This document shows positions 1-64,000 of a stretch of DNA of 64,000 nucleotides, piece by piece. Below the pieces are notes generated by a model. The model did not search any database, was not told the DNA's origin, and was given only the letters and a program-made list of their open reading frames with translations. Both the position numbers and the translations under genes were made by a program. Origin of the DNA: Pseudalgibacter alginicilyticus (GTDB lineage Bacteria; Bacteroidota; Bacteroidia; Flavobacteriales; Flavobacteriaceae); NCBI RefSeq assembly GCF_001310225.1, contig NZ_CP012898.1, positions 2,480,001 through 2,544,000 on the forward strand. Reading direction: 5' to 3'. Within the stretch, counting starts at the first letter, position 1; the number at the start of each line of letters is the position of its first letter.

Positions 1-860
1 TACAGCAAGATCTATTAAATACGTATCTGCAATATAATTGGCAACTTCCTCATAATTTAAGTCTGCCATTTGCTGCCATAACTCCGTTAATAAATTACTT
101 TTTATTTCAGGGGAAGCAAGTTTCATTTTTGTACAAAACACATCAATATTCTTCTTATAATTTGCAAATCGACTTTTATCATCAGAAGAAACACCAAATA
201 CATAGTTCAGCATTTTTTCAGTTAAAAAATTAGAACTTAAAAGTGTTGTATTATTAAAATCAATGGCATCAAAAAAGTGTAGTTTTAAATTTTTTGTATA
301 AGTTCCAACACTTTCAACCTTTTTTGGCATGTAGGGTCTATTAGCTTTTATAAAATGAGATGCTATCATACCTTTTGAAGCCTTTTCATAGCTATTTTGC
401 GTATCATATTGCGTTTTAAAAATAGCTTTAAGCGCAAGAGTATCTTTAGTTGCTTGATGAAAATAATTACTAATACTCCCTGTTACCTTAAACATACTAC
501 TGGTGTAAGAAGCCAACATTCTATTTTCAACAGATTTTTTAAAGTCAACTCCTGTTTCAGAATTGAAAGTAAGTTCTATATCCTCTTTACCATTGTAAAT
601 AATATCAAAATTATAATCTTCTTGAGGTACTGCATAAACTAATCTGTAAATACCTTTGGTGTTTGTAGAATCTAATTGAAACTTAAAACTACCATCTTTT
701 TTTACTTCTGCATTTTTAACATATACAGAAACCGTTGGGTTTACTTTATACAACAATGCAAATTTATAATCTTCTGGTGGCGAAAATACACCTTTAATTG
801 TATGTTGTGCGAAAAGTAAACCTGGAAATAAAATCGCTAAAAAGAGGAGGCGTTTCATTA
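1..860 (-). CDS. Thioredoxin-like (TlpA/DUF4369-type) exported protein, N-terminal part
   Basis: The reading frame is open from the ATG at 858-860 to the window edge, giving 286 residues without a stop; the C-terminus lies outside. It begins with a clear signal peptide (KRLLFLAILFPGLLFA, cut before QHT). A beta-rich N-terminal domain follows (HTIKGVFSPPEDYKFALLY, then FKFQLDSTNTKGIYRLVY), of the DUF4369 type that precedes thioredoxin domains in flavobacterial TlpA-like proteins. The helical middle part also fits that family. The CxxC thioredoxin domain itself would lie beyond the edge, so the redox role is inferred from architecture and not seen. It is transcribed in the same direction as mfd, 79 bases upstream of it. 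Confidence 0.7.
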
Positions 861-939
861 ATTTATATGTGATATTATTGTTTTAAATTGCAAAAGTATT
901 GAAATTTTAAAGATTCTTATATTTTAACTGACTCAACAA

Positions 940-3900
940 TTAAGCCATGATTGGCTGAAGTGCTTGCAATGCTTGTTGTACTGTTTTTATTTTATCAAAA
1001 GTAAGCATAAGTCGTAAACCATTTCGGGTTTGCTTTTCTTTCATCTTACAAATATTAGGACTTTTTTGCATATACTGTAATACTTTGGTAAAGCTACTAC
1101 TTTGGTAAAAACTACTCTGTTGATCATTAATAAAATAGCCTATTAATCGTCCTTGTTTCATGACTATTTTCTCAAAACCAATTTTAGTAGCCAACCACTT
1201 TATTTGAACACTATCTAGTAAATCTGTCACTTGTTTTGGCAATTCCCCAAAACGGTCTATCAATTCGGTTTCAAATTTTTGTAATTCGCTCTCAGTCTTT
1301 ATTTCGTTTAACTTGGTATATAAACTTAATCGTTCAGCAATATTGTTTACATAATCATCAGGAAAAAGTAATTCAAAATCAGAATCAATTGTTACGTCTT
1401 TTACATAAACCTTATCTTCTTCATTTTCATTATAAAGATCTTTGAATTCAGTTTCTTTAAGTTCTTCAATGGCTTCATTTAATATTTTTTGATAAGTATC
1501 AAACCCTATTTCATTAATGAATCCACTTTGTTCACCACCCAATAAATCACCAGCACCACGAATTTCCAAATCTTTCATAGCAATATTAAAACCACTACCC
1601 AATTCTGTAAACTGCTCTAAGGCTGTGATTCGTTTTCGGGCATCATCAGTCATAGCAGAATATTCTGGTGTTATAAAATAACAGAATGCTTTTTTGTTAC
1701 TTCTCCCTACTCGACCACGCATTTGATGTAAATCACTCAATCCAAAATTATTGGCATTATTAATAAAAATAGTATTGGCATTTGGAACATCCAAACCACT
1801 TTCTATAATAGTAGTACTTACCAAAACGTCAAAAGCACCATCCATAAAAGCTAACATGAGTTCCTCCAATTTTTTACCATCCATTTGCCCATGACCAATA
1901 CCAATTTTAGCGTCTGGTACCAAACGTTGAATCATACCAGCAACCTCTTTAATATTTTCAATGCGATTATGAATAAAGAAAATTTGACCGCCACGTTCTA
2001 TTTCATAACTTATCGCATCGCGAATGTTTTCTTCATTAAAACGAATAACATGGCTCTCAATGGGGTATCTGTTTGGAGGGGGCGTTGTAATTACTGACAA
2101 ATCTCTAGCAGCCATTAAACTAAACTGCAATGTTCTTGGAATGGGTGTTGCTGTTAGTGTCAATACATCTACATTATCCTTTAAAGTTTTTAACTTCTCT
2201 TTTACAGCCACACCAAATTTTTGTTCTTCGTCAACAATTAGCAAGCCTAAGTCTTTAAACTTTACATTTTTATTTACAAGTTGATGTGTTCCAATAATAA
2301 TATCTACTTTTCCTTGTTCCAAATTTTCCAAAGTTTCACGTTTTTCCTTGGAAGTTCTAAAACGATTAACATAATCTACTGTAACAGGAAAATCCTTCAA
2401 CCGTTCTTTGAATGTTCTAGAGTGTTGATAGGCTAAAATGGTGGTTGGCACTAAAACAGCCACTTGTTTTCCATTATCAACTGCTTTAAAAGCAGCACGA
2501 ATTGCAACTTCGGTTTTACCAAATCCAACATCGCCACAAACAAGCCTATCCATAGGACGTTCACTTTCCATATCCGCTTTGATATCTGCCGTTGCTGTAC
2601 TTTGATCGGGAGTATCTTCATATATAAAAGAGGCCTCCAATTCATGTTGCATATAGCTATCTGGATTATATTGATAGCCTTTTTCTGTTTTTCGCTTGGC
2701 ATAAAGCTTTATAAGATTAAAAGCAACATGCTTAACTCTTGATTTTGTTTTTTCTTTTAATGTTTTCCATGCATTACTCCCCAATTTATAAATTTTTGGA
2801 GGCTTGCCATCTTTACCATTAAACTTGGTTATTTTATGTAGCGAATGGATGCTTAAATACAATACATCCCGCTCTCCATAAACCAATTTAATAGCTTCTT
2901 GTTTTTTACCTTCAACATCTATTTTTTGAAGCCCTCCAAAACGCCCAATTCCGTGGTCTATATGCGTTACATAATCACCAATATCTAAATTTGTAAGTTC
3001 TTTTAATGTAATAGCTTGCTTTTTAGCGTAACCATTTTTAACATGAAATTTATGGTAACGCTCAAAAATTTGATGATCTGTGTAACAAACTATTTTAGAT
3101 TCATGGTCTATAAAACCTTGATGAAGCGATAAAATAACGGTTTGATAAGGTTTAACTTCCAAATGAGAATCATCAAAAATATCATGAAAACGTTTAGCTT
3201 GCTGTTCACTAACGCATGCTATATAATTGGTATAACCCTTATCGTGATTGATATTTAAATCTTCAATCAACAAATTGAATTGTTTATTAAAAGAAGGTTG
3301 TGGGCTAGTATTAAATGTTATTTCATCATTCTGAACCTCTTTCAGAATTGCATCTTGAGATTCTGAAAAAAGTTCAGCATCGCCTTTAAAATAAGCGTTA
3401 GTACCAAACTCTACAATCGAAAAACTGAGTAATTGTTTTTTTAATAATTCTGAAGTACAAAATAACTCATTTGGTTTTGCGTGTTTAATATCCGTTGAAA
3501 GCGTTTTAAAAGCGTCTTCAGCTTTGCTATAAAAATCGTCAATTCTTGAAAAAAATAAATCGGCATTTTTTAAGCAAATCACAGTTTTTTGAGCAATATA
3601 TTTTAAAAAACTTTGTCGGCTCTCTTGTAACAGTTTATTAGCTACATTAGGAATGATATTAATTTTTTTAATTTGCTGAATAGATAGTTGTGTTTCAACA
3701 TCAAAGGTTCTGATACTGTCTACCTCATCACCAAAAAACTCAATTCTATATGGTTCATCATGCGAAAATGAAAACACATCTACAATACCGCCACGCACAG
3801 AAAACTCACCAGGTTCTGTCACAAAATCAACACGTTTAAATTGATATTCAAACAAAATTTCGTTTACAAAATCAATGGATAGTTTATCATTCACGCCTAC

Positions 3901-4332
3901 TTTTAAAGTATTGCGTTCCAACTCTTTTCTAGTAACAACTTGTTCAAAAAGCGCATCGGGATAAGTAACAATAAGAGCTGACTTTTTTTGCGAGTTGATT
4001 CGATTTAACACCTCGGCTCGCAATAATACATTAGCATTATCGGTTTCTTCAATTTGATATGGTCTGCGATAACTCCCTGGATAAAACAACACATCTTTAT
4101 CTCCACAAAGTTGTTCTAAATCGTTCAGATAAAACGCCGCTTCTTCTTTATCATTAAAAACGAGTAAAAATGGTTTTTCAGCTGTTTTAAAAAGACTTGA
4201 AATCACGAATGAAAATGAAGATCCAACAAGGCCTCTTAAATGTATTTTATTCTGGGTTTGGGTAATAATCGTCTGCAAATTTTGCGTTTGCAAAGTCTGT
4301 GCATAGGTTTGCGAGAGGGAAGATTTACTCAC
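940..4332 (-). CDS. mfd: Transcription-repair coupling factor Mfd
   Basis: Mfd displaces RNA polymerase stalled at DNA lesions and recruits UvrA. The protein shows the UvrB-like N-terminal region (SFSFVISSLF, YPGSYRRPYQ), the RNA-polymerase-interacting domain (GDYVTHIDHGIGRFGG), a RecG-type translocase with Walker A (GDVGFGKTE, near residue 600), a DEEQ box (LIVDEEQKFGV), a TATPIPRTL motif and a GRVGRS motif VI, and the C-terminal TRCF domain. Length is about 1130 residues, normal for the family. I place the start at the GTG at 4332. The longer frame reaches back to a TTG at 4359, but that codon is part of the TAnnTTTG -7 promoter box and would not be transcribed. It is transcribed away from the TerB-like gene. 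Confidence 0.95.
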   Translation of the reverse strand: MSKSSLSQTYAQTLQTQNLQTIITQTQNKIHLRGLVGSSFSFVISSLFKTAEKPFLLVFNDKEEAAFYLNDLEQLCGDKDVLFYPGSYRRPYQIEETDNANVLLRAEVLNRINSQKKSALIVTYPDALFEQVVTRKELERNTLKVGVNDKLSIDFVNEILFEYQFKRVDFVTEPGEFSVRGGIVDVFSFSHDEPYRIEFFGDEVDSIRTFDVETQLSIQQIKKINIIPNVANKLLQESRQSFLKYIAQKTVICLKNADLFFSRIDDFYSKAEDAFKTLSTDIKHAKPNELFCTSELLKKQLLSFSIVEFGTNAYFKGDAELFSESQDAILKEVQNDEITFNTSPQPSFNKQFNLLIEDLNINHDKGYTNYIACVSEQQAKRFHDIFDDSHLEVKPYQTVILSLHQGFIDHESKIVCYTDHQIFERYHKFHVKNGYAKKQAITLKELTNLDIGDYVTHIDHGIGRFGGLQKIDVEGKKQEAIKLVYGERDVLYLSIHSLHKITKFNGKDGKPPKIYKLGSNAWKTLKEKTKSRVKHVAFNLIKLYAKRKTEKGYQYNPDSYMQHELEASFIYEDTPDQSTATADIKADMESERPMDRLVCGDVGFGKTEVAIRAAFKAVDNGKQVAVLVPTTILAYQHSRTFKERLKDFPVTVDYVNRFRTSKEKRETLENLEQGKVDIIIGTHQLVNKNVKFKDLGLLIVDEEQKFGVAVKEKLKTLKDNVDVLTLTATPIPRTLQFSLMAARDLSVITTPPPNRYPIESHVIRFNEENIRDAISYEIERGGQIFFIHNRIENIKEVAGMIQRLVPDAKIGIGHGQMDGKKLEELMLAFMDGAFDVLVSTTIIESGLDVPNANTIFINNANNFGLSDLHQMRGRVGRSNKKAFCYFITPEYSAMTDDARKRITALEQFTELGSGFNIAMKDLEIRGAGDLLGGEQSGFINEIGFDTYQKILNEAIEELKETEFKDLYNENEEDKVYVKDVTIDSDFELLFPDDYVNNIAERLSLYTKLNEIKTESELQKFETELIDRFGELPKQVTDLLDSVQIKWLATKIGFEKIVMKQGRLIGYFINDQQSSFYQSSSFTKVLQYMQKSPNICKMKEKQTRNGLRLMLTFDKIKTVQQALQALQPIMA

Positions 4333-4356
4333 GAAATTATTTGGTTTTTTCGAGTG

Positions 4357-4364
4357 CAAAGATA
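4357..4364 (-). promoter_or_regulatory. -7 promoter box of mfd
   Basis: On the minus strand the bases read TATCTTTG, an exact match to the Bacteroidota -7 consensus TAnnTTTG. A transcript would begin a few bases downstream, leaving a leader of roughly 20 bases before the GTG start at 4332. Confidence 0.6.
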
Positions 4365-4685
4365 GGGTTTAGAATGATTTATGCCACTTTTTAGCATAAA
4401 TTAATGCTTGTTAAAATTTAATTTAAAAAACTTAATATGGATTTTTTATCCTGAATTAGGCTTAGATAAGATTTAACTTATTGCAACTCCTGCACCCTCA
4501 CTCAATGGTATTATAAAAGAAAATTAAAGCCTTTGAGAAATTCCTAAATATTTAACTTAACAAAGAGAAATCAATAAATAATTAGAAACATTATTACGAT
4601 TCGTATTTATTGACTAACTTTAGGAATGACTAATTTGTTTCATGACATTTTCATTTTGATTTGTGAAAAAAATGAAAAAAATATG
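4365..4685. other. Intergenic region between mfd and the TerB-like gene
   Basis: No open frame of note on either strand. Around 4483-4512 the bases ACTCCTGCACCCTCACTCA resemble a part of the element at 14508-14594 (ACTCCTGTACTTCGCTCAG), suggesting a decayed copy of the same dispersed intergenic repeat. Otherwise I see only AT-rich spacer and the promoters at its edges. Confidence 0.35.
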
Positions 4686-4712
4686 TAGGTTTGCACACTC
4701 GAAATTTCGAGA
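4686..4712 (+). promoter_or_regulatory. Promoter with palindrome at the transcript start, TerB-like gene
   Basis: TAGGTTTG at 4686-4693 matches the -7 consensus. The 14-base perfect palindrome CTCGAAATTTCGAG at 4699-4712 sits where transcription should begin. Such a placement fits an operator for a dimeric regulator, though no regulator can be named. The gene start follows at 4734. Confidence 0.5.
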
Positions 4713-4733
4713 TTTAAACAAAAAAAAGAATAT

Positions 4734-5165
4734 ATGTCGTTTTCAGATTTATTTGATAGTGGATTTAAAAAGCGTAATGAAGATCATTTTGCATCCATAG
4801 TACGTGTTGCTATGGATGACGGAATTATAACCGATGACGAAAAAGCTTTTTTAGACAGATTGGCAAAAAACTTGGATATTAGTGAAGGTGATTATAAAAT
4901 TATATTAGAAGATTATAAATCACATCCTATAAATCCACCATATGATTATGAAAGACGTTTAGAGCGTTTATATGATTTAGCTCGTATGGTGTATGTGGAT
5001 CATATCAAAGGTGATAGTGAAGAGGTTTTGCTAACAAAAATTGCTGTTGGTTTAGGGTTTCATCCTGAAAATGTAAAATATATTGTGGACAAAGCCTTAA
5101 CTTTGGTAAACAATAAAGTTGATTTAGATACATTTATTCATGAAATTAAAAATATGAATAAGTAA
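4734..5165 (+). CDS. TerB-like domain protein
   Basis: A soluble, all-helical protein of 143 residues with no signal peptide. The pattern ASIVRVAMDDGIITDDEKAFLDRLAKNLDIS, with its acidic DDGxITDDE loop, is characteristic of TerB-like domains, and a second helical half contains AVGLGFHPENVKYIV. In Bacteroidota such single-domain proteins are common and are annotated as tellurite-resistance TerB family, although most stand apart from any ter operon. Here too there are no other ter genes, so a role in tellurite resistance should not be assumed. It stands alone between its own promoter and a strong terminator. Confidence 0.75.
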   Translation: MSFSDLFDSGFKKRNEDHFASIVRVAMDDGIITDDEKAFLDRLAKNLDISEGDYKIILEDYKSHPINPPYDYERRLERLYDLARMVYVDHIKGDSEEVLLTKIAVGLGFHPENVKYIVDKALTLVNNKVDLDTFIHEIKNMNK

Positions 5166-5191
5166 CAAAACACCTTCATAGATACGATTCT

Positions 5192-5227
5192 AAAAAAATG
5201 CGAACTAATAAAGTTCGCATTTTTTTA
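5192..5227 (+). terminator. Rho-independent terminator after the TerB-like gene
   Basis: The stem ATGCGAAC / GTTCGCAT (5198-5205 and 5213-5220) has a short loop, is preceded by an A tract and followed by seven T residues. Confidence 0.85.
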
Positions 5228-5256
5228 TTTTTATAATTACTTTAACATACTTTATT

Positions 5257-5264
5257 ATACCTTT
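5257..5264 (+). promoter_or_regulatory. -7 promoter box
   Basis: TACCTTTG matches TAnnTTTG exactly and lies 20 bases upstream of the ATG at 5285, so the leader is very short. Confidence 0.5.
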
Positions 5265-5284
5265 GTTTTGTAATTAAAGAATAC

Positions 5285-5629
5285 ATGCAGAAGTTTCAAG
5301 GCTTAATTTTAACGGTTGTATTAAGTTTCTTTACCCATTTTGTTTGCACATTAGAGGGTGAAGTGACTATTAATAATTATACGCCAACTCATGAGCTTCA
5401 TGATAATGATGGATTAAATACTGCTGCTATTACCATTGATGCTTCGCATGAAATATCATTGAATTTTGATGAACAAAGACAATTACATACTACTGAGCAT
5501 TTTTTCTCAAACCCATCAATACACAAATTATATTTAAATATTAGTTTAAGCTATTTAAAAATTTGTGATTTCTTTAATTTTAGCCAAACTATTGGCACCA
5601 TTATTTTCCCTTTTCATTCATTCTTGTAA
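5285..5629 (+). CDS. Small exported or membrane-associated protein of unknown function
   Basis: 114 residues with a hydrophobic N-terminus (GLILTVVLSFFTHFVC) that could be a signal peptide or a single membrane anchor. A polar middle part follows (NNYTPTHELHDNDGLNTAA), then a moderately hydrophobic C-terminal segment (LYLNISLSYLKICDFF). I do not recognise a family. A consensus promoter directly upstream and the absence of a competing frame support it being a real gene. The next gene follows after 50 bases and also encodes an N-terminal membrane segment, so the two may be expressed together. Confidence 0.5.
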   Translation: MQKFQGLILTVVLSFFTHFVCTLEGEVTINNYTPTHELHDNDGLNTAAITIDASHEISLNFDEQRQLHTTEHFFSNPSIHKLYLNISLSYLKICDFFNFSQTIGTIIFPFHSFL

Positions 5630-5679
5630 CTATTTAATTTTTTACCACCTACTTCAAAATCAATCATTAAAACCTTTTA

Positions 5680-6222
5680 ATGATGGTTTTTATATTCAAA
5701 AAATTAATTAAAAAAAACAAGATGAAAATTTCATTAATAATTGTTTCTACGCTTTTAATTTTAAGCGTATTCGTTCCTATTTTATTATTTATTCTAAATG
5801 GAACAAAAAACACCTCAAACATTAAAAAACAAATTAACACATTAATAAAAGATAATGGCATAACATATGACATTAAAGAAATTTGGCGTAAAAATTTTAT
5901 TGCTATTGACAACAACCATAAAATAATAAGCTCCATTCAATTTAATGAAAATGAACCTTTTATTTCTATTATTAATTTAGCAGATGTAAAACAATGCCAT
6001 GTTATTAAAGATTCAAATATAATTAAAGGCAAACCCGTAAGTTTAAAAAAATTGGATTTAGAGTTTATTTTTAAGTCTTCAACAAAACCAAATGCAATTA
6101 TCAATTTTTTTAATATTGATAATGATTTAACAGAAGACTTTGAATTACAACGAATTGAAAAATGGCAAGCACTGATTAATAAAGCCATAACAGAACCACA
6201 AATTGCTAGAATGGCTTCTTAA
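5680..6222 (+). CDS. Membrane-anchored protein of unknown function
   Basis: 180 residues from the ATG at 5680; an ATG at 5722 (MKISLIIV) is an equally good start and places the membrane segment right at the N-terminus. One transmembrane helix (SLIIVSTLLILSVFVPILLFIL) is followed by a soluble domain of about 130 residues, rich in K, N and I, with no motif I recognise. The domain is probably periplasmic. It ends in a strong terminator shared with the convergent ubiquitin gene. Function unknown. Confidence 0.6.
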   Translation: MMVFIFKKLIKKNKMKISLIIVSTLLILSVFVPILLFILNGTKNTSNIKKQINTLIKDNGITYDIKEIWRKNFIAIDNNHKIISSIQFNENEPFISIINLADVKQCHVIKDSNIIKGKPVSLKKLDLEFIFKSSTKPNAIINFFNIDNDLTEDFELQRIEKWQALINKAITEPQIARMAS

Positions 6223-6228
6223 GCTATA

Positions 6229-6280
6229 AAAAAGAGTATGAAAGAATAAGGTTAAATCTTATTCTTTCATACTCTTTTTT
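6229..6280. terminator. Bidirectional terminator
   Basis: A perfect stem of about 21 base pairs (arms near 6230-6250 and 6258-6278, loop GTTAAAT) is flanked by A and T tracts, so it can end transcription from 5680-6222 and from the convergent ubiquitin gene. Confidence 0.85.
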
Positions 6281-6296
6281 AATTTATACTTATTAT

Positions 6297-6818
6297 TTAT
6301 TTCTTGATAAACTTAATAGTATTCTCATTTTCTAACTTCAAAAAGTATACTCCATTTGAAAAGTTTGAGATATTTATTTTTTGATTACTATTTAACATAC
6401 CTGAATAAATTTTTATTCCTAATACATTGTGTATTGAATAATGTTTACTAGCATTCAAACCCAATAATTGAATAAACTCAGTTGATGGATTTGGGAATAA
6501 CGCTAACTTAATGCTATTTAATTCAACATTGGCTATTCCAAGGGAAGACTGGACTAAATGAATTGTACTTTCTTTTTGAATATTATAATCCGCTAACGTT
6601 CTATCTTCTTCAAGATTTTTTCCAGCAAATATAAGCGTTTGAATATCAGGAGGAATACCTACTCTATCTTGAATTTTAGCTTTAACATTTTCAATGGTAT
6701 CATTAGCTTCTACCTCTAATGCAATTGTTTTCCCATCTAATATTTTAACAAAAATTTGCATGCTCATAACATTAAGAGACATAAATAAAACGGCAATAAA
6801 TAAGTAGTTTTTTTTCAT
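6297..6818 (-). CDS. Secreted ubiquitin with type IX secretion sorting domain
   Basis: 173 residues in three parts. Residues 1-19 are a signal peptide ending VMS, a good signal-peptidase I site. Residues 20-95 are ubiquitin: the mature N-terminus would be MQIFVK, as in eukaryotes, and over ubiquitin positions 1-70 I count 56 of 70 identities with the human protein. Conserved are L8, I44, H68 and V70 (the recognition patch) and the lysines K6, K11, K27, K29, K48 and K63; K33 is Arg. R42 is Thr and R72 is Ser, and the tail reads QSSLGIAN instead of LRLRGG, so E1 activation and conjugation are not expected. Residues 105-173 are a type A T9SS sorting domain ([22 protein letters not shown]). Codon use is AT-rich like its neighbours. 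It has its own promoter and stands alone. Bacteroides fragilis has a known secreted ubiquitin homologue, but without this tail. Confidence 0.93.
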
Positions 6819-6860
6819 AATTATAATTTATAAGGGGCTATTATTAGATTTTAGCACCCT

Positions 6861-6868
6861 CAAAACTA
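6861..6868 (-). promoter_or_regulatory. -7 promoter box of the ubiquitin gene
   Basis: On the minus strand TAGTTTTG matches TAnnTTTG. It lies 42 bases upstream of the ATG, giving a leader of about 35 bases. Confidence 0.5.
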
Positions 6869-6969
6869 AATAAAAAACACAAAAAAACATTAACTTCTTA
6901 GAATATTTACTTTTTATCTAAAAAAAATGCATTTAAACGATAAATTTGAAATGTTTTTAACTAAAAAAT

Positions 6970-9093
6970 CTATGGATGCAATTTTAACTGAATACGCTTA
7001 CGCGAAATATCAACCTCTAATACTTTTACAATGATTTGTTGATGAAGACTAACATAATCATTAACATCTTTTACAAAACTGTCGGACAAATTTGAAACAT
7101 GAATCAAACCGCTTTCTTTAATGCCAATATCCACAAAACATCCAAAATTGGTAATGTTATTTACAATTCCAGGTAACAGTTGCCCTTCTTGTAAATCGCT
7201 AATTGTTTTTATATTCTGATTAAAAGTAAACACCTTAGCTTGCTCACGAATATCCAGACCAGGTTTTTCTAATTCTTTAACAATATCCTGAAGTGTTGGC
7301 AATCCAACAATATCAGTACAATATTTTTTTAAATCTATTTTTTGAAGTTCTGTTGCATTTCCTATTAATTCTTGAACGCTTTTACCTAAATCTTTAGCCA
7401 TTAGTTTTACTAAACCATAACTTTCTGGATGAACAGCAGAATTATCTAAAGGATTTTTAGCCGCTCTAATTCTTAAAAATGCGGCTCCCTGCTCAAAGGC
7501 TTTACCTCCCAAACGCGGTACTTTTTTAATATCGTTTCTTGAAATAAATGCCCCATTTTCATCCCTATATTTAACCATATTCTCAGCAAGTTTTGAACCA
7601 ATGCCTGAAACATAGCTTAATAAACTAGCACTTGCTGTATTAACATTTACACCAACTGCATTTACACAACTTTCAACAACCACATCCAATTCTTTATTAA
7701 GTTTAACTTGATCTACATCGTGCTGATATTGACCAACACCAATAGATTTAGCATCAATTTTAACCAATTCAGCTAAAGGATCTTGCAAACGTCTACCAAT
7801 AGATACAGAACCACGAACGGTAACATCATAATCAGGAAATTCATCACGTGCAATTTTTGATGCCGAATAAATACTGGCTCCAGCTTCACTTACTACAAAA
7901 ACTTGAATATCATTTTTAAAATGAATCTTTCTAATAAGTGCTTCTGTTTCCCTTGATGCTGTTCCGTTTCCAATAGCAATGGCTTCAATTTTATAAGCTT
8001 CAGCTAAGGAACTAATCTTTTTTATAGATCCAGAAATATCATTTTTTGGTGGATGCGGATAAATGGTTTCATTATATTTTAATTGCCCTTGTGCATCTAA
8101 ACAAACAACTTTACATCCTGTTCTAAAACCAGGATCAATGGCCAATACTCTTTTTTCACCTAGAGGCGAACCTAATAATAATTGTTTTAAATTTTTAGCA
8201 AATACTGAAATTGCTGCAGCATCAGCCTTTTCTTTGGCTATTTGTAAGGCTTCATTTGAAAGCGATGGTAGCAACAAACGCTTATAAGCATCTTCAATGG
8301 CTATTTCTATTTGCTCAGCACAATCATTATTAGAACGAATAATTCTGTCTTCTATCTTAGATAAAGCTTTTTCATCATCAATTGAAATTTTTATTTTAAT
8401 AAAACCTTCAGCTTCTGCCCTTAAAATAGCTAATAATCTGTGTGATGGTATTCTACTTAAAGATTCTTCCCAATCAAAATAATCACGGAATTTTTGCGCG
8501 TTTTCAACCTCTATTTTGCTTTTTACCACTTTAGTAGAAATTATAGCAAAGCGCTCTAATTGCTTACGCATGCTGTTTCTAATATCAGTACGCTCATTAA
8601 TCCATTCTGAAATAATATGCCTAGCACCTTCCAAAGCATTATTCACAGAAACAAGCTCACCTTTTACATACTTAAAAGCTATAGATTCTACATCATTGGC
8701 ATTCTGACCCATGATAATTTTTGCCAACGGCTCCAATCCATTTTGCCGTGCTTTTTCTGCTTTAGTTTTTCTACTTTTCTTAAATGGTAGATATAAATCT
8801 TCAAGTGTAGTTATATCTAAAGCAGCTTTAATTTTCAGTTGTAATTCTGGTCTTAAAAGCTCTTGCTCATCTAAAGCTTTTAAAATAGCTTTTTTTCGCT
8901 TATCTAAAGCTTCAAATTGCTCTTTATATTTTACAATGTCCCCAATTTCAACCTCATCCAAATTACCTGTTCGTTCTTTTCTGTATCTTGAAATAAAAGG
9001 AATGGTGCAATCTTCATTTAATAAATCTACGGTATTTTTTATAGATTGTTCTGAAAGCTGACTATGAGAAATAATGTATGAAATTAAAGACAT
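6970..9093 (-). CDS. tex: Tex family RNA-binding transcription accessory protein
   Basis: Tex binds nucleic acids and associates with the transcription machinery. The 707-residue protein shows the expected order: helical N-terminal region (TIPFISRYRKERTGNLDE), YqgF/RNase H-like domain (RVLAIDPGFRTGCKVVCLD, near residue 320), tandem helix-hairpin-helix region (VNVNTASASLLSYVSGIG), and a C-terminal S1 domain (GIVNNITNFGCFVDIGI through RKRIQLKL). Length is slightly shorter than in E. coli, which has an extra C-terminal tail. It is monocistronic by position, with its own promoter. Confidence 0.95.
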   Translation of the reverse strand: MSLISYIISHSQLSEQSIKNTVDLLNEDCTIPFISRYRKERTGNLDEVEIGDIVKYKEQFEALDKRKKAILKALDEQELLRPELQLKIKAALDITTLEDLYLPFKKSRKTKAEKARQNGLEPLAKIIMGQNANDVESIAFKYVKGELVSVNNALEGARHIISEWINERTDIRNSMRKQLERFAIISTKVVKSKIEVENAQKFRDYFDWEESLSRIPSHRLLAILRAEAEGFIKIKISIDDEKALSKIEDRIIRSNNDCAEQIEIAIEDAYKRLLLPSLSNEALQIAKEKADAAAISVFAKNLKQLLLGSPLGEKRVLAIDPGFRTGCKVVCLDAQGQLKYNETIYPHPPKNDISGSIKKISSLAEAYKIEAIAIGNGTASRETEALIRKIHFKNDIQVFVVSEAGASIYSASKIARDEFPDYDVTVRGSVSIGRRLQDPLAELVKIDAKSIGVGQYQHDVDQVKLNKELDVVVESCVNAVGVNVNTASASLLSYVSGIGSKLAENMVKYRDENGAFISRNDIKKVPRLGGKAFEQGAAFLRIRAAKNPLDNSAVHPESYGLVKLMAKDLGKSVQELIGNATELQKIDLKKYCTDIVGLPTLQDIVKELEKPGLDIREQAKVFTFNQNIKTISDLQEGQLLPGIVNNITNFGCFVDIGIKESGLIHVSNLSDSFVKDVNDYVSLHQQIIVKVLEVDISRKRIQLKLHP

Positions 9094-9116
9094 ATGAGTT
9101 TAAAATAATTGAAAAA

Positions 9117-9124
9117 CAAATATA
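9117..9124 (-). promoter_or_regulatory. -7 promoter box of tex
   Basis: TATATTTG on the minus strand, 24 bases upstream of the ATG; exact match to TAnnTTTG. Confidence 0.5.
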
Positions 9125-9227
9125 ATAAGATAACGTAGAAATAAAATGTAAAACCCAGTTTTGCAAATAAAATGCTTTTCTTATAATACAAGATTCTAAT
9201 CAGTACTTACGTAACTTCCAAGAAAAA

Positions 9228-9264
9228 AAATCTCGTTTTTTAACTGAGTTAAAAAACGAGATTA
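9228..9264 (-). terminator. Terminator-like hairpin after the OmpA lipoprotein gene
   Basis: Inverted repeat AATCTCGTTTTTTAACT / AGTTAAAAAACGAGATT. On the minus strand it is followed by a run of T residues, so it ends the lipocalin-OmpA transcript. Confidence 0.7.
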
Positions 9265-9288
9265 ATACCAATTTATACTAATTAAAAA

Positions 9289-9993
9289 TTAATTTTTTGC
9301 TTCAATTTCAGCGTCTTGAATCATTTTTTCATTTGGTAAAATAGCAACATTCACACGGCGGTTTTTTGCGCGACCTTCTGCTGTGGTGTTATCATGCATA
9401 GGTTGCGTTTCTCCAAACCAATTTGTTGTAAACCTATTACTATTTAAACCTTTGCTTGTTAAGTAATTTGTTACTGCTGTAGCTCTGTTTTTTGACAATG
9501 TCATATTGTAACTTTCAGAACCTGAACTATCGGTATGCCCAACAACTAAAATATTAGTATCAGGATACTCAATAAATACGTTTGCTAATTTATTTAATGT
9601 TGCTTGTGATTCACTGTTTATATTATACTTTTCAGTATCAAAATAAACACCACTATTCTCATCAAAAGTAACCACAATACCATCATCTACACGTTCAACA
9701 ACAGCACCAGGAATTTCATTTTCAATTTCTTGAGCCTGTTTGTCCATTTTATTTCCAATTAATACACCAGCACCACCGCCAATAACACCGCCAATAACAG
9801 CTCCTAATTCTCCATTGCCACCTTTACCAACATTATTTCCAATAATTGCACCTAATACAGCGCCTCCCGTAGCTCCAATGACACCACCTTTTTGTTTGTT
9901 ATTTGCGTTTTGAACAGCTTTACAATTTGTTAAGCTCATTGTAACTACAACCGTTAAAAGCAAAATTCCTAATTTGTTAATTATCGTTCTCAT
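9289..9993 (-). CDS. OmpA family lipoprotein with glycine-zipper region
   Basis: Signal peptide with a lipobox (SLTNC, Cys24) indicates a lipoprotein. A Gly-rich segment (residues about 36-83, repeated GAVIGGxxG) is a glycine-zipper type membrane-associated stretch. The C-terminal half is an OmpA/peptidoglycan-binding domain with the diagnostic VVGHTDSSGSESYNMTLSKNRA and AEGRAKNRRV motifs. It resembles YiaD-like proteins that link the outer membrane to peptidoglycan. It follows the lipocalin-like gene after 12 bases on the same strand, so both are likely co-transcribed. Confidence 0.9.
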   Translation of the reverse strand: MRTIINKLGILLLTVVVTMSLTNCKAVQNANNKQKGGVIGATGGAVLGAIIGNNVGKGGNGELGAVIGGVIGGGAGVLIGNKMDKQAQEIENEIPGAVVERVDDGIVVTFDENSGVYFDTEKYNINSESQATLNKLANVFIEYPDTNILVVGHTDSSGSESYNMTLSKNRATAVTNYLTSKGLNSNRFTTNWFGETQPMHDNTTAEGRAKNRRVNVAILPNEKMIQDAEIEAKN

Positions 9994-10005
9994 CTGTATT
10001 GTTTT

Positions 10006-10476
10006 TTATTTTTTTATAAAATTCATATTCATTATAAGTGAACTACCTGCAACATTCACAGTTTGCTGCCACTGCATATCTGTTTCAGATAGAGCAGACA
10101 GATGTAACCTAAAACCTTGATTGGTTTCCGACTTATATTTTTCATCAGTTGGTTTTAATAAAAAATCATAAAAACCCGTTTCTGCATCTACTTCCTGAAT
10201 TGTAAATACAAAATACCGCGGCTCATTAGTGCAGTTTATACCATCAAACATGTATGTACCCGTATTATTATTTGGAACAAATTGCCATGTACTACCTTCA
10301 AAACATGCATTGGAAGCATCGTTAAATATGGTTGCGTTGTAGGTTCCACCTTGGCTGTAGGTTAATGAATTTAATACCCACTCGCCTTTAATAACTTTCT
10401 TAGAAACTCTAACCGTTTTTGAAGAGCCACAAGACATAAACCCTATTGATAAACATAATATTAAAATTTTTTTCAT
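10006..10476 (-). CDS. Lipocalin-like lipoprotein
   Basis: 156 residues with a lipobox (FMSCGSS, Cys16). The body starts GEWVLNSLTYSQGG, the usual opening of the lipocalin-like (lipocalin_4/5) domains common in flavobacteria, and continues as alternating beta strands (STWQFVPNNNTGTYMF, RYFVFTIQEVD). Ligand unknown. It sits directly upstream of the OmpA lipoprotein, suggesting an envelope role for the pair. Confidence 0.75.
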   Translation of the reverse strand: MKKILILCLSIGFMSCGSSKTVRVSKKVIKGEWVLNSLTYSQGGTYNATIFNDASNACFEGSTWQFVPNNNTGTYMFDGINCTNEPRYFVFTIQEVDAETGFYDFLLKPTDEKYKSETNQGFRLHLSALSETDMQWQQTVNVAGSSLIMNMNFIKK

Positions 10477-10649
10477 TTGCTTGGATTTTACATATACAAA
10501 GATGAGAAGTCATCTAAGTTATTTAGTTACACTTTTATTTTTTTTGATTATAAAATTTCCATTTTGAAATAAACAGAAATACAGAGTACTTTGTAATTAC
10601 TCTCTGAAGAAATTAATTTGGGATATTCTCATTTATATATTGGGATAGG

Positions 10650-10811
10650 TTAAGCCACTTTTTTAAGCAAGTCAAAACAAGGACATTTCTTACAACGTTT
10701 GTTCTCACTCTTTTTATATTTTTTACAGCAATTACTTTTTACTTTCTCAGAAGTTATAATTCCTAAGCTTTGTAATTTTTTTAATTGCTTTTTTTGTTTC
10801 TTTTTGCCCAA
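10650..10811 (-). CDS. Small Lys/Cys-rich protein
   Basis: A 53-residue frame starting with TTG at 10811 (an upstream in-frame stop precludes anything longer than four more codons) and ending at TAA 10650. The N-terminal half is very basic (GKKKQKKQLKKLQSLG). The C-terminal half carries two cysteine pairs, SNCCKKYKK and RCKKCPCFDLL, five cysteines in all, a pattern that could bind zinc or iron. I recall similar Lys-rich small proteins ending in a CPCFDL motif in other Flavobacteriia but know no function. It lies upstream of the lipocalin gene and downstream of ferritin, all on the minus strand. Confidence 0.6.
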   Translation of the reverse strand: MGKKKQKKQLKKLQSLGIITSEKVKSNCCKKYKKSENKRCKKCPCFDLLKKVA

Positions 10812-10886
10812 AACACCTATTTATAATAAATGATTGAACAAAAATAGTTTATTTTTAATTAATCTAAATAAGATTTAATGTTAAAA

Positions 10887-11405
10887 TTACTCTGCAGTAT
10901 CTGTTGATGCAGAATTAACTGTTAATTGCTGAATATCTCTATCAAATAAATAAAGACCTCCTTTATCATCACCAATTAAATTTATTTTATCAAGAATAGT
11001 TCTCGCCATAGCTTCTTCTTCAATTTGCTCAGATACATACCATTGCAAAAAATTATGAGTAGCATAATCTTTTTCTTGCAAGGAAATATGAACCAATTCA
11101 TTAATACTTTCTGACACAAAAACCTCATGTTTAAAAAGCATTTCAAACATTTCTTTAAAAGATTGAAACGTAACATTTGGCGCTTTTAATTCAGAAATAT
11201 GAGCATGTCCCCCTCGTTCGTTGATAAACTTAACAAGTTTTAGCATATGGTCACGTTCTTCATCAGATTGGTCATACATAAAACCAGCAACACCTTCCAA
11301 TCCTTTTACTTCTGCCCAACAGGCCATTGCTAAATATATTTGTGAAGATTCTGCCTCTATTCTTATTTGGCTATTAAGCGCCTTTTCAATCGTTTTTGAT
11401 AACAT
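10887..11405 (-). CDS. ftnA: Ferritin (non-heme, iron storage)
   Basis: 172 residues, the normal size of bacterial ferritin. It oxidises Fe(II) and stores it as a mineral core in a 24-mer. The four-helix ferroxidase motifs are present: EAESSQIYLAMACWAE in helix A, EERDHMLKLVKFI (ExxH) in helix B, and YVSEQIEEEAMARTIL in helices C/D. The 3' end is followed by the small Cys-rich gene on the same strand after 75 bases. Confidence 0.92.
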   Translation of the reverse strand: MLSKTIEKALNSQIRIEAESSQIYLAMACWAEVKGLEGVAGFMYDQSDEERDHMLKLVKFINERGGHAHISELKAPNVTFQSFKEMFEMLFKHEVFVSESINELVHISLQEKDYATHNFLQWYVSEQIEEEAMARTILDKINLIGDDKGGLYLFDRDIQQLTVNSASTDTAE

Positions 11406-11520
11406 AATTTTTGTTTTTTGTAAAGTTACAGATTTCTTAAAATTATATGAAATATTAAAGAGTGAATCATCTACAACTTTTTAATTTTTATTTAAGTAAA
11501 GTATTAAATTAATAATAGGG

Positions 11521-12303
11521 TTATTCTACAGCCACAAAAACGGCTAGAGGAGCCATTCTTGCTTTATTAAGTGTCATTTGGTTTCCACTAAGAGAAAAAT
11601 TATCTACTTTTTTAAGAATTGACATAAACTGATTTTCAATTTCCATATTTGGACAAGCCATCATGGTACTTGCCAATTTTGATAAAACAATTCGGTTTCC
11701 TTCTTTTAGTTCGAAAGAGCCTGTAAAATTATTACAACTATTGTTACCAAACACATGGTTTTCTTCTGTTGCAAATAAAATAAAAGCTTTTTCATTATCC
11801 ACTTCTTGCCCCATTATCTTTACTAATTTCCATTTAGTATTGGTAAAAGCAATGCTGTTTTTAACTAAAGTATATTTATCAGCTAAATGACCTGTAATTT
11901 TATTTCCCGAAACATCCAATTGAAATAAGGTGTTTTCACCAACAAAATAATTAGGTCTATCCGTATCAGATAACGTTATTTCTTGTCCATCAGCACGCCA
12001 CTTAAAAGTACCTTGACTTATAAAAACTTTATCATTTTTCCCTAAATAAACTTCCTCCATTTCATAGGTAGCATCCTTATGCAAAGTGATTGTTGTTTTT
12101 ATGCCCTCACAATCTGCACAAGGTATAATAGCTTTATAGGTTCCATACCAATCTAAAGACTGTTCACTGGTATGCTCTAAATCCAAGGATTCGGCTTTAG
12201 GGTTATTTCCTAAGGAATCTTCAATAGTTTTTTTATTGTTTAAATTACAACTCGTTATTAGTAAACTTACAATAAGTCCTAATTGTAATGCCATTTTATT
12301 CAT
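11521..12303 (-). CDS. Lipoprotein with NlpE-like and META domains
   Basis: 260 residues with a lipobox (LLITSC, Cys19). Residues about 50-135 match the NlpE N-terminal domain: YKAIIPCADCEGIKTTITLH with the CxxC pair, then a small beta-barrel pattern (GTFKWRADGQEITLSD). The C-terminal half is a META/HslJ-type domain (NTKWKLVKIMGQEV, NNSCNNFTGSFEL, MMACPNMEIENQFM). The architecture is common in Bacteroidota and annotated as copper-resistance NlpE. In E. coli NlpE senses envelope stress; a role here is not shown. Confidence 0.85.
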   Translation of the reverse strand: MNKMALQLGLIVSLLITSCNLNNKKTIEDSLGNNPKAESLDLEHTSEQSLDWYGTYKAIIPCADCEGIKTTITLHKDATYEMEEVYLGKNDKVFISQGTFKWRADGQEITLSDTDRPNYFVGENTLFQLDVSGNKITGHLADKYTLVKNSIAFTNTKWKLVKIMGQEVDNEKAFILFATEENHVFGNNSCNNFTGSFELKEGNRIVLSKLASTMMACPNMEIENQFMSILKKVDNFSLSGNQMTLNKARMAPLAVFVAVE

Positions 12304-12374
12304 AAATCAAAATTTACAATTAAGTACGTATAAAACGTACATCCAGATGACTTAAAACATTATGTTAACAGTTT

Positions 12375-14483
12375 TTAACTTATCTGTAAACCATTTGCAA
12401 CCTTACTTGCTATATTGGTACTATTTGACGAAATATCAGGATTAACAAATACCAACTTGCCATTGGCACTTTCAGTCATTAAAATCATACCTTCACTTTC
12501 TACACCACGCAGTGCTCTAGGAGCCAAGTTTACTAAAACAGTTACTTGTTTGCCAACAACTTCTTCTGCCGTAAAACTTTCTGCTATACCAGAAACAATG
12601 GTACGAACATCTATACCTGTATCAACTTTTAAAACCAATAGTTTTTTAGCTTTAGGCATTTTTTCGGCTTCAATAATAGTCCCTACTCGCAAATCTAACT
12701 TCGTAAAATCATCAAAAGTAATAGTGTCTTTTTGTGGTTCTACTTTTTTATTTGCAGCATCGTTTGCTTTTTTACTTGCTTCCAATTTATCAAGTTGTTT
12801 TTGAATAGTATCATCTTCTATTTTAGTAAATAACAATTCGGCTTTACCTATTTGATGACCAGCTGGAAGTAAAACATCTTGTGAACTCACTTCATTCCAT
12901 GCATTATCAATATGTCTTTTTTGTTCCGAATCACCAAGAGCCACATTTAAAATCCCTTTTAATTTTTTAGACGTAAATGGTAAAAAGGGCTCACTTAAAG
13001 TTGCCAATGCAGATGCTATTTGCAGTGCTACATACATAATAGTTTTTGTACGTGCTTCATCTTCTTTAATAACTTTCCAAGGCTCTGCATCTGCTAAATA
13101 TTTATTTCCTAATCTAGCAAGATTCATCATTTCTTGTCCAGCTTCTCTAAAGCGATAACGCTCAATAGAGCTTGAAATAACATCTGGATAGGCTTTTACA
13201 GCTGCCAAAGTTTCTTTGTCTTCTTGTACAAATTCACTTGGAGTGGGTATAACTCCTTGGTAATATTTATTAGTTAAAACAACTACACGGTTAATAAAAT
13301 TACCAAAAATGGCTACCAATTCATTATTATTTCTAGCTTGAAAATCTTTCCAAGTAAAATCATTATCTTTAGTTTCTGGGGCGTTGGCAGTTAACACATA
13401 ACGCAATACATCTTGCTGACCAGGAAATTCTTCTAAATATTCAGGCAGCCAAACAGCCCAGTTTTTTGAAGTAGATAATTTATTTCCTTCTAAGTTTAAA
13501 AACTCATTTGCTGGTACATTATCTGGCAAAATAAATGACCCTTCTGCTTTTAACATAGCTGGGAAAATAATACAGTGGAATACAATATTATCCTTCCCTA
13601 TAAAATGTACCAATTTCGTATCTTTGTCCTTCCAATACGGCTCCCAGTCTTTTCCTTCTTGTGCCGCCCATTCTTTAGTTGATGAAATATAACCTATAGG
13701 CGCATCAAACCAAACATAAAGCACCTTCCCCTCTCCACCGGCTGCTGGCACTGGAATTCCCCAATTTAAATCACGGGTTACTGCACGAGGACGCAAACCA
13801 TCATCAATCCATGATTTTACTTGCCCGTAAACATTGGATTTCCAATCTTTTTTATGACCTTCAAGAATCCATTCTCTTAAAAAAGCTTCGTGCTTATCTA
13901 AAGGTAAAAACCAATGTTTTGTTTCTTTTAAAGTAGGCACATTACCTGTTAATGCTGACTTTGGATTGATTAAATCTGTGGCATTTAAACTAGTACCACA
14001 TTTTTCACATTGGTCACCATAAGCTTCTTCATTACCACATTTTGGACAAGTACCCGTTACAAAACGATCAGCCAAAAACTGACTGGCTTTTTCATCATAT
14101 AATTGTTCTGAAGTTTCTTCAATAAACTCTCCCTTATCATTTAAAGTAGTAAAGAATTCTGAAGCAGTTTCATGATGTATTTTAGCGGAAGTACGGGAAT
14201 AATTATCATAAGTAATTCCGAAATCTTCGAACGATTTTTTTATGATTTTATGAAATTTATCTACAATATCCTGAGGAGACACCCCTTCATTTTTCGCTTT
14301 TATAGTTATTGGCACACCGTGCTCATCACTTCCACCAATAAAAACAACATCATTTCCTGTTAGGCGCAAATAGCGCACATAAATATCAGCTGGCACATAT
14401 ACACCTGCTAAATGACCAATGTGAATAGGCCCGTTGGTATAAGGTAATGCGGCGGTAACGGTATAGCGTTTTGGTTTATTCAT
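12375..14483 (-). CDS. metG: Methionyl-tRNA synthetase
   Basis: Charges tRNA-Met. 702 residues with the class I signatures HIGH ([10 protein letters not shown], residue 20 region) and the KMSKS-equivalent KLSTS ([12 protein letters not shown]). A zinc knuckle ([18 protein letters not shown]) is inserted in the catalytic domain, as in the E. coli-like group. An anticodon-binding helical domain follows, then a C-terminal Trbp111-type tRNA-binding domain ([15 protein letters not shown]) that mediates dimerisation. It is divergent from the LD-carboxypeptidase gene. Confidence 0.97.
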
Positions 14484-14507
14484 TAATATAAAAATTAAAT
14501 TTCAATA

Positions 14508-14594
14508 TCATTACGAAAGAGGTATAACCATGGCAATCTATTAATTGAAGTTATAATTCAACAGACTCCTGTACTTCGCTCAGAATGACGGTTT
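14508..14594. repeat. Degenerate dispersed intergenic repeat
   Basis: The stretch contains CATTACGAAAGAGG, CCATGGCAATCT and CTTCGCTCAGAATGACGG. These phrases resemble the intergenic repeats often scattered in Bacteroidota genomes (forms like CATTACGA...GGCAATCT and GTCATTCTGAGCGAAG). A weaker relative is seen near 4483-4512. Whether it is multi-copy here needs the full genome. Confidence 0.4.
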
Positions 14595-14605
14595 ATTTTA
14601 AAGCC

Positions 14606-14654
14606 GTAAAAGTACACATTTTGAGTGCTATTTAGAAAAAAAATGTACTTTTAC
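14606..14654 (+). promoter_or_regulatory. Inverted repeat in front of the LD-carboxypeptidase gene
   Basis: GTAAAAGTACA (14606-14616) and TGTACTTTTAC (14644-14654) are perfect 11-base inverted arms immediately before the ATG at 14658. This could be an operator or an mRNA hairpin sequestering the start. Confidence 0.4.
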
Positions 14655-14657
14655 ATT

Positions 14658-15677
14658 ATGTCGAAAATCCTACTTATATTAACATTATTTTGTATTGTTT
14701 TCTTCTTCGGAACAAAAACAATTTCAGCACAACATTTGGTAACAGAAAAACAAAACAACACGTTGAAACAACCACCACACCTCAAAGTAGGCGATTCCGT
14801 TGCCATAGTAGCGCCAGCAGGAATATTAAAAAACAGAACTGAAGAAATAGAAAATGCAAAAGCACTTTTAAAAAATTGGGGGTTGCATCCAATAGTTGGC
14901 AAACACGTTTTTAACCAAGCTAATCATTTTGCAGGTACTGATGATGAGCGCTGTGAAGACTTCCAAAACGCCTTAGACGACCCCAAAATAAGTGCCATTT
15001 GGTGCGCGCGTGGAGGTTACGGAACTGTTAGAATTTTAGACAAATTAAATTATACCAAATTTAAACAACACCCAAAATGGATTATTGGATATTCTGATAT
15101 TACAGCACTACATAACCAAATAAACGTTACTGGCGTGCAAAGCATTCATGCTATGATGTGCACTAGTTTACAAGACAATGCTGAAACTATTAAAGAAACC
15201 ATTAACACATTTAAAAACGCCCTTTTTGGACAACCTCTGAGTTATACACTTTCAGGCTCAAAATACAACAAAGCAGGTAGCACTTCTGGGCAACTTGTTG
15301 GTGGTAATTTGAGTATTTTATACAGTATGTTAGGATCTAAAAGTAGCTTAGACACCTCTGGAAAAATACTTTTTATTGAAGAAATAGGAGAATACCGCTA
15401 TCACATAGACCGTATGTTACAAAGTTTAAAACGTGCAGGCTATTTCGAAAACTGCAAGGGTGTTATTGTAGGGGACATCACCAAAGTTAGAAAAAACACA
15501 ACTCATTGGGGAAGCTCTACTGAACAACTTATTCTAGACGTTTTAGCAGATTATGATTTCCCAGTAGCATTTAATATGCCTGCAGGACACGAAAAAGACA
15601 ATCGTGCTTTAGTTTTTGGCAAGGTGGTTGATTTATTTGTTGAAAAAGATCAATCAATTGTTGACTTTATAAATTAA
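14658..15677 (+). CDS. LD-carboxypeptidase, peptidase family S66
   Basis: Cleaves the L,D bond of the peptidoglycan tetrapeptide during wall recycling. The S66 triad is visible: Ser in IIGYSDITAL, Glu in FIEEIGEYRYHIDRM, His in NMPAGHEKDNRAL. The upstream CARGGYGTVRILD and HAMMCTSL motifs are also typical. The start at ATG 14658 (MSKILLILTLFCIVF) gives a 339-residue protein with a signal peptide ending near TISAQ, so this copy is exported to the periplasm, unlike the cytoplasmic E. coli LdcA. A GTG 33 bases earlier would spoil the signal peptide. Confidence 0.9.
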   Translation: MSKILLILTLFCIVFFFGTKTISAQHLVTEKQNNTLKQPPHLKVGDSVAIVAPAGILKNRTEEIENAKALLKNWGLHPIVGKHVFNQANHFAGTDDERCEDFQNALDDPKISAIWCARGGYGTVRILDKLNYTKFKQHPKWIIGYSDITALHNQINVTGVQSIHAMMCTSLQDNAETIKETINTFKNALFGQPLSYTLSGSKYNKAGSTSGQLVGGNLSILYSMLGSKSSLDTSGKILFIEEIGEYRYHIDRMLQSLKRAGYFENCKGVIVGDITKVRKNTTHWGSSTEQLILDVLADYDFPVAFNMPAGHEKDNRALVFGKVVDLFVEKDQSIVDFIN

Positions 15678-16111
15678 GAGCTTTTTTACACAATATACTT
15701 ACGCAATTCGCATTATCATTAGTATTTATTTTTTTGTCGATATATTCTCTACGCTCGCAAATAATAATTAAAACGCTTTACAAGAAAAAAAGAAAAACAT
15801 TTTTACTTCTTTAATTCCTCTTTACACCTAAAACTAATCACGTAAAAACAACCCTTTAATAATTCAAATCTAAACACTATAATTGATTGTTGATTTGACA
15901 ATGACTTATTTATAATAACATTAAACTAAGCGTATATGTTGTTTAATGGCACATATATACTAAGATGGAACATTAGCACAAAACATTGGGAACATTAGTA
16001 CTAATAAAAAAGATTCCTTTAAAATATATTTGATAACACTTTACGCATAGCATTTACTGCTAATTAAGTGCAACACTCCAACACCAACAAACAAACTATC
16101 AAATTAATAAT
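15678..16111. other. Intergenic region with direct repeats upstream of secreted carbohydrate-active genes
   Basis: No gene seen. The decamer GGAACATTAG occurs at 15967-15976 and again at 15989-15998, 22 bases apart (two helical turns), and the second copy runs into the palindrome ATTAGTACTAAT (15994-16005). This is a plausible operator for the gene pair starting at 16112. No clear TAnnTTTG box is seen in between. Confidence 0.35.
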
Positions 16112-17779
16112 ATGAAAAAAAACTACGCACTGTCACACCTATTATTAACCCTTTCCTTATTATGTATTCCAATATTAGTACACGCCCAAAGAGATGTGTA
16201 TTTAGTAATTGGTCAGTCTAACGCTGCTGGCCGAGGTGCCATAGAAGCTCAAGATATGGTAGCCCTTTCTGGAGTTGACTTATATAATGGTACAACATGG
16301 GAAGCTGCCCAAAACACTAACGCAATTCACCCTGATAAAGAAACAAGTGATGGTGGCCTAAACAGATACTCTACTGTACGAAACACGAATCAACCACAAG
16401 GATTAAACTTCTCTTATACCTTTGGACGTATGTTACATGATGTTACTGGCAACCAAATTGGTTTAGTAGTAAATGCCATTGGTGGCTCTAAAATTCAAGA
16501 ATGGGAAAAAGGAGCTCCAGAAGGCTATTATGAAGAGGCTATTTCTAGAATTAACGCAGCTTTAGATTTAAATGGTTCTACGCTAAAAGGAATATTATGG
16601 CACCAAGGAGAAGCTAACAGAAGCTTAAGCTCTTATTTAACTCAGCTCGAAAACTTAATCTTTAACCTTAGAACAGATTTAGAAATGCCAAACCTACCCG
16701 TTATAGTAGGTCAAATAAGCAAGCAAAGAACTGATAACGAAAATTTTAATACCAATATTAAAAAAATAACCGATTATACTGATGCTGCATATATCCCCTT
16801 TACAGATTACGTTACAACAGACGGTTTACAAACTTTAGATAGAACACACTTTAATTCCAATGGACAACGAGTTTTAGGATATCGTTACGCTGCAAAAGCT
16901 TTAAAAATGATATATGGCTATACTTACATTGAAAATCAAGTTATATATGTAAAAGAAGACTCCTTTGTTAGGGGTGGCTCACATGCTGACAAAGCTCAAG
17001 AAGTTGAAGACACAAACCTAACTGTGCGTGTTAAAAATTATACAACTGATCAAATAAGAAAAGGTCTACTTAAGTTTGATATAAAGGATTTAACTGAAAC
17101 TTCTGAACGCTTGATTGTGGACGCCACTTTAATGGTAAACGGCAATGCTCCACACAAAAATACCATAGATATTAATTTTTATGATATTGACACCACATGG
17201 TCAGAGAGTACAGTTACAGAAAATAACCTCGTAGATGGTTTCACAAATTTAATAAGCTACAGCACCACAACTTTTGACGAAGATGAAGATGATGATGATA
17301 ATGATGGAGATGTAAATGAGCTTGTTCATGGCGGTGCTGATTTAACCGAATATATAAAAGATAAATACTATTTAGGAACATCTATTATAGCTCTGGGCTT
17401 AGATGCACCAATTAATGCAAACTATTCATTTACAATTAGCACAAAAGATGATACTGCAAATTTTGAATTAAGACCTCATATAATAATAAGTTATATAGAC
17501 ACCTCAATTCCACCTGTATTAAGTAACAATACTTTAGTAGAAAGCGAAGTATTCAATTCTATTAAAATAACAAATCCAGTAGATGATAAACTGATTATAT
17601 CTAACAATGGTATTATTGGAAATGTAAGCATTTTTAGTATCACAGGTCAACAATTAAAAAGCAAAAAAATAAATAGTTCTTCAGGGACATTAAATGTTTC
17701 AAACTTACCATCTGGAACCTATATTGTAGTGATTGAGCACAACAATAAAAAAATATCAAGACTTATTCTAAAAAACTAA
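16112..17779 (+). CDS. Secreted SGNH/sialate-O-acetylesterase-like carbohydrate esterase with DNRLRE module (T9SS cargo)
   Basis: 555 residues. Signal peptide ends at VHAQ. Residues about 27-275 are an SGNH esterase of the SASA/CE6-like group: nucleophile Ser in VIGQSNAAGRG, GILWHQGEAN, and the DxxH of TLDRTHFNSNGQ. Residues about 285-465 form a DNRLRE (CBM96-type) beta-sandwich (RKGLLKFDIKDLTE, WSESTVTEN). The last 70 residues are a T9SS type A sorting domain (ITNPVDDKLII, SNLPSGTYIVVI). It probably removes acetyl groups from a polysaccharide outside the cell. The GH43-like gene follows after 18 bases in the same transcript. Confidence 0.85.
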   Translation: MKKNYALSHLLLTLSLLCIPILVHAQRDVYLVIGQSNAAGRGAIEAQDMVALSGVDLYNGTTWEAAQNTNAIHPDKETSDGGLNRYSTVRNTNQPQGLNFSYTFGRMLHDVTGNQIGLVVNAIGGSKIQEWEKGAPEGYYEEAISRINAALDLNGSTLKGILWHQGEANRSLSSYLTQLENLIFNLRTDLEMPNLPVIVGQISKQRTDNENFNTNIKKITDYTDAAYIPFTDYVTTDGLQTLDRTHFNSNGQRVLGYRYAAKALKMIYGYTYIENQVIYVKEDSFVRGGSHADKAQEVEDTNLTVRVKNYTTDQIRKGLLKFDIKDLTETSERLIVDATLMVNGNAPHKNTIDINFYDIDTTWSESTVTENNLVDGFTNLISYSTTTFDEDEDDDDNDGDVNELVHGGADLTEYIKDKYYLGTSIIALGLDAPINANYSFTISTKDDTANFELRPHIIISYIDTSIPPVLSNNTLVESEVFNSIKITNPVDDKLIISNNGIIGNVSIFSITGQQLKSKKINSSSGTLNVSNLPSGTYIVVIEHNNKKISRLILKN

Positions 17780-17797
17780 TTTTTAAACTAAAAAAAC

Positions 17798-19747
17798 ATG
17801 AAAATTTCAAAAGCTCAAATAACAAAACTATGCTTGATAACAATCAACTTGTTATTTGTATTTCTAATGTCACCTACAGCCTCATACTCCCAAACACCAA
17901 ACTATCAAGCCATAAGATTAAATAATGGCAACCCTATCATAGAGCCATCCATGTTTATCAATCCATCAGATGGAGAAAACATTAACGGCCCATCAATAAT
18001 TCGAGTTCCAGATTGGATTCTACCAACGAATCGTGCTCATCCAACAGCCCAGTATTACCTTTATTTTGCACACCATTCAGGCGATTATATTCGTATGGCA
18101 TGGGCTGCAAATATAGAAGGTCCTTATACTTTATATGATGATTCGGCAACACCTGGTGATAGAGGTGTGTTGGATAATAATGAAGCCGATATCATCCTAA
18201 GCGAAAGTAGTCCAAACTTATACATTGAAGAAAATCATTTGGCATCTCCAGACGTTGTTGTAGATGATGCAAACCAACGTATTATTATGTACTTTCATTC
18301 TGGTTCCTCATATTATGTAAATGGTGTAGAACAAAATGACCAAGTAACTTGGGTGTCAACCTCGCCGTACGGATTAGAATTTTACGATGGCATCCAACCG
18401 GTTCAATTAGGAAGTTCTTATTTCCGAGTATTTGAATATAATGGTGATTTGTTTGCTTTTGATAACGGAGCAAAAACAAACAAAGCCTTGGATGGAGCCA
18501 ATCCATGGGCCATACCATCGGGTCATGATTTTACATCCCAATTATGGGATAGAGCCTCAGTCAATGCTTTTGGTGAAGATATTCCTGTACCTTCTGGAGA
18601 CCTAAGAGTACGTCATACAGGTGTACACGTGGCAGGCGATCAATTGCAAGTGTTTTACTCAAGACGGGGTGAATTTCAAGAAAGAATTCAAATGTCTACT
18701 ATAGATATGACTGCAGATTGGGAATCATGGAATCCAACCTATCCACCTATTGATATATTAGCTCCAAACCCAGGATGGGAAGGTGGCGAACACACATTGG
18801 ATAATTCAAAAACAAGTGCAGGAATTGATGTAAACCAATTAAGAGACCCTGATGTTTTTGAAGATGCCGATGGACAATTATACGTCATTTACACAGGAAA
18901 TGGTGAAGGTGGCATTGGAATAGCCAAACTATACGATGCACCAGCCACAAATGTAGAACTAACAACCATAGCAGATACTTATTTTAAAGGTGGCTCATCT
19001 ACCAATTTTAGTCATTTAAATAACTTAACAGCATCCTCAGGCTCAAACACCTCTGATGCTAGAATCATCTATATGAAATTTGACCTGTCTACAGTTACAG
19101 AAATAGAGCATGCTGTTGTACGATTATATGCAAACGAAACTAATAATGATGACGAAATTGAAGATGCTATTCTTTCTTTAGGTGGCCCAATAACAGTATA
19201 CGAAACAGGAAATGACTGGGAAGAAGAAACACTTAACGATAGCAATGCACCTATACTTGGCAAGGCCATTACAACAACATATCTTACAGAACCTAATCAA
19301 TATTACGAATGGAATATTACAGCATATGCAAAGGCAAATATAGGCTCTGAAATAAGTGTGGCTTTCAATATTGGTCCAGATAACACTTTAAGCCATAAGT
19401 TTGACAGCAGTAGAAAAGATGGTGGCAATCCAGGGCAATTATTAATAACAGACCCTAGCACCTTATCCACAAATGAAATCTTAAACACAAAAAAAACTGA
19501 AACACTCATGGCCTACCCCAATCCGTTTATAGATAATTATACCTTAGAAATAGCTGATTACGACGGACAAAGTGATGTTATAGTAGAGCTAATTAACTTA
19601 GCTGGTGGCGCATTAATATCAAAAGAAACATATAACCAATCAGTCATTGAGGTCCAAAATTTGTCGTTAGCCATTGGAGCTTACGTTTTAAAAGTATCTT
19701 ATAACAATGGCAAAAACTTGGTAAAAAAAATGATTAAGGTTGACTAA
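17798..19747 (+). CDS. Secreted GH43-like five-bladed beta-propeller with DNRLRE module (T9SS cargo)
   Basis: 649 residues. Signal peptide ends near SYSQ. Residues about 35-385 have the blade pattern of clan GH-F glycoside hydrolases or relatives: NGPSIIRVPDW, YYLYFAHHSGDYIRMAWA, ENHLASPDVVVDD, LRDPDVFEDADGQLYVIYTG. The exact family and substrate cannot be set by eye. A DNRLRE (CBM96-type) module spans about 388-555 (ARIIYMKFDLSTVTEIE), and a T9SS tail ends the protein (AYPNPF, IGAYVLKVSYNNG, MIKVD). Sharing the carbohydrate-binding module type with its upstream partner suggests both act on the same polysaccharide. No SusC/SusD pair is present. Confidence 0.8.
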   Translation: MKISKAQITKLCLITINLLFVFLMSPTASYSQTPNYQAIRLNNGNPIIEPSMFINPSDGENINGPSIIRVPDWILPTNRAHPTAQYYLYFAHHSGDYIRMAWAANIEGPYTLYDDSATPGDRGVLDNNEADIILSESSPNLYIEENHLASPDVVVDDANQRIIMYFHSGSSYYVNGVEQNDQVTWVSTSPYGLEFYDGIQPVQLGSSYFRVFEYNGDLFAFDNGAKTNKALDGANPWAIPSGHDFTSQLWDRASVNAFGEDIPVPSGDLRVRHTGVHVAGDQLQVFYSRRGEFQERIQMSTIDMTADWESWNPTYPPIDILAPNPGWEGGEHTLDNSKTSAGIDVNQLRDPDVFEDADGQLYVIYTGNGEGGIGIAKLYDAPATNVELTTIADTYFKGGSSTNFSHLNNLTASSGSNTSDARIIYMKFDLSTVTEIEHAVVRLYANETNNDDEIEDAILSLGGPITVYETGNDWEEETLNDSNAPILGKAITTTYLTEPNQYYEWNITAYAKANIGSEISVAFNIGPDNTLSHKFDSSRKDGGNPGQLLITDPSTLSTNEILNTKKTETLMAYPNPFIDNYTLEIADYDGQSDVIVELINLAGGALISKETYNQSVIEVQNLSLAIGAYVLKVSYNNGKNLVKKMIKVD

Positions 19748-19814
19748 TAAATATATTTTTCAATCAAAAAATAACACTATTAAAAAAAACAACGCTTTAT
19801 TAACTCTTAAATAA

Positions 19815-19850
19815 AAAAATCTCAGATTACAATTAATCTGAGATTTTTTT
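19815..19850 (+). terminator. Rho-independent terminator after the carbohydrate-active pair
   Basis: Stem AAATCTCAGATT / AATCTGAGATTT with loop ACAATT, followed by a T tract. Confidence 0.85.
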
Positions 19851-19941
19851 ATTTAGTAATTTTTAAAATTAGAACACGTTCTTCATGTGTAAACAATAAA
19901 GTTAAAACCAAAAACATGAATATGATTTCAAATTTAAAGGT

Positions 19942-19949
19942 TAACTTTG
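19942..19949 (+). promoter_or_regulatory. -7 promoter box of the leader transcript
   Basis: TAACTTTG matches TAnnTTTG and lies 18 bases before the ATG of the 37-codon leader frame. Confidence 0.55.
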
Positions 19950-19967
19950 CATTATATATTATAACTC

Positions 19968-20081
19968 ATGACAGCAACTAATATTATATACAAACGAGCA
20001 TCTTCATCGGGGCTTTTGTTGTCATTATCTTATTTACACGATGATATCTTTTTAAAAAATTCCAAAGAGTTTATTCAATAA
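19968..20081 (+). CDS. Probable leader peptide, 37 residues
   Basis: A short frame begins right behind a consensus promoter and stops one base before a rho-independent terminator (20083-20112). The peptide is rich in Ser and Leu (RASSSGLLLSLSYLHDD). The arrangement of promoter, short peptide and terminator is that of an attenuator: stalling while translating Ser/Leu codons could change RNA folding and let transcription continue. Within the frame TCATCG (20004-20009) and CGATGA (20039-20044) could pair as part of an alternative structure. The next gene encodes a GreA-like factor, not an amino-acid enzyme, so this may instead be an orphan remnant or a free small RNA. Confidence 0.45.
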   Translation: MTATNIIYKRASSSGLLLSLSYLHDDIFLKNSKEFIQ

Positions 20082-20082
20082 A

Positions 20083-20112
20083 CCCTGTCAGGACTCAAGA
20101 CAGGGCTTTTTT
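20083..20112 (+). terminator. Terminator or attenuator after the leader peptide
   Basis: Stem CCCTGTC (20083-20089) and GACAGGG (20099-20105), loop AGGACTCAA, followed by C and six T residues. It is the only GC-rich hairpin nearby and overlaps nearly the end of the leader frame. Confidence 0.8.
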
Positions 20113-20239
20113 CTGGTTAACTGAATAAATCATAACCCTTATTTTCTTTTTTTAAATGCTTTTACATTTAAATACAGTATTTAAATGTTTGAGTCTGATA
20201 TAAAAGTATCTACATAAGAAAATACTCAAAAATATTATT

Positions 20240-20623
20240 ATGTCTGAAAATGTCATTTTAACAACTGGAATTTACGATATGATCAAAGATCATGTTAGAA
20301 GAAAAAAAGTAACAAAACAGGAAGAAAAACTTTTATTAGCAGAGCTAAAAGATGCTCAACAGGTGCGTCGTAGAGACTTGCCTAACAATATTGTGACAGT
20401 TAATAGAAAAGTCGTCATCAAGAATCATACAACCAATAAAGAAGAAGAATATATATTTGTTTCAACAAATAAAAAAAACATTAAAAAAAGAAAATTTTCA
20501 ATTTTATCTGAATTCGCTATTGCAACCGTGGGAAGACAAGTTGGTGATATAATTGATTGGCCTTTTAAAAATGGTACCAAGAAAATAGAAATTTTAAAAG
20601 TAGAACCCTTTCAACAAGCATAA
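20240..20623 (+). CDS. GreA/GreB-family (Rnk-like) C-terminal domain protein
   Basis: 127 residues without signal peptide. The first half is basic and helical (MIKDHVRRKKVTKQEEKLLLAELKDAQQVRRRDLP). The second half matches the FKBP-like C-terminal fold of GreA, GreB and Rnk: VTVNRKVVIKNHTTNKEEEYIFV, ILSEFAIATVGRQVGDIIDWP, KKIEILKVEP. The helical part is too short for the GreA coiled coil and resembles Rnk, which binds RNA polymerase without cleavage activity. It lies downstream of the leader-terminator unit and may have its own promoter near 20180-20200 (imperfect -7 box). Confidence 0.75.
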   Translation: MSENVILTTGIYDMIKDHVRRKKVTKQEEKLLLAELKDAQQVRRRDLPNNIVTVNRKVVIKNHTTNKEEEYIFVSTNKKNIKKRKFSILSEFAIATVGRQVGDIIDWPFKNGTKKIEILKVEPFQQA

Positions 20624-20636
20624 TTCAAAAAAACAC

Positions 20637-20671
20637 CAAACCCCTTGTATTTAAATGAAACAAGGGGTTTC
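20637..20671 (+). terminator. Rho-independent terminator after the GreA-like gene
   Basis: Stem AAACCCCTTGT / ACAAGGGGTTT, loop ATTTAAATGAA. Confidence 0.8.
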
Positions 20672-20816
20672 ATAATTAGCTTTTCAAAAGTTATCAACAA
20701 ATTTCATCGCCTTAACGATTAATAATGGTCAGTCAACTATTTTTTTTAATAATTATTAATTTATGCTATAAAATTGTATCAAATTATTTTAACGAATATT
20801 AAAAAGTCTCCAAATG

Positions 20817-21053
20817 ATGAAAAAATTACAATTATTAACTATAGCAAGTATGTTATTGCTTTCAGCACAAATGAATGCTGACGTAATAAAAATAAACAAC
20901 TTAAACTTAAACAACCCAGATGTACGCAAGTGTCTTAAAGAAGCCTCTGCTCAAGAAGGTTGGGATTTAAAATCCATTTACACAAACTCTGATGATAAAT
21001 TAGTATTTGTCTTTTCAAAAGGCAAAGACGATAAAGTATACATTAGCAAGTAA
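20817..21053 (+). CDS. Small exported protein of unknown function
   Basis: 78 residues from the second ATG at 20817 (MKKLQLLTIASMLLLSA; one Met earlier is possible). A signal peptide ends near MNA before DVIKINN. The mature part is about 57 residues with one Cys (DVRKCLKEASAQEGWD) and ends KVYISK. No family recognised. It has its own terminator. Confidence 0.6.
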   Translation: MKKLQLLTIASMLLLSAQMNADVIKINNLNLNNPDVRKCLKEASAQEGWDLKSIYTNSDDKLVFVFSKGKDDKVYISK

Positions 21054-21073
21054 TACTATATTTAAAATTCTAT

Positions 21074-21110
21074 AAAACCAACTATACTTTCATGTATAGT
21101 TGGTTTTTTT
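21074..21110 (+). terminator. Rho-independent terminator
   Basis: Stem AAAACCAACTATAC / GTATAGTTGGTTTT with loop TTTCAT, then a T tract. Confidence 0.85.
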
Positions 21111-21315
21111 ATTTCTAATAGTCATCTACCCATAACTTTAAATTTGATGCATTTATCCTTAAAAACACAGGGTAATTCATGTGCTTTTTATCTTTATAAA
21201 AATATAACACACCAATAAAAGTGGAAATCTTATAACTCCTATTAAAAAAACTATAACGCAAACATGTTGTGATAATATCATCTTTGTAATAAAACAAATC
21301 TAAAAAAATTACAAC

Positions 21316-21966
21316 ATGAAAAACTTAGGAAAAATTTCAGTTATTTTACTACTAACACTCGGAATAACAACTACAGTAAATGCTCAAGTTAGCGATGGTT
21401 CATCACCGCAAATAGGCATAAAGGGCGGTGTAAACTTCTCTAATATGTACACAGATGATGTTGATGATAATAACATGCTAACTAGTTTTAATGCTGGTTT
21501 ATACACAAGCTTTCCACTAACAGACTTTATTGCCATTCAACCTGAATTATTGTATTCTGTAAAGGGATCAGAATTAGTTTATGATAATGCTTTTGCTTCA
21601 GGAACAGCAAAGTTTAAATTAAACTATATAGAAGTACCTCTCTTATTAAAAATTAATCTGGCAAAAAACATTAATGTACATGCAGGTCCTTATTTTGCTT
21701 ATTTAATTGATTCGCAAATTACAAATGAATCAGAGGGAGGTAGCCTTGATTTTGAAGAAAATTATGATAATGACGATTTTAACAAGTTTGACACAGGGCT
21801 TTCCGCTGGTGTTGGATTCGATTTGAATAATTTAGGAATTGGCTTAAGGTATAATTACGGACTATCAACTGTTGGAAAAGAAAGAACTGTTGCTGGTCAA
21901 ACTTATACTATTCCTGATGGGAAAAACAGTAATATTAGCTTATACCTTGCTTTAAAATTAAATTAA
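21316..21966 (+). CDS. Outer-membrane beta-barrel protein (porin/PorT-like family)
   Basis: 216 residues with a signal peptide ending VNAQ. The body has the pattern of the eight-stranded beta-barrels abundant in Bacteroidota: QIGIKGGVNFSNMYTDD, FNAGLYTSFPLTDFIAIQPELLYSVKGSEL, KLNYIEVPLLLKINLAKNINVHAGPYFAYL, and the final amphipathic strand ISLYLALKLN. The IEVPLLLK motif is typical of the PorT family group. Function of this member unknown. Confidence 0.85.
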   Translation: MKNLGKISVILLLTLGITTTVNAQVSDGSSPQIGIKGGVNFSNMYTDDVDDNNMLTSFNAGLYTSFPLTDFIAIQPELLYSVKGSELVYDNAFASGTAKFKLNYIEVPLLLKINLAKNINVHAGPYFAYLIDSQITNESEGGSLDFEENYDNDDFNKFDTGLSAGVGFDLNNLGIGLRYNYGLSTVGKERTVAGQTYTIPDGKNSNISLYLALKLN

Positions 21967-21977
21967 TATAGAGATAC

Positions 21978-22020
21978 AACACCTATTGGAACGCATCACT
22001 TGAGTTTCCAATAGGTGTTA
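21978..22020 (+). terminator. Hairpin after the beta-barrel gene
   Basis: Inverted arms AACACCTATTGGAA and TTCCAATAGGTGTT, loop about 13 bases, with a short T stretch behind; a probable terminator. Confidence 0.65.
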
Positions 22021-22052
22021 CTTTTAAATGGTTTAACTTAAAATAAAACATC

Positions 22053-22217
22053 ATGAAACAAGAAGAAGAAAACTTTGAGATAGTAAAGGAATCTAAAGAC
22101 AACAATAAGAATTATCTTTTCCAAAAAGACAAGATTACAAAAAACACTGCGCTTTTTATTTTTATTGTATTAGCATTATTGATTGTAGCTACGGCTGTAA
22201 CCTATATGTTTTTTTAA
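22053..22217 (+). CDS. Small single-span membrane protein
   Basis: 54 residues starting ATG 22053. A charged N-terminal half (KQEEENFEIVKESKDNNKN) precedes one transmembrane helix (TALFIFIVLALLIVATAVTY) at the C-terminus, so the protein is likely tail-anchored with the charged part in the cytoplasm. It follows a terminator and lies convergent to the DjlA-like gene. Unknown function. Confidence 0.55.
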   Translation: MKQEEENFEIVKESKDNNKNYLFQKDKITKNTALFIFIVLALLIVATAVTYMFF

Positions 22218-22247
22218 TTTATATAAATAATAAAAAAACGAGTATTA

Positions 22248-23018
22248 TTAAAACCCACGCTCTTTTTGTATCTGCTCGTAGGCAGCTTGCACTTGTCTAA
22301 ATTTATCTTCAGCCCCCTTTTGGTGTTCTTTCCCTAAATGAATAACCTTGTCTGGGTGATACTTTTTCGCCATGGTTCTATAAGCTTTTTTAATAGTATC
22401 AACTGAGGCACTTTTATCAATTTCCAAAATTTTATATGCATTATCACTGCTGTTATAAAACATAGCCTTAATGCTTTCATAATCTCTGGCACTAATACCC
22501 AAATAACCAGCAATAATATGGATTTGTTGTTCTTCATCTGAAGTTACAGAACCATCTGCCTTAGCAATACCAAATAAAAAATGCATCAATTGCAATCGGG
22601 ATGCATGTTCCATCATTTGTCTAATTTGCATACACACTTGGCGGGTAGAAATATTTTTTTGTTTATTTATCTCTTTAAAAAGTCTAAAAGCATGATTAGC
22701 ACGATCTTTCCCATACATATTTACAAATTGAGTCCGCACATAATCTAATTCACGTTGGTCTTGTTTGCCGTCTGCTTTTATTACAATGGATGAAAGTATC
22801 AGTAAACTAACTTCAAAATCACCAGACTGGGTTTGTGGTCGTGTGTGTGTTCTATAAGTGGTTCGCCCTTGGTTTGAATTGCCTTGATCTACAAATGGAC
22901 TACCTTTACTATCAGTCATCGCATCCAGCATACTTCCTATTGCTAATCCTATAATAGCGCCTATTGGTCCACCAAAAGACCAGCCTAATGCGCCTCCAAT
23001 CCATTTTGAAATACTCAT
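22248..23018 (-). CDS. DjlA-like co-chaperone with TerB and J domains
   Basis: 256 residues. A Gly-rich N-terminal segment ([22 protein letters not shown]) may associate with the membrane, as in DjlA. A TerB-like domain fills residues about 65-185 ([31 protein letters not shown]). A C-terminal J domain (about 193-256) carries the HPD motif at 221-223 ([12 protein letters not shown]), needed to stimulate the ATPase of DnaK. This is the standard DjlA order. It is preceded by a divergent intergenic region shared with the bacilliredoxin gene. Confidence 0.9.
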
Positions 23019-23227
23019 GTAATTTTACGTTATTTTTTTAAGTTTCAAATATAAGATTGTTAGTTGGGTTTTTTAGTTCTTTGTTACAAAAACACTCATT
23101 CCTTTACTATTATTTTCATAGTTAGAATTATTTTTAACAATGAAAGGTGAAGCCCAATACTACGACCGAACACTTAATTTTCTGTATCTTTACAGTCTTA
23201 AAATGTTAATTTTTTAAATTTAAAAAT

Positions 23228-23638
23228 ATGTATCCAGCAGAATTAGTAAAACCAATGCGTGAAGATTTAACAACAGTTGGTTTTGAAGAATTGCATACTG
23301 CCGAAGCGGTAGATGCTGCATTAGCAAAAGAAGGCACTACCTTAGTTGTAGTAAATTCAGTTTGTGGCTGTGCGGCTGCTAATGCGCGTCCAGGTGCAAA
23401 AATGAGTTTACAAAACACTAAAAAACCAGATCATATTGTTACGGTTTTTGCAGGTGTTGATAGAGAAGCCGTTGATGCAGCACGTGGACACATGGTACCG
23501 TTTCCTCCAAGTTCACCTAGTATGGCATTATTTAAAGATGGTGAATTGGTGCATATGTTAGAGCGTCATCATATTGAAGGCAGACCAGCAGAATTAATTG
23601 CTGATAACCTTAAGGATGCTTATAATGCACATTGCTAA
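23228..23638 (+). CDS. Bacilliredoxin (BrxA/BrxB family)
   Basis: 136 residues, thioredoxin fold with the CxC active site in NSVCGCAAANARPGA. Family members remove bacillithiol from S-bacillithiolated proteins, and bacillithiol is made by many Bacteroidota. The conserved MVPFPPSSPSMALFKDGELVHMLERHHIEGR block is also present. Own terminator downstream. Confidence 0.93.
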   Translation: MYPAELVKPMREDLTTVGFEELHTAEAVDAALAKEGTTLVVVNSVCGCAAANARPGAKMSLQNTKKPDHIVTVFAGVDREAVDAARGHMVPFPPSSPSMALFKDGELVHMLERHHIEGRPAELIADNLKDAYNAHC

Positions 23639-23684
23639 AATTAAATCCTTTTTTTTTCATAAAAATTAGGAATCGTAGAACATA

Positions 23685-23718
23685 AAAACCACGATATGTA
23701 TATTGTGGTTTTTTTATA
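23685..23718 (+). terminator. Rho-independent terminator after bacilliredoxin
   Basis: Stem AAAAACCAC...GTGGTTTTT with an AT-rich centre, T tract behind. Confidence 0.75.
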
Positions 23719-23774
23719 TCTAAACGCAACCTTTTAAGCAACTTTACATCTTATAAGTAAAACGTCCTTAGCAG

Positions 23775-24176
23775 ATGAAAAAATCATTTCCAATTATATT
23801 TCTTTTTATTGTATGCTTCTCATTAGTTGCTTTTCAATGTGAAGATAACAACGATACATCTAAAACTCAAGAAGAAGAACGTAAGGAACTAAGCAATTTA
23901 AAAACAAATATAGAAACTTTAGCAAATGCATCCATTTGTGATGAAACAACTGAATGTAAATATATAGCTCTTGGTAGTAAGCCCTGTGGAGGGCCATGGA
24001 GTTACTTGATTTATTCTACGTCTATAAATGTAGACGAATTAGAAAACTTGGTTAAAGACTACAATAAAAAAGAAGCGGCATTTAACACAAAATGGGGCGT
24101 TTTTTCTGATTGTGCTTTTGTATTACCCCCATCTAAAGTAAACTGTGAAAATAACAGCTGCCTTCCTATTTATTAA
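23775..24176 (+). CDS. Cys-rich lipoprotein of unknown function
   Basis: 133 residues with a signal peptide and a likely lipobox (LVAFQC, Cys22). The mature domain has a repeating Cys pattern (ICDETTECKYIALGSKPCGGPW, SDCAFVLPPSKVNCENNSCLP). The GSKPCGGPWSYLIYSTS and PPSKVNC blocks are familiar from small flavobacterial secreted proteins, but no function is known to me. plsC begins 26 bases downstream. Confidence 0.65.
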   Translation: MKKSFPIIFLFIVCFSLVAFQCEDNNDTSKTQEEERKELSNLKTNIETLANASICDETTECKYIALGSKPCGGPWSYLIYSTSINVDELENLVKDYNKKEAAFNTKWGVFSDCAFVLPPSKVNCENNSCLPIY

Positions 24177-24202
24177 ATGGCAGTTTTTATTATTTTTGAG
24201 GT

Positions 24203-24946
24203 ATGATGAAACTTTTATCGTATCCTTTATCGGTTATTTATTTTATATGCTTTGGTATTACGCTTTTAGTGTTTCACGGTATACAATGGTTTTGTTTTAA
24301 TACCTTTGGTTATAAAGCACATAAGAAAAGTGTAGATTGCATGAATTTTTTTCTAATGCGTTGCTTAAATATTTTAGGCACTCGTTTTTCTTATAACAAT
24401 CCACATCATATTCCAAGCAATCTACCTATTATATTTGTTTGCAACCATCAAAGCATGACTGATATTTCTCCTATTTCATGGTATATGCGAAAATATCATC
24501 CTAAATTTATTAGTAAAATTGAATTAGGAAAAGGTATTCCTAGTGTTTCTTATAATTTAACTCATGGTGGTTCTGTACTGATTGACAGGAAAAATCCTCG
24601 TCAGTCTATTCCTGCTTTGATTAAATTTGGAGAATATATAGAAACATCAAAACATGCTGCTGTTATTTTTCCAGAAGGCACAAGAAGTAAAGACGGAACC
24701 CCTAAACCATTCCAAACAAAAGGATTAGATATTTTATTAAAAAAAATACCATCAGCTATTGTGGTGCCATTAACTATAAATAACTCTTGGAAAACACAAA
24801 AATATGGTAAATTTCCATTGGGATTAGGGGCACATATTATATTAACTGTACACAAACCATTAAAAATAGATACCTTTGTAAATTCAGAGGAACTTATAAA
24901 TAGTGTTGAAACTACTATAAAAAAACAAATAACACATAAAAACTAA
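24203..24946 (+). CDS. plsC: 1-acyl-sn-glycerol-3-phosphate acyltransferase
   Basis: Adds the second acyl chain to lysophosphatidic acid in phospholipid synthesis. 247 residues with an N-terminal membrane segment (YPLSVIYFICFGITLLVF), the catalytic HxxxxD motif (CNHQSMTDISP) and the glycerol-phosphate-binding FPEGTRSKDG motif. The desaturase gene starts 5 bases after its stop, so membrane lipid acylation and unsaturation are co-transcribed. Confidence 0.93.
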   Translation: MMKLLSYPLSVIYFICFGITLLVFHGIQWFCFNTFGYKAHKKSVDCMNFFLMRCLNILGTRFSYNNPHHIPSNLPIIFVCNHQSMTDISPISWYMRKYHPKFISKIELGKGIPSVSYNLTHGGSVLIDRKNPRQSIPALIKFGEYIETSKHAAVIFPEGTRSKDGTPKPFQTKGLDILLKKIPSAIVVPLTINNSWKTQKYGKFPLGLGAHIILTVHKPLKIDTFVNSEELINSVETTIKKQITHKN

Positions 24947-24951
24947 TTATT

Positions 24952-25944
24952 ATGTCTTTAAAGAATGTGAGATTTGAGGTCATGAAGTTTTTGGAAAAAG
25001 ACGTAGATACTTTAATTCAAAAATATTTAATTGAACCTGAAAAAATATGGCAACCTACAGATTTTTTACCAAATTCTGAAGGGGATGATTTTTTTAATGA
25101 AGTTGAAGAAATTAGAGAGCTCTCAAAAGAATTACCTTATGATTTTTGGGTTGTTTTGGTAGGTGATATGATTACGGAAGAAGCTCTTCCAACTTATGAA
25201 TCATGGTTAATGGATGTTGAAGGTGTAGATCAAGTACATGGTCAAAATGGCTGGTCAAAATGGGTTCGCCAATGGACTGCTGAAGAAAACAGACATGGTG
25301 ATGTACTCAATAAATACCTTTACCTTTCTGGTCGGGTTAATATGCGTGAAATTGAAGTTACAACACAGCATTTAATTTCTGATGGTTTTGATATTGGTAC
25401 CGATAGAGATCCTTACAAAAACTTTGTTTATACAAGTTTTCAGGAATTAGCAACTTACATTTCACATAATCGAGTAGCAAAAATTGCAAAAAAGGCTGGA
25501 AATAAACAATTAGGTAAAATGTGCCAAATTATTTCTGGTGATGAAATGAGACACCACCATGCATATGCAGATTTTGTTGAACGTATTTTTAAGGTAGACC
25601 CCAGTCAAATGATGATGGCTTTTCATTATATGATGAAACAAAAAATTACCATGCCTGCACATTTTTTAAGAGAATCGGGTGGCAAAACCAGTACTGCATT
25701 TGAAGAATTTTCAAATACAGCACAACGTATTGGAGTTTATACTTCTAAAGATTATGTTGATATTTTACAAAAATTAATAAACCGCTGGGAAATTGACAAA
25801 ATCACAAATCTTACTGATGAAGCCGAAAAAGCAAGAGATTATTTGATGAAACTACCCGATAGAATGTACAGGTTGTCAGAACGTATGAAAATACCAGAAA
25901 ATTCTTTTCAATTTAAATGGGTAACTCCAGCCATAGCAAAATAG
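24952..25944 (+). CDS. Acyl-ACP desaturase (soluble di-iron)
   Basis: 330 residues. It introduces a double bond into ACP-bound fatty acids using O2 and a di-iron centre. The two carboxylate-His motifs are clear: EENRHG (in WTAEENRHGDVLNKYLYLSG) and DEMRHH (in ISGDEMRHHHAYADF). Alignment features such as WVVLVGDMITEEALPTYESW match plant-type stearoyl-ACP desaturases, which also occur in flavobacteria. Position chemistry of the product cannot be read from the sequence. Confidence 0.92.
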   Translation: MSLKNVRFEVMKFLEKDVDTLIQKYLIEPEKIWQPTDFLPNSEGDDFFNEVEEIRELSKELPYDFWVVLVGDMITEEALPTYESWLMDVEGVDQVHGQNGWSKWVRQWTAEENRHGDVLNKYLYLSGRVNMREIEVTTQHLISDGFDIGTDRDPYKNFVYTSFQELATYISHNRVAKIAKKAGNKQLGKMCQIISGDEMRHHHAYADFVERIFKVDPSQMMMAFHYMMKQKITMPAHFLRESGGKTSTAFEEFSNTAQRIGVYTSKDYVDILQKLINRWEIDKITNLTDEAEKARDYLMKLPDRMYRLSERMKIPENSFQFKWVTPAIAK

Positions 25945-25967
25945 TTGAACTATTTTTCAAATTATTA

Positions 25968-25999
25968 ATTCCTTTCTCAATCGAAAGGGATTTTTATTT
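25968..25999 (+). terminator. Terminator after the plsC-desaturase pair
   Basis: Stem CCTTTC / GAAAGG with loop TCAATC and a following T-rich run. Confidence 0.65.
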
Positions 26000-26010
26000 T
26001 TAAGTTTATA

Positions 26011-26661
26011 ATGACACAAAAAGAAATCATCAATAAAACCATTGAATTTGTAAAAACATCCCTTAGTAATGCTGAGGGCGGTCATGACTGGTTTCACACA
26101 TACCGTGTTTACAAAAATGCTTTATTGATTTCAAAAAATGAAAAAGCCGATACTTTTATAGTATCATTAGGCGCTTTACTTCATGATATTGCTGATAGTA
26201 AATTCCATAATGGGAATGAAACCATTGGACCTAAAATAGCAAGTACATTTTTACTTGATTTAAATGTTAATAAAACAGTAATTAATCATGTAGTAAAAAT
26301 TATTGAAAATATTTCCTTTAAAGGTGGCAATGAAATTCAAAAATTCTCATCTATTGAATTAGATATAATCCAAGATGCAGATAGATTAGATGCCATTGGA
26401 GCTGTTGGTATTGCTCGGACATTTAACTACGGAGGCTTTAAAAATAGAGCATTATACAATCCGGAAATTAAACCAAAACTTAACATGACTAAAGCAGAAT
26501 ACAAAGCGTCAACGGCACCTACAATTAATCATTTTTATGAAAAACTACTGCTTTTAAAAAATAAAATGAATACTAAAACTGGTAAAGATATTGCTGAAGA
26601 ACGTCATACGTTTATGGAAACGTTCTTAAATCAGTTTTATAAAGAATGGAACGGTAATTAA
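26011..26661 (+). CDS. HD-domain phosphohydrolase
   Basis: 216 residues. Metal-binding HD motifs: GHDWFHTYRVYKNA (first His), LGALLHDIADSKF (HD pair) and IIQDADRLDAIGAVGIARTF (distal Asp). This is the layout of the YedJ/HDIG-like single-domain hydrolases. Substrate unknown, possibly a nucleotide. Confidence 0.85.
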   Translation: MTQKEIINKTIEFVKTSLSNAEGGHDWFHTYRVYKNALLISKNEKADTFIVSLGALLHDIADSKFHNGNETIGPKIASTFLLDLNVNKTVINHVVKIIENISFKGGNEIQKFSSIELDIIQDADRLDAIGAVGIARTFNYGGFKNRALYNPEIKPKLNMTKAEYKASTAPTINHFYEKLLLLKNKMNTKTGKDIAEERHTFMETFLNQFYKEWNGN

Positions 26662-26679
26662 AACTCTTTAATTTGATTA

Positions 26680-26853
26680 TTAATCTTCAAGAGCTTGTTG
26701 AAAAGACGAGATTTTTGCTTCTAAAATCGATAATTCTTCTGCATTTTCAATAATATCTACTGCTGATAAATTATCATTACCATTAATATATTTTAATATA
26801 CCTTCTCGTTTATAGAGATAATACTGTAAAGCCTCGTTTATCTTTTCTTCCAT
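26680..26853 (-). CDS. Small acidic protein of unknown function
   Basis: A 57-residue frame from ATG 26853, 15 bases downstream of the AraC regulator gene on the same strand, so probably in its transcript. It is acidic and predicted helical (MEEKINEALQYYLYKREG, NAEELSILEAKISSFQQALED), with no signal peptide or membrane segment. I do not recognise a family. Confidence 0.5.
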   Translation of the reverse strand: MEEKINEALQYYLYKREGILKYINGNDNLSAVDIIENAEELSILEAKISSFQQALED

Positions 26854-26868
26854 GGCCTTAGGTTTTTT

Positions 26869-27741
26869 TTATTGAATAATTAACTTTATTTCCTTTCTGT
26901 AGTTAGAAGCACTCTTTCCAGTAATTTCATTAAACTGTTTATTGAAATGAGAAAAATTATTAAATCCACACTCAAAACAGATATCTGCAATACTCATTTG
27001 ACTTTCATTTAATAATTTAGTGGCATGTACAACTCTATATTCATTAACAAGCTGTGTAAATGTTTTTCCCGTAGCTTTTTTAAAATATCTACAAAAAGCA
27101 GGAACTGTCATACTTACTTCATCTGCAATTTCATCTAAAGCAATGTGGTTTTGAAAGTTTTTATTTACGTATTTAAAAATGACATCTATTTTACTGCTAT
27201 CCTGAGCCTCGGTTTCAAAAGCAAAACCATCAGCATTTAGCAAACTATAATCATCTGTGGATGCTAAATAATTTATTATTTCCAAAAACTTGATAACACG
27301 TTCTAAACCTGTATATTCCATCAAGCTGTCAATCTTAGGACCTATCACAGCTTTTGTTTCCATTTTAAAACGAATTCCTTTTTTAGCGCGGTCAAATAAT
27401 GACATGACTGTAGCCATTTCAGGAATACTTGCAAAACTATCTCCTAAAAAATCAGATTTAAATTGCACCGTTGTTTCAGTTCCATTGGCTGTTAGTCTAT
27501 CTGTAAAGCCATTATGAGGTAAATTAGAACCTATTAATATAAGTTGACTATTATTAAAATATGAAAGATGATTTCCAATATGTGTTTTTCCTTGCCCTTT
27601 ATTAATGTATATAAGTTCCAATTCTGGATGAAAATGCCAATAGGCAGCATTTCTATCTACCTTATCCACATGCTGTTTCACCATTATAGAACTTCCAAAA
27701 CTCGGGCTTAGTTTTTTTAAAGTGGGTTTCTTATTTATCAT
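26869..27741 (-). CDS. AraC family transcriptional regulator
   Basis: About 290 residues. N-terminal cupin-like sensing domain (HFHPELELIYINKGQGKTHIGN) and C-terminal double helix-turn-helix (HIALDEIADEVSMTVPAFCRYFKKATGKTF, SIADICFECGFNNFSHFNKQF). I start it at ATG 27741 (MINKKPTLKK); the longer frame begins at a TTG that is part of the -7 box TAAATTTG at 27760-27767. It is divergent from the first of four repeated promoter cassettes, making it a candidate regulator of the 200-residue secreted paralogs downstream. Confidence 0.9.
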   Translation of the reverse strand: MINKKPTLKKLSPSFGSSIMVKQHVDKVDRNAAYWHFHPELELIYINKGQGKTHIGNHLSYFNNSQLILIGSNLPHNGFTDRLTANGTETTVQFKSDFLGDSFASIPEMATVMSLFDRAKKGIRFKMETKAVIGPKIDSLMEYTGLERVIKFLEIINYLASTDDYSLLNADGFAFETEAQDSSKIDVIFKYVNKNFQNHIALDEIADEVSMTVPAFCRYFKKATGKTFTQLVNEYRVVHATKLLNESQMSIADICFECGFNNFSHFNKQFNEITGKSASNYRKEIKLIIQ

Positions 27742-27759
27742 GAGTAGGTAATTTAAATG

Positions 27760-27767
27760 CAAATTTA
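27760..27767 (-). promoter_or_regulatory. -7 promoter box of the AraC gene
   Basis: TAAATTTG on the minus strand, matching TAnnTTTG, 19 bases upstream of the chosen ATG. Confidence 0.5.
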
Positions 27768-27835
27768 ATACTTAATGTGTATACATTATATATTTATTTA
27801 ACTTTATTATATGTTATTTTACCTTAACGTGCTGT

Positions 27836-27916
27836 TAACAATTAATTAACAGTTAATATAGCATACAAATAGGTCAAATTTGTTGTTTTGTAGCACGTTA
27901 ATCGGTTATATATTTG
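27836..27916 (+). promoter_or_regulatory. Promoter cassette copy 1 (without a protein gene)
   Basis: -33 element TTTG at 27887-27890, 18-base spacer, -7 box TATATTTG at 27909-27916. The upstream block (TTAACAGTTAATATAGCATA, from 27846) is shared with the cassettes before 29009, 29823 and 30724. Confidence 0.6.
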
Positions 27917-27921
27917 TCGTG

Positions 27922-28103
27922 TAGAAAGTTGGTAACATTATTTAGTTAATTAATATCTACCATAAAGTAACAAAAAAAAAGACATTTATAGTATTATATC
28001 TATAAATAGTTTACAAAACACATTAGTTTTTTAGTTTGAATTAATGTTTATATTTAGTTTAGTTTAGTTGGTAAAGTGGGCTGTGGTGGCCCACTTTTTT
28101 TTT
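27922..28103 (+). ncRNA. Putative small RNA or gene-less cassette remnant
   Basis: Between promoter cassette 1 and the terminator at 28072-28103 there are only about 150 bases with no usable frame. Inside is a hairpin (ATTTATAG 27984-27991 with CTATAAAT 28000-28007). The predicted product would be a transcript of about 180 bases ending in the same GTGGGC/GCCCAC terminator type that closes two of the paralogous genes. It may be a functional small RNA or the scar of a deleted fourth paralog. Confidence 0.4.
28072..28103 (+). terminator. Terminator of cassette 1
   Basis: Stem AAAGTGGGC / GCCCACTTT with loop TGTGGTG and a long T tract. Nearly the same stem recurs at 29632-29662 and 30435-30486. 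Confidence 0.85.
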
Positions 28104-28142
28104 GCTCTATTTTCAACTTACTTTTGAGATTGAGCCAAAATA

Positions 28143-28636
28143 ATTTTAATACTAGCTATAAGATCAGATGTAGGAGTTATTTTAGGCATATTCATGCTTT
28201 ACTATTCAAAACCAATTTTACTAAAAAAAAGACTTGTAGTTATTATTTTACTATATGTATCTTATGTTTTATTAATTAAAAAGAAAATAAGGCTAAATAA
28301 AGGAGGCGTCTTACCTTTAGAGCGGTTGCTGGCTTTTTTTCAGGTGTATTTTCTACAGGAGGCCCTTCTATTATAAGGAAGCACCGTAAAAGACATTAAA
28401 GCTTTTAGAGCAACGATGATTGATGTTTTAGGACCTGCTACTATAACCCTAATTCCTGCTTCAACTATAAATTTTAATCATTTAAAAACTGCTTAATTGG
28501 TATTTCTATTTTTTCTTTTTGCTCAGTACTTAGGGAAACGAACTTTTACAAGAATAAATAAAGAAATCTTGAAAAATTATTAATTGCCATTTTATGTATT
28601 TCAGGCCTCATTCTTATTTTTAAAACGAATAAATGA
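28143..28636 (+). pseudogene. Decayed TauE/SafE-family transporter gene
   Basis: Pieces of one membrane protein appear in successive shifted frames: SDVGVILGIFMLYYSKPILL (from 28143), AGFFSGVFSTGGPSII (from 28328), TVKDIKAFRATMIDVLGPAT (about 28382-28495), VFLFFLFAQYLGKRTF (about 28500-28581) and LIAILCISGLILIFKTNK, ending in a stop at 28636. The GxxSGVFxTGGP block followed by the KAFRAT segment is the pattern of TauE/SafE sulfite exporter-like permeases. At least three frameshifts or stops break it, and the N-terminal part is missing. Confidence 0.7.
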
Positions 28637-28900
28637 CAAGTCTTATAGGAAACTTTATTTACATTTAAAAGACGGCGACAAATATATAATGTCATTCACT
28701 CATACATCATCTAATTAAATAAAGAATTTTGTGTCTATAAAATACATTAACTTTTCTTTTACTTATTCTATATATACCAAAATAACAATCTAATATACTT
28801 TTTAGGTTATTTTGAAAATTATTTGGTTAAAATCACTATTAAAGGATGCAAAATATACTCTTTTAACTTGAGTGTATGCTATATTAACAATTAGGGTAGT
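28637..28900. other. Gene-less stretch
   Basis: AT-rich sequence between the transporter remnant and the next promoter cassette. I see no frame, hairpin or repeat that I can support. Confidence 0.5.
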
Positions 28901-28904
28901 TAAC

Positions 28905-28981
28905 ATTAACTTAACAGATAAAATAGCATATAAATTAGTCAATTTCAATGTTTTCCAGGGTGTTACACCAGCATATCTTTG
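28905..28981 (+). promoter_or_regulatory. Promoter cassette copy 2
   Basis: Upstream block TTAACAGATAAAATAGCATA (from 28912), -33-like GTTTTC at 28950-28955, 18-base spacer, -7 box TATCTTTG at 28974-28981. Confidence 0.65.
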
Positions 28982-29008
28982 CAGTGTTGAAGATTAAAAA
29001 AACATATT

Positions 29009-29611
29009 ATGAAAAATATAATTAAAAATTTAAAAAAAGGAACCTTAATAGTAACTATGTTTACCACCTTATTAAGTTTCGCAAATGAGCCTTTATTTTA
29101 TACAATTAAAAATGATGCAAAAACAACATCATTAACTTTAAGCAATGTAAAAAAAGGAAACTTATTATCTATTAAAGATGTTTATGGAATTACTTTATAT
29201 AGTGAACTAATTAAAGAAAATGGAGTATATACTAAAGGATTTGATTTAACATTACTTCCAAATGGAGATTATGTTTTTGAACTTGACAAAGATGTAGAAA
29301 TTAGTACAATTCCATTTTCAGTAATAGCTAATAAAGTTGAAATTAATCAAGCATTAGAAAAAACAATATACAAGCCAATTACTAATCTTAAAAATGATAT
29401 TGTATATATTTCTAAATTAACCTTAGACAAATCACCATTAAAAGTTCAAGTATATTTTGCAGAATCTAATGATTATTCTTTAATATATTCTGAAAAAATA
29501 GAGGACACACAAAATATTGAAAAAGTGTTTAAATTAACTGGATTAGATAAAGGATCTTACAAAATTGTATTTAATTCAGAAGGAAGAGAATACACTAAAT
29601 TCTTAAACTAA
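29009..29611 (+). CDS. Secreted 200-residue protein, paralog A
   Basis: First of three tandem paralogs, all exactly 200 residues. A signal peptide (KKGTLIVTMFTTLLSFA, cut before NEP) is followed by two similar beta-sandwich-like halves: LFYTIKNDAKTTSLTLSNV to TIPFSV, and YKPITNLKNDIVYISKLTLD to the C-terminus. Each half contains an LxxGxY turn (LPNGDYVFELD, LDKGSYKIVFN) as in bacterial Ig-like or sorting-domain folds. There is no typical T9SS tail ending and no lipobox. It is flanked by its own promoter and terminator. Function unknown; it is the most divergent of the three. Confidence 0.75.
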   Translation: MKNIIKNLKKGTLIVTMFTTLLSFANEPLFYTIKNDAKTTSLTLSNVKKGNLLSIKDVYGITLYSELIKENGVYTKGFDLTLLPNGDYVFELDKDVEISTIPFSVIANKVEINQALEKTIYKPITNLKNDIVYISKLTLDKSPLKVQVYFAESNDYSLIYSEKIEDTQNIEKVFKLTGLDKGSYKIVFNSEGREYTKFLN

Positions 29612-29631
29612 CACACTAACTAATTTATTTT

Positions 29632-29662
29632 TAAAAGTGGGCTTATATAGCCCACTTTTTTA
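29632..29662 (+). terminator. Terminator of paralog A
   Basis: Stem AAAAGTGGGCT / AGCCCACTTTT with loop TATAT, then T residues. Confidence 0.85.
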
Positions 29663-29724
29663 TATCCCATATTTTTATTTATACTATTTAAGCTATTAGA
29701 GTTAACATAAAAATGATAATATAA

Positions 29725-29794
29725 TAATAGTTAAAATAACACATAAATACATCAATATCAATGTTTTACAAACAACAAATACAACTTACATTTG
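29725..29794 (+). promoter_or_regulatory. Promoter cassette copy 3
   Basis: -33-like GTTTTA at 29763-29768, 18-base spacer, -7 box TACATTTG at 29787-29794; upstream ATAACACATAAATACATCAA corresponds to the shared block in shortened form. Confidence 0.6.
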
Positions 29795-29822
29795 TATTGT
29801 TGAACGTTAAAAACACCAAATC

Positions 29823-30425
29823 ATGAAAAAAGAAATTAAACACACAAAAAAAGGAATCTTAATGGTAACTATGTTTGCTACCTTGTTAAGTTTTGCAAAT
29901 GAATCTTCATTTTTTACAATTAAAAATGATGCTGAAAAAACCTCTTTGACTTTAGAAAATGTAAAAGCAGGAAACCTATTATCTATTATAGATGATAACG
30001 GTATGACATTATATAAAGAGCTTATACAAAAACCAGGAATTTATACTAAGGGATTTGATTTAACTTCGCTTCCTGATGGAAACTACACTTTTGAACTTGA
30101 TAAAGACGTGGAAATAACCACTATACCGTTTTCAGTAAACTCTAATATTGTACTATTTAATAAAGAATTAGAAAAAACCATATACAAACCAATAGTAAGA
30201 GTTAAAAATGAAAAGGCGTATATCACTAAATTATCATTAAATAAAGAGCCATTAGAAATTAAAGTCTATTTTACAGATGCTGATATTTTTGAGCTTGTAC
30301 ATACTGAAAAAATAGAAAATACGCAGAACATAGAAAAAATTTATGAATTAACAGGTTTAGGAAAAGGTAGCTATAAATTAGTTTTCAAGTCTGAAGGTAA
30401 AGAATTCTCTGAATTTATAAATTAA
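29823..30425 (+). CDS. Secreted 200-residue protein, paralog B
   Basis: Same architecture and length as paralog A: signal peptide ending LSFA before NESSF, then two Ig-like halves (FDLTSLPDGNYTFELDKDVE and LGKGSYKLVFKSEGKEF). It is clearly closest to paralog C; both share NESSFFTIKNDAEKTSLTLE and the KELIQKPG and VNSNIV segments, roughly 70 percent identity by eye with no gaps. Unknown function, likely periplasmic or released. Confidence 0.75.
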   Translation: MKKEIKHTKKGILMVTMFATLLSFANESSFFTIKNDAEKTSLTLENVKAGNLLSIIDDNGMTLYKELIQKPGIYTKGFDLTSLPDGNYTFELDKDVEITTIPFSVNSNIVLFNKELEKTIYKPIVRVKNEKAYITKLSLNKEPLEIKVYFTDADIFELVHTEKIENTQNIEKIYELTGLGKGSYKLVFKSEGKEFSEFIN

Positions 30426-30434
30426 GAAGATTAA

Positions 30435-30486
30435 ATTTCTGAAAAAAAAGTGGGCTGAAGTAGCCCACTTTTTTTTTCAGAAATTT
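30435..30486 (+). terminator. Terminator of paralog B
   Basis: A very long stem: AGTGGGCT / AGCCCACT with loop GAAGT, extended by A/T runs and TTTCTG / CAGAAA. Confidence 0.85.
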
Positions 30487-30612
30487 TAAAATTAACGTCT
30501 TCATGCTCATGCATTAAATCTTTTTTTATAAATATTTTAATAAAGTAGTGAAACCAAAAATTTATGATTATCGCTATATATACAGTATTAACACCCTTAT
30601 ATTCTATATTAA

Positions 30613-30695
30613 TTTAACATTAAAATAACAGATAAAATAACATATAAATATGTAAATATCAGTGTTTTGCATAACAAAAAGCGGTTATATATTTG
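30613..30695 (+). promoter_or_regulatory. Promoter cassette copy 4
   Basis: Upstream block ATAACAGATAAAATAACATA, -33 TTTTG at 30665-30669, 18-base spacer, -7 box TATATTTG at 30688-30695. The core CGGTTATATATTTGT is identical to that in copy 1. Confidence 0.65.
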
Positions 30696-30723
30696 TAGTG
30701 TTGAACGTTAAAAATACCAAATC

Positions 30724-31326
30724 ATGAAAAAAGTAATTAATCACTTAAAAAAAGGAATCTTAATGGTAACTATGCTTGCTACTTCATTAAGCTTCGCAAA
30801 TGAATCTTCATTTTTTACAATAAAAAATGATGCTGAAAAAACCTCATTAACCTTAGAAAATGTAAAAAAAGGTAACCTATTGTCTATAAAAGACGACAAT
30901 GGTATCATATTATATAAAGAGCTTATACAAAAACCAGGCGTATATAGTAAAGGGTTTGATTTAACTACTTTACCAAATGGCAAATACATTTTTGAATTAG
31001 ATCAAGACGTAGAAATAAATATCATTCCATTTTCTGTAAACTCAAACATCGTTTCTTTTAATAAAGAATTAGAGAAAACCATTTTTAAACCATTGGTTAG
31101 GGTTAAAGACGATATGGCTTATATTACCAGATTGACCTTAGACGAAACACCATTAGAAATTGAAGTTTTCTATACAGATTCTAATGAATATGAACTTGTG
31201 TATTCAGAAAAAATAGAGAACACACAAAACATTGCAAGAGTTTTAAAACTAAGCGACTTAAAAATAGGAAGTTACAAAATGGTCTTTCATACAGAAGACA
31301 GAGAATTTACAAAAATTATTAATTAA
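30724..31326 (+). CDS. Secreted 200-residue protein, paralog C
   Basis: Third paralog, same length, signal peptide (LMVTMLATSLSFA) and two-half layout (FDLTTLPNGKYIFELDQDVE and LKIGSYKMVFHTEDREF). Codon use is like its neighbours. It lacks the GTGGGC-type terminator of the other units; a weaker hairpin at 31588-31625 is the nearest candidate. Confidence 0.75.
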   Translation: MKKVINHLKKGILMVTMLATSLSFANESSFFTIKNDAEKTSLTLENVKKGNLLSIKDDNGIILYKELIQKPGVYSKGFDLTTLPNGKYIFELDQDVEINIIPFSVNSNIVSFNKELEKTIFKPLVRVKDDMAYITRLTLDETPLEIEVFYTDSNEYELVYSEKIENTQNIARVLKLSDLKIGSYKMVFHTEDREFTKIIN

Positions 31327-31397
31327 AACCTAAATGTTCACTATATAGTATAGTTAACAAAAGAGAGTATAATACCCCACTATAAAATCCTTATATT

Positions 31398-31541
31398 ATG
31401 TTTATATCCCAAACTTATTACTGTTATCAAATTCATAAAGAGAAAACTTCAAATTCTGAAATAGAAAAATCAAGTAACTCTATTACTAATCAAGAAGAAA
31501 AACCAAGTTATAATTTTTTTAAAAAATTTGCTTGGAGCTAA
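31398..31541 (+). CDS. Possible small polar protein
   Basis: A 47-codon frame (MFISQTYYCYQIHKEK to FFKKFAWS) lies before the terminator-like hairpin at 31588-31625. The composition is polar with no signal peptide. There is no clear promoter, and this may be chance. Confidence 0.3.
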   Translation: MFISQTYYCYQIHKEKTSNSEIEKSSNSITNQEEKPSYNFFKKFAWS

Positions 31542-31587
31542 AAATTTCTAAATACTGATTAGCACTAATTTTACATAAATTTAACGT

Positions 31588-31625
31588 ATAATGACTTTAT
31601 CAAATTCAGGTAAAGTCATTATATG
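31588..31625 (+). terminator. Terminator-like hairpin
   Basis: TAATGACTTTA (31589-31599) and TAAAGTCATTA (31611-31621) form a perfect 11-base stem; the following T run is weak (TATGTTT). Confidence 0.55.
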
Positions 31626-31689
31626 TTTCATTACATAGCTGACAAACAATTTTAGTACAAACATAAACCCCAATTTATCAGAAAACAAA

Positions 31690-31926
31690 ATGAATTCTGA
31701 AAATTTAAATCAAAAAAAGCTAATATTTCTCAAAAGTCTTAATTGGGAAACAAAAAAAATAGCCTTACATATTATTTGGGCTTTTATAAACATTATAATA
31801 CTATCTTTTTGTTTTTCCCTACTTGTTGGAACAAAATGGGAATTTGTGTTTTTTATTGCAACCTTTATATATTGCTCAGTATACTGGATGCTTACTACCC
31901 TATTATTTGATAAATTTAATAGGTAA
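31690..31926 (+). CDS. Small two-span membrane protein
   Basis: 78 residues with two predicted transmembrane helices (IALHIIWAFINIIILSFCFSLL and FVFFIATFIYCSVYWMLTTLL) separated by a short loop (VGTKWE). It resembles the 2TM-domain small proteins frequent in Flavobacteriaceae. No known role. Confidence 0.55.
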   Translation: MNSENLNQKKLIFLKSLNWETKKIALHIIWAFINIIILSFCFSLLVGTKWEFVFFIATFIYCSVYWMLTTLLFDKFNR

Positions 31927-32034
31927 CAAAATAAATCATTAACTAAAATGACTCTACTCTAAAAGGTTTACACACATACACCTTAATACTTTTTAACACT
32001 ACCTTGATTGAAATACTTATTTATAAATTTTATT

Positions 32035-32064
32035 AATGGAATAAAATTCCATTGATTATATTTG
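32035..32064 (+). promoter_or_regulatory. Copper-operon promoter with palindromic operator
   Basis: The perfect inverted repeat AATGGAATAAAATTCCATT (32035-32053) lies directly upstream of the -7 box TATATTTG (32057-32064), covering the -33 region. A dimeric repressor bound here would block polymerase. The operon content suggests that the signal is copper. Confidence 0.55.
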
Positions 32065-32083
32065 CAAAAATAAGCTGTTTTTT

Positions 32084-32452
32084 TTGAAAATATTCTCAAT
32101 CATATTTGCTCTATTTATGCTTTTAAAGCCTATACTTCCTGTATTGGAATATGTTGCTTTTTATGATTATATAAAAAATGAACTTTGTGAAAATAAAGAA
32201 ATAGTTGAAATGAAGTGTAACGGAAAATGTTATTTAGCAAAAGAAATGGCTAAAGCATCTGAAACTTCAGAAACTGGTAATGACAAAAAGCAAACTTCCA
32301 TTGAAACAAGTGTAGTTTTTTTTCAAGAGATAATTAAAACATCAGTATCATCCATATTTATATATACTCTTAAAGCAAATATCCCATCAGATTATAATAT
32401 ATCATATTCCTTTTTAGATATAAATTCTATATTTCACCCTCCTAAAGTTTAA
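32084..32452 (+). CDS. Small membrane protein with CxGKC motif, copper-operon leader gene
   Basis: 122 residues starting with TTG at 32084 (reads as MKIFSIIFALFML). A hydrophobic N-terminus is followed by EMKCNGKCYLAKEMAKA, in which Cys-x-Gly-Lys-Cys could bind a metal, and a second weakly hydrophobic stretch (SVVFFQEIIKTSVSSIFIY). No known family by name. I recall similar small proteins with KCNGKCYL next to TonB-dependent copper receptors in other Bacteroidota. The TTG start is supported because the promoter box ends 19 bases before it. Confidence 0.6.
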   Translation: MKIFSIIFALFMLLKPILPVLEYVAFYDYIKNELCENKEIVEMKCNGKCYLAKEMAKASETSETGNDKKQTSIETSVVFFQEIIKTSVSSIFIYTLKANIPSDYNISYSFLDINSIFHPPKV

Positions 32453-32768
32453 AACTCATTGCTATTTTTTTAGGTTTTTTATATTGATTTTTTCAACAGG
32501 AATTTCAATGTCTTGTTTTTAGGAGTTATAATACTATACAAAACCTAACAGAATACAAAAAATCATTGTTCCTATAATAATACCAATATATCTATAATTA
32601 TAGTAGCGTTTTATAATTTAAAACAAACAATAATTAGGATATAATTCTGATTACCTACAACTTATAAAAGTTATAAGGAACATATTCGTAACAATTTAAA
32701 CAAAATAATAAATCTGTTAAAGTCACTAACTTGTACTGGGCTTTGATGGACTAAAGAGCATTTAAATA
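32453..32768. other. Intergenic region inside the copper locus
   Basis: No gene found. A small palindrome CTTATAA / TTATAAG sits at 32661-32677. No convincing -7 box precedes the lipoprotein at 32769, so that gene may be read through from 32084 or use a regulated promoter. Confidence 0.4.
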
Positions 32769-33692
32769 ATGAAATTTTTACACTTTATTGTAATTACAAT
32801 ATTTGTTGTGGTTACTTCATGTACCATAGATAAAACAAATTACGAAGATGAAATACGAGTAGAAACTACTGAGTTTATTGTTTTTGAAGAAGTAATATCG
32901 TTAAATGATGGTAACTATTCAATTAGTATTGAAGCCTTAAATGGAACTTTCTATCAAGGCTATAATGAAATTCATTTAAAAATTATCAATACACAAAACA
33001 ATGAAAATTTAAATAATTCTGATGTTACTTTTTTACCAATAATGACTGATGCTAATGGCAATAAGCTTTCTTGTCCTCATAAATATAATTTAGAATATGA
33101 TGCAACTAATAACTACTATATGGGGTATGTTGTATTTCCTAATGAAAGCAATACCACCATTAGTTGGGAGCTGTATATTGGTTATAATAACAACAGCCAA
33201 TTATTCACAACTAATAAAAGTATTTCTGTTCAAGAACAAACAAATATGAACCTAAACATGACAGCATTTACAGGAAATGATGGTGAACAATATTTTATTG
33301 CATTGGTTTACCCTCAAAGTCCTGCAATTGCAGAAAATGATTTAATTGCGGGTATTTATAGATACAATAAGCCAAGTAATCCAGCAGGAATATTTCCTGA
33401 TCCATCACAATATTCCTATTCAATTGTAGAAAATCATACTTTACTATTGGACCCGAGAATGCCAGAACCTTCAATGGGAAATCATTCATCACCCAACAAC
33501 CTAGATTTAACACAACAAAGCGATGGCTTATACCACGGTGTTGTTAATTATACTATGACTGGAAATTGGACATTGAATTTTATATTTCAGAATCAAAATG
33601 GGCAAACCATAAAAGGCACCGAAGTTTCAACTGATTTTACACCTGGAATAGAAGGAGCTAAAAGTGAACTTTATATTGACATATTATTTTAA
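32769..33692 (+). CDS. Lipoprotein of the copper locus
   Basis: 307 residues with a lipobox (VVVTSC, Cys18). The body appears to be two or three beta-sandwich (Ig/YtkA-like) domains: NGTFYQGYNEIHLKIINTQ, NSDVTFLPIMTD, and later LYHGVVNYTMTGNWTLNFIF, whose TMTGNWxLxF pattern resembles the YtkA-like domains found in metal-handling proteins. It is rich in Met, His and Asp near MPEPSMGNHSSPNN, a possible copper-binding loop. The TonB receptor follows after 3 bases. Confidence 0.7.
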   Translation: MKFLHFIVITIFVVVTSCTIDKTNYEDEIRVETTEFIVFEEVISLNDGNYSISIEALNGTFYQGYNEIHLKIINTQNNENLNNSDVTFLPIMTDANGNKLSCPHKYNLEYDATNNYYMGYVVFPNESNTTISWELYIGYNNNSQLFTTNKSISVQEQTNMNLNMTAFTGNDGEQYFIALVYPQSPAIAENDLIAGIYRYNKPSNPAGIFPDPSQYSYSIVENHTLLLDPRMPEPSMGNHSSPNNLDLTQQSDGLYHGVVNYTMTGNWTLNFIFQNQNGQTIKGTEVSTDFTPGIEGAKSELYIDILF

Positions 33693-33695
33693 TAA

Positions 33696-35681
33696 ATGAA
33701 AGCACCATTAATAGTATCACTTTTACTGATTACAATTGTAAATGCTCAAAATAAACCAGTTGCAAAAGATAGCTTAGGAGGCACTTTAGATGAAATTATT
33801 ATTATTGCCGCTAAAAAAAAGAAAATAGAAACAGATATGAAAATGGCTATTTCTGTAGATGAATTTTTAGCAGCTTCCGAAAATATAAGTTTTATTAAAC
33901 GTGGTGCTTATGCGTGGGAACCATTACTCAATAATATGAGTACAGAACGCTCTATCATGACTATTGACGGTATGCATATTTTTGGTGCTTGTACCGATAA
34001 AATGGATCCTATAACATCCTATGTTGAAAGTAATAATCTTTCAGAAATTGTTATAAAATCAGGCCAAGAAGGTAGTTTACACGGAGCAACTCTTGCAGGA
34101 AGTATTGACTTAAAAAGAAAAAGTACGGCTTTTGGACTTTCAAAAAAATGGAATGGTGCCTATCAAACAGGTTTTGAGTTTAATAACAGTCAAATTTTCA
34201 ATCTGGGAAATCTGTCATATTCAAGTAGTAAATTTGTAGCAGATGGTAGTATATCATATCGAAAAGCTGAAAATTATTCTGACGGAAATAATAACAAAAT
34301 AAACCATTCGCAGTACAATAAATTCAACACATCATTCGGAATTGCGTTTAAAACAAGCTATTTATCTTCTGTAAGAGTTGATGCTATTTTTGATAAAGCA
34401 ACAGATGTTGGATATCCAGCACTTCCTATGGATTTATCCTTATCAAGAGCCCTTATAACATCAGCAGCTTATAAACAATTTTTTGAAAATGGACTTGTAA
34501 GGGTTTGGGACACTAAATTATATTTCAATGCGGTTGAACATTATATGGATGATACCACGCGCCCTGAAAACTTAGTACATATGGATATGCCAGGCTGGAG
34601 TACAACATACGGATTACTATCCAAAGTGAACTTGAAAAAAGAAAACTATGCTTCTGAAATACAGCTAAATATTTACGATAATTTATCTATTGCAGAAATG
34701 CGGATGTATCCTCAAGACAGAAGCGAACGTACTATGTTTGCTTACAGTTGGCCATGGGTTACTACTCGCTATGCTGGACTTTCAATAAGTAATAGCTGGG
34801 ATATGTCTAAAATAAGTCAGTTAAACTTTGGAGGCACTGTAGGTTTAAATTACAATTATTCAAAATATGCTGAATTTAATTGGATTTTTCATCCAGGATC
34901 CCCTCAAGAAAAAACAAGATTTTTACCAAATCTGCATGCTAACTATCAATTAAAAACGAGGGGTTTCAATTTTTCTTTTGGTGGTGGCTATGGGCATAGA
35001 GCACCTTCTGTTTCTGAAGGTTACGGCTATTATATATACAATAGTTTTGACCGTTACGATTATGTTGGCAACCCCAATTTAAAAAATGAAATTTCTTATG
35101 AAACAAATGCCAGTGCGGGCTTTAAAAATAAAAAAGTAAACATTCAAGCCAAAGTAAATTATTTCTATATCCAAAATTACATTATTGGAAGAATATTAAG
35201 CGCTGGGAGCCCAATGAATTATCAATCTGTTGGTGTAAAGGGGTATACGTCATTGGATAGTGCTACATTGTTTAACTTTTCACTGAATGCAAATTATAAT
35301 ATTTCAGAAAAGTTTCACTGGAGAGGCACACTTACTTACGCTAAAGGGTTAGATGATAACAAAAATAATTTGCCATTTATCCGTCCTTTAAGTTATCAAA
35401 CCTCATGGCATTATTCATATCAAAAATTTGGATTTCAAACATCACTAAATGGCGATTTTAAACAAGACAATTACAGCCCAGAATATGGTGAAGATGGAAC
35501 ACCTTCCTATACCAATTGGAATGTTTCTGCAGATTACACATTTAATATCAAAAATAAAAAAACTGTACTTCAAATTGGTGTAGAGAATGTACTTAATGAG
35601 TTCTACAGCACCTATGCAGACTGGGGAAACATTCCAAGAATGGGTCGTAATATTTTTACGTCTTTAAAAATAAATTTTTAA
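33696..35681 (+). CDS. TonB-dependent outer-membrane copper receptor
   Basis: 661 residues. Signal peptide ends VNAQ. A plug domain (LNNMSTERSIMTIDGMHIFG, NNLSEIVIKSGQEG) precedes a 22-stranded barrel ending in the aromatic-rich strand IFTSLKINF. Two motifs that bind copper in the receptor OprC are found: CxxxM (C99-TDK-M103) in the plug and HxM (H282-Y-M284, in VEHYMDDTT) in the barrel. There is no N-terminal carboxypeptidase-regulatory domain, so it is not a SusC-type glycan porin. It is likely to import copper, powered by TonB, together with the MbnP and MbnH-like products. Confidence 0.88.
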   Translation: MKAPLIVSLLLITIVNAQNKPVAKDSLGGTLDEIIIIAAKKKKIETDMKMAISVDEFLAASENISFIKRGAYAWEPLLNNMSTERSIMTIDGMHIFGACTDKMDPITSYVESNNLSEIVIKSGQEGSLHGATLAGSIDLKRKSTAFGLSKKWNGAYQTGFEFNNSQIFNLGNLSYSSSKFVADGSISYRKAENYSDGNNNKINHSQYNKFNTSFGIAFKTSYLSSVRVDAIFDKATDVGYPALPMDLSLSRALITSAAYKQFFENGLVRVWDTKLYFNAVEHYMDDTTRPENLVHMDMPGWSTTYGLLSKVNLKKENYASEIQLNIYDNLSIAEMRMYPQDRSERTMFAYSWPWVTTRYAGLSISNSWDMSKISQLNFGGTVGLNYNYSKYAEFNWIFHPGSPQEKTRFLPNLHANYQLKTRGFNFSFGGGYGHRAPSVSEGYGYYIYNSFDRYDYVGNPNLKNEISYETNASAGFKNKKVNIQAKVNYFYIQNYIIGRILSAGSPMNYQSVGVKGYTSLDSATLFNFSLNANYNISEKFHWRGTLTYAKGLDDNKNNLPFIRPLSYQTSWHYSYQKFGFQTSLNGDFKQDNYSPEYGEDGTPSYTNWNVSADYTFNIKNKKTVLQIGVENVLNEFYSTYADWGNIPRMGRNIFTSLKINF

Positions 35682-35716
35682 ACATTAACAACAAATAAAC
35701 AATAAAAACAAAATCA

Positions 35717-36574
35717 ATGAAAAACTTAAAGAAATATCTTTTATTATTAATTACCACATTAGTAATTATATCCTGTAGTAATGATGACATGCCTGTTGCA
35801 AATAATGTAATATTAGAATTTAACAACACATTTAATGGCACTACGATTGTTCTTGGTAATGCAACATCTACTTCAGCTACAGTCAATACATCTGTAGAAG
35901 GACAAATACATCATTTTGAAGAATTAAAATATGTAATAACTAACATTCGTCTTATAAAAGCAGATGGAATTGAAATTCCTTATAATGTAAATAATTTGGA
36001 TAATGGCGCAACCGTTGTTAACCAATCAAAAGCAGAAACATTAAAGTATGTTTTAAGTAACATTCCTACCGATGAATATAGTACTATAAAATTTGGATTA
36101 GGTGTAAAATCTGATTTAAACACATTAGACCAAGTAAGTTTTCCTAATTTTTATGCTACAGCAGGAGCAAATGATACCCAAATGCATTGGGAATGGGGTA
36201 CAGGATATCGTTTTACAAAGATTGAAGGTTTTTATGGAGTTGAAAACAATCAATTATCTTTCCATTCTGGTAGTACAGTTGAAGGAACTGAAGGTGACGA
36301 AAACACGTACGTGCCAGGTTTTGATGCTTATAGAGATATTACATTAAACCTTCCTACGAATGCTATTGTAGGCAACCATGCTCCTACTATAAAAATTGAA
36401 GCTGATTTTGATGCTTTATTAAGCGGAAAAAGCAATACCATAATATTAGAAGCTGATAATGCAACACCAAGCATTCACACATCTGTAACAATGTCTAAGT
36501 TTGTGGATAACTTAGGTGGCAATGGTACTACTGATATTACTGGAATGTTCTCAATTACAGCAGTAGAAAACTAA
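35717..36574 (+). CDS. mbnP: MbnP-like copper-binding lipoprotein
   Basis: 285 residues, lipobox IISCSND (Cys20). The domain matches the MbnP/CorA-like family: LEFNNTFNGTTI, HHFEELKYVITNIRLIKADG, and the diagnostic MHWEWGTGYRFTKIEGFYG. In the methanotroph homologues a Trp in this protein is oxidised to kynurenine by a partner di-heme enzyme, which creates a copper site. The Trp-rich MHWEWG block could be that target, but which Trp is modified is an inference. The partner gene is next in line. Confidence 0.85.
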   Translation: MKNLKKYLLLLITTLVIISCSNDDMPVANNVILEFNNTFNGTTIVLGNATSTSATVNTSVEGQIHHFEELKYVITNIRLIKADGIEIPYNVNNLDNGATVVNQSKAETLKYVLSNIPTDEYSTIKFGLGVKSDLNTLDQVSFPNFYATAGANDTQMHWEWGTGYRFTKIEGFYGVENNQLSFHSGSTVEGTEGDENTYVPGFDAYRDITLNLPTNAIVGNHAPTIKIEADFDALLSGKSNTIILEADNATPSIHTSVTMSKFVDNLGGNGTTDITGMFSITAVEN

Positions 36575-36590
36575 ATTAAAAAACTTCATG

Positions 36591-36621
36591 AGTCGGCTTA
36601 ACATACAAAACCAAGCCGACT
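36591..36621 (+). terminator. Hairpin between mbnP-like and mbnH-like genes
   Basis: AGTCGGCTT / AAGCCGACT with a 13-base loop. A weak T tail suggests partial termination or mRNA stabilisation rather than a full stop. Confidence 0.5.
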
Positions 36622-36656
36622 TATATAATTATTTCATCGAATAATTCTATTTCAAA

Positions 36657-37676
36657 ATGGCAAACTTAATAAGGAACCTATGTATAGCCCTGTTGCTGCT
36701 ATCTTGCAGTAATGAGAATACTGAATTTGTTTCTTATACCAATCCAGAAATAACACTTAATATTCCTATAGATTTTCCTGAATTAAACAATTCAGTACGC
36801 ACCAACCCTCCAACAAAATATGGCGTTGAATTAGGTGAAAAATTATTTTTTGAAAAAAAACTAAGTGCAAACAATACTATTTCTTGCTCAAGCTGTCATA
36901 TTCAAGCAAATGCATTTGCAGACCATCATGCAAAAAGTATTGGAATTGAAGGACGAATTGGTCTTAGAAATGCTCCTCCTATTCAAAATTTAGCATTTAT
37001 GCAAGTTTATAATTGGGACGGAAATAAACGTCAGTTAGAAAATCAACCGTTAGTACCCATAATAACACATGAAGAAATGGATTCTTCAATATTAGAAGTT
37101 ATCAATAAACTTGAAAAAGATGAATCATACATTGACTTGTTTAATAAAGCGTTTAACGGAGAAGGTATTACAGCTGGGGGTATATATAATAGCATGGCAC
37201 AATACGAATACACACTAATTTCGGCCAATAGCAAATACGATAAAGTAAAACGAAATGAAGGTGAAAGTTTTACCCAAGAAGAAGCACAAGGCTATCAAAT
37301 TTTTCAAGATAAATGTATAAGTTGTCACAGTACAGAACTATTCACCGATCAAAGTTTTAGAAACATTGGATTCCCTTTAAACCCTGATAATGAAGAAGCA
37401 GGACGCGCCAGAGTCACAGGATTAGTTGAAGACTATATGAGTTTTCGGGTACCTACATTACGAAACATTGAGTTTACTGCTCCCTATGGAAGTTTTGGTC
37501 AGTTTGCTACCCTAAAAGAGGTTTTAGATTATTTTGATTATGGAGTCTTAGATTCCGATAATCTTGACCCTTTTCTTAAAGAAAATGATAATAAAATTAC
37601 ACTTACAGAAACGGAAAAAGCCCACCTAATTTCCTTTATGAAAACATTAAGTGATACTGAATTTGTAGATAAATAA
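36657..37676 (+). CDS. mbnH: MbnH-like di-heme cytochrome c peroxidase
   Basis: 339 residues, lipobox LLSCSNE (Cys17). Two CxxCH heme sites (SCSSCHIQA and KCISCHSTE) in the MauG/CcpA fold, with the LGEKLFFEKKLSANN and RNAPPIQNLAF motifs. The usual PYMHDGRF segment reads APYGSFGQF here, so the Met/His of this loop are lost, while the FATLKEVLDYFDYG part remains. It likely oxidises its MbnP partner as in known MbnP/MbnH pairs, not H2O2 detoxification. Hemes are attached in the periplasm by a system outside the window. Confidence 0.85.
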   Translation: MANLIRNLCIALLLLSCSNENTEFVSYTNPEITLNIPIDFPELNNSVRTNPPTKYGVELGEKLFFEKKLSANNTISCSSCHIQANAFADHHAKSIGIEGRIGLRNAPPIQNLAFMQVYNWDGNKRQLENQPLVPIITHEEMDSSILEVINKLEKDESYIDLFNKAFNGEGITAGGIYNSMAQYEYTLISANSKYDKVKRNEGESFTQEEAQGYQIFQDKCISCHSTELFTDQSFRNIGFPLNPDNEEAGRARVTGLVEDYMSFRVPTLRNIEFTAPYGSFGQFATLKEVLDYFDYGVLDSDNLDPFLKENDNKITLTETEKAHLISFMKTLSDTEFVDK

Positions 37677-37692
37677 TCTTCTCCTATAAAGA

Positions 37693-38766
37693 TTAAAATA
37701 ATTTCAATTGCCCATTTTTAAAAGGCTCATGCAAGTCCACATTTAATTTGGGTATTTTCTTATTTTTAAAATACCTATTATGAGCTAATCTGGCTAAGGT
37801 ATCGATTTGATCTGCAATTTTGCCTTCACCACGCATGCGAGTACCAAAACGCGAATCATTTAATGTTCCACCATGGCAACTTTCTATTTGGTGTAATACT
37901 TTAGCTGCTCTATCTGGCATTCTTTTATGTATCCAATCTGTAAATATAGCACCAATAGCACCATTAAGCCTTACAATGGTATACGCTATAGATACTGCAC
38001 CATGTTCGGATACAGCTTTTGCTAAAGGTAATATTTCATGGCTATTTATGGATGGAATAATCGGTGCCAACATAACATTAACAGGAATACCGTTTTCACT
38101 CAAAACTCTAACTGTTTCAAGTCGTTTTTTTATAGTGGTAGTTCTAGGTTCTAAAATACGCCTGGTTTCTTCAGATAATGTGGTTATAGAAATATTTACA
38201 CAAATTAAATTATCTACAACCAACTTTTTCAATATATCTAAATCACGTAAAATCAACGCATTTTTTGTAATAATTGATACTGGGTGCTTGTATTTTAAAA
38301 AAACCTCTAAACACTTTCGAGTTATTTCAAATTGCTTTTCTGCAGGCTGGTAGCAATCGGTATTTCCAGACATAACAATAGGGCAAGCTTTCCAGGTTTT
38401 TTTCTTTAATAAAGCTTCTAAAAGCTTAGGTGCTTCTTTTTTCACCATAATCCGTCGCTCAAAATCTAAGCCTGCACTATAGCCCCAAAATTCATGACTA
38501 TTTCTAGCATAACAATAAACACAACCATGTTCACAACCTTGATATGCATTCATAGAATAGCTCATACCAATATCTGGACTCTCTACTTTATTGACAATTG
38601 TTTTTGGAAACACTTCTAAATAAAGTGTTTTGTTTTTATCGCTTACTTCCCCTTCTTTTTTACAAAATTCAAGAAAATCATCTCGCATTTCATGACTTAA
38701 TTCGAAAAAACGATTGGGTACATGTTGTTGCGCACCTCTTCCTTTTATGGTAGATTTTGGGTTCAT
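37693..38766 (-). CDS. Radical SAM protein, PA0069/SplB-like family
   Basis: 357 residues. The CxxxCxxC iron-sulfur motif (CEHGCVYCYARN) is present, preceded by YSMNAYQG. The family resembles spore photoproduct lyase-related proteins (SPL) but is common in non-sporulating bacteria, with unknown reaction. Conserved features ISITTLSEETRRILEPRT and SNGIPVNVMLAPIIPSIN support the assignment. It converges with the copper operon. Confidence 0.88.
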   Translation of the reverse strand: MNPKSTIKGRGAQQHVPNRFFELSHEMRDDFLEFCKKEGEVSDKNKTLYLEVFPKTIVNKVESPDIGMSYSMNAYQGCEHGCVYCYARNSHEFWGYSAGLDFERRIMVKKEAPKLLEALLKKKTWKACPIVMSGNTDCYQPAEKQFEITRKCLEVFLKYKHPVSIITKNALILRDLDILKKLVVDNLICVNISITTLSEETRRILEPRTTTIKKRLETVRVLSENGIPVNVMLAPIIPSINSHEILPLAKAVSEHGAVSIAYTIVRLNGAIGAIFTDWIHKRMPDRAAKVLHQIESCHGGTLNDSRFGTRMRGEGKIADQIDTLARLAHNRYFKNKKIPKLNVDLHEPFKNGQLKLF

Positions 38767-39146
38767 TATAATAAAAAAATAGATTGTTATTTTAAGTTGC
38801 TCTTTAAAATTACTACTTATATGTTTTAATAAATGTTAAAGCAAGAATAGGTTATTAACAAATATGTATCTCTTAAAGTGATATAAAGATTACTTGATAA
38901 AAACAGAATTAAAGTAATTAATTACGAAACTTTTAATAAAAATATAATAACAAATGTATTAGTAAAAAAACACTAATCGTTTCTATAATGTTATCTAACG
39001 AAGACCAGTTAGTCTTCAGGGAAAAAATTATATAAGTCTTTTAATTTTTTATAAGTTAGTTTGACCTCATTTCGAAAGCAACCTTATCGTTTACAGATAT
39101 TTATATATAATAAAAACATATTTATTAATCCATAAACAACTTTATC
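38767..39146. other. Intergenic region
   Basis: No gene. A short inverted repeat GAAGAC / GTCTTC lies at 39000-39017. The promoters of the divergent radical SAM and PNGase F-like genes must be here, but I find no consensus -7 box. Confidence 0.4.
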
Positions 39147-41636
39147 ATGATGAAAAAATTACTCCAAAATTTAATGTCAACGATTTTATTCGTTTCAACA
39201 ACTGTAGCTTTTGGCCAAGCAAGCTTTAATTTCATAAATAAACCTGCAGAATTTCATCCTGATGGAACTTTAGCTGCCACTGAGCCAATGGTTTTTGAAT
39301 TTAGCAATGTACCCAATGATGCAGACAACCTTATAAGTTTAAGATTTTACTTATATCCAAACGGCCTTTCTACTATAGATACGGCTGGTAATCCAATTGA
39401 TGATGGTGTAAACTGGACAGGAGGTGATGATAAAATGAATTTGCTTATGGGACTATTAAATGATGCCGATGTAAATAATGGATTTTACAAAACTGAAACG
39501 GTAGATAATGGAGATGGGACATTTACAAAAACATATACCGTTTTTAATGTTTCCAATGATGGTACTAATGATACTTATAAAAATGGAGGAATTGTGGATG
39601 GCGCACATTATGCTCCTATAATAAGAGTCATTCATGCTAATGGACAACCGAGATATAATAATTCGGGACAATTAGGAATGGGGAATGGCAATAACCCGCT
39701 TATCGTTGATCAAGCAACTTTAGATCAAAGTCCAGATATTATAGCAACTCATTTTGCCTTTTCATATTATCCACCAGAAGAAAATGACACTACTGGTAAT
39801 GGTGAATTTCCACATATTACAGCTAACGCTTCCATTGATTTAGTTGGAAGTGGAGGAGACATAGAATATCAAATCTTAACATTTAACCCTGTATCAAAAC
39901 AAGCCACAAATGCCGATCCATTTACGGTATCTGCTACGTCCAGTTCAGGACTCACAGATATAACCTATAGTGTTGAATCAGGACCGGCAACCATCAATGG
40001 CAATATAGTAACTTTGACTGGTACTGTTGGCACTGTAACCTTAAAAGCAGCACAAGCAGGAAATGAAAATTATTACCCTGCACAGACTTTTTTACAATTT
40101 GAGGTTATAGATCTTAGCACTTTTTCACCTATTGTTTCAACACGACTTACAGAAGATTACCCAATAGAAATGCCTGCATTTTATGCCTACCCTATTTATG
40201 TAACATCTGAGATAGAAGAAGCTGATTTTATTACGATAAATAGTATAGAGATTACAGTAGATGGCACAGCAATTCCAGTAGTTAGTGAAAACAACTTACA
40301 CTACGCACTATGGACTCCAGATACTTATGGATCACATATAATAAATATAACTGCTTACGGTTCTAATGGCGTAAATACCACTATAACAAAAACTATTGAA
40401 GTTACCGATGTTATAGCCACACAAAATGTGCAAACAATTAAAGACGCAATAATAGAAATTAATAGCACAATTCGTCAATGGCATTATGGAACCTATACAA
40501 TGCCACAACACATAGGAAGTTACGACCAAATTATTGGAAATTTACTGGTTGAATGCCCTTCTATCTCAGGAGGATGTGATGATTGGGATCGTAGAGCTTT
40601 TATTGATGTTATGGGACCTGATGGCAACTGGATTCAAATTATTCGCTATATAACTCCATATGGAGTAGGGTGTAATCATACTATTGATTTAACAGACTAT
40701 GCAAGTCTGCTTCAAGGTGAAGTAGAATTTAGAATGTATATTGATACCTGGGGAACTGGAGGTTGGCAAATATCCTTAGACTTTGATTTTCACCAAGGCA
40801 CACCTCAATATCTATATTCTAATGTAGATGAATTATGGGACGGATCATGGGATTTAGGTAATCCTAATGACCTTCAACCTGTTCCTATTGCAAACTATAC
40901 ATATAATAATAATGTATTGAGTTCTCACCTACGTTTATCTACTACTGGACATGGTTGGGGAAGTAATAATTCTCAAAATGCTGCTGAATTTTATAATGCC
41001 ACCAATTATATTGATGTAGATGGAGTACTAAATTACACTCAAAACTTGTGGAACAACTGCGACCCTAACCCAGATAATTGTACTGGACAACGAGGCACAT
41101 GGTATCATAGCAGAGCTGGATGGTGTCCTGGTGCTATTGCTCATCCAGATATTGTTGATATGACCTCTCACATTGTCAATGGTACTGTTGATTTTAGTTA
41201 TCGATTTGATCCAACTTATATTGACTTTTGCCATCCTAATAACCCTGAATGTATCACAGGTGTTACTTGTTCCGATTGTAATGATGCTTACAAAGCACAG
41301 TATTATATTGATGCACAACTTATTAACTTTAGCAACACACCATTAATACAAGGAACATTAGACATTGAAGAAATCAATAATGTAGCAGATTACAAATTAC
41401 AAGCATACCCAAACCCTTCCAATGGAATCTTTAAAATATCAACTTCAGCAACTATTGGTAAATCAGTAATGCAAATAGTCACTATTTCTGGAGAAGTTTT
41501 AAAAACTTATTATTTTGATTCCGCTGAAGAATTAAACAACTATACATTCAATTTATCTTCTATAGCTAAAGGCCTATATTTTGTATCTATAGAAAATAAT
41601 GCAGGACAAGGTAATTTAAAGCTTATAATGAAATAA
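39147..41636 (+). CDS. Secreted PNGase F-like protein (T9SS cargo)
   Basis: 829 residues. Signal peptide ends AFGQ. A spondin/Ig-like N-terminal half (FHPDGTLAATEPMVFEFS) is followed by an Ig-like stretch. The C-terminal catalytic-type region (about 440-755) resembles peptide-N-glycosidase F: CDDWDRRAFIDVMGPDG, FRMYIDTWGTGGWQISLD, RLSTTGHGWGSNN, NAAEFYNATNYI and RAGWCPGAIAHP. PNGase F removes N-glycans from glycoproteins. A type A sorting tail closes the protein (AYPNPSNGIF, IAKGLYFVSIE). It may attack host or algal glycoproteins. Individual catalytic residues were not verified. Confidence 0.85.
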   Translation: MMKKLLQNLMSTILFVSTTVAFGQASFNFINKPAEFHPDGTLAATEPMVFEFSNVPNDADNLISLRFYLYPNGLSTIDTAGNPIDDGVNWTGGDDKMNLLMGLLNDADVNNGFYKTETVDNGDGTFTKTYTVFNVSNDGTNDTYKNGGIVDGAHYAPIIRVIHANGQPRYNNSGQLGMGNGNNPLIVDQATLDQSPDIIATHFAFSYYPPEENDTTGNGEFPHITANASIDLVGSGGDIEYQILTFNPVSKQATNADPFTVSATSSSGLTDITYSVESGPATINGNIVTLTGTVGTVTLKAAQAGNENYYPAQTFLQFEVIDLSTFSPIVSTRLTEDYPIEMPAFYAYPIYVTSEIEEADFITINSIEITVDGTAIPVVSENNLHYALWTPDTYGSHIINITAYGSNGVNTTITKTIEVTDVIATQNVQTIKDAIIEINSTIRQWHYGTYTMPQHIGSYDQIIGNLLVECPSISGGCDDWDRRAFIDVMGPDGNWIQIIRYITPYGVGCNHTIDLTDYASLLQGEVEFRMYIDTWGTGGWQISLDFDFHQGTPQYLYSNVDELWDGSWDLGNPNDLQPVPIANYTYNNNVLSSHLRLSTTGHGWGSNNSQNAAEFYNATNYIDVDGVLNYTQNLWNNCDPNPDNCTGQRGTWYHSRAGWCPGAIAHPDIVDMTSHIVNGTVDFSYRFDPTYIDFCHPNNPECITGVTCSDCNDAYKAQYYIDAQLINFSNTPLIQGTLDIEEINNVADYKLQAYPNPSNGIFKISTSATIGKSVMQIVTISGEVLKTYYFDSAEELNNYTFNLSSIAKGLYFVSIENNAGQGNLKLIMK

Positions 41637-41655
41637 GTTATTAAAATTCTATCAC

Positions 41656-41727
41656 TTTTAGATTCATCCAATTCCTAAACACCTGTAATATATAAACTAC
41701 AACTAAGTGAATCGGATGAATCTAAAA
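41656..41727. repeat. 14-base inverted repeat
   Basis: TTTTAGATTCATCC (41656-41669) and GGATGAATCTAAAA (41714-41727) are perfect inverted arms 44 bases apart, between two T9SS cargo genes. Without a following T tract it is not an ordinary terminator. Confidence 0.5.
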
Positions 41728-41865
41728 ATGAAAACTTTACCTATACATTTATAAATTATTAAAAATTGTTGTTTAGATAAGTACAGCTGTTATTCGTCTA
41801 AAAAACAATTATATAACATTATTTTACCCTAACTTAATTTCATTAATCCATTAAATATATTACAT

Positions 41866-42936
41866 ATGAAAACAAAAATTACTTTTTTAAAAACAATGCT
41901 TTTTATTCTTGCTATTATGGCAAGTATAAATTTACAAGCACAAGATTCTGAAGCCCTTCTACATTTACAATTTGAAAACAATTTAAATGCAGGAGGAAGC
42001 GGCAATTACACTGTTCAAGTTCACGACCCAAATAATTATGGTAGCGTGGTAAAGTATGGTAGTAATTCTAAAGAAGGGAGCTACTGTTTAGACTGGAGCT
42101 TATTTGATGTTGCTTCAACACCGCCAAGTCCTGATTATTATTTTGTAAACAATAATGATCCAGTTGATATTCGTACTACTACTAACTCAAGTATTGATGG
42201 TAGTGAAGCTCGTACAGTTACAGCTTGGGTATTATTAAACTCTAATCCTACAAATAAACCAACATTAGCGATATTGAATTTAGGAAATCCTGCTGCTTCA
42301 GCAAGTATTGATCCTTATGGCAGATGTACTTTTCAAATAAATGTTAACCCAGAAAACCTTGTGTTAGGATTAGCAGGTGGTGCGGTTAATTATAATTTTT
42401 CATCAGCTACAATAGTAGATGATTCATGGCATCACGTGGCATATACCTATCCTTCTGATGGAACATTAGCAGATGTTAAAATGTATGTAGATGGTGTTCA
42501 GGTAACTACAGATGGTGGGGGTGACAATAGTAGTATGAAAATTAATACAACTGAGGATTTAATTTATATAGGTTCTAAAGGTGATTATAAACTTAAATGG
42601 TGGTGGGGCGGTGCCATGGACGATGTTAGACTTTATGATTTTGAACTTTCAGGATCACAAATAGCATCAGTTTACAATGGCGCTTATCTAAACATAAATG
42701 ATGTAGCTTTTGGAGAAAATGAACTTAAAGCATACCCAAATGCAGTAGAAGACTTTTTACATCTCGAAACTTTAAATAATGACTCATTAGAAGTTAATAT
42801 ATTTGATTTAACAGGTAAAATGGTTACACGAACTGGCGGAAACACTATAAACATGAGTAATTTAAACTCTGGGTTATATATTGTTAAAGTTAGAGAAGGT
42901 AATAAAGTAGCTAACTTGAAAATTGTTAAAAAGTAA
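41866..42936 (+). CDS. Secreted LamG-domain protein (T9SS cargo)
   Basis: 356 residues. Signal peptide ends INLQAQ. A LamG/concanavalin-like jelly roll covers about 28-270 (LLHLQFENNLNAGGSG, RTVTAWVLLNS, DDSWHHVAYTYPSDGTLADV, YVDGVQVTTDG, GAMDDVRLYDFELSGSQI), a fold that binds carbohydrates or proteins. The last 75 residues are a T9SS sorting domain (AYPNAVEDFLHLE, LNSGLYIVKVREGNKV). No catalytic domain seen. Confidence 0.88.
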   Translation: MKTKITFLKTMLFILAIMASINLQAQDSEALLHLQFENNLNAGGSGNYTVQVHDPNNYGSVVKYGSNSKEGSYCLDWSLFDVASTPPSPDYYFVNNNDPVDIRTTTNSSIDGSEARTVTAWVLLNSNPTNKPTLAILNLGNPAASASIDPYGRCTFQINVNPENLVLGLAGGAVNYNFSSATIVDDSWHHVAYTYPSDGTLADVKMYVDGVQVTTDGGGDNSSMKINTTEDLIYIGSKGDYKLKWWWGGAMDDVRLYDFELSGSQIASVYNGAYLNINDVAFGENELKAYPNAVEDFLHLETLNNDSLEVNIFDLTGKMVTRTGGNTINMSNLNSGLYIVKVREGNKVANLKIVKK

Positions 42937-42960
42937 ATAAACTTAAATTTAAGTAACTAA

Positions 42961-43000
42961 AAATAATATCCTGTTATATGCATATAACAGGATATTATTT
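42961..43000. terminator. Bidirectional terminator, 40-base perfect palindrome
   Basis: Two 20-base arms meet without a loop (centre TATATG/CATATA, outer AAATAATATCC). A/T runs at both edges allow it to serve the LamG gene and the convergent enoyl-CoA hydratase gene. Confidence 0.8.
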
Positions 43001-43137
43001 TATAATTCAAAACAACTAAATTAAGCAGATAGGCTCAACAAAAACTTTGTAAAGATTTCTATAAAAAGAGAATATTTAATTTCTTTTAATATTGTTAAAA
43101 GACCCCAAAACCATACTCATATTGCACAAAGCCGCAC

Positions 43138-43920
43138 TTATTCCCCAGGAAAATTGGCCTTTCGCTTTTCTAAAAAAGCCGTAGTACCCTCTTCAAAATC
43201 GGCTGTACCAAAGCAGTTTCCAAATTCCTTAATTTCAATTTCAAAACCGTTTATACCATCATTAAAATTGGCATTAATAGCCTTAATAGCTGAGCTAATT
43301 GCTACGGATGAATTTCGTAAAATTTTGGCAGCTATTTTTTGGCAGAGTGGTATTAATTCTTCTTGATAAACAACATGATTTACCAAACCATATTCTTCAG
43401 CAGTTGTAGCATCTATCATACTTGCAGACATAATTAACTCCATAGCACGCCCTTTTCCTATTAACTGTGGTAAACGTTGTGTTCCACCATAACCTGGTAT
43501 CACCCCTAAGGACACTTCTGGCAAGCCCATTTTTGCATTATCGCTTGCTAATCTAAAATGGCATGCTAAAGCTAATTCCAATCCACCTCCTAATGCAAAA
43601 CCATTAATTGCTGCAATGACTGGTTTAGATAAATTTTCAATAAAATCAAATAATAATGCTTGACCTTTTGCTGCTAATTTTGTGCCTTCAGTAACATCAA
43701 AATCGGCAAACTCACTAATATCTGCGCCTGCAACAAAAGCTTTTTCACCACTACCCGTAATAATTATTACTTTAGTTCTTTTGTCTAATTCAGCAATTTC
43801 TAATGCATTATGCAACTCTTGAATCGTCTCCCGATTCAAAGCATTTAATTTTTTGGGACGATTAATAGTTATGGTTGTAATACTGTTCTGATGTGTTGAT
43901 AAAATATTTTTATATGTCAT
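43138..43920 (-). CDS. Enoyl-CoA hydratase/isomerase (crotonase) family
   Basis: 260 residues, hydrates trans-2-enoyl-CoA in fatty acid or amino acid breakdown. Both catalytic glutamates are in place: GGGLELALACH and GLPEVSLGVIPGYGGTQRL. The oxyanion hole motif VAGADISEF is also conserved. Precise substrate is unknown; no other beta-oxidation genes are adjacent. Confidence 0.92.
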   Translation of the reverse strand: MTYKNILSTHQNSITTITINRPKKLNALNRETIQELHNALEIAELDKRTKVIIITGSGEKAFVAGADISEFADFDVTEGTKLAAKGQALLFDFIENLSKPVIAAINGFALGGGLELALACHFRLASDNAKMGLPEVSLGVIPGYGGTQRLPQLIGKGRAMELIMSASMIDATTAEEYGLVNHVVYQEELIPLCQKIAAKILRNSSVAISSAIKAINANFNDGINGFEIEIKEFGNCFGTADFEEGTTAFLEKRKANFPGE

Positions 43921-43990
43921 AGTTATTAATTTTTAACTGGATTCTTGGCTTCAGTTCAATTATGTATAGTATCTTTATTAAAAAAACTAC

Positions 43991-45442
43991 TTAAGCTTTT
44001 GGAAACGTAACTGTAAAAACAGTTCCTTTTTCAATTTCAGAAGTAAAATTAATAGTACCTCTGTAGGTTTCAACAATATTTTTTACCATAGCCAAACCAA
44101 GTCCCATTCCACTGGTTTTAGTGGTAAATTTTGGTTCAAAAACCTTCACTCTATTTTCTTCCGAAACACCTACACCATTATCAGCTACTGTAATAACAAC
44201 CTCACTATCTATCAAACCTACATGTACCAAAATTTGTGGTGAACGCTCATCAGAAATAGCTTGTATACCATTTTTAACCAAATTAGTAACAACACGTATA
44301 AGCTGGGTTCTATCAAATTTAGCAATAATTTCATCCTCATCAGCTGAAAATATAATGTAATCTTCATTAAAGATTTCTAATGCTAATCTAACAATTTTTA
44401 CAACATTTAAAGTTTCATTTTGTTGCGCTGGCATTTTAGCAAAATTTGAAAATGCAGATGCAATCGAACTCATAGTATCTATTTGCTGGATTAATGTTTT
44501 AGAATATTCATCCACTTTTTTATAAATATCTGCATCATTATGATCAAACTTTCGTTGAAAATTTTGAACTGTTAATCGCATGGGGGTTAATGGATTTTTT
44601 ATTTCATGTGCTACTTGTTTTGCCATTTCACGCCAAGCTTGCTCACGCTCGCTTCTCGCTAATTTCACCGCACTTTCCTCTAATTCATCAATCATGCTAT
44701 TGTACGAACTTACTAAGGTAGAAATTTCTTCACTTGTATCATCAATATTTATTTTTTCATTCCGCATTTCTAAACGGGTCATATTCATTTTATCACTGAT
44801 AGTTTTAAGCGATTTTGTAATGTATTTAGACAAAATAAATGCTATGCTAATAGCAACAAGTAAAACAAACAAATAGGTGTAACTAATACGCTCTAAAAAT
44901 TCATCCAGCTCTCTAGAAAAAAACTCCTCGTTTTCCAAATAAGGTAAATTTAAAATAGCCAACGGCTTAAACTTTTGATCTGTTATATAAGAATAGGATG
45001 ATTGAAATGTTTCGCCATTTTCTTGACTTATTTCTATAACCCGATGAGCAGCTTGATTAGAAACACCATTCAATACTTCTGCACTTAAGCATTTTAAAGA
45101 GTTTTCATTAGAAAAACTTGCTTTTGATGAAATTAATAGTGTACCTTCTAAATCATATAAATTGATTCGAAGCGAATGTACGTCTGCAATTCTATAAATT
45201 TCATCTTTAAAAATTAAAGGAATTTTTTCAGTAGTTACAGGATAAGACGTTTCTTTTAAAACATTATGAAGATGTCTCTGAATAGCATATTCTTTACGCT
45301 CTAACCGTTCTTTATGATAATCTTGAGTTTCTTCAGTATAGTGCTGAATGGCAACAAAAACAATAAGAATGGAAGCTACTAGCACCAATAAAATCATGGC
45401 GATAAAAATACGCGTACGTAAAGAGAGTTTTTTTAGTTTCAA
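43991..45442 (-). CDS. Membrane sensor histidine kinase with HAMP domain
   Basis: 483 residues. TM1 (IFIAMILLVLVASILIVFVA) and TM2 (TYLFVLLVAISIAFIL) flank a periplasmic sensor of about 150 residues. Then HAMP, H-box (QVAHEIKNPLTPMRLTVQNF), N-box (VTNLVKNGIQAI), G1 (VADNGVGVSEEN) and G2 (SGMGLGLAMVK). The NPLTPMRL form places it near the NtrY group. No response regulator is within the window on this strand, so it is an orphan locally. It lies upstream of the hydratase gene. Confidence 0.93.
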   Translation of the reverse strand: MKLKKLSLRTRIFIAMILLVLVASILIVFVAIQHYTEETQDYHKERLERKEYAIQRHLHNVLKETSYPVTTEKIPLIFKDEIYRIADVHSLRINLYDLEGTLLISSKASFSNENSLKCLSAEVLNGVSNQAAHRVIEISQENGETFQSSYSYITDQKFKPLAILNLPYLENEEFFSRELDEFLERISYTYLFVLLVAISIAFILSKYITKSLKTISDKMNMTRLEMRNEKINIDDTSEEISTLVSSYNSMIDELEESAVKLARSEREQAWREMAKQVAHEIKNPLTPMRLTVQNFQRKFDHNDADIYKKVDEYSKTLIQQIDTMSSIASAFSNFAKMPAQQNETLNVVKIVRLALEIFNEDYIIFSADEDEIIAKFDRTQLIRVVTNLVKNGIQAISDERSPQILVHVGLIDSEVVITVADNGVGVSEENRVKVFEPKFTTKTSGMGLGLAMVKNIVETYRGTINFTSEIEKGTVFTVTFPKA

Positions 45443-45662
45443 GTGTATTATTTATTATTTTTATTGGGCAATTGTAGCATGTATAACCTCATTTTATAAT
45501 ATAACGTTATGAGGGTGATTTATTTAAAAATTACAATTCTTAAATATAGCAATAATCAAACCAAAGAACGCTAAAGCTTTTTTAAAATATATTTATGAAA
45601 TTTTATCATAATTTTGTTTTGCATTATGGATTGCAACAACTCCTTTTAGCTAAAACCACGAA
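45443..45662. other. Intergenic region before the sensor kinase gene
   Basis: No gene supported; a 30-codon frame near 45594 is probably chance. The kinase promoter must be here. Confidence 0.4.
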
Positions 45663-45715
45663 TAAAAAAACTTTGAAACAAATGTAAAAGTTATAATTAA
45701 CTCTTTGTTTCAAAA
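45663..45715 (-). terminator. Terminator of the hemH-MATE-hemJ operon
   Basis: Arms TTTGAAACAAA (45672-45682) and TTTGTTTCAAA (45704-45714) form a perfect 11-base stem. On the minus strand it is followed by seven T residues, ending transcription after hemJ. Confidence 0.75.
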
Positions 45716-45752
45716 TAGCAAAAGCAAAAGATATAAGGTTATTCCAATTTTT

Positions 45753-46301
45753 TTAAGCTTTAGGATTTTTTTCGCGAATCCTTTTATAAATTTTGAACCC
45801 TAACATAATTGAAATCCCCAAAACAAGAATACCAACAATACCCCAAACCCAATTGATAGCACTTTTTAAAATAACTAAAAACACAACTGCAAACAAAATA
45901 AACGTAGCACCTTCATTCCAAATACGCATATAATTGGATGTTTTTTTTACAATATCATTCTGAAGTTGTTTGTAATAGTAATGCGTTTTTAGATGGTAAA
46001 TAATCAGTAAAACAACAAATGTTAATTTTACATGCATCCATGATTGTTGAAGCCAACTTGGTGATAAAATTAGCAACCAAACACCAAAAATAATTGCTAA
46101 AATAGCAGATGGCCAGGTAATAATGTACCACAAGCGCTTTGCCATGATTTTTAATTGTTTACCTAAAATTTCTTTATCTGGTAATGGTTTGTGGAAAGAT
46201 TCTATTTGGTATACAAATAAACGTGGAATATAAAATAACCCAGCAAACCAAGTTATTACAAAAATAAGGTGAAATGATTTAATGTAGTTGTAATATTCCA
46301 T
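45753..46301 (-). CDS. hemJ: Protoporphyrinogen oxidase HemJ
   Basis: 182 residues with about five membrane helices. The opening EYYNYIKSFHLIFVITWFAGLFYIPRLFVYQIES is the family signature, with the conserved His and Arg, and MAKRLWYIITWPSAILAIIFG also fits. HemJ oxidises protoporphyrinogen IX to protoporphyrin IX, the substrate of ferrochelatase, whose gene stands in the same operon. No hemG or hemY is seen in the window. Confidence 0.9.
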   Translation of the reverse strand: MEYYNYIKSFHLIFVITWFAGLFYIPRLFVYQIESFHKPLPDKEILGKQLKIMAKRLWYIITWPSAILAIIFGVWLLILSPSWLQQSWMHVKLTFVVLLIIYHLKTHYYYKQLQNDIVKKTSNYMRIWNEGATFILFAVVFLVILKSAINWVWGIVGILVLGISIMLGFKIYKRIREKNPKA

Positions 46302-46310
46302 TGAAACTAT

Positions 46311-47672
46311 TTATGAAATTAAACTCTTTTTTACAGATAGAGTCTTAGTTATTTCTTTATTTAAAAAATAAGCGGTAACAATTGTAGCCAAAACATCTGA
46401 TATAGGAAACGATACCCAAACTCCAAATTCACCGTAAAAATTAGGAAGAATTAAAATTAGCGGAATAAAGAAAAAGCCTTGTCTTGTTAATGTTAATAAT
46501 AATGCTGGGACAGCTTTTCCTATAGCCTGAAAATAAGCCGCTCCAATAAGCTGAACAGCAATAATTGGAGTAACTGCAAACACCCAACGCATAGCACTTG
46601 GCGTTTGTTTAACAACCTCTAAATCTGTTGTAAACATTTTGGTAATGGCTTGAGGAAAAAGCATCAATAAAATAAAAACTAAAGTAGCCAAAATTGCAGC
46701 ATATTTTATAGCTGTATTAATAGTTTCTCGAACCCGCTCATAATTTTGAGCACCATAATTAAAACCAGCAATAGGCAAAAACCCTTGGGTAACACCCAAA
46801 ACAGGAAACATAGCAAACATAAGCATTCTGCCTACAATAGCATAAGCGGTAACAGATGTTTCACCACCCAAATCAAACAAAATATTGTTCATAAAAAGAT
46901 AAGTGATACTCACAACGGCCTGCCTTGCCAAAGTAACAAAACCCAAGGAGCTTATTTCCTTAACAATACTTAAGTTAAGTCCAAAATGATAAAAATTAAT
47001 ATTTAACTCCGACCTTTTTGAAAGAAAAAACCAAAGAATATAAAACAAACTTCCGCAGTGTGACAACGTAGTTGCCCATGCGGCTCCTGCCATGCCAAAA
47101 TTTAAAATATTGATAAAAATATAATCTAACACTAAGTTTCCAATCGAAGGGATCATCATAGAATACATAGCAAACTTAGGTTTCCCCTCTGCGCGTATTA
47201 CTGTATTTCCCATCATACATAATGCTAATATTGGCACGCCATAAAGCACAATAGTATAATAGGTTTTAGCAGGTTGAAAAATTGCTCCTTTACCTCCAAA
47301 TGCATCTACAATGCTATCAATATATGTTAAACCTAAAACTACTAACGATACAGTTAGTAATAATGTTAATGTTATTTGGTTTCCAAATGTTTTTAATGCT
47401 TTTTTATAATTTTCTGCACCTAGAGCCCTAGAAATAATAGATGCTCCACCTACCCCTATAGACATCCCTAATGCAGCAATAAAAAACGTTACTGGCAATA
47501 CTACATTTATGGCGGCTATAGAAGTAGATCCAATCCAATTGCCAACAAAAATGGTATCAACAAGAATATTTAAAGACATAACCAAAACACCTATAGATGC
47601 TGGCACTGCTTGTTTTATTAATAGTTTACTTATGGGTTGTTCTCCTAAATCTTGTGAGGATATTTTTGCCAT
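46311..47672 (-). CDS. MATE family efflux transporter
   Basis: 453 residues with twelve predicted membrane spans. Two homologous halves carry the NorM/DinF-type motifs LVMSLNILVDTIFVGNWIG and ALGMSIGVGGASIISRALG; YTIVLYGVPILALCMMGNTVIRAEGKPK and PIAGFNYGAQNYERVRE also match. It exports cationic compounds using a Na+ or H+ gradient. Its ATG overlaps the stop of hemH (TAATG), and hemJ follows after 9 bases, so it is bound into the heme operon; substrate unknown, perhaps porphyrins. Confidence 0.9.
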   Translation of the reverse strand: MAKISSQDLGEQPISKLLIKQAVPASIGVLVMSLNILVDTIFVGNWIGSTSIAAINVVLPVTFFIAALGMSIGVGGASIISRALGAENYKKALKTFGNQITLTLLLTVSLVVLGLTYIDSIVDAFGGKGAIFQPAKTYYTIVLYGVPILALCMMGNTVIRAEGKPKFAMYSMMIPSIGNLVLDYIFINILNFGMAGAAWATTLSHCGSLFYILWFFLSKRSELNINFYHFGLNLSIVKEISSLGFVTLARQAVVSITYLFMNNILFDLGGETSVTAYAIVGRMLMFAMFPVLGVTQGFLPIAGFNYGAQNYERVRETINTAIKYAAILATLVFILLMLFPQAITKMFTTDLEVVKQTPSAMRWVFAVTPIIAVQLIGAAYFQAIGKAVPALLLTLTRQGFFFIPLILILPNFYGEFGVWVSFPISDVLATIVTAYFLNKEITKTLSVKKSLIS

Positions 47673-48706
47673 TATACCAACTCCGTTTTAGAAATGCCCC
47701 AATTGGCAATCCATTTAGATAGTAATTCTACAAACTCTGTATCATCATTTAAACACGGAACCGTTGTATAATCATTACCACCCATTTCATGGAAAATTTC
47801 CTGACCCTCTATGGCAATTTCTTCTAAGGTTTCTAAGCAATCACTAACAAACGCAGGCGTAACTATAGCCATGTTTTTAATGCCTTGTTTCCCTAAACGC
47901 TCAATAGTTCTATCTGTGTAAGGCAACAACCAAGGGTCAAATCCTAATCGTGATTGAAAGGACGTTGAATAGCTACCTTCTTTAAGTTTAAGCTGTGCTG
48001 CAACCAATCTAGTAACTTCCAAACATTGATGTCTATAACAAAACTCATGTGCTTCACTTGGGGTTACACAACAACTACCATCTATTTTGCAATGCGATTT
48101 TGTTACGTCACTTTTACGAATATGACGCTCTGGTATGCCGTGATATGAAAATAGTAAATACTCGTAATTTTTCCCTTTTAAATGTTTTTTAATAGCATGT
48201 GAAAGCACTTCAATATAATCAGGCTTGTTATAAAATGCAGGCACAGATTCAATTTTTAAATTTGGAAAATGCTCCTCTCGAAGTTTTTCTGCCAATACCA
48301 TAATTGTTTCTGTTGTTGCCATGGCAAATTGCGGATACAAAGGAAACAACAACACCTTTTCCACTCCTTGATCAACCAATTCTTGCAACCCTTTTTCAAT
48401 TGTCATACTTCCATAACGCATGGCTAAAGCAACTGGATATGCTACTTTTTCTTGTATTTTATTTTGAAGTCTTTTTGATATTACAATAAGTGGCGAGCCT
48501 TCTTCCCACCATATTTTTTTATACGCAGCTGCTGAAGCTTTAGGACGTGTTTTTAAAATAATGCCTCTAACCAATAAGGCACGAGCAGCATAAGGAATAT
48601 CAATAACCCGCTCATCCATTAAAAATTCGCCTAAATACTTTTTTACATCTTTTGGTTCGGGGCTATCAGGAGAACCAAGATTAACAAGTAAGATTCCTTT
48701 TTTCAT
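47672..48706 (-). CDS. hemH: Ferrochelatase
   Basis: 344 residues from ATG 48706 (MKKGILLVNLGSPDSPEP). Inserts Fe2+ into protoporphyrin IX. The conserved YHGIPERH (catalytic His), SFQSRLGFDPWLLP and PAFVSDCLETLEEIAIE motifs are present. A Cys cluster (CKIDGSCC and CYRHQC) could carry an iron-sulfur cluster. The longer frame to 48721 would start at a TTG inside the -7 box TATTTTTG (48711-48718); with the box only 4 bases before the ATG, the mRNA may be leaderless. Confidence 0.95.
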   Translation of the reverse strand: MKKGILLVNLGSPDSPEPKDVKKYLGEFLMDERVIDIPYAARALLVRGIILKTRPKASAAAYKKIWWEEGSPLIVISKRLQNKIQEKVAYPVALAMRYGSMTIEKGLQELVDQGVEKVLLFPLYPQFAMATTETIMVLAEKLREEHFPNLKIESVPAFYNKPDYIEVLSHAIKKHLKGKNYEYLLFSYHGIPERHIRKSDVTKSHCKIDGSCCVTPSEAHEFCYRHQCLEVTRLVAAQLKLKEGSYSTSFQSRLGFDPWLLPYTDRTIERLGKQGIKNMAIVTPAFVSDCLETLEEIAIEGQEIFHEMGGNDYTTVPCLNDDTEFVELLSKWIANWGISKTELV

Positions 48707-48710
48707 CTTG

Positions 48711-48718
48711 CAAAAATA
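48711..48718 (-). promoter_or_regulatory. -7 promoter box of hemH
   Basis: TATTTTTG on the minus strand, matching TAnnTTTG. It ends 4 bases upstream of the hemH ATG. Confidence 0.5.
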
Positions 48719-48756
48719 CAATAGAAATCTGTAAGCTAATATTTAACAGTAAATAA

Positions 48757-48918
48757 TTACTTAATGTTTTTTTCAATCTCTTGCTGATAATAGGGTTTTG
48801 GCCTTTTTTCATTGTAGTCACAGTCTTGAAAAATACCGCAAGATGTATTAGAACGCACTAATGATTTTGAATTATAATTTTTAGCTAAGGCCGCAATTTC
48901 TGGTGTTAGGTATTTCAT
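48757..48918 (-). CDS. Small conserved-looking protein of unknown function
   Basis: 53 residues from ATG 48918 (MKYLTPEIAALAKNYNSK). It contains SCGIFQDCDYNEKRPKPYYQ with two cysteines. The frame extends upstream to 48999 but a weak -7-like box (TAATTTAG) within that extension favours the internal start. It lies between hemH and an AraC regulator on the same strand. Confidence 0.45.
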   Translation of the reverse strand: MKYLTPEIAALAKNYNSKSLVRSNTSCGIFQDCDYNEKRPKPYYQQEIEKNIK

Positions 48919-49010
48919 GATTATAGGGGGTTTTAAAGTTGCTAAATTATAACGAATAAGATAGTCATTTGTTACCAAATAATCAATAAAATGTAACATT
49001 ACTTACAAAA

Positions 49011-49910
49011 CTACCCCAAAGACATAATATACTTTTTAGGCGTTGTTCCATATTTCTTTTTAAAAGCTGCAATAAAATGACTGGCTGTACTATAGCCTAC
49101 TTTATGCCCTACTTCATTAACGTTATCGTTACCAGCTTCTAATAATTTTCTGGCAACCTCCATTTTATAATCAAACAAAAAACTAAATACCGAATCGCCA
49201 TAAATTTGCTTAAAGCCTTCCTTTAATTTTTTAAGATTCAATCCTATTTCATCTGCTAATTCTTGTAAAGTTGGTGGCTCTGCCATACGAGACACAATAA
49301 TATCTTTAGCTTTTCTAATTTTTATCACGTTGGTTTCATCAACTAAAAACGGACATTGCTCTACATCAGCATCTTCACTTCTATTAAAATATAAGCTTAG
49401 CAATTCATATGCCTTGCCTTTAAAATAAAGTGATTTAATTGAATGATTAAGATTGTAATTAATCAATTGATTTAACACAATAGCCATGGATGGCGAAATA
49501 ACACCATCCTTATAATACTTTTTATCCTTATTATCTTCACTTAAAAAAGAAATATAATGTGCTTCTTGCGAGAATAAACCGTGAAACTTTTTAATAGAAA
49601 TTAATACAGAAACTATCCAAGAATGTGGATTTATTTCTAAATTTATTGGTAAATCTCGCTGCGGATTATAAAGTAACAAAGAATTTTCTTCTAAAATATT
49701 TAATTTATAATGTCCTTCATTAAATAAAAATTGGCTAGATCCTTTTACACAAAAGTGAAATTGAATGTAGTCGCTATCTATTTCTTTTACAACATTTTGA
49801 ATTTCGATACTTTCATTTTTATATGACAGAATTAAAAACCCATCATCTACTTTAGTTTCCTCAAAAGAACTTTGAGCGACATTTTTACGCTTGGTTGTTT
49901 CATGATTCAT
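49011..49910 (-). CDS. AraC family regulator beside the heme cluster
   Basis: 299 residues. N-terminal sensing domain (YIQFHFCVKGSSQFLFNEGHYKL) and C-terminal double helix-turn-helix (TLQELADEIGLNLKKLKEGFKQIYG, NVNEVGHKVGYSTASHFIAAFKKKYGTTPKKY). It is divergently transcribed from hemA with 189 bases between the starts, an arrangement seen in many Flavobacteriaceae heme clusters, so it probably controls heme synthesis. Confidence 0.92.
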   Translation of the reverse strand: MNHETTKRKNVAQSSFEETKVDDGFLILSYKNESIEIQNVVKEIDSDYIQFHFCVKGSSQFLFNEGHYKLNILEENSLLLYNPQRDLPINLEINPHSWIVSVLISIKKFHGLFSQEAHYISFLSEDNKDKKYYKDGVISPSMAIVLNQLINYNLNHSIKSLYFKGKAYELLSLYFNRSEDADVEQCPFLVDETNVIKIRKAKDIIVSRMAEPPTLQELADEIGLNLKKLKEGFKQIYGDSVFSFLFDYKMEVARKLLEAGNDNVNEVGHKVGYSTASHFIAAFKKKYGTTPKKYIMSLG

Positions 49911-50054
49911 AACATATTTATTTAGATTCGTTCTAAATTAATTGCCTAAAAAGCGCCTAATTCCCTACAAAAATATGACAATTATCATAATTTAATAAAA
50001 AACAACGTTAAAAAACCACAAACGATACTAAAAGTTCTTTTAGCGTTACTTTTT

Positions 50055-50083
50055 GTCAAGTCATCAACATATTTTTGCTTGAC
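50055..50083 (+). promoter_or_regulatory. hemA promoter with flanking inverted repeat
   Basis: TATTTTTG at 50070-50077 matches the -7 consensus. GTCAAG (50055-50060) and CTTGAC (50078-50083) flank it as inverted arms and could be bound by the adjacent AraC-type or another regulator. Confidence 0.5.
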
Positions 50084-50099
50084 AATTTCAGGTATCAGC

Positions 50100-51362
50100 A
50101 TGCAGCAGTACAATATTTCAAAAAGTAACTCTTTTTACGCCATCGGGTTGAGTTATAAAAAAGCCGATGCAGACACGCGTGGGCACTTTAGTTTAGATGA
50201 AAATGCTAAGTTAGCATTACTTCAACAAGCTAAAGACAATAATATTGAAAGTTTGGTAATAACCTCAACTTGCAATCGTACGGAAATTTACGGTTTCGCC
50301 CAGCACCCTTTCCAACTTATCCAATTACTTTGTGACAATACACGCGGTACCGTTGATGAGTTTCAAAAAGTAGCTTATGTTTATAAAAACAAAGAAGCTA
50401 TTGCGCATATGTTTCGCGTGGGTTCTGGTTTAGATAGCCAGATTCTTGGTGATTTTGAAATAATAAGCCAGTTAAAAATAAGTGCAAAATTATCAAGAAA
50501 ACACGGTTTACTTAACAATTTTTCAGAACGGTTGGTAAACGCTGTTATTCAAGCTAGTAAACGCATCAAAACTGAAACCAATATTTCATCAGGAGCAACC
50601 TCTGTTTCGTTTGCATCAGTTCAATATATTTTTAACACCATTCAAGACGTTTCAAATAAAAACATATTATTGTTTGGAACAGGTAAAATTGGTAGGAACA
50701 CATGCGAAAACTTAGTTAAACACACCAAAAATGAACATATTACCTTAATTAATAGAACAAAAAACAAAGCAGAACAAATTGCTGGAAAGTTTAATTTAAT
50801 AGTCAAGGATTATGCTAATTTACAAGAAGAAATTTCACATTCGGACATATTGATTGTAGCTACAGGTGCACAACGCCCAACCATAGATAAACATATTGTT
50901 CAATCTAAAAAACCGTTATTGATTTTAGATTTATCAATACCCAAAAATGTAAATAATAATGTTAAGGAATTAAATAATGTATCATTAATACATTTGGATG
51001 ATTTATCTAAAATTACCGACCAAACTTTAGAAGCTCGTAAAAAGCACATTCCATTAGCTGAACATATAATTGAAGAAGTGAAAACTGAATTTAATAATTG
51101 GCTGGAAACTCGAAAATTTGCACCTACCATTAAAGCACTTAAACTTAAATTGAATGATTTTAAAACAGCAGAATTGGATGCTTTACGCAAAAAAAACGCT
51201 GATTTTAATGAAGAACAAGCCGAAATAATCAGCAACAATATCATTCAAAAAATAACCAATCATTTTGCGCATCATTTGAAAGATGATGACGTTTCTACTG
51301 ATGATAGTCTGGAACTCATAAAAAAAGTCTTCCAGTTAGAACAACCGTCAACACATGTCTAA
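50100..51362 (+). CDS. hemA: Glutamyl-tRNA reductase
   Basis: 420 residues from ATG 50100. First committed step of C5 heme synthesis: reduces glutamyl-tRNA to glutamate-1-semialdehyde with NADPH. Motifs: catalytic Cys in VITSTCNRTEIYG, LDSQILGDFEIISQLK, SVSFASVQYIF, NADPH site NILLFGTGKIGRNTCENL. The longer frame from 50079 is ruled out because it lies within the expected transcript start. The stop overlaps the start of hemCD by 8 bases. Confidence 0.96.
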   Translation: MQQYNISKSNSFYAIGLSYKKADADTRGHFSLDENAKLALLQQAKDNNIESLVITSTCNRTEIYGFAQHPFQLIQLLCDNTRGTVDEFQKVAYVYKNKEAIAHMFRVGSGLDSQILGDFEIISQLKISAKLSRKHGLLNNFSERLVNAVIQASKRIKTETNISSGATSVSFASVQYIFNTIQDVSNKNILLFGTGKIGRNTCENLVKHTKNEHITLINRTKNKAEQIAGKFNLIVKDYANLQEEISHSDILIVATGAQRPTIDKHIVQSKKPLLILDLSIPKNVNNNVKELNNVSLIHLDDLSKITDQTLEARKKHIPLAEHIIEEVKTEFNNWLETRKFAPTIKALKLKLNDFKTAELDALRKKNADFNEEQAEIISNNIIQKITNHFAHHLKDDDVSTDDSLELIKKVFQLEQPSTHV

Positions 51363-52932
51363 AACCATAAGAATTGGGACACGCGATAGTGAATTAGCAC
51401 TATGGCAAGCCAAAATAGTACAAAGTCAACTACAAAGTTTAGGTCATAAAACAGAATTAGTTCCTGTAAAATCTACTGGCGACTTAGTTTTAGACAAACC
51501 ATTATATCAATTAGGAATTACCGGTATTTTCACACGTACCTTAGATGTTGCCATGCTTAATCATGATATTGATATTGCAGTACATTCCTTGAAAGACGTG
51601 CCAACTTTATTACCCAAAGGCATAGTACAAGCTGCTGTTATAAAACGAGGCAATGTGAATGATACTTTGGTTTTTAAAAACAATGAAGAGTTTTTAGGTT
51701 CCAAAGATGCTATTATTGCTACTGGTAGTTTACGGCGCAGAGCACAATGGTTAAACAGATTTCCAACACATACCATTGTAGACATACGAGGAAACGTAAA
51801 TTCACGTTTACAAAAATTAAAAAATAACGAAGAATGGAATGCTACTATTTTTGCTGCTGCTGGCATTGGAAGGATAGGGCTAAGACCAGAAGAAGCTATT
51901 AATTTAGACTGGATGATTCCTGCACCAGCACAAGGCGCCATCATGATTACTGCTTTAGAAAATGACGAATTTATATTAGCTGCTTGTAAAGAATTAAACC
52001 ATGAAGAAACAGAAATTTGCACCACGATTGAGCGTGAATTTTTAAATAGATTAGAAGGCGGTTGTACTGCACCAATTGGTGCTTTGGCTTATATCAAAAA
52101 CGAGGAAATTAACTTTAAAGGTGTTCTACTAAGTGAAGACGGAAGCAAAAGAATTGATGTAACTCGTGTAAAAAAAGTGGGAGAGCATCATGATATGGCT
52201 AAATATTGTGCCGATTTTGTAATAGAAAGAGGTGGCAAACGCTTAATGGACAACATTAAAAACACCAATAAAAAAACAAATGTATTTTCAACCAAAAATC
52301 TTACTGAAGATCAACGTTTATTATTCAATGAAAAAGTAATTGTTGAAAGTTCAGATTTTATAAAAATTAGTTTGAATAGAATTCATCCACGCTTTTTAAA
52401 AAATGAAATCCAAAACGTAATTATTACCAGTAAAAATGCTGTTGATTCTTTAATTACAAACTTTTCTGCAATCGAATTACAATTTAAAAACATCTATTGT
52501 GTTGGTCGCAGAACAAAACGCCTAATAGAGCAAAAAATTGGAAAAGTTACTCATTTTGAGCATAATGCTAAAAAACTTGCAAACTATTTGGTTAAGTATA
52601 TGGACGGTAAAGAAGTTACTTATTTTTGTAGCGATATCAGACTAGATGAATTACCAAGCATTTTAGTTCAAAATAATATAAAAGTGAATGAAATTGAAGC
52701 CTATCAAACCAAGTTTGATAGTATTAAAGTGGCTGATTCAATTGAAGCAGCTATGTTTTATAGTCCTTCAACTGTTGAGAGTTTTGTTCAAAAAAACAAT
52801 TTGGAAGTGATTGCTTTTTGTATTGGTGAAACAACAGCTAAAGAGGCAAAAAAACATTTTGAAGACGTAAGAATTTCAAAATTACCAACAGTAGAAAGTG
52901 TGATTACGTTAGTTAATCTACACTATATTTGA
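51355..52932 (+). CDS. hemCD: HemC-HemD fusion: porphobilinogen deaminase and uroporphyrinogen-III synthase
   Basis: 525 residues. Residues 1 to about 300 are HemC: IRIGTRDSELALWQAKIV, HDIDIAVHSLKDVPT, GSLRRRAQWL and the dipyrromethane Cys in RLEGGCTAPIGALAY. Residues about 305-525 have the HemD pattern (VIITSKNAVDSLI, CVGRRTKRLIEQK, YFCSDIRLDELPSILVQNN, AMFYSPSTVESF, AFCIGETTAKEAKKH), closing the hydroxymethylbilane ring. The single frame carries the product of one step straight to the next. Overlapping hemA indicates translational coupling. Confidence 0.94.
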   Translation: MSKTIRIGTRDSELALWQAKIVQSQLQSLGHKTELVPVKSTGDLVLDKPLYQLGITGIFTRTLDVAMLNHDIDIAVHSLKDVPTLLPKGIVQAAVIKRGNVNDTLVFKNNEEFLGSKDAIIATGSLRRRAQWLNRFPTHTIVDIRGNVNSRLQKLKNNEEWNATIFAAAGIGRIGLRPEEAINLDWMIPAPAQGAIMITALENDEFILAACKELNHEETEICTTIEREFLNRLEGGCTAPIGALAYIKNEEINFKGVLLSEDGSKRIDVTRVKKVGEHHDMAKYCADFVIERGGKRLMDNIKNTNKKTNVFSTKNLTEDQRLLFNEKVIVESSDFIKISLNRIHPRFLKNEIQNVIITSKNAVDSLITNFSAIELQFKNIYCVGRRTKRLIEQKIGKVTHFEHNAKKLANYLVKYMDGKEVTYFCSDIRLDELPSILVQNNIKVNEIEAYQTKFDSIKVADSIEAAMFYSPSTVESFVQKNNLEVIAFCIGETTAKEAKKHFEDVRISKLPTVESVITLVNLHYI

Positions 52933-53177
52933 TAGTTGTTTGCCATTGGTATTTAACTATTAGCAACGCTATTGTGTATAAAAATGAGGCTGATAAAGCC
53001 CAAGAGTCAAAGACTCATAAAAAGAGTAAAGACTTTAAAATTGATTTAAAAAGTCCAATGAGTTTGAAATCGTTTTTGATTTAATTCAAAAAGAAGCAAA
53101 AATGATAAACAGTTTAATTTATAAAATAAAAACCGTTAAAATGCAAAGTGCCAAAAGCCAATTGCTAACAACTAAAT
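52933..53177. other. Spacer between hemCD and hemE
   Basis: 245 bases with repeated A-rich phrases (AAAAAGAGTAAAGAC, AAAAAGTCCAATGAG) but no frame longer than about 20 codons and no clear terminator; hemE may be read through. Confidence 0.4.
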
Positions 53178-54200
53178 ATGAAGAACGATTTATTTTTAAA
53201 AGCATTAAAAGGTGAAACCGTTAACCGTCCTCCTGTTTGGATGATGCGTCAGGCAGGGCGTTACTTACCAGAATTTATAGCCATACGTGAAAAATATGAT
53301 TTTTTTACACGTTGTAGAACTCCAGAATTAGCAAGTGAGATAACCGTACAACCCATCCGAAGATACGGTATGGATGCTGCTATTTTATTTAGCGATATTT
53401 TAGTTATTCCACAGGCTATGAATATTGAAGTACAAATGAAACCAAATTTTGGTCCTTATTTACCAAATCCAATTCGCACTCAAAAAGCTGTAGATAATGT
53501 TATTGTTCCAGATGTAAAAATGGAACTTGATTATGTATATCAAGCCATAAAAGCCACCAAGGAATTACTTAATGATGAGATTCCATTAATTGGTTTTGCA
53601 GGTTCACCATGGACAATTTTATGCTATTGTGTACAAGGCCAAGGCAGTAAAACTTTCGATAAAGCCAAAGAATTTTGTTTTACAAACCCTGTTGCAGCAC
53701 ATCAATTGCTTCAAAAAATAACAGATACTACCATTGCTTATTTAAAAGAAAAAGTAAAGGCTGGATGTAATGCTGTTCAGGTATTTGATTCGTGGGGAGG
53801 TATGCTTTCTCCTATTGATTATCAAGAATTTTCTTGGCAATATATACAACAAATCATTGATGCACTAAAAAAGGATACTCCTGTAATTGCCTTTGGAAAA
53901 GGTTGTTGGTTTGCACTGAATGATATGGCAAAATCTGGTGCCTCGGCAATAGGTGTTGATTGGACCTGCTCTCCAAGAAACGCAAGGTACTTAACTGGTG
54001 GAAATATAACTCTTCAAGGAAATTTTGACCCTTCAAGACTATTATCGCCTCCAGCTGAAATTAGGAAAATGGCACACCAAATGATTAACGAATTTGGAAA
54101 AGATAAATATATAGTAAATTTAGGCCATGGTATATTACCAAATATTCCATTAGACCATGCAAAAGCATTTATAGATGCTGTAAAAGAATACGAAAATTAA
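53178..54200 (+). CDS. hemE: Uroporphyrinogen decarboxylase
   Basis: 340 residues. Decarboxylates uroporphyrinogen III to coproporphyrinogen III. Signature [14 protein letters not shown] near the start, [14 protein letters not shown] (catalytic Asp), [12 protein letters not shown] and [23 protein letters not shown] near the end. Complete and typical. Confidence 0.97.
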
Positions 54201-54343
54201 AAATTTTTGAGAGTAACCCGATTTTTTAAGTCACAGATTTTCAATCGAAAATTACAACTATAAAAAGTCGGCAGTACTTTCATCACGGGCTTTCTGCGAG
54301 TAGCTATCACAGACTGTTCAATCGATTAAACAAAAGTTGCGAT
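54201..54343. other. Spacer after hemE
   Basis: Holds a small hairpin (ATTTTC / GAAAAT around 54237-54252) and a more GC-rich stretch CATCACGGGCTTTCTGCGAG (from 54281), unlike its AT-rich surroundings. It may be part of a dispersed intergenic repeat, but I cannot show a second copy. Confidence 0.3.
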
Positions 54344-55087
54344 ATGATTAAAAACATCATTTCAGGAATCAAAGCATACTTCGGTGCGTTTAGTTTAATT
54401 TCAAAACTAAAACTCTGGAAATACTTTGCTATTCCAATGCTAATAAGTCTTATAACAGCTATCGTAATTTTTAGCTCAGCCTATGGACTATCAGATGATA
54501 TAGGAACTTTTATTTCAAAAATTTGGATTTGGAACTGGGGTAAAGAAATCTTTACTACTATTAGTTCGTTTATTGGAGGATTAACAATCATTATTTTAGG
54601 ACTAATTCTTTTTAAGCATATTATTATGGCTCTATCAGCCCCATTTATGAGTCCTGTTTCAGAAAAAATTGAAGCCTATTTAACAGGAAATATACCAAGT
54701 TCAAATAGAAACACCACATTTTCTGAACAACTATGGCGAGGCATCAAAATTAACAGCAGAAATCTTATCATGGAATTATTAATCACCATTCCAATTCTAC
54801 TTTTAAAATTCATACCTGTAATTAATATATTTTCAACCATTTTACTATTTATGGTTCAAGCTTATTATGCAGGTTTTGGAAATATGGATTACACGTTAGA
54901 ACGCCACTTTAAATACAAAGAGAGTTTACAATTTATTAACAAAAATAAAGGCTTAGCAATAGGAAATGGCATCATATTTTTACTATTTTTATTCATTCCT
55001 TTTTTTGGAGTGATTTTAGTTCTACCACTATCTGTTACGGCTGCTTCAATAAAGACAATAGAAACTATAAATAACAAAAAGTACTAA
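54344..55087 (+). CDS. EI24/CysZ-like membrane protein
   Basis: 247 residues with four or more membrane helices (YFAIPMLISLITAIVIFSSAYG, FIGGLTIIILGLILFKHIIMAL, LLITIPILLLKFIPVINIFSTILLF, GIIFLLFLFIPFFGVILVLP). The pattern SAPFMSPVSEKIEAYLTG and ELLITIPILLLKFIP matches the EI24 domain family, which includes the E. coli sulfate permease CysZ. Substrate here is unknown. nhaA follows after 3 bases. Confidence 0.85.
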   Translation: MIKNIISGIKAYFGAFSLISKLKLWKYFAIPMLISLITAIVIFSSAYGLSDDIGTFISKIWIWNWGKEIFTTISSFIGGLTIIILGLILFKHIIMALSAPFMSPVSEKIEAYLTGNIPSSNRNTTFSEQLWRGIKINSRNLIMELLITIPILLLKFIPVINIFSTILLFMVQAYYAGFGNMDYTLERHFKYKESLQFINKNKGLAIGNGIIFLLFLFIPFFGVILVLPLSVTAASIKTIETINNKKY

Positions 55088-55090
55088 TAA

Positions 55091-56383
55091 ATGGCTAAAA
55101 GAAATATTTTATCCCCGATTCAAAAATTTTATCAAATTGAAAGTTCAAGTGGTATTTTATTGCTGTTTGCAACAATTATGGCTCTTATTTGGGCAAACTC
55201 ACCATTAGCTGAAAGCTACCAATCTTTATGGCAATATAAATTAGGATTTACTTCCGAAGGTTTCGAGTTAAACAAACCACTTATATTATGGATAAATGAT
55301 GGTCTAATGGCTATCTTCTTTTTCTTAATAGGCTTAGAAATTAAACGAGAATTTCTTATTGGCGAACTTAATTCTTTAAAAAAAGTCGCATTTCCTTTAT
55401 TCGGTGCTTTAGGAGGCATAATACTTCCTGTAACCTTATATTTTGTACTTAATACCAACCCTGACACCCTTAAAGGTTGGGGAGTACCAATGGCTACTGA
55501 TATAGCATTTTCATTAGCCATACTGAACGCACTTGGAAACAGAGTTCCATTAAGCCTTAAAATATTTTTAACGGCATTTGCTATTGTAGATGATTTAGCT
55601 GCTGTATTAGTAATTGCCATATTTTACAGCAGTGATATTCAAATAGACATGTTAGGTATTGCACTATTATTATTAGGAGTTTTATATCTACTATCCTATA
55701 AAGGTTATTATACCAAATTTTTAATGATTGTGTTAGGCATTGTCATTTGGACCTTGTTTTTAAAATCAGGTATTCACCCAACATTATCTGGTGTATTATT
55801 AGCATTTTCTGTGCCTATTAGCCAAAAGATTAAAACCAACGAATTTGTTGATAATTTAGTAACTATTACGGGAAACATAAAGAAAGCTGCAGATTTAAAA
55901 GAACCTATTCTTTCTAAAGATCAAATTCGAGAAATGATTAACTTACAGAATTGGGCTAACAAATTTAAATCACCACTTCAAGATTTAGAACATGATTTAC
56001 ACGATTGGGTTGCCTATTTAATCATACCCGTATTTGCTTTGGCCAATGCAGGTGTTTCACTACATACTGATATAGGTTTAGATAACAATTTAATACTAAA
56101 AATAATTATTGCTTTAGTAGTAGGTAAAAGTGTTGGAGTAACTTCAATTATATTCATAGCTAGAAAATTAAAGCTTATTGAAGTACCTGCTGATATTAGT
56201 AACAGACATATTATTGGTGTGTCATTTTTAGCTGGTATTGGGTTTACAATGGCTATTTTTATTGCAGGCTTGGCGTTTATAGATCCTATATATGTTGACT
56301 CCTCAAAAATTGGTATTTTAATAGGTTCTGTGGTTGCTGCTATAATTGGCTACATTATTTTAAATGATAAAAAGAAAAAGTGA
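55091..56383 (+). CDS. nhaA: Na+/H+ antiporter NhaA
   Basis: 430 residues, 11-12 membrane spans. Exchanges Na+ for H+ for pH and salt homeostasis. The paired aspartates in FAIVDDLAAVLVIAIFY and the WGVPMATDIAFSLAIL motif form the ion site. The cytoplasmic linker in the middle is slightly long (LQNWANKFKSPLQDLEHDLHDW). The stop overlaps the GTG start of hemF (GTGA), so both are co-translated. Confidence 0.96.
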   Translation: MAKRNILSPIQKFYQIESSSGILLLFATIMALIWANSPLAESYQSLWQYKLGFTSEGFELNKPLILWINDGLMAIFFFLIGLEIKREFLIGELNSLKKVAFPLFGALGGIILPVTLYFVLNTNPDTLKGWGVPMATDIAFSLAILNALGNRVPLSLKIFLTAFAIVDDLAAVLVIAIFYSSDIQIDMLGIALLLLGVLYLLSYKGYYTKFLMIVLGIVIWTLFLKSGIHPTLSGVLLAFSVPISQKIKTNEFVDNLVTITGNIKKAADLKEPILSKDQIREMINLQNWANKFKSPLQDLEHDLHDWVAYLIIPVFALANAGVSLHTDIGLDNNLILKIIIALVVGKSVGVTSIIFIARKLKLIEVPADISNRHIIGVSFLAGIGFTMAIFIAGLAFIDPIYVDSSKIGILIGSVVAAIIGYIILNDKKKK

Positions 56384-57282
56384 AAACCAAATTCTTTCAG
56401 TACATTCAAAACTTACAAGACAACATCTGTTTCAAATTAGAAGCCATTGATGGGAAAGCAAAGTTTCAAGAAGATATTTGGGAACGTCCAGAAGGCGGTG
56501 GCGGACGAACTCGAGTAATTGAAAACGGCAACGTTTTTGAAAAAGGTGGGGTTAATATATCTAGGGTTTATGGTAAATTGCCAAAATCCATGCAAACCTA
56601 CTTTAATGTTGGTGATGTTGATTTTTTTGCCTGTGGATTGAGCTTAGTATTACACCCAAAAAACCCCATGGTACCAACCGTTCATGCCAATTGGCGCTAT
56701 TTTGAAATGTATAATGAAAATGGAAATATTATTGATAGTTGGTTTGGTGGCGGACAGGATTTAACACCTTACTATTTATTTGAAGAAGACGCTATACATT
56801 TTCATCAAACCTGTAAAACTGCCTGCGATAAACACAATGCAGAGTTTTATCCAGCATACAAAAAACGTTGCGATGAATACTTTTATAACACACATCGTGA
56901 AGAAGGCAGAGGCATAGGAGGATTGTTTTTTGATTATTGTAAGGCTACAAAAAACATGTCTATAGAAAATTGGTTCAACTTTGTAACTGAAGTAGGCAAT
57001 AGCTTCTTAGAAGCCTATATACCTATTGTGAAAAAACGAAAAGATTTATCTTTTACAAATGCTCAACGAAATTGGCAAGAAATACGTCGTGGACGCTACG
57101 TAGAATTTAATTTAGTACACGACAAAGGCACCCTTTTCGGCCTAAAAACCAACGGTCGTATTGAAAGTATTTTAATGAGTTTACCACCACATGTACAATG
57201 GGTGTATAATTATCATCCAGAAACAGGAAGCGGAGAAGAAAAACTTATAAACGTTTTAAGAAACCCAAAAGATTGGGTGTGA
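56380..57282 (+). CDS. hemF: Oxygen-dependent coproporphyrinogen III oxidase
   Basis: 300 residues from GTG 56380. Converts coproporphyrinogen III to protoporphyrinogen IX with O2. Signatures: WERPEGGGGRTRVIENG, FEKGGVNISRVYG, WFGGGQDLTPYYLFEED, EEGRGIGGLFFDYC, RRGRYVEFNLVHDKGTLFGLKT. Its presence, together with HemJ, means the pathway is set for aerobic growth. Confidence 0.97.
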   Translation: MKTKFFQYIQNLQDNICFKLEAIDGKAKFQEDIWERPEGGGGRTRVIENGNVFEKGGVNISRVYGKLPKSMQTYFNVGDVDFFACGLSLVLHPKNPMVPTVHANWRYFEMYNENGNIIDSWFGGGQDLTPYYLFEEDAIHFHQTCKTACDKHNAEFYPAYKKRCDEYFYNTHREEGRGIGGLFFDYCKATKNMSIENWFNFVTEVGNSFLEAYIPIVKKRKDLSFTNAQRNWQEIRRGRYVEFNLVHDKGTLFGLKTNGRIESILMSLPPHVQWVYNYHPETGSGEEKLINVLRNPKDWV

Positions 57283-57286
57283 ATTA

Positions 57287-59914
57287 TTAATTCCAAATAA
57301 CTGCTTTTTTAGTAGTTTTTTTAAACGAATTTGACAGGTGAAATAATCTTGCTTTTAACAATATTTTTCGCCCTTCAAAATGCCTTGTGTAAAACACCTT
57401 GCAAGTTCCTACATGGTGCTTCCAGTGTTTTAAAAACACGTCACAACGTTGTTTTTTAACTCCTAATAATTCTGGGACGGAATAATAATTTTGAATTTTA
57501 AATCGTCTTCTAAACCAATTTGTTTTCACAATTAAATAACGAGGATTTTTAATAGGCTCAATAATTTCTTGAAGTGCATTTATAAATAAAGCACTTTCCA
57601 ATTCGCTGGCTCCTTTTATAACACAAATCACCTCACCTTTTAGCAATGAATTAATAGTTAATTTAATACTGCCTCTTTCAGTTGTTATTTCATTTAAATC
57701 ATACAAACTATCTAAAAGCGCATTAGCTATTTTTTCTAAATCTTTATGCAATGACCCAAATTGAAGGTAATTTTTAATCGATTTATATGTTTTCCAACCA
57801 AAAGACAAGCCTAAAGCGAGCAATAATGTATACAAAAAACTGATCACACCTTTAGTCATTAAAATGTTTAAGTTCTTAACAAAAAACTGGGGTAAAAAAA
57901 ATAATAAAGCTATTAGTAATTCAAAAAAACTATAGCGAATCACATCATTAAAAGTCTTATTTTTTTCTACCTCAAAAGGCTCATCACCCTGATAATATTG
58001 CTTAATTTCTCTAGACATTGTAGTTCCAACCTCAATGGCATTATGCCATTTTTCTTTTAAAATAGCACGGTTTTTTGATTGAGTTATTGTGCCTTCATTC
58101 AATGATTGAAAATTAACATCTGTGAAATTATCAGGCAGATTCAACCTATCAATACCACTTTCAATATAATTCTTATCAGAATTTGAAACACCTACAAAGG
58201 CATCAAACCGACGTTTTAGTGTTTCAATATCTTTTCCACCTTTATCATCCGTAGGATCTAAACACACCAGATGCCAAATGTTTCCTGTTTTGTTTAGGTT
58301 TCCTTTTTGAGTTCTGATAGCACGACCACGCATTTGATTAGAAGACACATATGAACCAATAAATGAAGCTAATACCAAGGTGTTTATAGAAGGAGCGTCC
58401 CACCCTTCTCCTAAAAGAGATTTTGTGCCAATAAGAATTTTAAAAACTCCCAATTCAAACATTCTAGTCATAGTATCTACTAAATGATTTGCACCAACTT
58501 TTGGAAGTATTTCAACATAATTACTATCCGGTATAAATGGAACGACATTGTAATTTTCAATCGGTTCAATCTCCCCAAAAGCTTCTATATTACTTTTATG
58601 AATAATGACTAAACTTCCTGTTAACACTCCCATTTCTTCTTTTGGAATGGAACTTACTCGAAGATGCTGAAAAATGGGAACAACACCCAATTTATCAATG
58701 GAATAAACGGCTTTATCTTCAGTAGTTTTGAACTCTTTTTTAATATAATCAGTTAAAACAACAGCTCGTAAATCTAATTTTAAATTTTGATATTCATTAG
58801 AAATAATATCAACTACACTTAGCAATTTACTTGAACTACTGGACAAGGAACGATACAGTTGATTATTGCCAATTAAATCTACTTTCTTATTTTCAAAAAT
58901 ATGCAACCTTCTAAGTTTAGTTTCTAATTTTTCTAAATACGATTCGTTCTCAATTAAATTAAATCGATCAGAAACAATTAAATTCTGAAATAAAACTTGT
59001 GCCCATTGGTTTGTAAAAACAGGAAAATCAACCTTTTCATCCTTTTCAAAACCTAAAACGTATAAATTTTCTTTAGATATTTTTTGACTAATAGCATTTA
59101 AAAAAATTAAAATAGCCGAAAAATATTCTGGATTTCTATAAATATCACTTAAATAATTTTCGGTTATTTTAAAAAAACGATGATTTTTTATAAAAGAAAT
59201 AAACTCAGAATTTACTTTTAAATCATCTATAAAATTTGAAATTTTCTTTCTGTATTCAAATATAAAATGAATCTCTTTTTCTTTAGGTTTAGAAAAATAA
59301 ACAAAATCTTGATGCGGACATAAATCGCCTTCCTTTACAAGTTCAGGCACTACTATTTCTTCATCAATATCTCCACATAGTTTAAAATATTTTGACACTT
59401 CTAAAGCATCACTATCATACGGTGGTGTTGCCGTTAAAGCCACCATAGTTATATTATTATCATATTTTAATTGAAATAAACATGTCCACCAAACATTTTT
59501 TAAATGATGTGCTTCGTCTAAAACAATAACTTCAATTTTTTCTTTTTGAAAGAAAGCAAAATAATCAGCTTTATTTTCAAATGTTTTATAAAAAGAATGT
59601 AACGATTGATAAGTGGAAAAAGTAATTGCTTTAGGATTCTTAATGTCAAAAGAAAAATCATCAAATACGGTCTTGTCTACAAAAAAGCTTTGCAACCTGT
59701 TTTGCCATTGATTTCTAACAGTAAGTGTTGGAGCAAGCACCAAAGTTTTTTTACCAATTTGCCTTACTATTTCAATACCTAAAATAGTTTTTCCTGAGCC
59801 AGGAGGCGCCACTACATGCAAATGATTATCATCAATATGCTTACTAATATTCTTTATAAATTTTTCCTGATAACTACGCCAAGGAAAAATAAATTTTAAA
59901 TTTTTAAAGAGCAT
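57287..59914 (-). CDS. Membrane-anchored SF2 DEAD/DEAH helicase of unknown function
   Basis: 875 residues. Helicase motifs are in order: Walker A VAPPGSGKT (residues 35-43), DEAH at 133-136 (IVLDEAHHLKN), TATP (161-164), motif V ILIGTKSLLGEGWDAP (493-508) and motif VI QMRGRAIR (527-534). A wide insertion of about 290 residues separates the two RecA lobes. Two transmembrane helices (662-680 and 688-708) and a C-terminal domain of about 165 residues follow. I know no named family with this layout. It is convergent with hemF (4 bases apart) and divergent from the YchJ-like gene, a lone insertion inside the heme gene run. Defense or nucleic-acid repair at the membrane are possible but unsupported. 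Confidence 0.85.
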   Translation of the reverse strand: MLFKNLKFIFPWRSYQEKFIKNISKHIDDNHLHVVAPPGSGKTILGIEIVRQIGKKTLVLAPTLTVRNQWQNRLQSFFVDKTVFDDFSFDIKNPKAITFSTYQSLHSFYKTFENKADYFAFFQKEKIEVIVLDEAHHLKNVWWTCLFQLKYDNNITMVALTATPPYDSDALEVSKYFKLCGDIDEEIVVPELVKEGDLCPHQDFVYFSKPKEKEIHFIFEYRKKISNFIDDLKVNSEFISFIKNHRFFKITENYLSDIYRNPEYFSAILIFLNAISQKISKENLYVLGFEKDEKVDFPVFTNQWAQVLFQNLIVSDRFNLIENESYLEKLETKLRRLHIFENKKVDLIGNNQLYRSLSSSSSKLLSVVDIISNEYQNLKLDLRAVVLTDYIKKEFKTTEDKAVYSIDKLGVVPIFQHLRVSSIPKEEMGVLTGSLVIIHKSNIEAFGEIEPIENYNVVPFIPDSNYVEILPKVGANHLVDTMTRMFELGVFKILIGTKSLLGEGWDAPSINTLVLASFIGSYVSSNQMRGRAIRTQKGNLNKTGNIWHLVCLDPTDDKGGKDIETLKRRFDAFVGVSNSDKNYIESGIDRLNLPDNFTDVNFQSLNEGTITQSKNRAILKEKWHNAIEVGTTMSREIKQYYQGDEPFEVEKNKTFNDVIRYSFFELLIALLFFLPQFFVKNLNILMTKGVISFLYTLLLALGLSFGWKTYKSIKNYLQFGSLHKDLEKIANALLDSLYDLNEITTERGSIKLTINSLLKGEVICVIKGASELESALFINALQEIIEPIKNPRYLIVKTNWFRRRFKIQNYYSVPELLGVKKQRCDVFLKHWKHHVGTCKVFYTRHFEGRKILLKARLFHLSNSFKKTTKKAVIWN

Positions 59915-59956
59915 ATTAAGAATTAGTATTTTTATAGTTTCAAATATAGAAAAACT

Positions 59957-60343
59957 ATGAACTGTTACTGCGGAAATTTAAAAACTTACGCCCAATGCTG
60001 CCAAAAAGCACATAAAAACATGAACAAAGCAGTAACAGCGGAACAATTGATGCGTTCTAGATATTCTGCATTTGTATTAGCTAACGGCGATTATTTAATG
60101 CAAAGCCATCACAGCTCTACACGTCCAATAAAAGAAAAAAAAGACATTGTAAAGTGGGCTAAATCAGTAGAATGGATAAAATTAGAAATTTTAGAAACTT
60201 CCAAAGGATATGAAACCGATAGTGATGGGACTGTAACATTTAATGCGTATTTTTACAAACACGGAAAAATACGTGTCATTCACGAAAAATCCATATTTAT
60301 AAAAGAAGACAATCACTGGACTTACTTAGGTTTAAGTCAATAA
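59957..60343 (+). CDS. YchJ family protein with SEC-C zinc motif
   Basis: 128 residues. The N-terminus CYCGNLKTYAQCCQKAH is a SEC-C type zinc-binding motif, and the rest is the YchJ domain (AVTAEQLMRSRYSAFVLANGDYLMQSHH, WTYLGL), an NTF2-like fold. Function unknown. It is followed by hemB after 11 bases. Confidence 0.85.
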   Translation: MNCYCGNLKTYAQCCQKAHKNMNKAVTAEQLMRSRYSAFVLANGDYLMQSHHSSTRPIKEKKDIVKWAKSVEWIKLEILETSKGYETDSDGTVTFNAYFYKHGKIRVIHEKSIFIKEDNHWTYLGLSQ

Positions 60344-60354
60344 AACACAAAAAA

Positions 60355-61344
60355 ATGTTCCCTTTAAGAAGAAACCGAAGATTAAGAACTAATGAATCCA
60401 TTCGTTCATTAGTTCGTGAAACCATTATAACACCAAACGATTTTTTAGTGCCTCTTTTTGTAGTGGAAGGCAAAGGTGTAAAGGATGAAATTTCATCCAT
60501 GCCAAACTACTTTCGTTACAGTTTAGATTTATTAGAAAAAGAAGTTAAAGAACTTTGGGGATTAGGTTTAAAATCGGTGTTGCTTTTTGTAAAAGTCCCT
60601 GACCATTTAAAAGACAATAAAGGAACTGAAGCTTTAAACCCTAACGGACTCATGCAACGTGCTATTAAAACAGTTAAAAATGTATGTCCAGATATGTTAG
60701 TGATGACCGATGTAGCTCTCGACCCCTATTCATCAGTTGGTCATGATGGTATTGTGCAAAACGGTATGATTATTAATGATGAATCGGCCGAAGTTTTAGC
60801 AAGAATGGCTTTAACACACGCCCAAGCAGGATCAGATTTTATTGCACCAAGTGATATGAATGATGGCAGAACACTACAAATTCGCCAACTACTAGAACAA
60901 GAAGGTTTTAAAAACACAGGTATCATGGCCTATACTGCAAAATATGCCTCATCTTTTTACGGGCCTTTTCGCGACGCGCTGGATTCTGCACCTGTTGACA
61001 TGATTGATGTACCAAAAAACAAAAAAACTTACCAAATGGATTTTGGTAATAGATTGGAAGCTGTTAGAGAAACCCTAATAGATATTGATGAAGGGGCCGA
61101 TATTGTCATGGTAAAACCAGGACTTTCATACCTCGATATTTTAAGAGATATTAAAAATGAAGTTGATGTGCCTGTAGCGGTATATCAAGTTTCTGGCGAA
61201 TATGCTATGATAAAAGCTGCTGCCGAAAAGGGGTGGCTAAACCACGATCAAGTGATAATAGAAACTACTACTGCTTTTAAACGTGCTGGAGCCGATATTA
61301 TAGCGAGTTATTTTGCTAAAGATGTTGTGAATCTGATTTCGTAA
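60355..61344 (+). CDS. hemB: Delta-aminolevulinic acid dehydratase (porphobilinogen synthase)
   Basis: 329 residues. Condenses two aminolevulinates to porphobilinogen. Schiff-base lysines in MAYTAKYASSFYGPFRDA and IVMVKPGLSYLDI; also FIAPSDMNDGR. The metal-site segment reads DVALDPYSSVGHDGI with no cysteines, so this is a Mg/K-type enzyme and not the Zn-Cys type of E. coli or animals. Complete; likely expressed with the YchJ-like gene upstream. Confidence 0.97.
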   Translation: MFPLRRNRRLRTNESIRSLVRETIITPNDFLVPLFVVEGKGVKDEISSMPNYFRYSLDLLEKEVKELWGLGLKSVLLFVKVPDHLKDNKGTEALNPNGLMQRAIKTVKNVCPDMLVMTDVALDPYSSVGHDGIVQNGMIINDESAEVLARMALTHAQAGSDFIAPSDMNDGRTLQIRQLLEQEGFKNTGIMAYTAKYASSFYGPFRDALDSAPVDMIDVPKNKKTYQMDFGNRLEAVRETLIDIDEGADIVMVKPGLSYLDILRDIKNEVDVPVAVYQVSGEYAMIKAAAEKGWLNHDQVIIETTTAFKRAGADIIASYFAKDVVNLIS

Positions 61345-61368
61345 ATTAGCACTAACAAAAAAACACAA

Positions 61369-62457
61369 ATGAGCGCATTAATTTTTTGGGCAACCATATC
61401 TATCTTTTTTTCCTTTTTATGTTCTATACTTGAAGCGGTTTTATTAAGCGTCACCCCTACGTTTATAAATCTTAAAAAACAAGAAAACAAAGACTATGCA
61501 ATAACATTAGAAAGCTTAAAGAAAGATGTAGATAAACCTTTAATTGCTATTTTAACTCTTAATACCATTGCGCATACCTTAGGAGCCATGATGGTAGGAA
61601 TTGAAGCTGAAAAATTACCTTTTAAAATTGAGATATTTGGTATAAATACGGTTGGTGTCGTTTCCGCTGTTATGACATTTTTAATTTTAGTAGCTTCAGA
61701 AATTGTACCTAAAACCATAGGTGCCACCTATTGGAAACAATTAGCAAATTTTACTTCAAAGGCATTAACTATTTTGATTTTTCCTTTAAAATGGACTGGT
61801 ATTTTATGGCTACTTCAATTAACAACCAAAGTCATTGGAGGAAAAGCTCATGAAGGAAGTGTTTTAAGTAGAGAAGATTTTCATGCCATGGCAGATATTG
61901 CTCAAGAAGAAGGTGTTTTTCAAGAAAATGAAAGTAAAATAATTAAAAACCTAATAACCTTTAAGGAGGTATTTGCAAAAGACGTTATGACCCCTAGAAC
62001 GGTTATGAAAACAGAAATGGAAACAACGAGTGTTAAAGATTTTTTTCATAAAAATTTGAATTTGCGTTTTTCACGTATTCCTATTTATGCTGATGATCCA
62101 GATAATATTGTTGGGTTGGTTTTAAAAGATGAAATTTTTAAAGAAATGGCCTTGGATAATGGCGACAAAAAATTATCAGATTTAAAACGAAATATTATTG
62201 TAGTTAACAGAAGTTTACCTATTCCTACTCTTTTTGAAAAACTTATTGAAAGCAAGAACCACATGGCTTTAGTGGTTGATGAATATGGTTCTGTTAGTGG
62301 CATAGTAACCATGGAAGATGTTATTGAAACCTTACTTGGTTTGGAAATCATGGATGAAAGTGACAGTGTTTCAGACTTACAATATTTAGCAAGAAAAAGC
62401 TGGGAGTCACGAGCCAAAAAACTAGGTATTTTTGAAGACGAAAACACCTTGAAATAG
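61369..62457 (+). CDS. CNNM/CorC-type transporter (DUF21 and CBS domains)
   Basis: 362 residues. An N-terminal DUF21 membrane domain (ISIFFSFLCSILEAVLLSVTPTFI, TLNTIAHTLGAMMVG, FLILVASEIVPKTIGATYWK) precedes a CBS pair (FAKDVMTPRTVMKTEM and HMALVVDEYGSVSGIVTMEDVIETLLGLEI). There is no C-terminal CorC_HlyC domain. Members move Mg2+ or other divalent ions, sometimes Co. The stop TAG overlaps the GTG start of ogt. Confidence 0.9.
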   Translation: MSALIFWATISIFFSFLCSILEAVLLSVTPTFINLKKQENKDYAITLESLKKDVDKPLIAILTLNTIAHTLGAMMVGIEAEKLPFKIEIFGINTVGVVSAVMTFLILVASEIVPKTIGATYWKQLANFTSKALTILIFPLKWTGILWLLQLTTKVIGGKAHEGSVLSREDFHAMADIAQEEGVFQENESKIIKNLITFKEVFAKDVMTPRTVMKTEMETTSVKDFFHKNLNLRFSRIPIYADDPDNIVGLVLKDEIFKEMALDNGDKKLSDLKRNIIVVNRSLPIPTLFEKLIESKNHMALVVDEYGSVSGIVTMEDVIETLLGLEIMDESDSVSDLQYLARKSWESRAKKLGIFEDENTLK

Positions 62458-62930
62458 TGGAAACCTGTATAATCAAATCACCTTTAGGCTTCACCAAAAT
62501 AATTGGGAATCATAAAGGAATAACGTCTATAACAATACTTAATACCGAGGAGAAAACAACCAATATTATTCCAGAAGTATTAGAAGATTGCGCCATACAA
62601 CTTAATGAATACTTTATAGGTTCTCGAAAACAATTCAATTTAAAACTAAACCCTGGGGGTACTAATTTTCAAAAAAAAGTTTGGAAACAATTAGAACGAA
62701 TTCCATACGGAAAAACCCTTTCATATTTAGAATTATCAAAACAATTAGGCAGTATTAAAGCCATTAGAGCTGTAGCAAATGCTAATAGTAATAACCCGCT
62801 TTGGGTAATTATACCTTGTCATAGAGTTGTTGGTAGCAATGGCAGCTTAACAGGATATGCAGGTGGGCTACATCGTAAAAAATGGCTATTGGAACATGAA
62901 AGTCCATACAAACAGCAATCTTTATTTTGA
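62457..62930 (+). CDS. ogt: Methylated-DNA-protein-cysteine methyltransferase
   Basis: 157 residues from GTG 62457. Repairs O6-alkylguanine by a single-use transfer to Cys. The active-site IPCHRVVGSNG is complete, and IPYGKTLSYLELSKQLGSIKAIRAVANANSNNP is the usual DNA-binding helix region. It overlaps the preceding gene by one base, suggesting translational coupling. Confidence 0.95.
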   Translation: METCIIKSPLGFTKIIGNHKGITSITILNTEEKTTNIIPEVLEDCAIQLNEYFIGSRKQFNLKLNPGGTNFQKKVWKQLERIPYGKTLSYLELSKQLGSIKAIRAVANANSNNPLWVIIPCHRVVGSNGSLTGYAGGLHRKKWLLEHESPYKQQSLF

Positions 62931-62985
62931 TGTAAGTACAAATACCTGAAATTTTTCCTATATTTAATCAACTAATCACATTGTA

Positions 62986-64000
62986 ATGAAATTCTTCAAA
63001 AAACTTTTTAAATGGATTATAATAGTACTCGGGTTAATAATAACTACTTTATATATTACCGACACCGATTATTTACTAAAAGCAGTTAGAACCATTTACC
63101 TCACTGGACACTCAACAGCCTTTTTAGAAGATTATAAAAAATTTGACAACCAAGTTGTTGAAAATGGAACACCCCAACCTTGGCCATATCATAAAAGCTA
63201 TAATACGGTTAAAGAAACCGAAACTCTCAACCAAATAAATAAATCAAACGGCACTATTGCTTACGTTATTATAAAAAATGATAGTATTTGGTTTGAAAAC
63301 TATTATGATGGTTTTAATGAAAATTCAAAAACAAACTCGTTTTCAATGGCAAAAAGCTATGTTTCTGGGCTGTTAGGGAAAGCCATTCAAGAAGGTTATA
63401 TAAAAAGTTTAGATCAACCTGTTAGCGATTTTTTACCAACGTTTAATAAAGGTTTAGCTGCAAAAATGACTGTGGGTGACTTATCTAGTATGGCATCTGG
63501 AACCAATTGGGATGAAGCCTATTACTCCCCATTATCAATAACTACCCGCGCTTATTTTGATGATAATTTAGAAAAGGTAATGCTGGGTTTAAAGGTTGTT
63601 GATCAACCTGGAAAAGCTTTCAAATATGCCAGTGGCGATACCCAGATGTTAGCTATGGTCATAGAAAAAGCTACTGGCAAAAAACTATACAATTATTTAG
63701 AAGAAAGTTTTTGGAAACCTTTAAATTCTGAAAATTCTACCCTTTGGCAAGTAGATAGCGAAAGACACGATTTAGTAAAAGCTTACTGTTGTATAGCCAG
63801 TAACGCCAAAGATTTTGCACGTTTTGGAAAACTTTATAAAGATTATGGAAAATGGAATGGCAAACAAATTTTAGATTCAACATTTGTAGCAAAATCCATT
63901 AAACCACGCTTTTCTGAAAGCCCTGAATATGGTTACGGTATATGGCTAAAAGAACAAAATGATAAAAACTTTTTTATGTTACGTGGACATTTAGGACAGT
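62986..64000 (+). CDS. Beta-lactamase-family serine hydrolase, C-terminally cut by the window
   Basis: Open from ATG 62986 to the window edge, 338 residues. One N-terminal membrane segment (WIIIVLGLIITTLYI) is followed by the class C beta-lactamase-like fold: SxxK in NSFSMAKSYVSGLLG, YxN-equivalent YAS in FKYASGDTQML, DQPVSDFLP and WDEAYYSPLS. Such proteins act as esterases or peptidases in the periplasm. The C-terminal KTG-type motif would lie beyond the edge (GHLGQ is the last visible part). Confidence 0.88.
   Translation, partial: MKFFKKLFKWIIIVLGLIITTLYITDTDYLLKAVRTIYLTGHSTAFLEDYKKFDNQVVENGTPQPWPYHKSYNTVKETETLNQINKSNGTIAYVIIKNDSIWFENYYDGFNENSKTNSFSMAKSYVSGLLGKAIQEGYIKSLDQPVSDFLPTFNKGLAAKMTVGDLSSMASGTNWDEAYYSPLSITTRAYFDDNLEKVMLGLKVVDQPGKAFKYASGDTQMLAMVIEKATGKKLYNYLEESFWKPLNSENSTLWQVDSERHDLVKAYCCIASNAKDFARFGKLYKDYGKWNGKQILDSTFVAKSIKPRFSESPEYGYGIWLKEQNDKNFFMLRGHLGQ

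What the first reader, a model, noticed from the sequence alone, without database searches (positions are those of the whole stretch)
6297..6818. Bacterial ubiquitin built for type IX secretion
Seen: signal peptide, a ubiquitin moiety with 56 of 70 residues identical to human ubiquitin, and a T9SS type A sorting domain, all in one frame, with local AT-rich codons and an own promoter and terminator. The predicted signal-peptidase cut (VMS before MQIFVK) would leave the native ubiquitin N-terminus. Known: ubiquitin is not native to this phylum, though Bacteroides fragilis secretes a homologue taken from a eukaryote. Inference: this is a horizontally acquired ubiquitin displayed on the cell surface or released, able to be recognised by ubiquitin-binding proteins (L8/I44/H68/V70 kept, K48 and K63 kept) but not conjugated (no C-terminal Gly-Gly; R42, R72 changed). 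It could act as a decoy or inhibitor toward eukaryotes such as algae or protists.
Basis: partly seen in the sequence, partly recalled or inferred. Interest (0 to 1): 0.93.

Follow-up and report, generated by a model that had tools for sequence, protein, structure and literature searches.

The report
Secreted bacterial ubiquitin with T9SS tail
A Flavobacteriaceae genome carries two genes for a ubiquitin copy built to be exported and probably tethered outside the cell, one branch of a scattered cross-phylum set of surface ubiquitins that looks more like weaponry against other bacteria than like a decoy for eukaryotes.

Summary
The minus-strand gene at 6297-6818 encodes signal peptide, ubiquitin (56/70 identical to human; Pfam E 6e-27) and a T9SS type A sorting domain (TIGR04183, 47 bits, cut-off 23). 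The model superposes on solved ubiquitin at about 0.5-0.6 Å. The host genome is one contig with SprA, the PorU sortase and a second copy of the same architecture (54% identical).

Secreted ubiquitins occur patchily in four phyla by isolate genomes (about eleven counting MAGs); 72 of 78 have a signal peptide just before Met1 of ubiquitin, usually followed by an anchor typical of the lineage (T9SS tail, autotransporter barrel, dockerin, IPTL-CTERM, SLH). Two sit inside phage structural modules.

The decoy idea is weakened: this copy keeps L8/I44/H68/V70, but ten T9SS-ubiquitins together keep only 30% of those positions, while the F4 face stays conserved. A stand-alone flavobacterial relative with BfUbb-like cysteines lies 88 bp upstream of a BSAP5a-family antibacterial pore-former. 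Best reading: a BfUbb-like antagonist of related bacteria, exported and probably tethered by the T9SS. Anatomy is firm; function is inferred. New variant of a known kind.

The parts
6297..6818 (-). Gene for the 173 aa secreted ubiquitin with T9SS sorting domain (stop codon 6297-6299)
   Evidence: domains; homologues
6762..6818 (-). Signal peptide, residues 1-19 ([19 protein letters not shown]), predicted signal peptidase I cut before ubiquitin Met1
   Evidence: sequence; small residue at -1 in 10 of 10 homologues; same layout in 72 of 78 genomic relatives
6546..6761 (-). Ubiquitin domain, residues 20-91
   Evidence: PF00240 E 5.9e-27; AlphaFold2 model and Foldseek to PDB ubiquitins, rmsd 0.5-0.6 A
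6501..6545 (-). Linker, residues 92-106, predicted disordered; probable site of sorting-domain removal
   Evidence: pLDDT below 50 at residues 92-103; cleavage site inferred
6300..6500 (-). T9SS type A C-terminal sorting domain, residues 107-173
   Evidence: TIGR04183 47.1 bits, PF18962 44.2 bits, both over cut-off
6861..6868 (-). Candidate Bacteroidota -7 promoter element TAGTTTTG (TAnnTTTG), 42 nt before the ATG
   Evidence: no clear -33 element
6231..6277 (.). 20-pair hairpin with T run, a terminator probably shared with the convergent plus-strand ORF 5680-6222
   Evidence: 3 overlapping hits; 0.2 expected from shuffles

Best explanation
The gene makes a pre-protein that crosses the inner membrane by Sec, loses its signal peptide exactly before ubiquitin Met1, folds as a ubiquitin with a C-terminal beta-sandwich tail, and is carried across the outer membrane by the type IX system. 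There the PorU sortase removes the tail in the disordered linker and either attaches the ubiquitin by its new C-terminus to a surface glycolipid or releases it. It cannot be conjugated by E1/E2/E3 enzymes. Its most likely job is antagonism of closely related bacteria, in the manner of Bacteroides fragilis BfUbb: a non-catalytic protein that binds a bacterial target using a surface that differs between lineages. Shown here: anatomy, fold (predicted), secretion signals, presence of SprA and PorU, paralogy, purifying selection, and loss of the eukaryote-recognition face across most of the family. Inferred: actual secretion, anchoring rather than release, the antibacterial role, and the target.
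For: Domains and signals; fold. SprA at 2750 bits and PorU at 1393 bits in the same genome. Same-architecture relatives in Lutibacter, two Algibacter, Seonamhaeicola, Kaistella and three unnamed Flavobacteriaceae, plus a second copy in this genome. Algibacter pair dN/dS about 0.21 for the ubiquitin part, so selected, but against 0.04-0.09 in four flanking genes, so faster. The I44 face is 33% and the F4 face 83% human-like across ten T9SS-ubiquitins (p 0.00015 and 0.02). In Flavobacteriaceae G166 a stand-alone secreted ubiquitin with a similar signal-peptide end (SLNVFS before MQIF, against SLNVMS here) and BfUbb-like C-terminal cysteine lies 88 bp upstream, same strand, of a full-length BSAP5a-family pore-forming toxin (584 bits, cut-off 500), between two insertion sequences; that toxin family passes its cut-off in 0 of 395 sampled phylum genomes. 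BfUbb is secreted, has its signal cut at Met1, kills other B. fragilis strains as a pure 76 aa protein, seems to need no immunity gene, and bovine ubiquitin is inactive (PMC5705921). Patchy presence and no conserved neighbours fit an orphan competition factor.
Against: No killing, secretion or binding was tested. The toxin pairing is a single case, and for a stand-alone form without the T9SS tail. The T9SS-ubiquitins lack the C-terminal cysteine of BfUbb. A tethered protein would not diffuse to a distant or periplasmic target unless it is released. The window copy keeps the I44 core 4/4 and the stand-alone forms 3-4/4, which fits poorly with that face having been abandoned in them.
Confidence: 0.46

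Rival explanations
1. Eukaryote-directed mimic: surface or released ubiquitin binds ubiquitin receptors, E1 or deubiquitinases of algae, protists or animals and disturbs them.
For: This copy keeps L8/I44/H68/V70, K48 and K63. BfUbb inhibits ubiquitination in HeLa extract and forms a disulphide-type complex with human E1 in vitro (PMC3352274). Other bacterial secreted ubiquitins keep the I44 face at about 85%, many from rumen or gut, where eukaryotes are common.
Against: The recognition face is largely lost across the T9SS branch, R42 and residues 71-72 are changed in all ten, and no uptake route into a eukaryotic cell is apparent.
Confidence: 0.2
2. Adhesin or matrix module: the ubiquitin fold is reused as a stable surface domain for attachment to surfaces, glycans or other cells, without any link to ubiquitin biology or killing.
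For: Across phyla the domain is the N-terminal cap of proteins with adhesin-like or anchoring parts: autotransporter barrels (11 of 83), dockerin (8), SLH, SdrD-B, InlB-type and MBG repeats. The F4 face is conserved in nearly all, which suggests one general binding surface.
Against: The T9SS form has no other module besides ubiquitin and tail; the only studied secreted bacterial ubiquitin is a toxin; one relative is paired with a pore-forming toxin.
Confidence: 0.24
3. A selfish or neutral passenger: a mobile gene carried by phages and insertion sequences with no benefit to the cell.
For: Patchy distribution, no conserved neighbours, two copies inside phage modules, insertion sequences or integrase remnants next to several copies.
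Against: Purifying selection in the Algibacter pair at a fixed chromosomal site (dN/dS about 0.2), intact frames in the copies read, an intact-looking signal peptide and tail.
Confidence: 0.1

Closest known systems
BfUbb, the secreted ubiquitin of Bacteroides fragilis (PMC3352274, PMC5705921)
   Same: Eukaryote-like ubiquitin in Bacteroidota, Sec signal peptide cut exactly at Met1, no C-terminal Gly-Gly, no linked immunity gene, patchy presence between strains or genomes.
   Different: BfUbb is stand-alone, 76 aa, ends in cysteine and is found in culture supernatant; the window protein has a T9SS type A tail, no cysteine, and changed residues 71-72. BfUbb's reported target, an essential peptidyl-prolyl isomerase, comes from Jiang et al. 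(doi 10.1038/s41564-023-01541-5) and is known to me only from memory; the paper is not held.
T9SS type A cargo proteins anchored through PorU (PMC8545088, PMC12618676)
   Same: Sec signal peptide plus type A sorting domain; SprA and PorU present in the genome.
   Different: Usual cargoes are enzymes or adhesins (own knowledge); here the cargo is a bare ubiquitin of 72 residues. No paper in the library held ubiquitin, type IX secretion and sorting domain together.
BSAP antibacterial pore-forming toxins (MACPF) of Bacteroidota (PMC12853789)
   Same: Eukaryote-like domains used to kill close relatives; one BSAP5a-family gene lies directly behind a secreted ubiquitin in a flavobacterium.
   Different: Unrelated fold and mechanism; no BSAP homologue of that gene was found next to the window gene or the other T9SS-ubiquitins.

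Membership tests
Ubiquitin family (PF00240) | Ubiquitin domain by profile and fold | tested here: met
   93.7 bits against cut-off 25.4; Foldseek to PDB ubiquitin, E about 1e-10, rmsd 0.5-0.6 A
Ubiquitin as conjugatable modifier | C-terminal LRLRGG able to be activated by E1 | tested here: not met
   Residues 70-73 read V-Q-S-S and the chain continues into linker and tail; R42 is T
T9SS type A cargo | Signal peptide plus type A C-terminal sorting domain | tested here: met
   TIGR04183 47.1 bits over cut-off 23; signal peptide judged by sequence only, no dedicated predictor was available
T9SS type A cargo | T9SS translocon and sortase in the same genome | tested here: met
   SprA TIGR04189 2750 bits; PorU NF033707 1393 bits; other components not searched
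T9SS type A cargo | Export, tail removal and attachment to a surface glycolipid | not testable with these tools
   Needs proteomics or fractionation
BfUbb-type secreted antibacterial ubiquitin | Signal peptide ending exactly at ubiquitin Met1 | tested here: met
   V-M-S before M; A, S or G at -1 in 10 of 10 relatives
BfUbb-type secreted antibacterial ubiquitin | C-terminal cysteine | tested here: not met
   No cysteine in the window protein; two of three stand-alone flavobacterial forms do have C40 plus a cysteine at or next to the C-terminus
BfUbb-type secreted antibacterial ubiquitin | Kills related strains | not testable with these tools
   Experiment needed

The most novel reading that the evidence does not exclude
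Bacteria of many phyla display ubiquitin on their surface, with the native N-terminus exposed and through the anchor their lineage uses, and use it as a scaffold for recognising other bacteria; in Flavobacteriia the T9SS sortase fixes ubiquitin by its C-terminus to an LPS-type glycolipid, a bacterial form of attaching ubiquitin to a cell surface.
Probability: 0.28. Interest if true: 0.88.

Novelty: new variant of a known kind. Interest (0 to 1): 0.7.

Why it matters
Ubiquitin is treated as a eukaryotic hallmark, with BfUbb as a near-unique bacterial exception. The data here suggest that exported ubiquitin is a recurring bacterial solution, carried in part by phages and insertion sequences and fitted to many anchors. 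A T9SS-exported form in a culturable family gives a direct way to ask what ubiquitin does outside eukaryotes. The loss of the I44 face alongside a conserved F4 face gives a concrete surface to test.

Tried and rejected
Recent transfer from a eukaryote shown by codon use: rejected, usage is native. Conserved partner or immunity gene: none found between loci other than the syntenic Algibacter pair. Single origin of all T9SS-ubiquitins: the ubiquitin tree is unresolved and does not reject one clade (p-AU 0.56), while the tail tree mildly rejects it (p-AU 0.04), so Kaistella may be a separate fusion; left open. Finding BfUbb in the PDB, or its mechanism paper in the library: not found. Link between BSAP5a toxins and ubiquitin elsewhere: no further family members over cut-off in 395 genomes. 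An E2 enzyme search in the own genome returned nothing but had no positive control, so it is not used as evidence of absence. Annotated phages: no match; plasmids: two weak or distant matches, one an annotated 'ubiquitin family protein' of Ruminococcus albus.

Full report
What is there. The minus-strand ORF at window 6297-6818 encodes 173 aa. Residues 1-19 are a signal peptide, 20-91 a ubiquitin domain (PF00240, 93.7 bits, cut-off 25.4) and 107-173 a type A T9SS sorting domain (TIGR04183, 47.1 bits, cut-off 23; PF18962, 44.2, cut-off 27). Fifty-six of 70 ubiquitin residues match human. AlphaFold2 on an alignment of ten homologues gives two confident domains joined by a linker with pLDDT below 50 at 92-103, and the first superposes on solved ubiquitins at 0.5-0.6 Å. 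Codon use is native and GC3 is the window median, so any transfer is old. A hairpin terminator lies between this gene and its convergent neighbour. A Bacteroidota-type -7 element lies 42 nt before the ATG, without a clear -33 partner.

The host. The genome is one contig of 3.99 Mb, with SprA and PorU. It holds a second gene of the same architecture, 54% identical, between a recF-like gene and a short ORF (names by eye). The window copy follows tex; in eleven relatives with tex, one of them with only 270 bp of downstream sequence, what follows tex differs and is never a ubiquitin. Neither copy has a neighbour shared with the other T9SS-ubiquitin loci.

Relatives in Bacteroidota. Same-architecture genes occur in Lutibacter sp. 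HS1-25, Algibacter lectus and A. miyuki, Seonamhaeicola algicola, Kaistella pullorum and three unnamed Flavobacteriaceae. Prevalence is 7 of 397 sampled genomes of the family and 6 of 395 of the phylum, counting all ubiquitin-domain hits. In the syntenic Algibacter pair the ubiquitin part has dN/dS about 0.21 (NG86), against 0.04-0.09 in four flanking genes: selected, but evolving faster than its neighbourhood. Stand-alone secreted ubiquitins exist too: one in G166 and a tandem pair in G717. Two of these three have C40 plus a cysteine at or next to the C-terminus; BfUbb is reported to end in cysteine (PMC3352274).

Relatives elsewhere. A pattern scan of one genome per species returned 186 related stretches, of which 80 were kept. 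Of 78 that could be read, 72 have a hydrophobic N-terminus, and 64 of those satisfy the -3/-1 rule with the cut directly before Met1 (a simple rule, not a trained predictor). Of 83 proteins scanned, 14 carry a T9SS tail, 11 an autotransporter barrel, 8 dockerin, 4 IPTL-CTERM and 3 SLH. Isolate genomes give four phyla (Bacteroidota, Pseudomonadota, Bacillota, Verrucomicrobiota); MAGs raise this to about eleven, with the usual binning caution. The family of Ruminococcus albus has 8 of 198 genomes with a hit. Two copies in viral contigs lie beside terminase and portal genes and between minor-tail and tape-measure genes, which looks like cargo of prophages.

What the surface says. Across the ten T9SS-ubiquitins the core and the 58-65 loop are about 91% human-like, the F4 face 83% and the extended I44 face 33%; against random sets of exposed positions the last is low (p 0.00015) and the F4 face high (p 0.02). 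The list of exposed residues is my own judgement, the sequences are related, and the permutation does not correct for that. The other bacterial ubiquitins keep the I44 face at about 85%. They were found with conserved peptides and are therefore biased, but copies found by profile search show the same tendency. The window copy itself keeps the I44 core, 4 of 4.

How it probably works. The only studied relative, BfUbb, is secreted, kills related strains as a pure protein, and seems to need no immunity gene (PMC5705921). In G166 the stand-alone ubiquitin lies 88 bp upstream of a full-length BSAP5a-family pore-former on the same strand, bounded by IS elements, a family not seen over cut-off in 395 phylum genomes. 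This single pairing places secreted ubiquitin in a weapons context outside the genus Bacteroides. Type A T9SS cargo of Porphyromonas gingivalis is cut by PorU and attached to anionic LPS (PMC8545088); type A tails are recognised by the PorV shuttle (PMC12618676). Whether the flavobacterial protein is anchored or released is not known. I therefore favour an exported, probably tethered, BfUbb-like antagonist of close relatives (0.46). An adhesive module (0.24), a eukaryote-directed mimic (0.20) and a mobile passenger (0.10) are the rivals.

Novelty. Secreted bacterial ubiquitin is known from BfUbb. The T9SS form and the cross-phylum anchor series were not found in the papers searched, a library that lacks most subscription journals. 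I rate it a new variant of a known kind.

Noticed in passing
L103:5114-7205 (Flavobacteriaceae genome G166): Stand-alone secreted ubiquitin followed 88 bp later by a BSAP5a-family pore-forming toxin on the same strand, bounded by IS elements with rve-type transposases: a possible two-weapon cassette.
   Followed up: partly
L114:2322-2768 and L117:3935-5380 (IMG/VR viral contigs): Secreted ubiquitins with an IPTL-CTERM-like tail or an autotransporter-like C-terminus sit inside phage packaging and tail modules, as if carried by prophages as cargo.
   Followed up: partly
L100:804-1728 (genome G717): Tandem pair of stand-alone secreted ubiquitins, one with C40 and a near-C-terminal cysteine, the other without cysteine in the mature part.
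   Followed up: no
L024, L027, L035, L047, L076: Some secreted bacterial ubiquitins keep the full LRLRGG before their fusion partner, so a eukaryotic deubiquitinase could in principle cut the partner off.
   Followed up: no
L120/L129 (Verrucomicrobia bacterium IMCC26134): Two secreted ubiquitin genes about 1 kb apart with similar downstream parts, suggesting local duplication.
   Followed up: no
window 5285-5629 and 5680-6222, plus strand: Two short ORFs with no family match between a TerB-like gene and the ubiquitin gene; one has a membrane-type N-terminus.
   Followed up: partly
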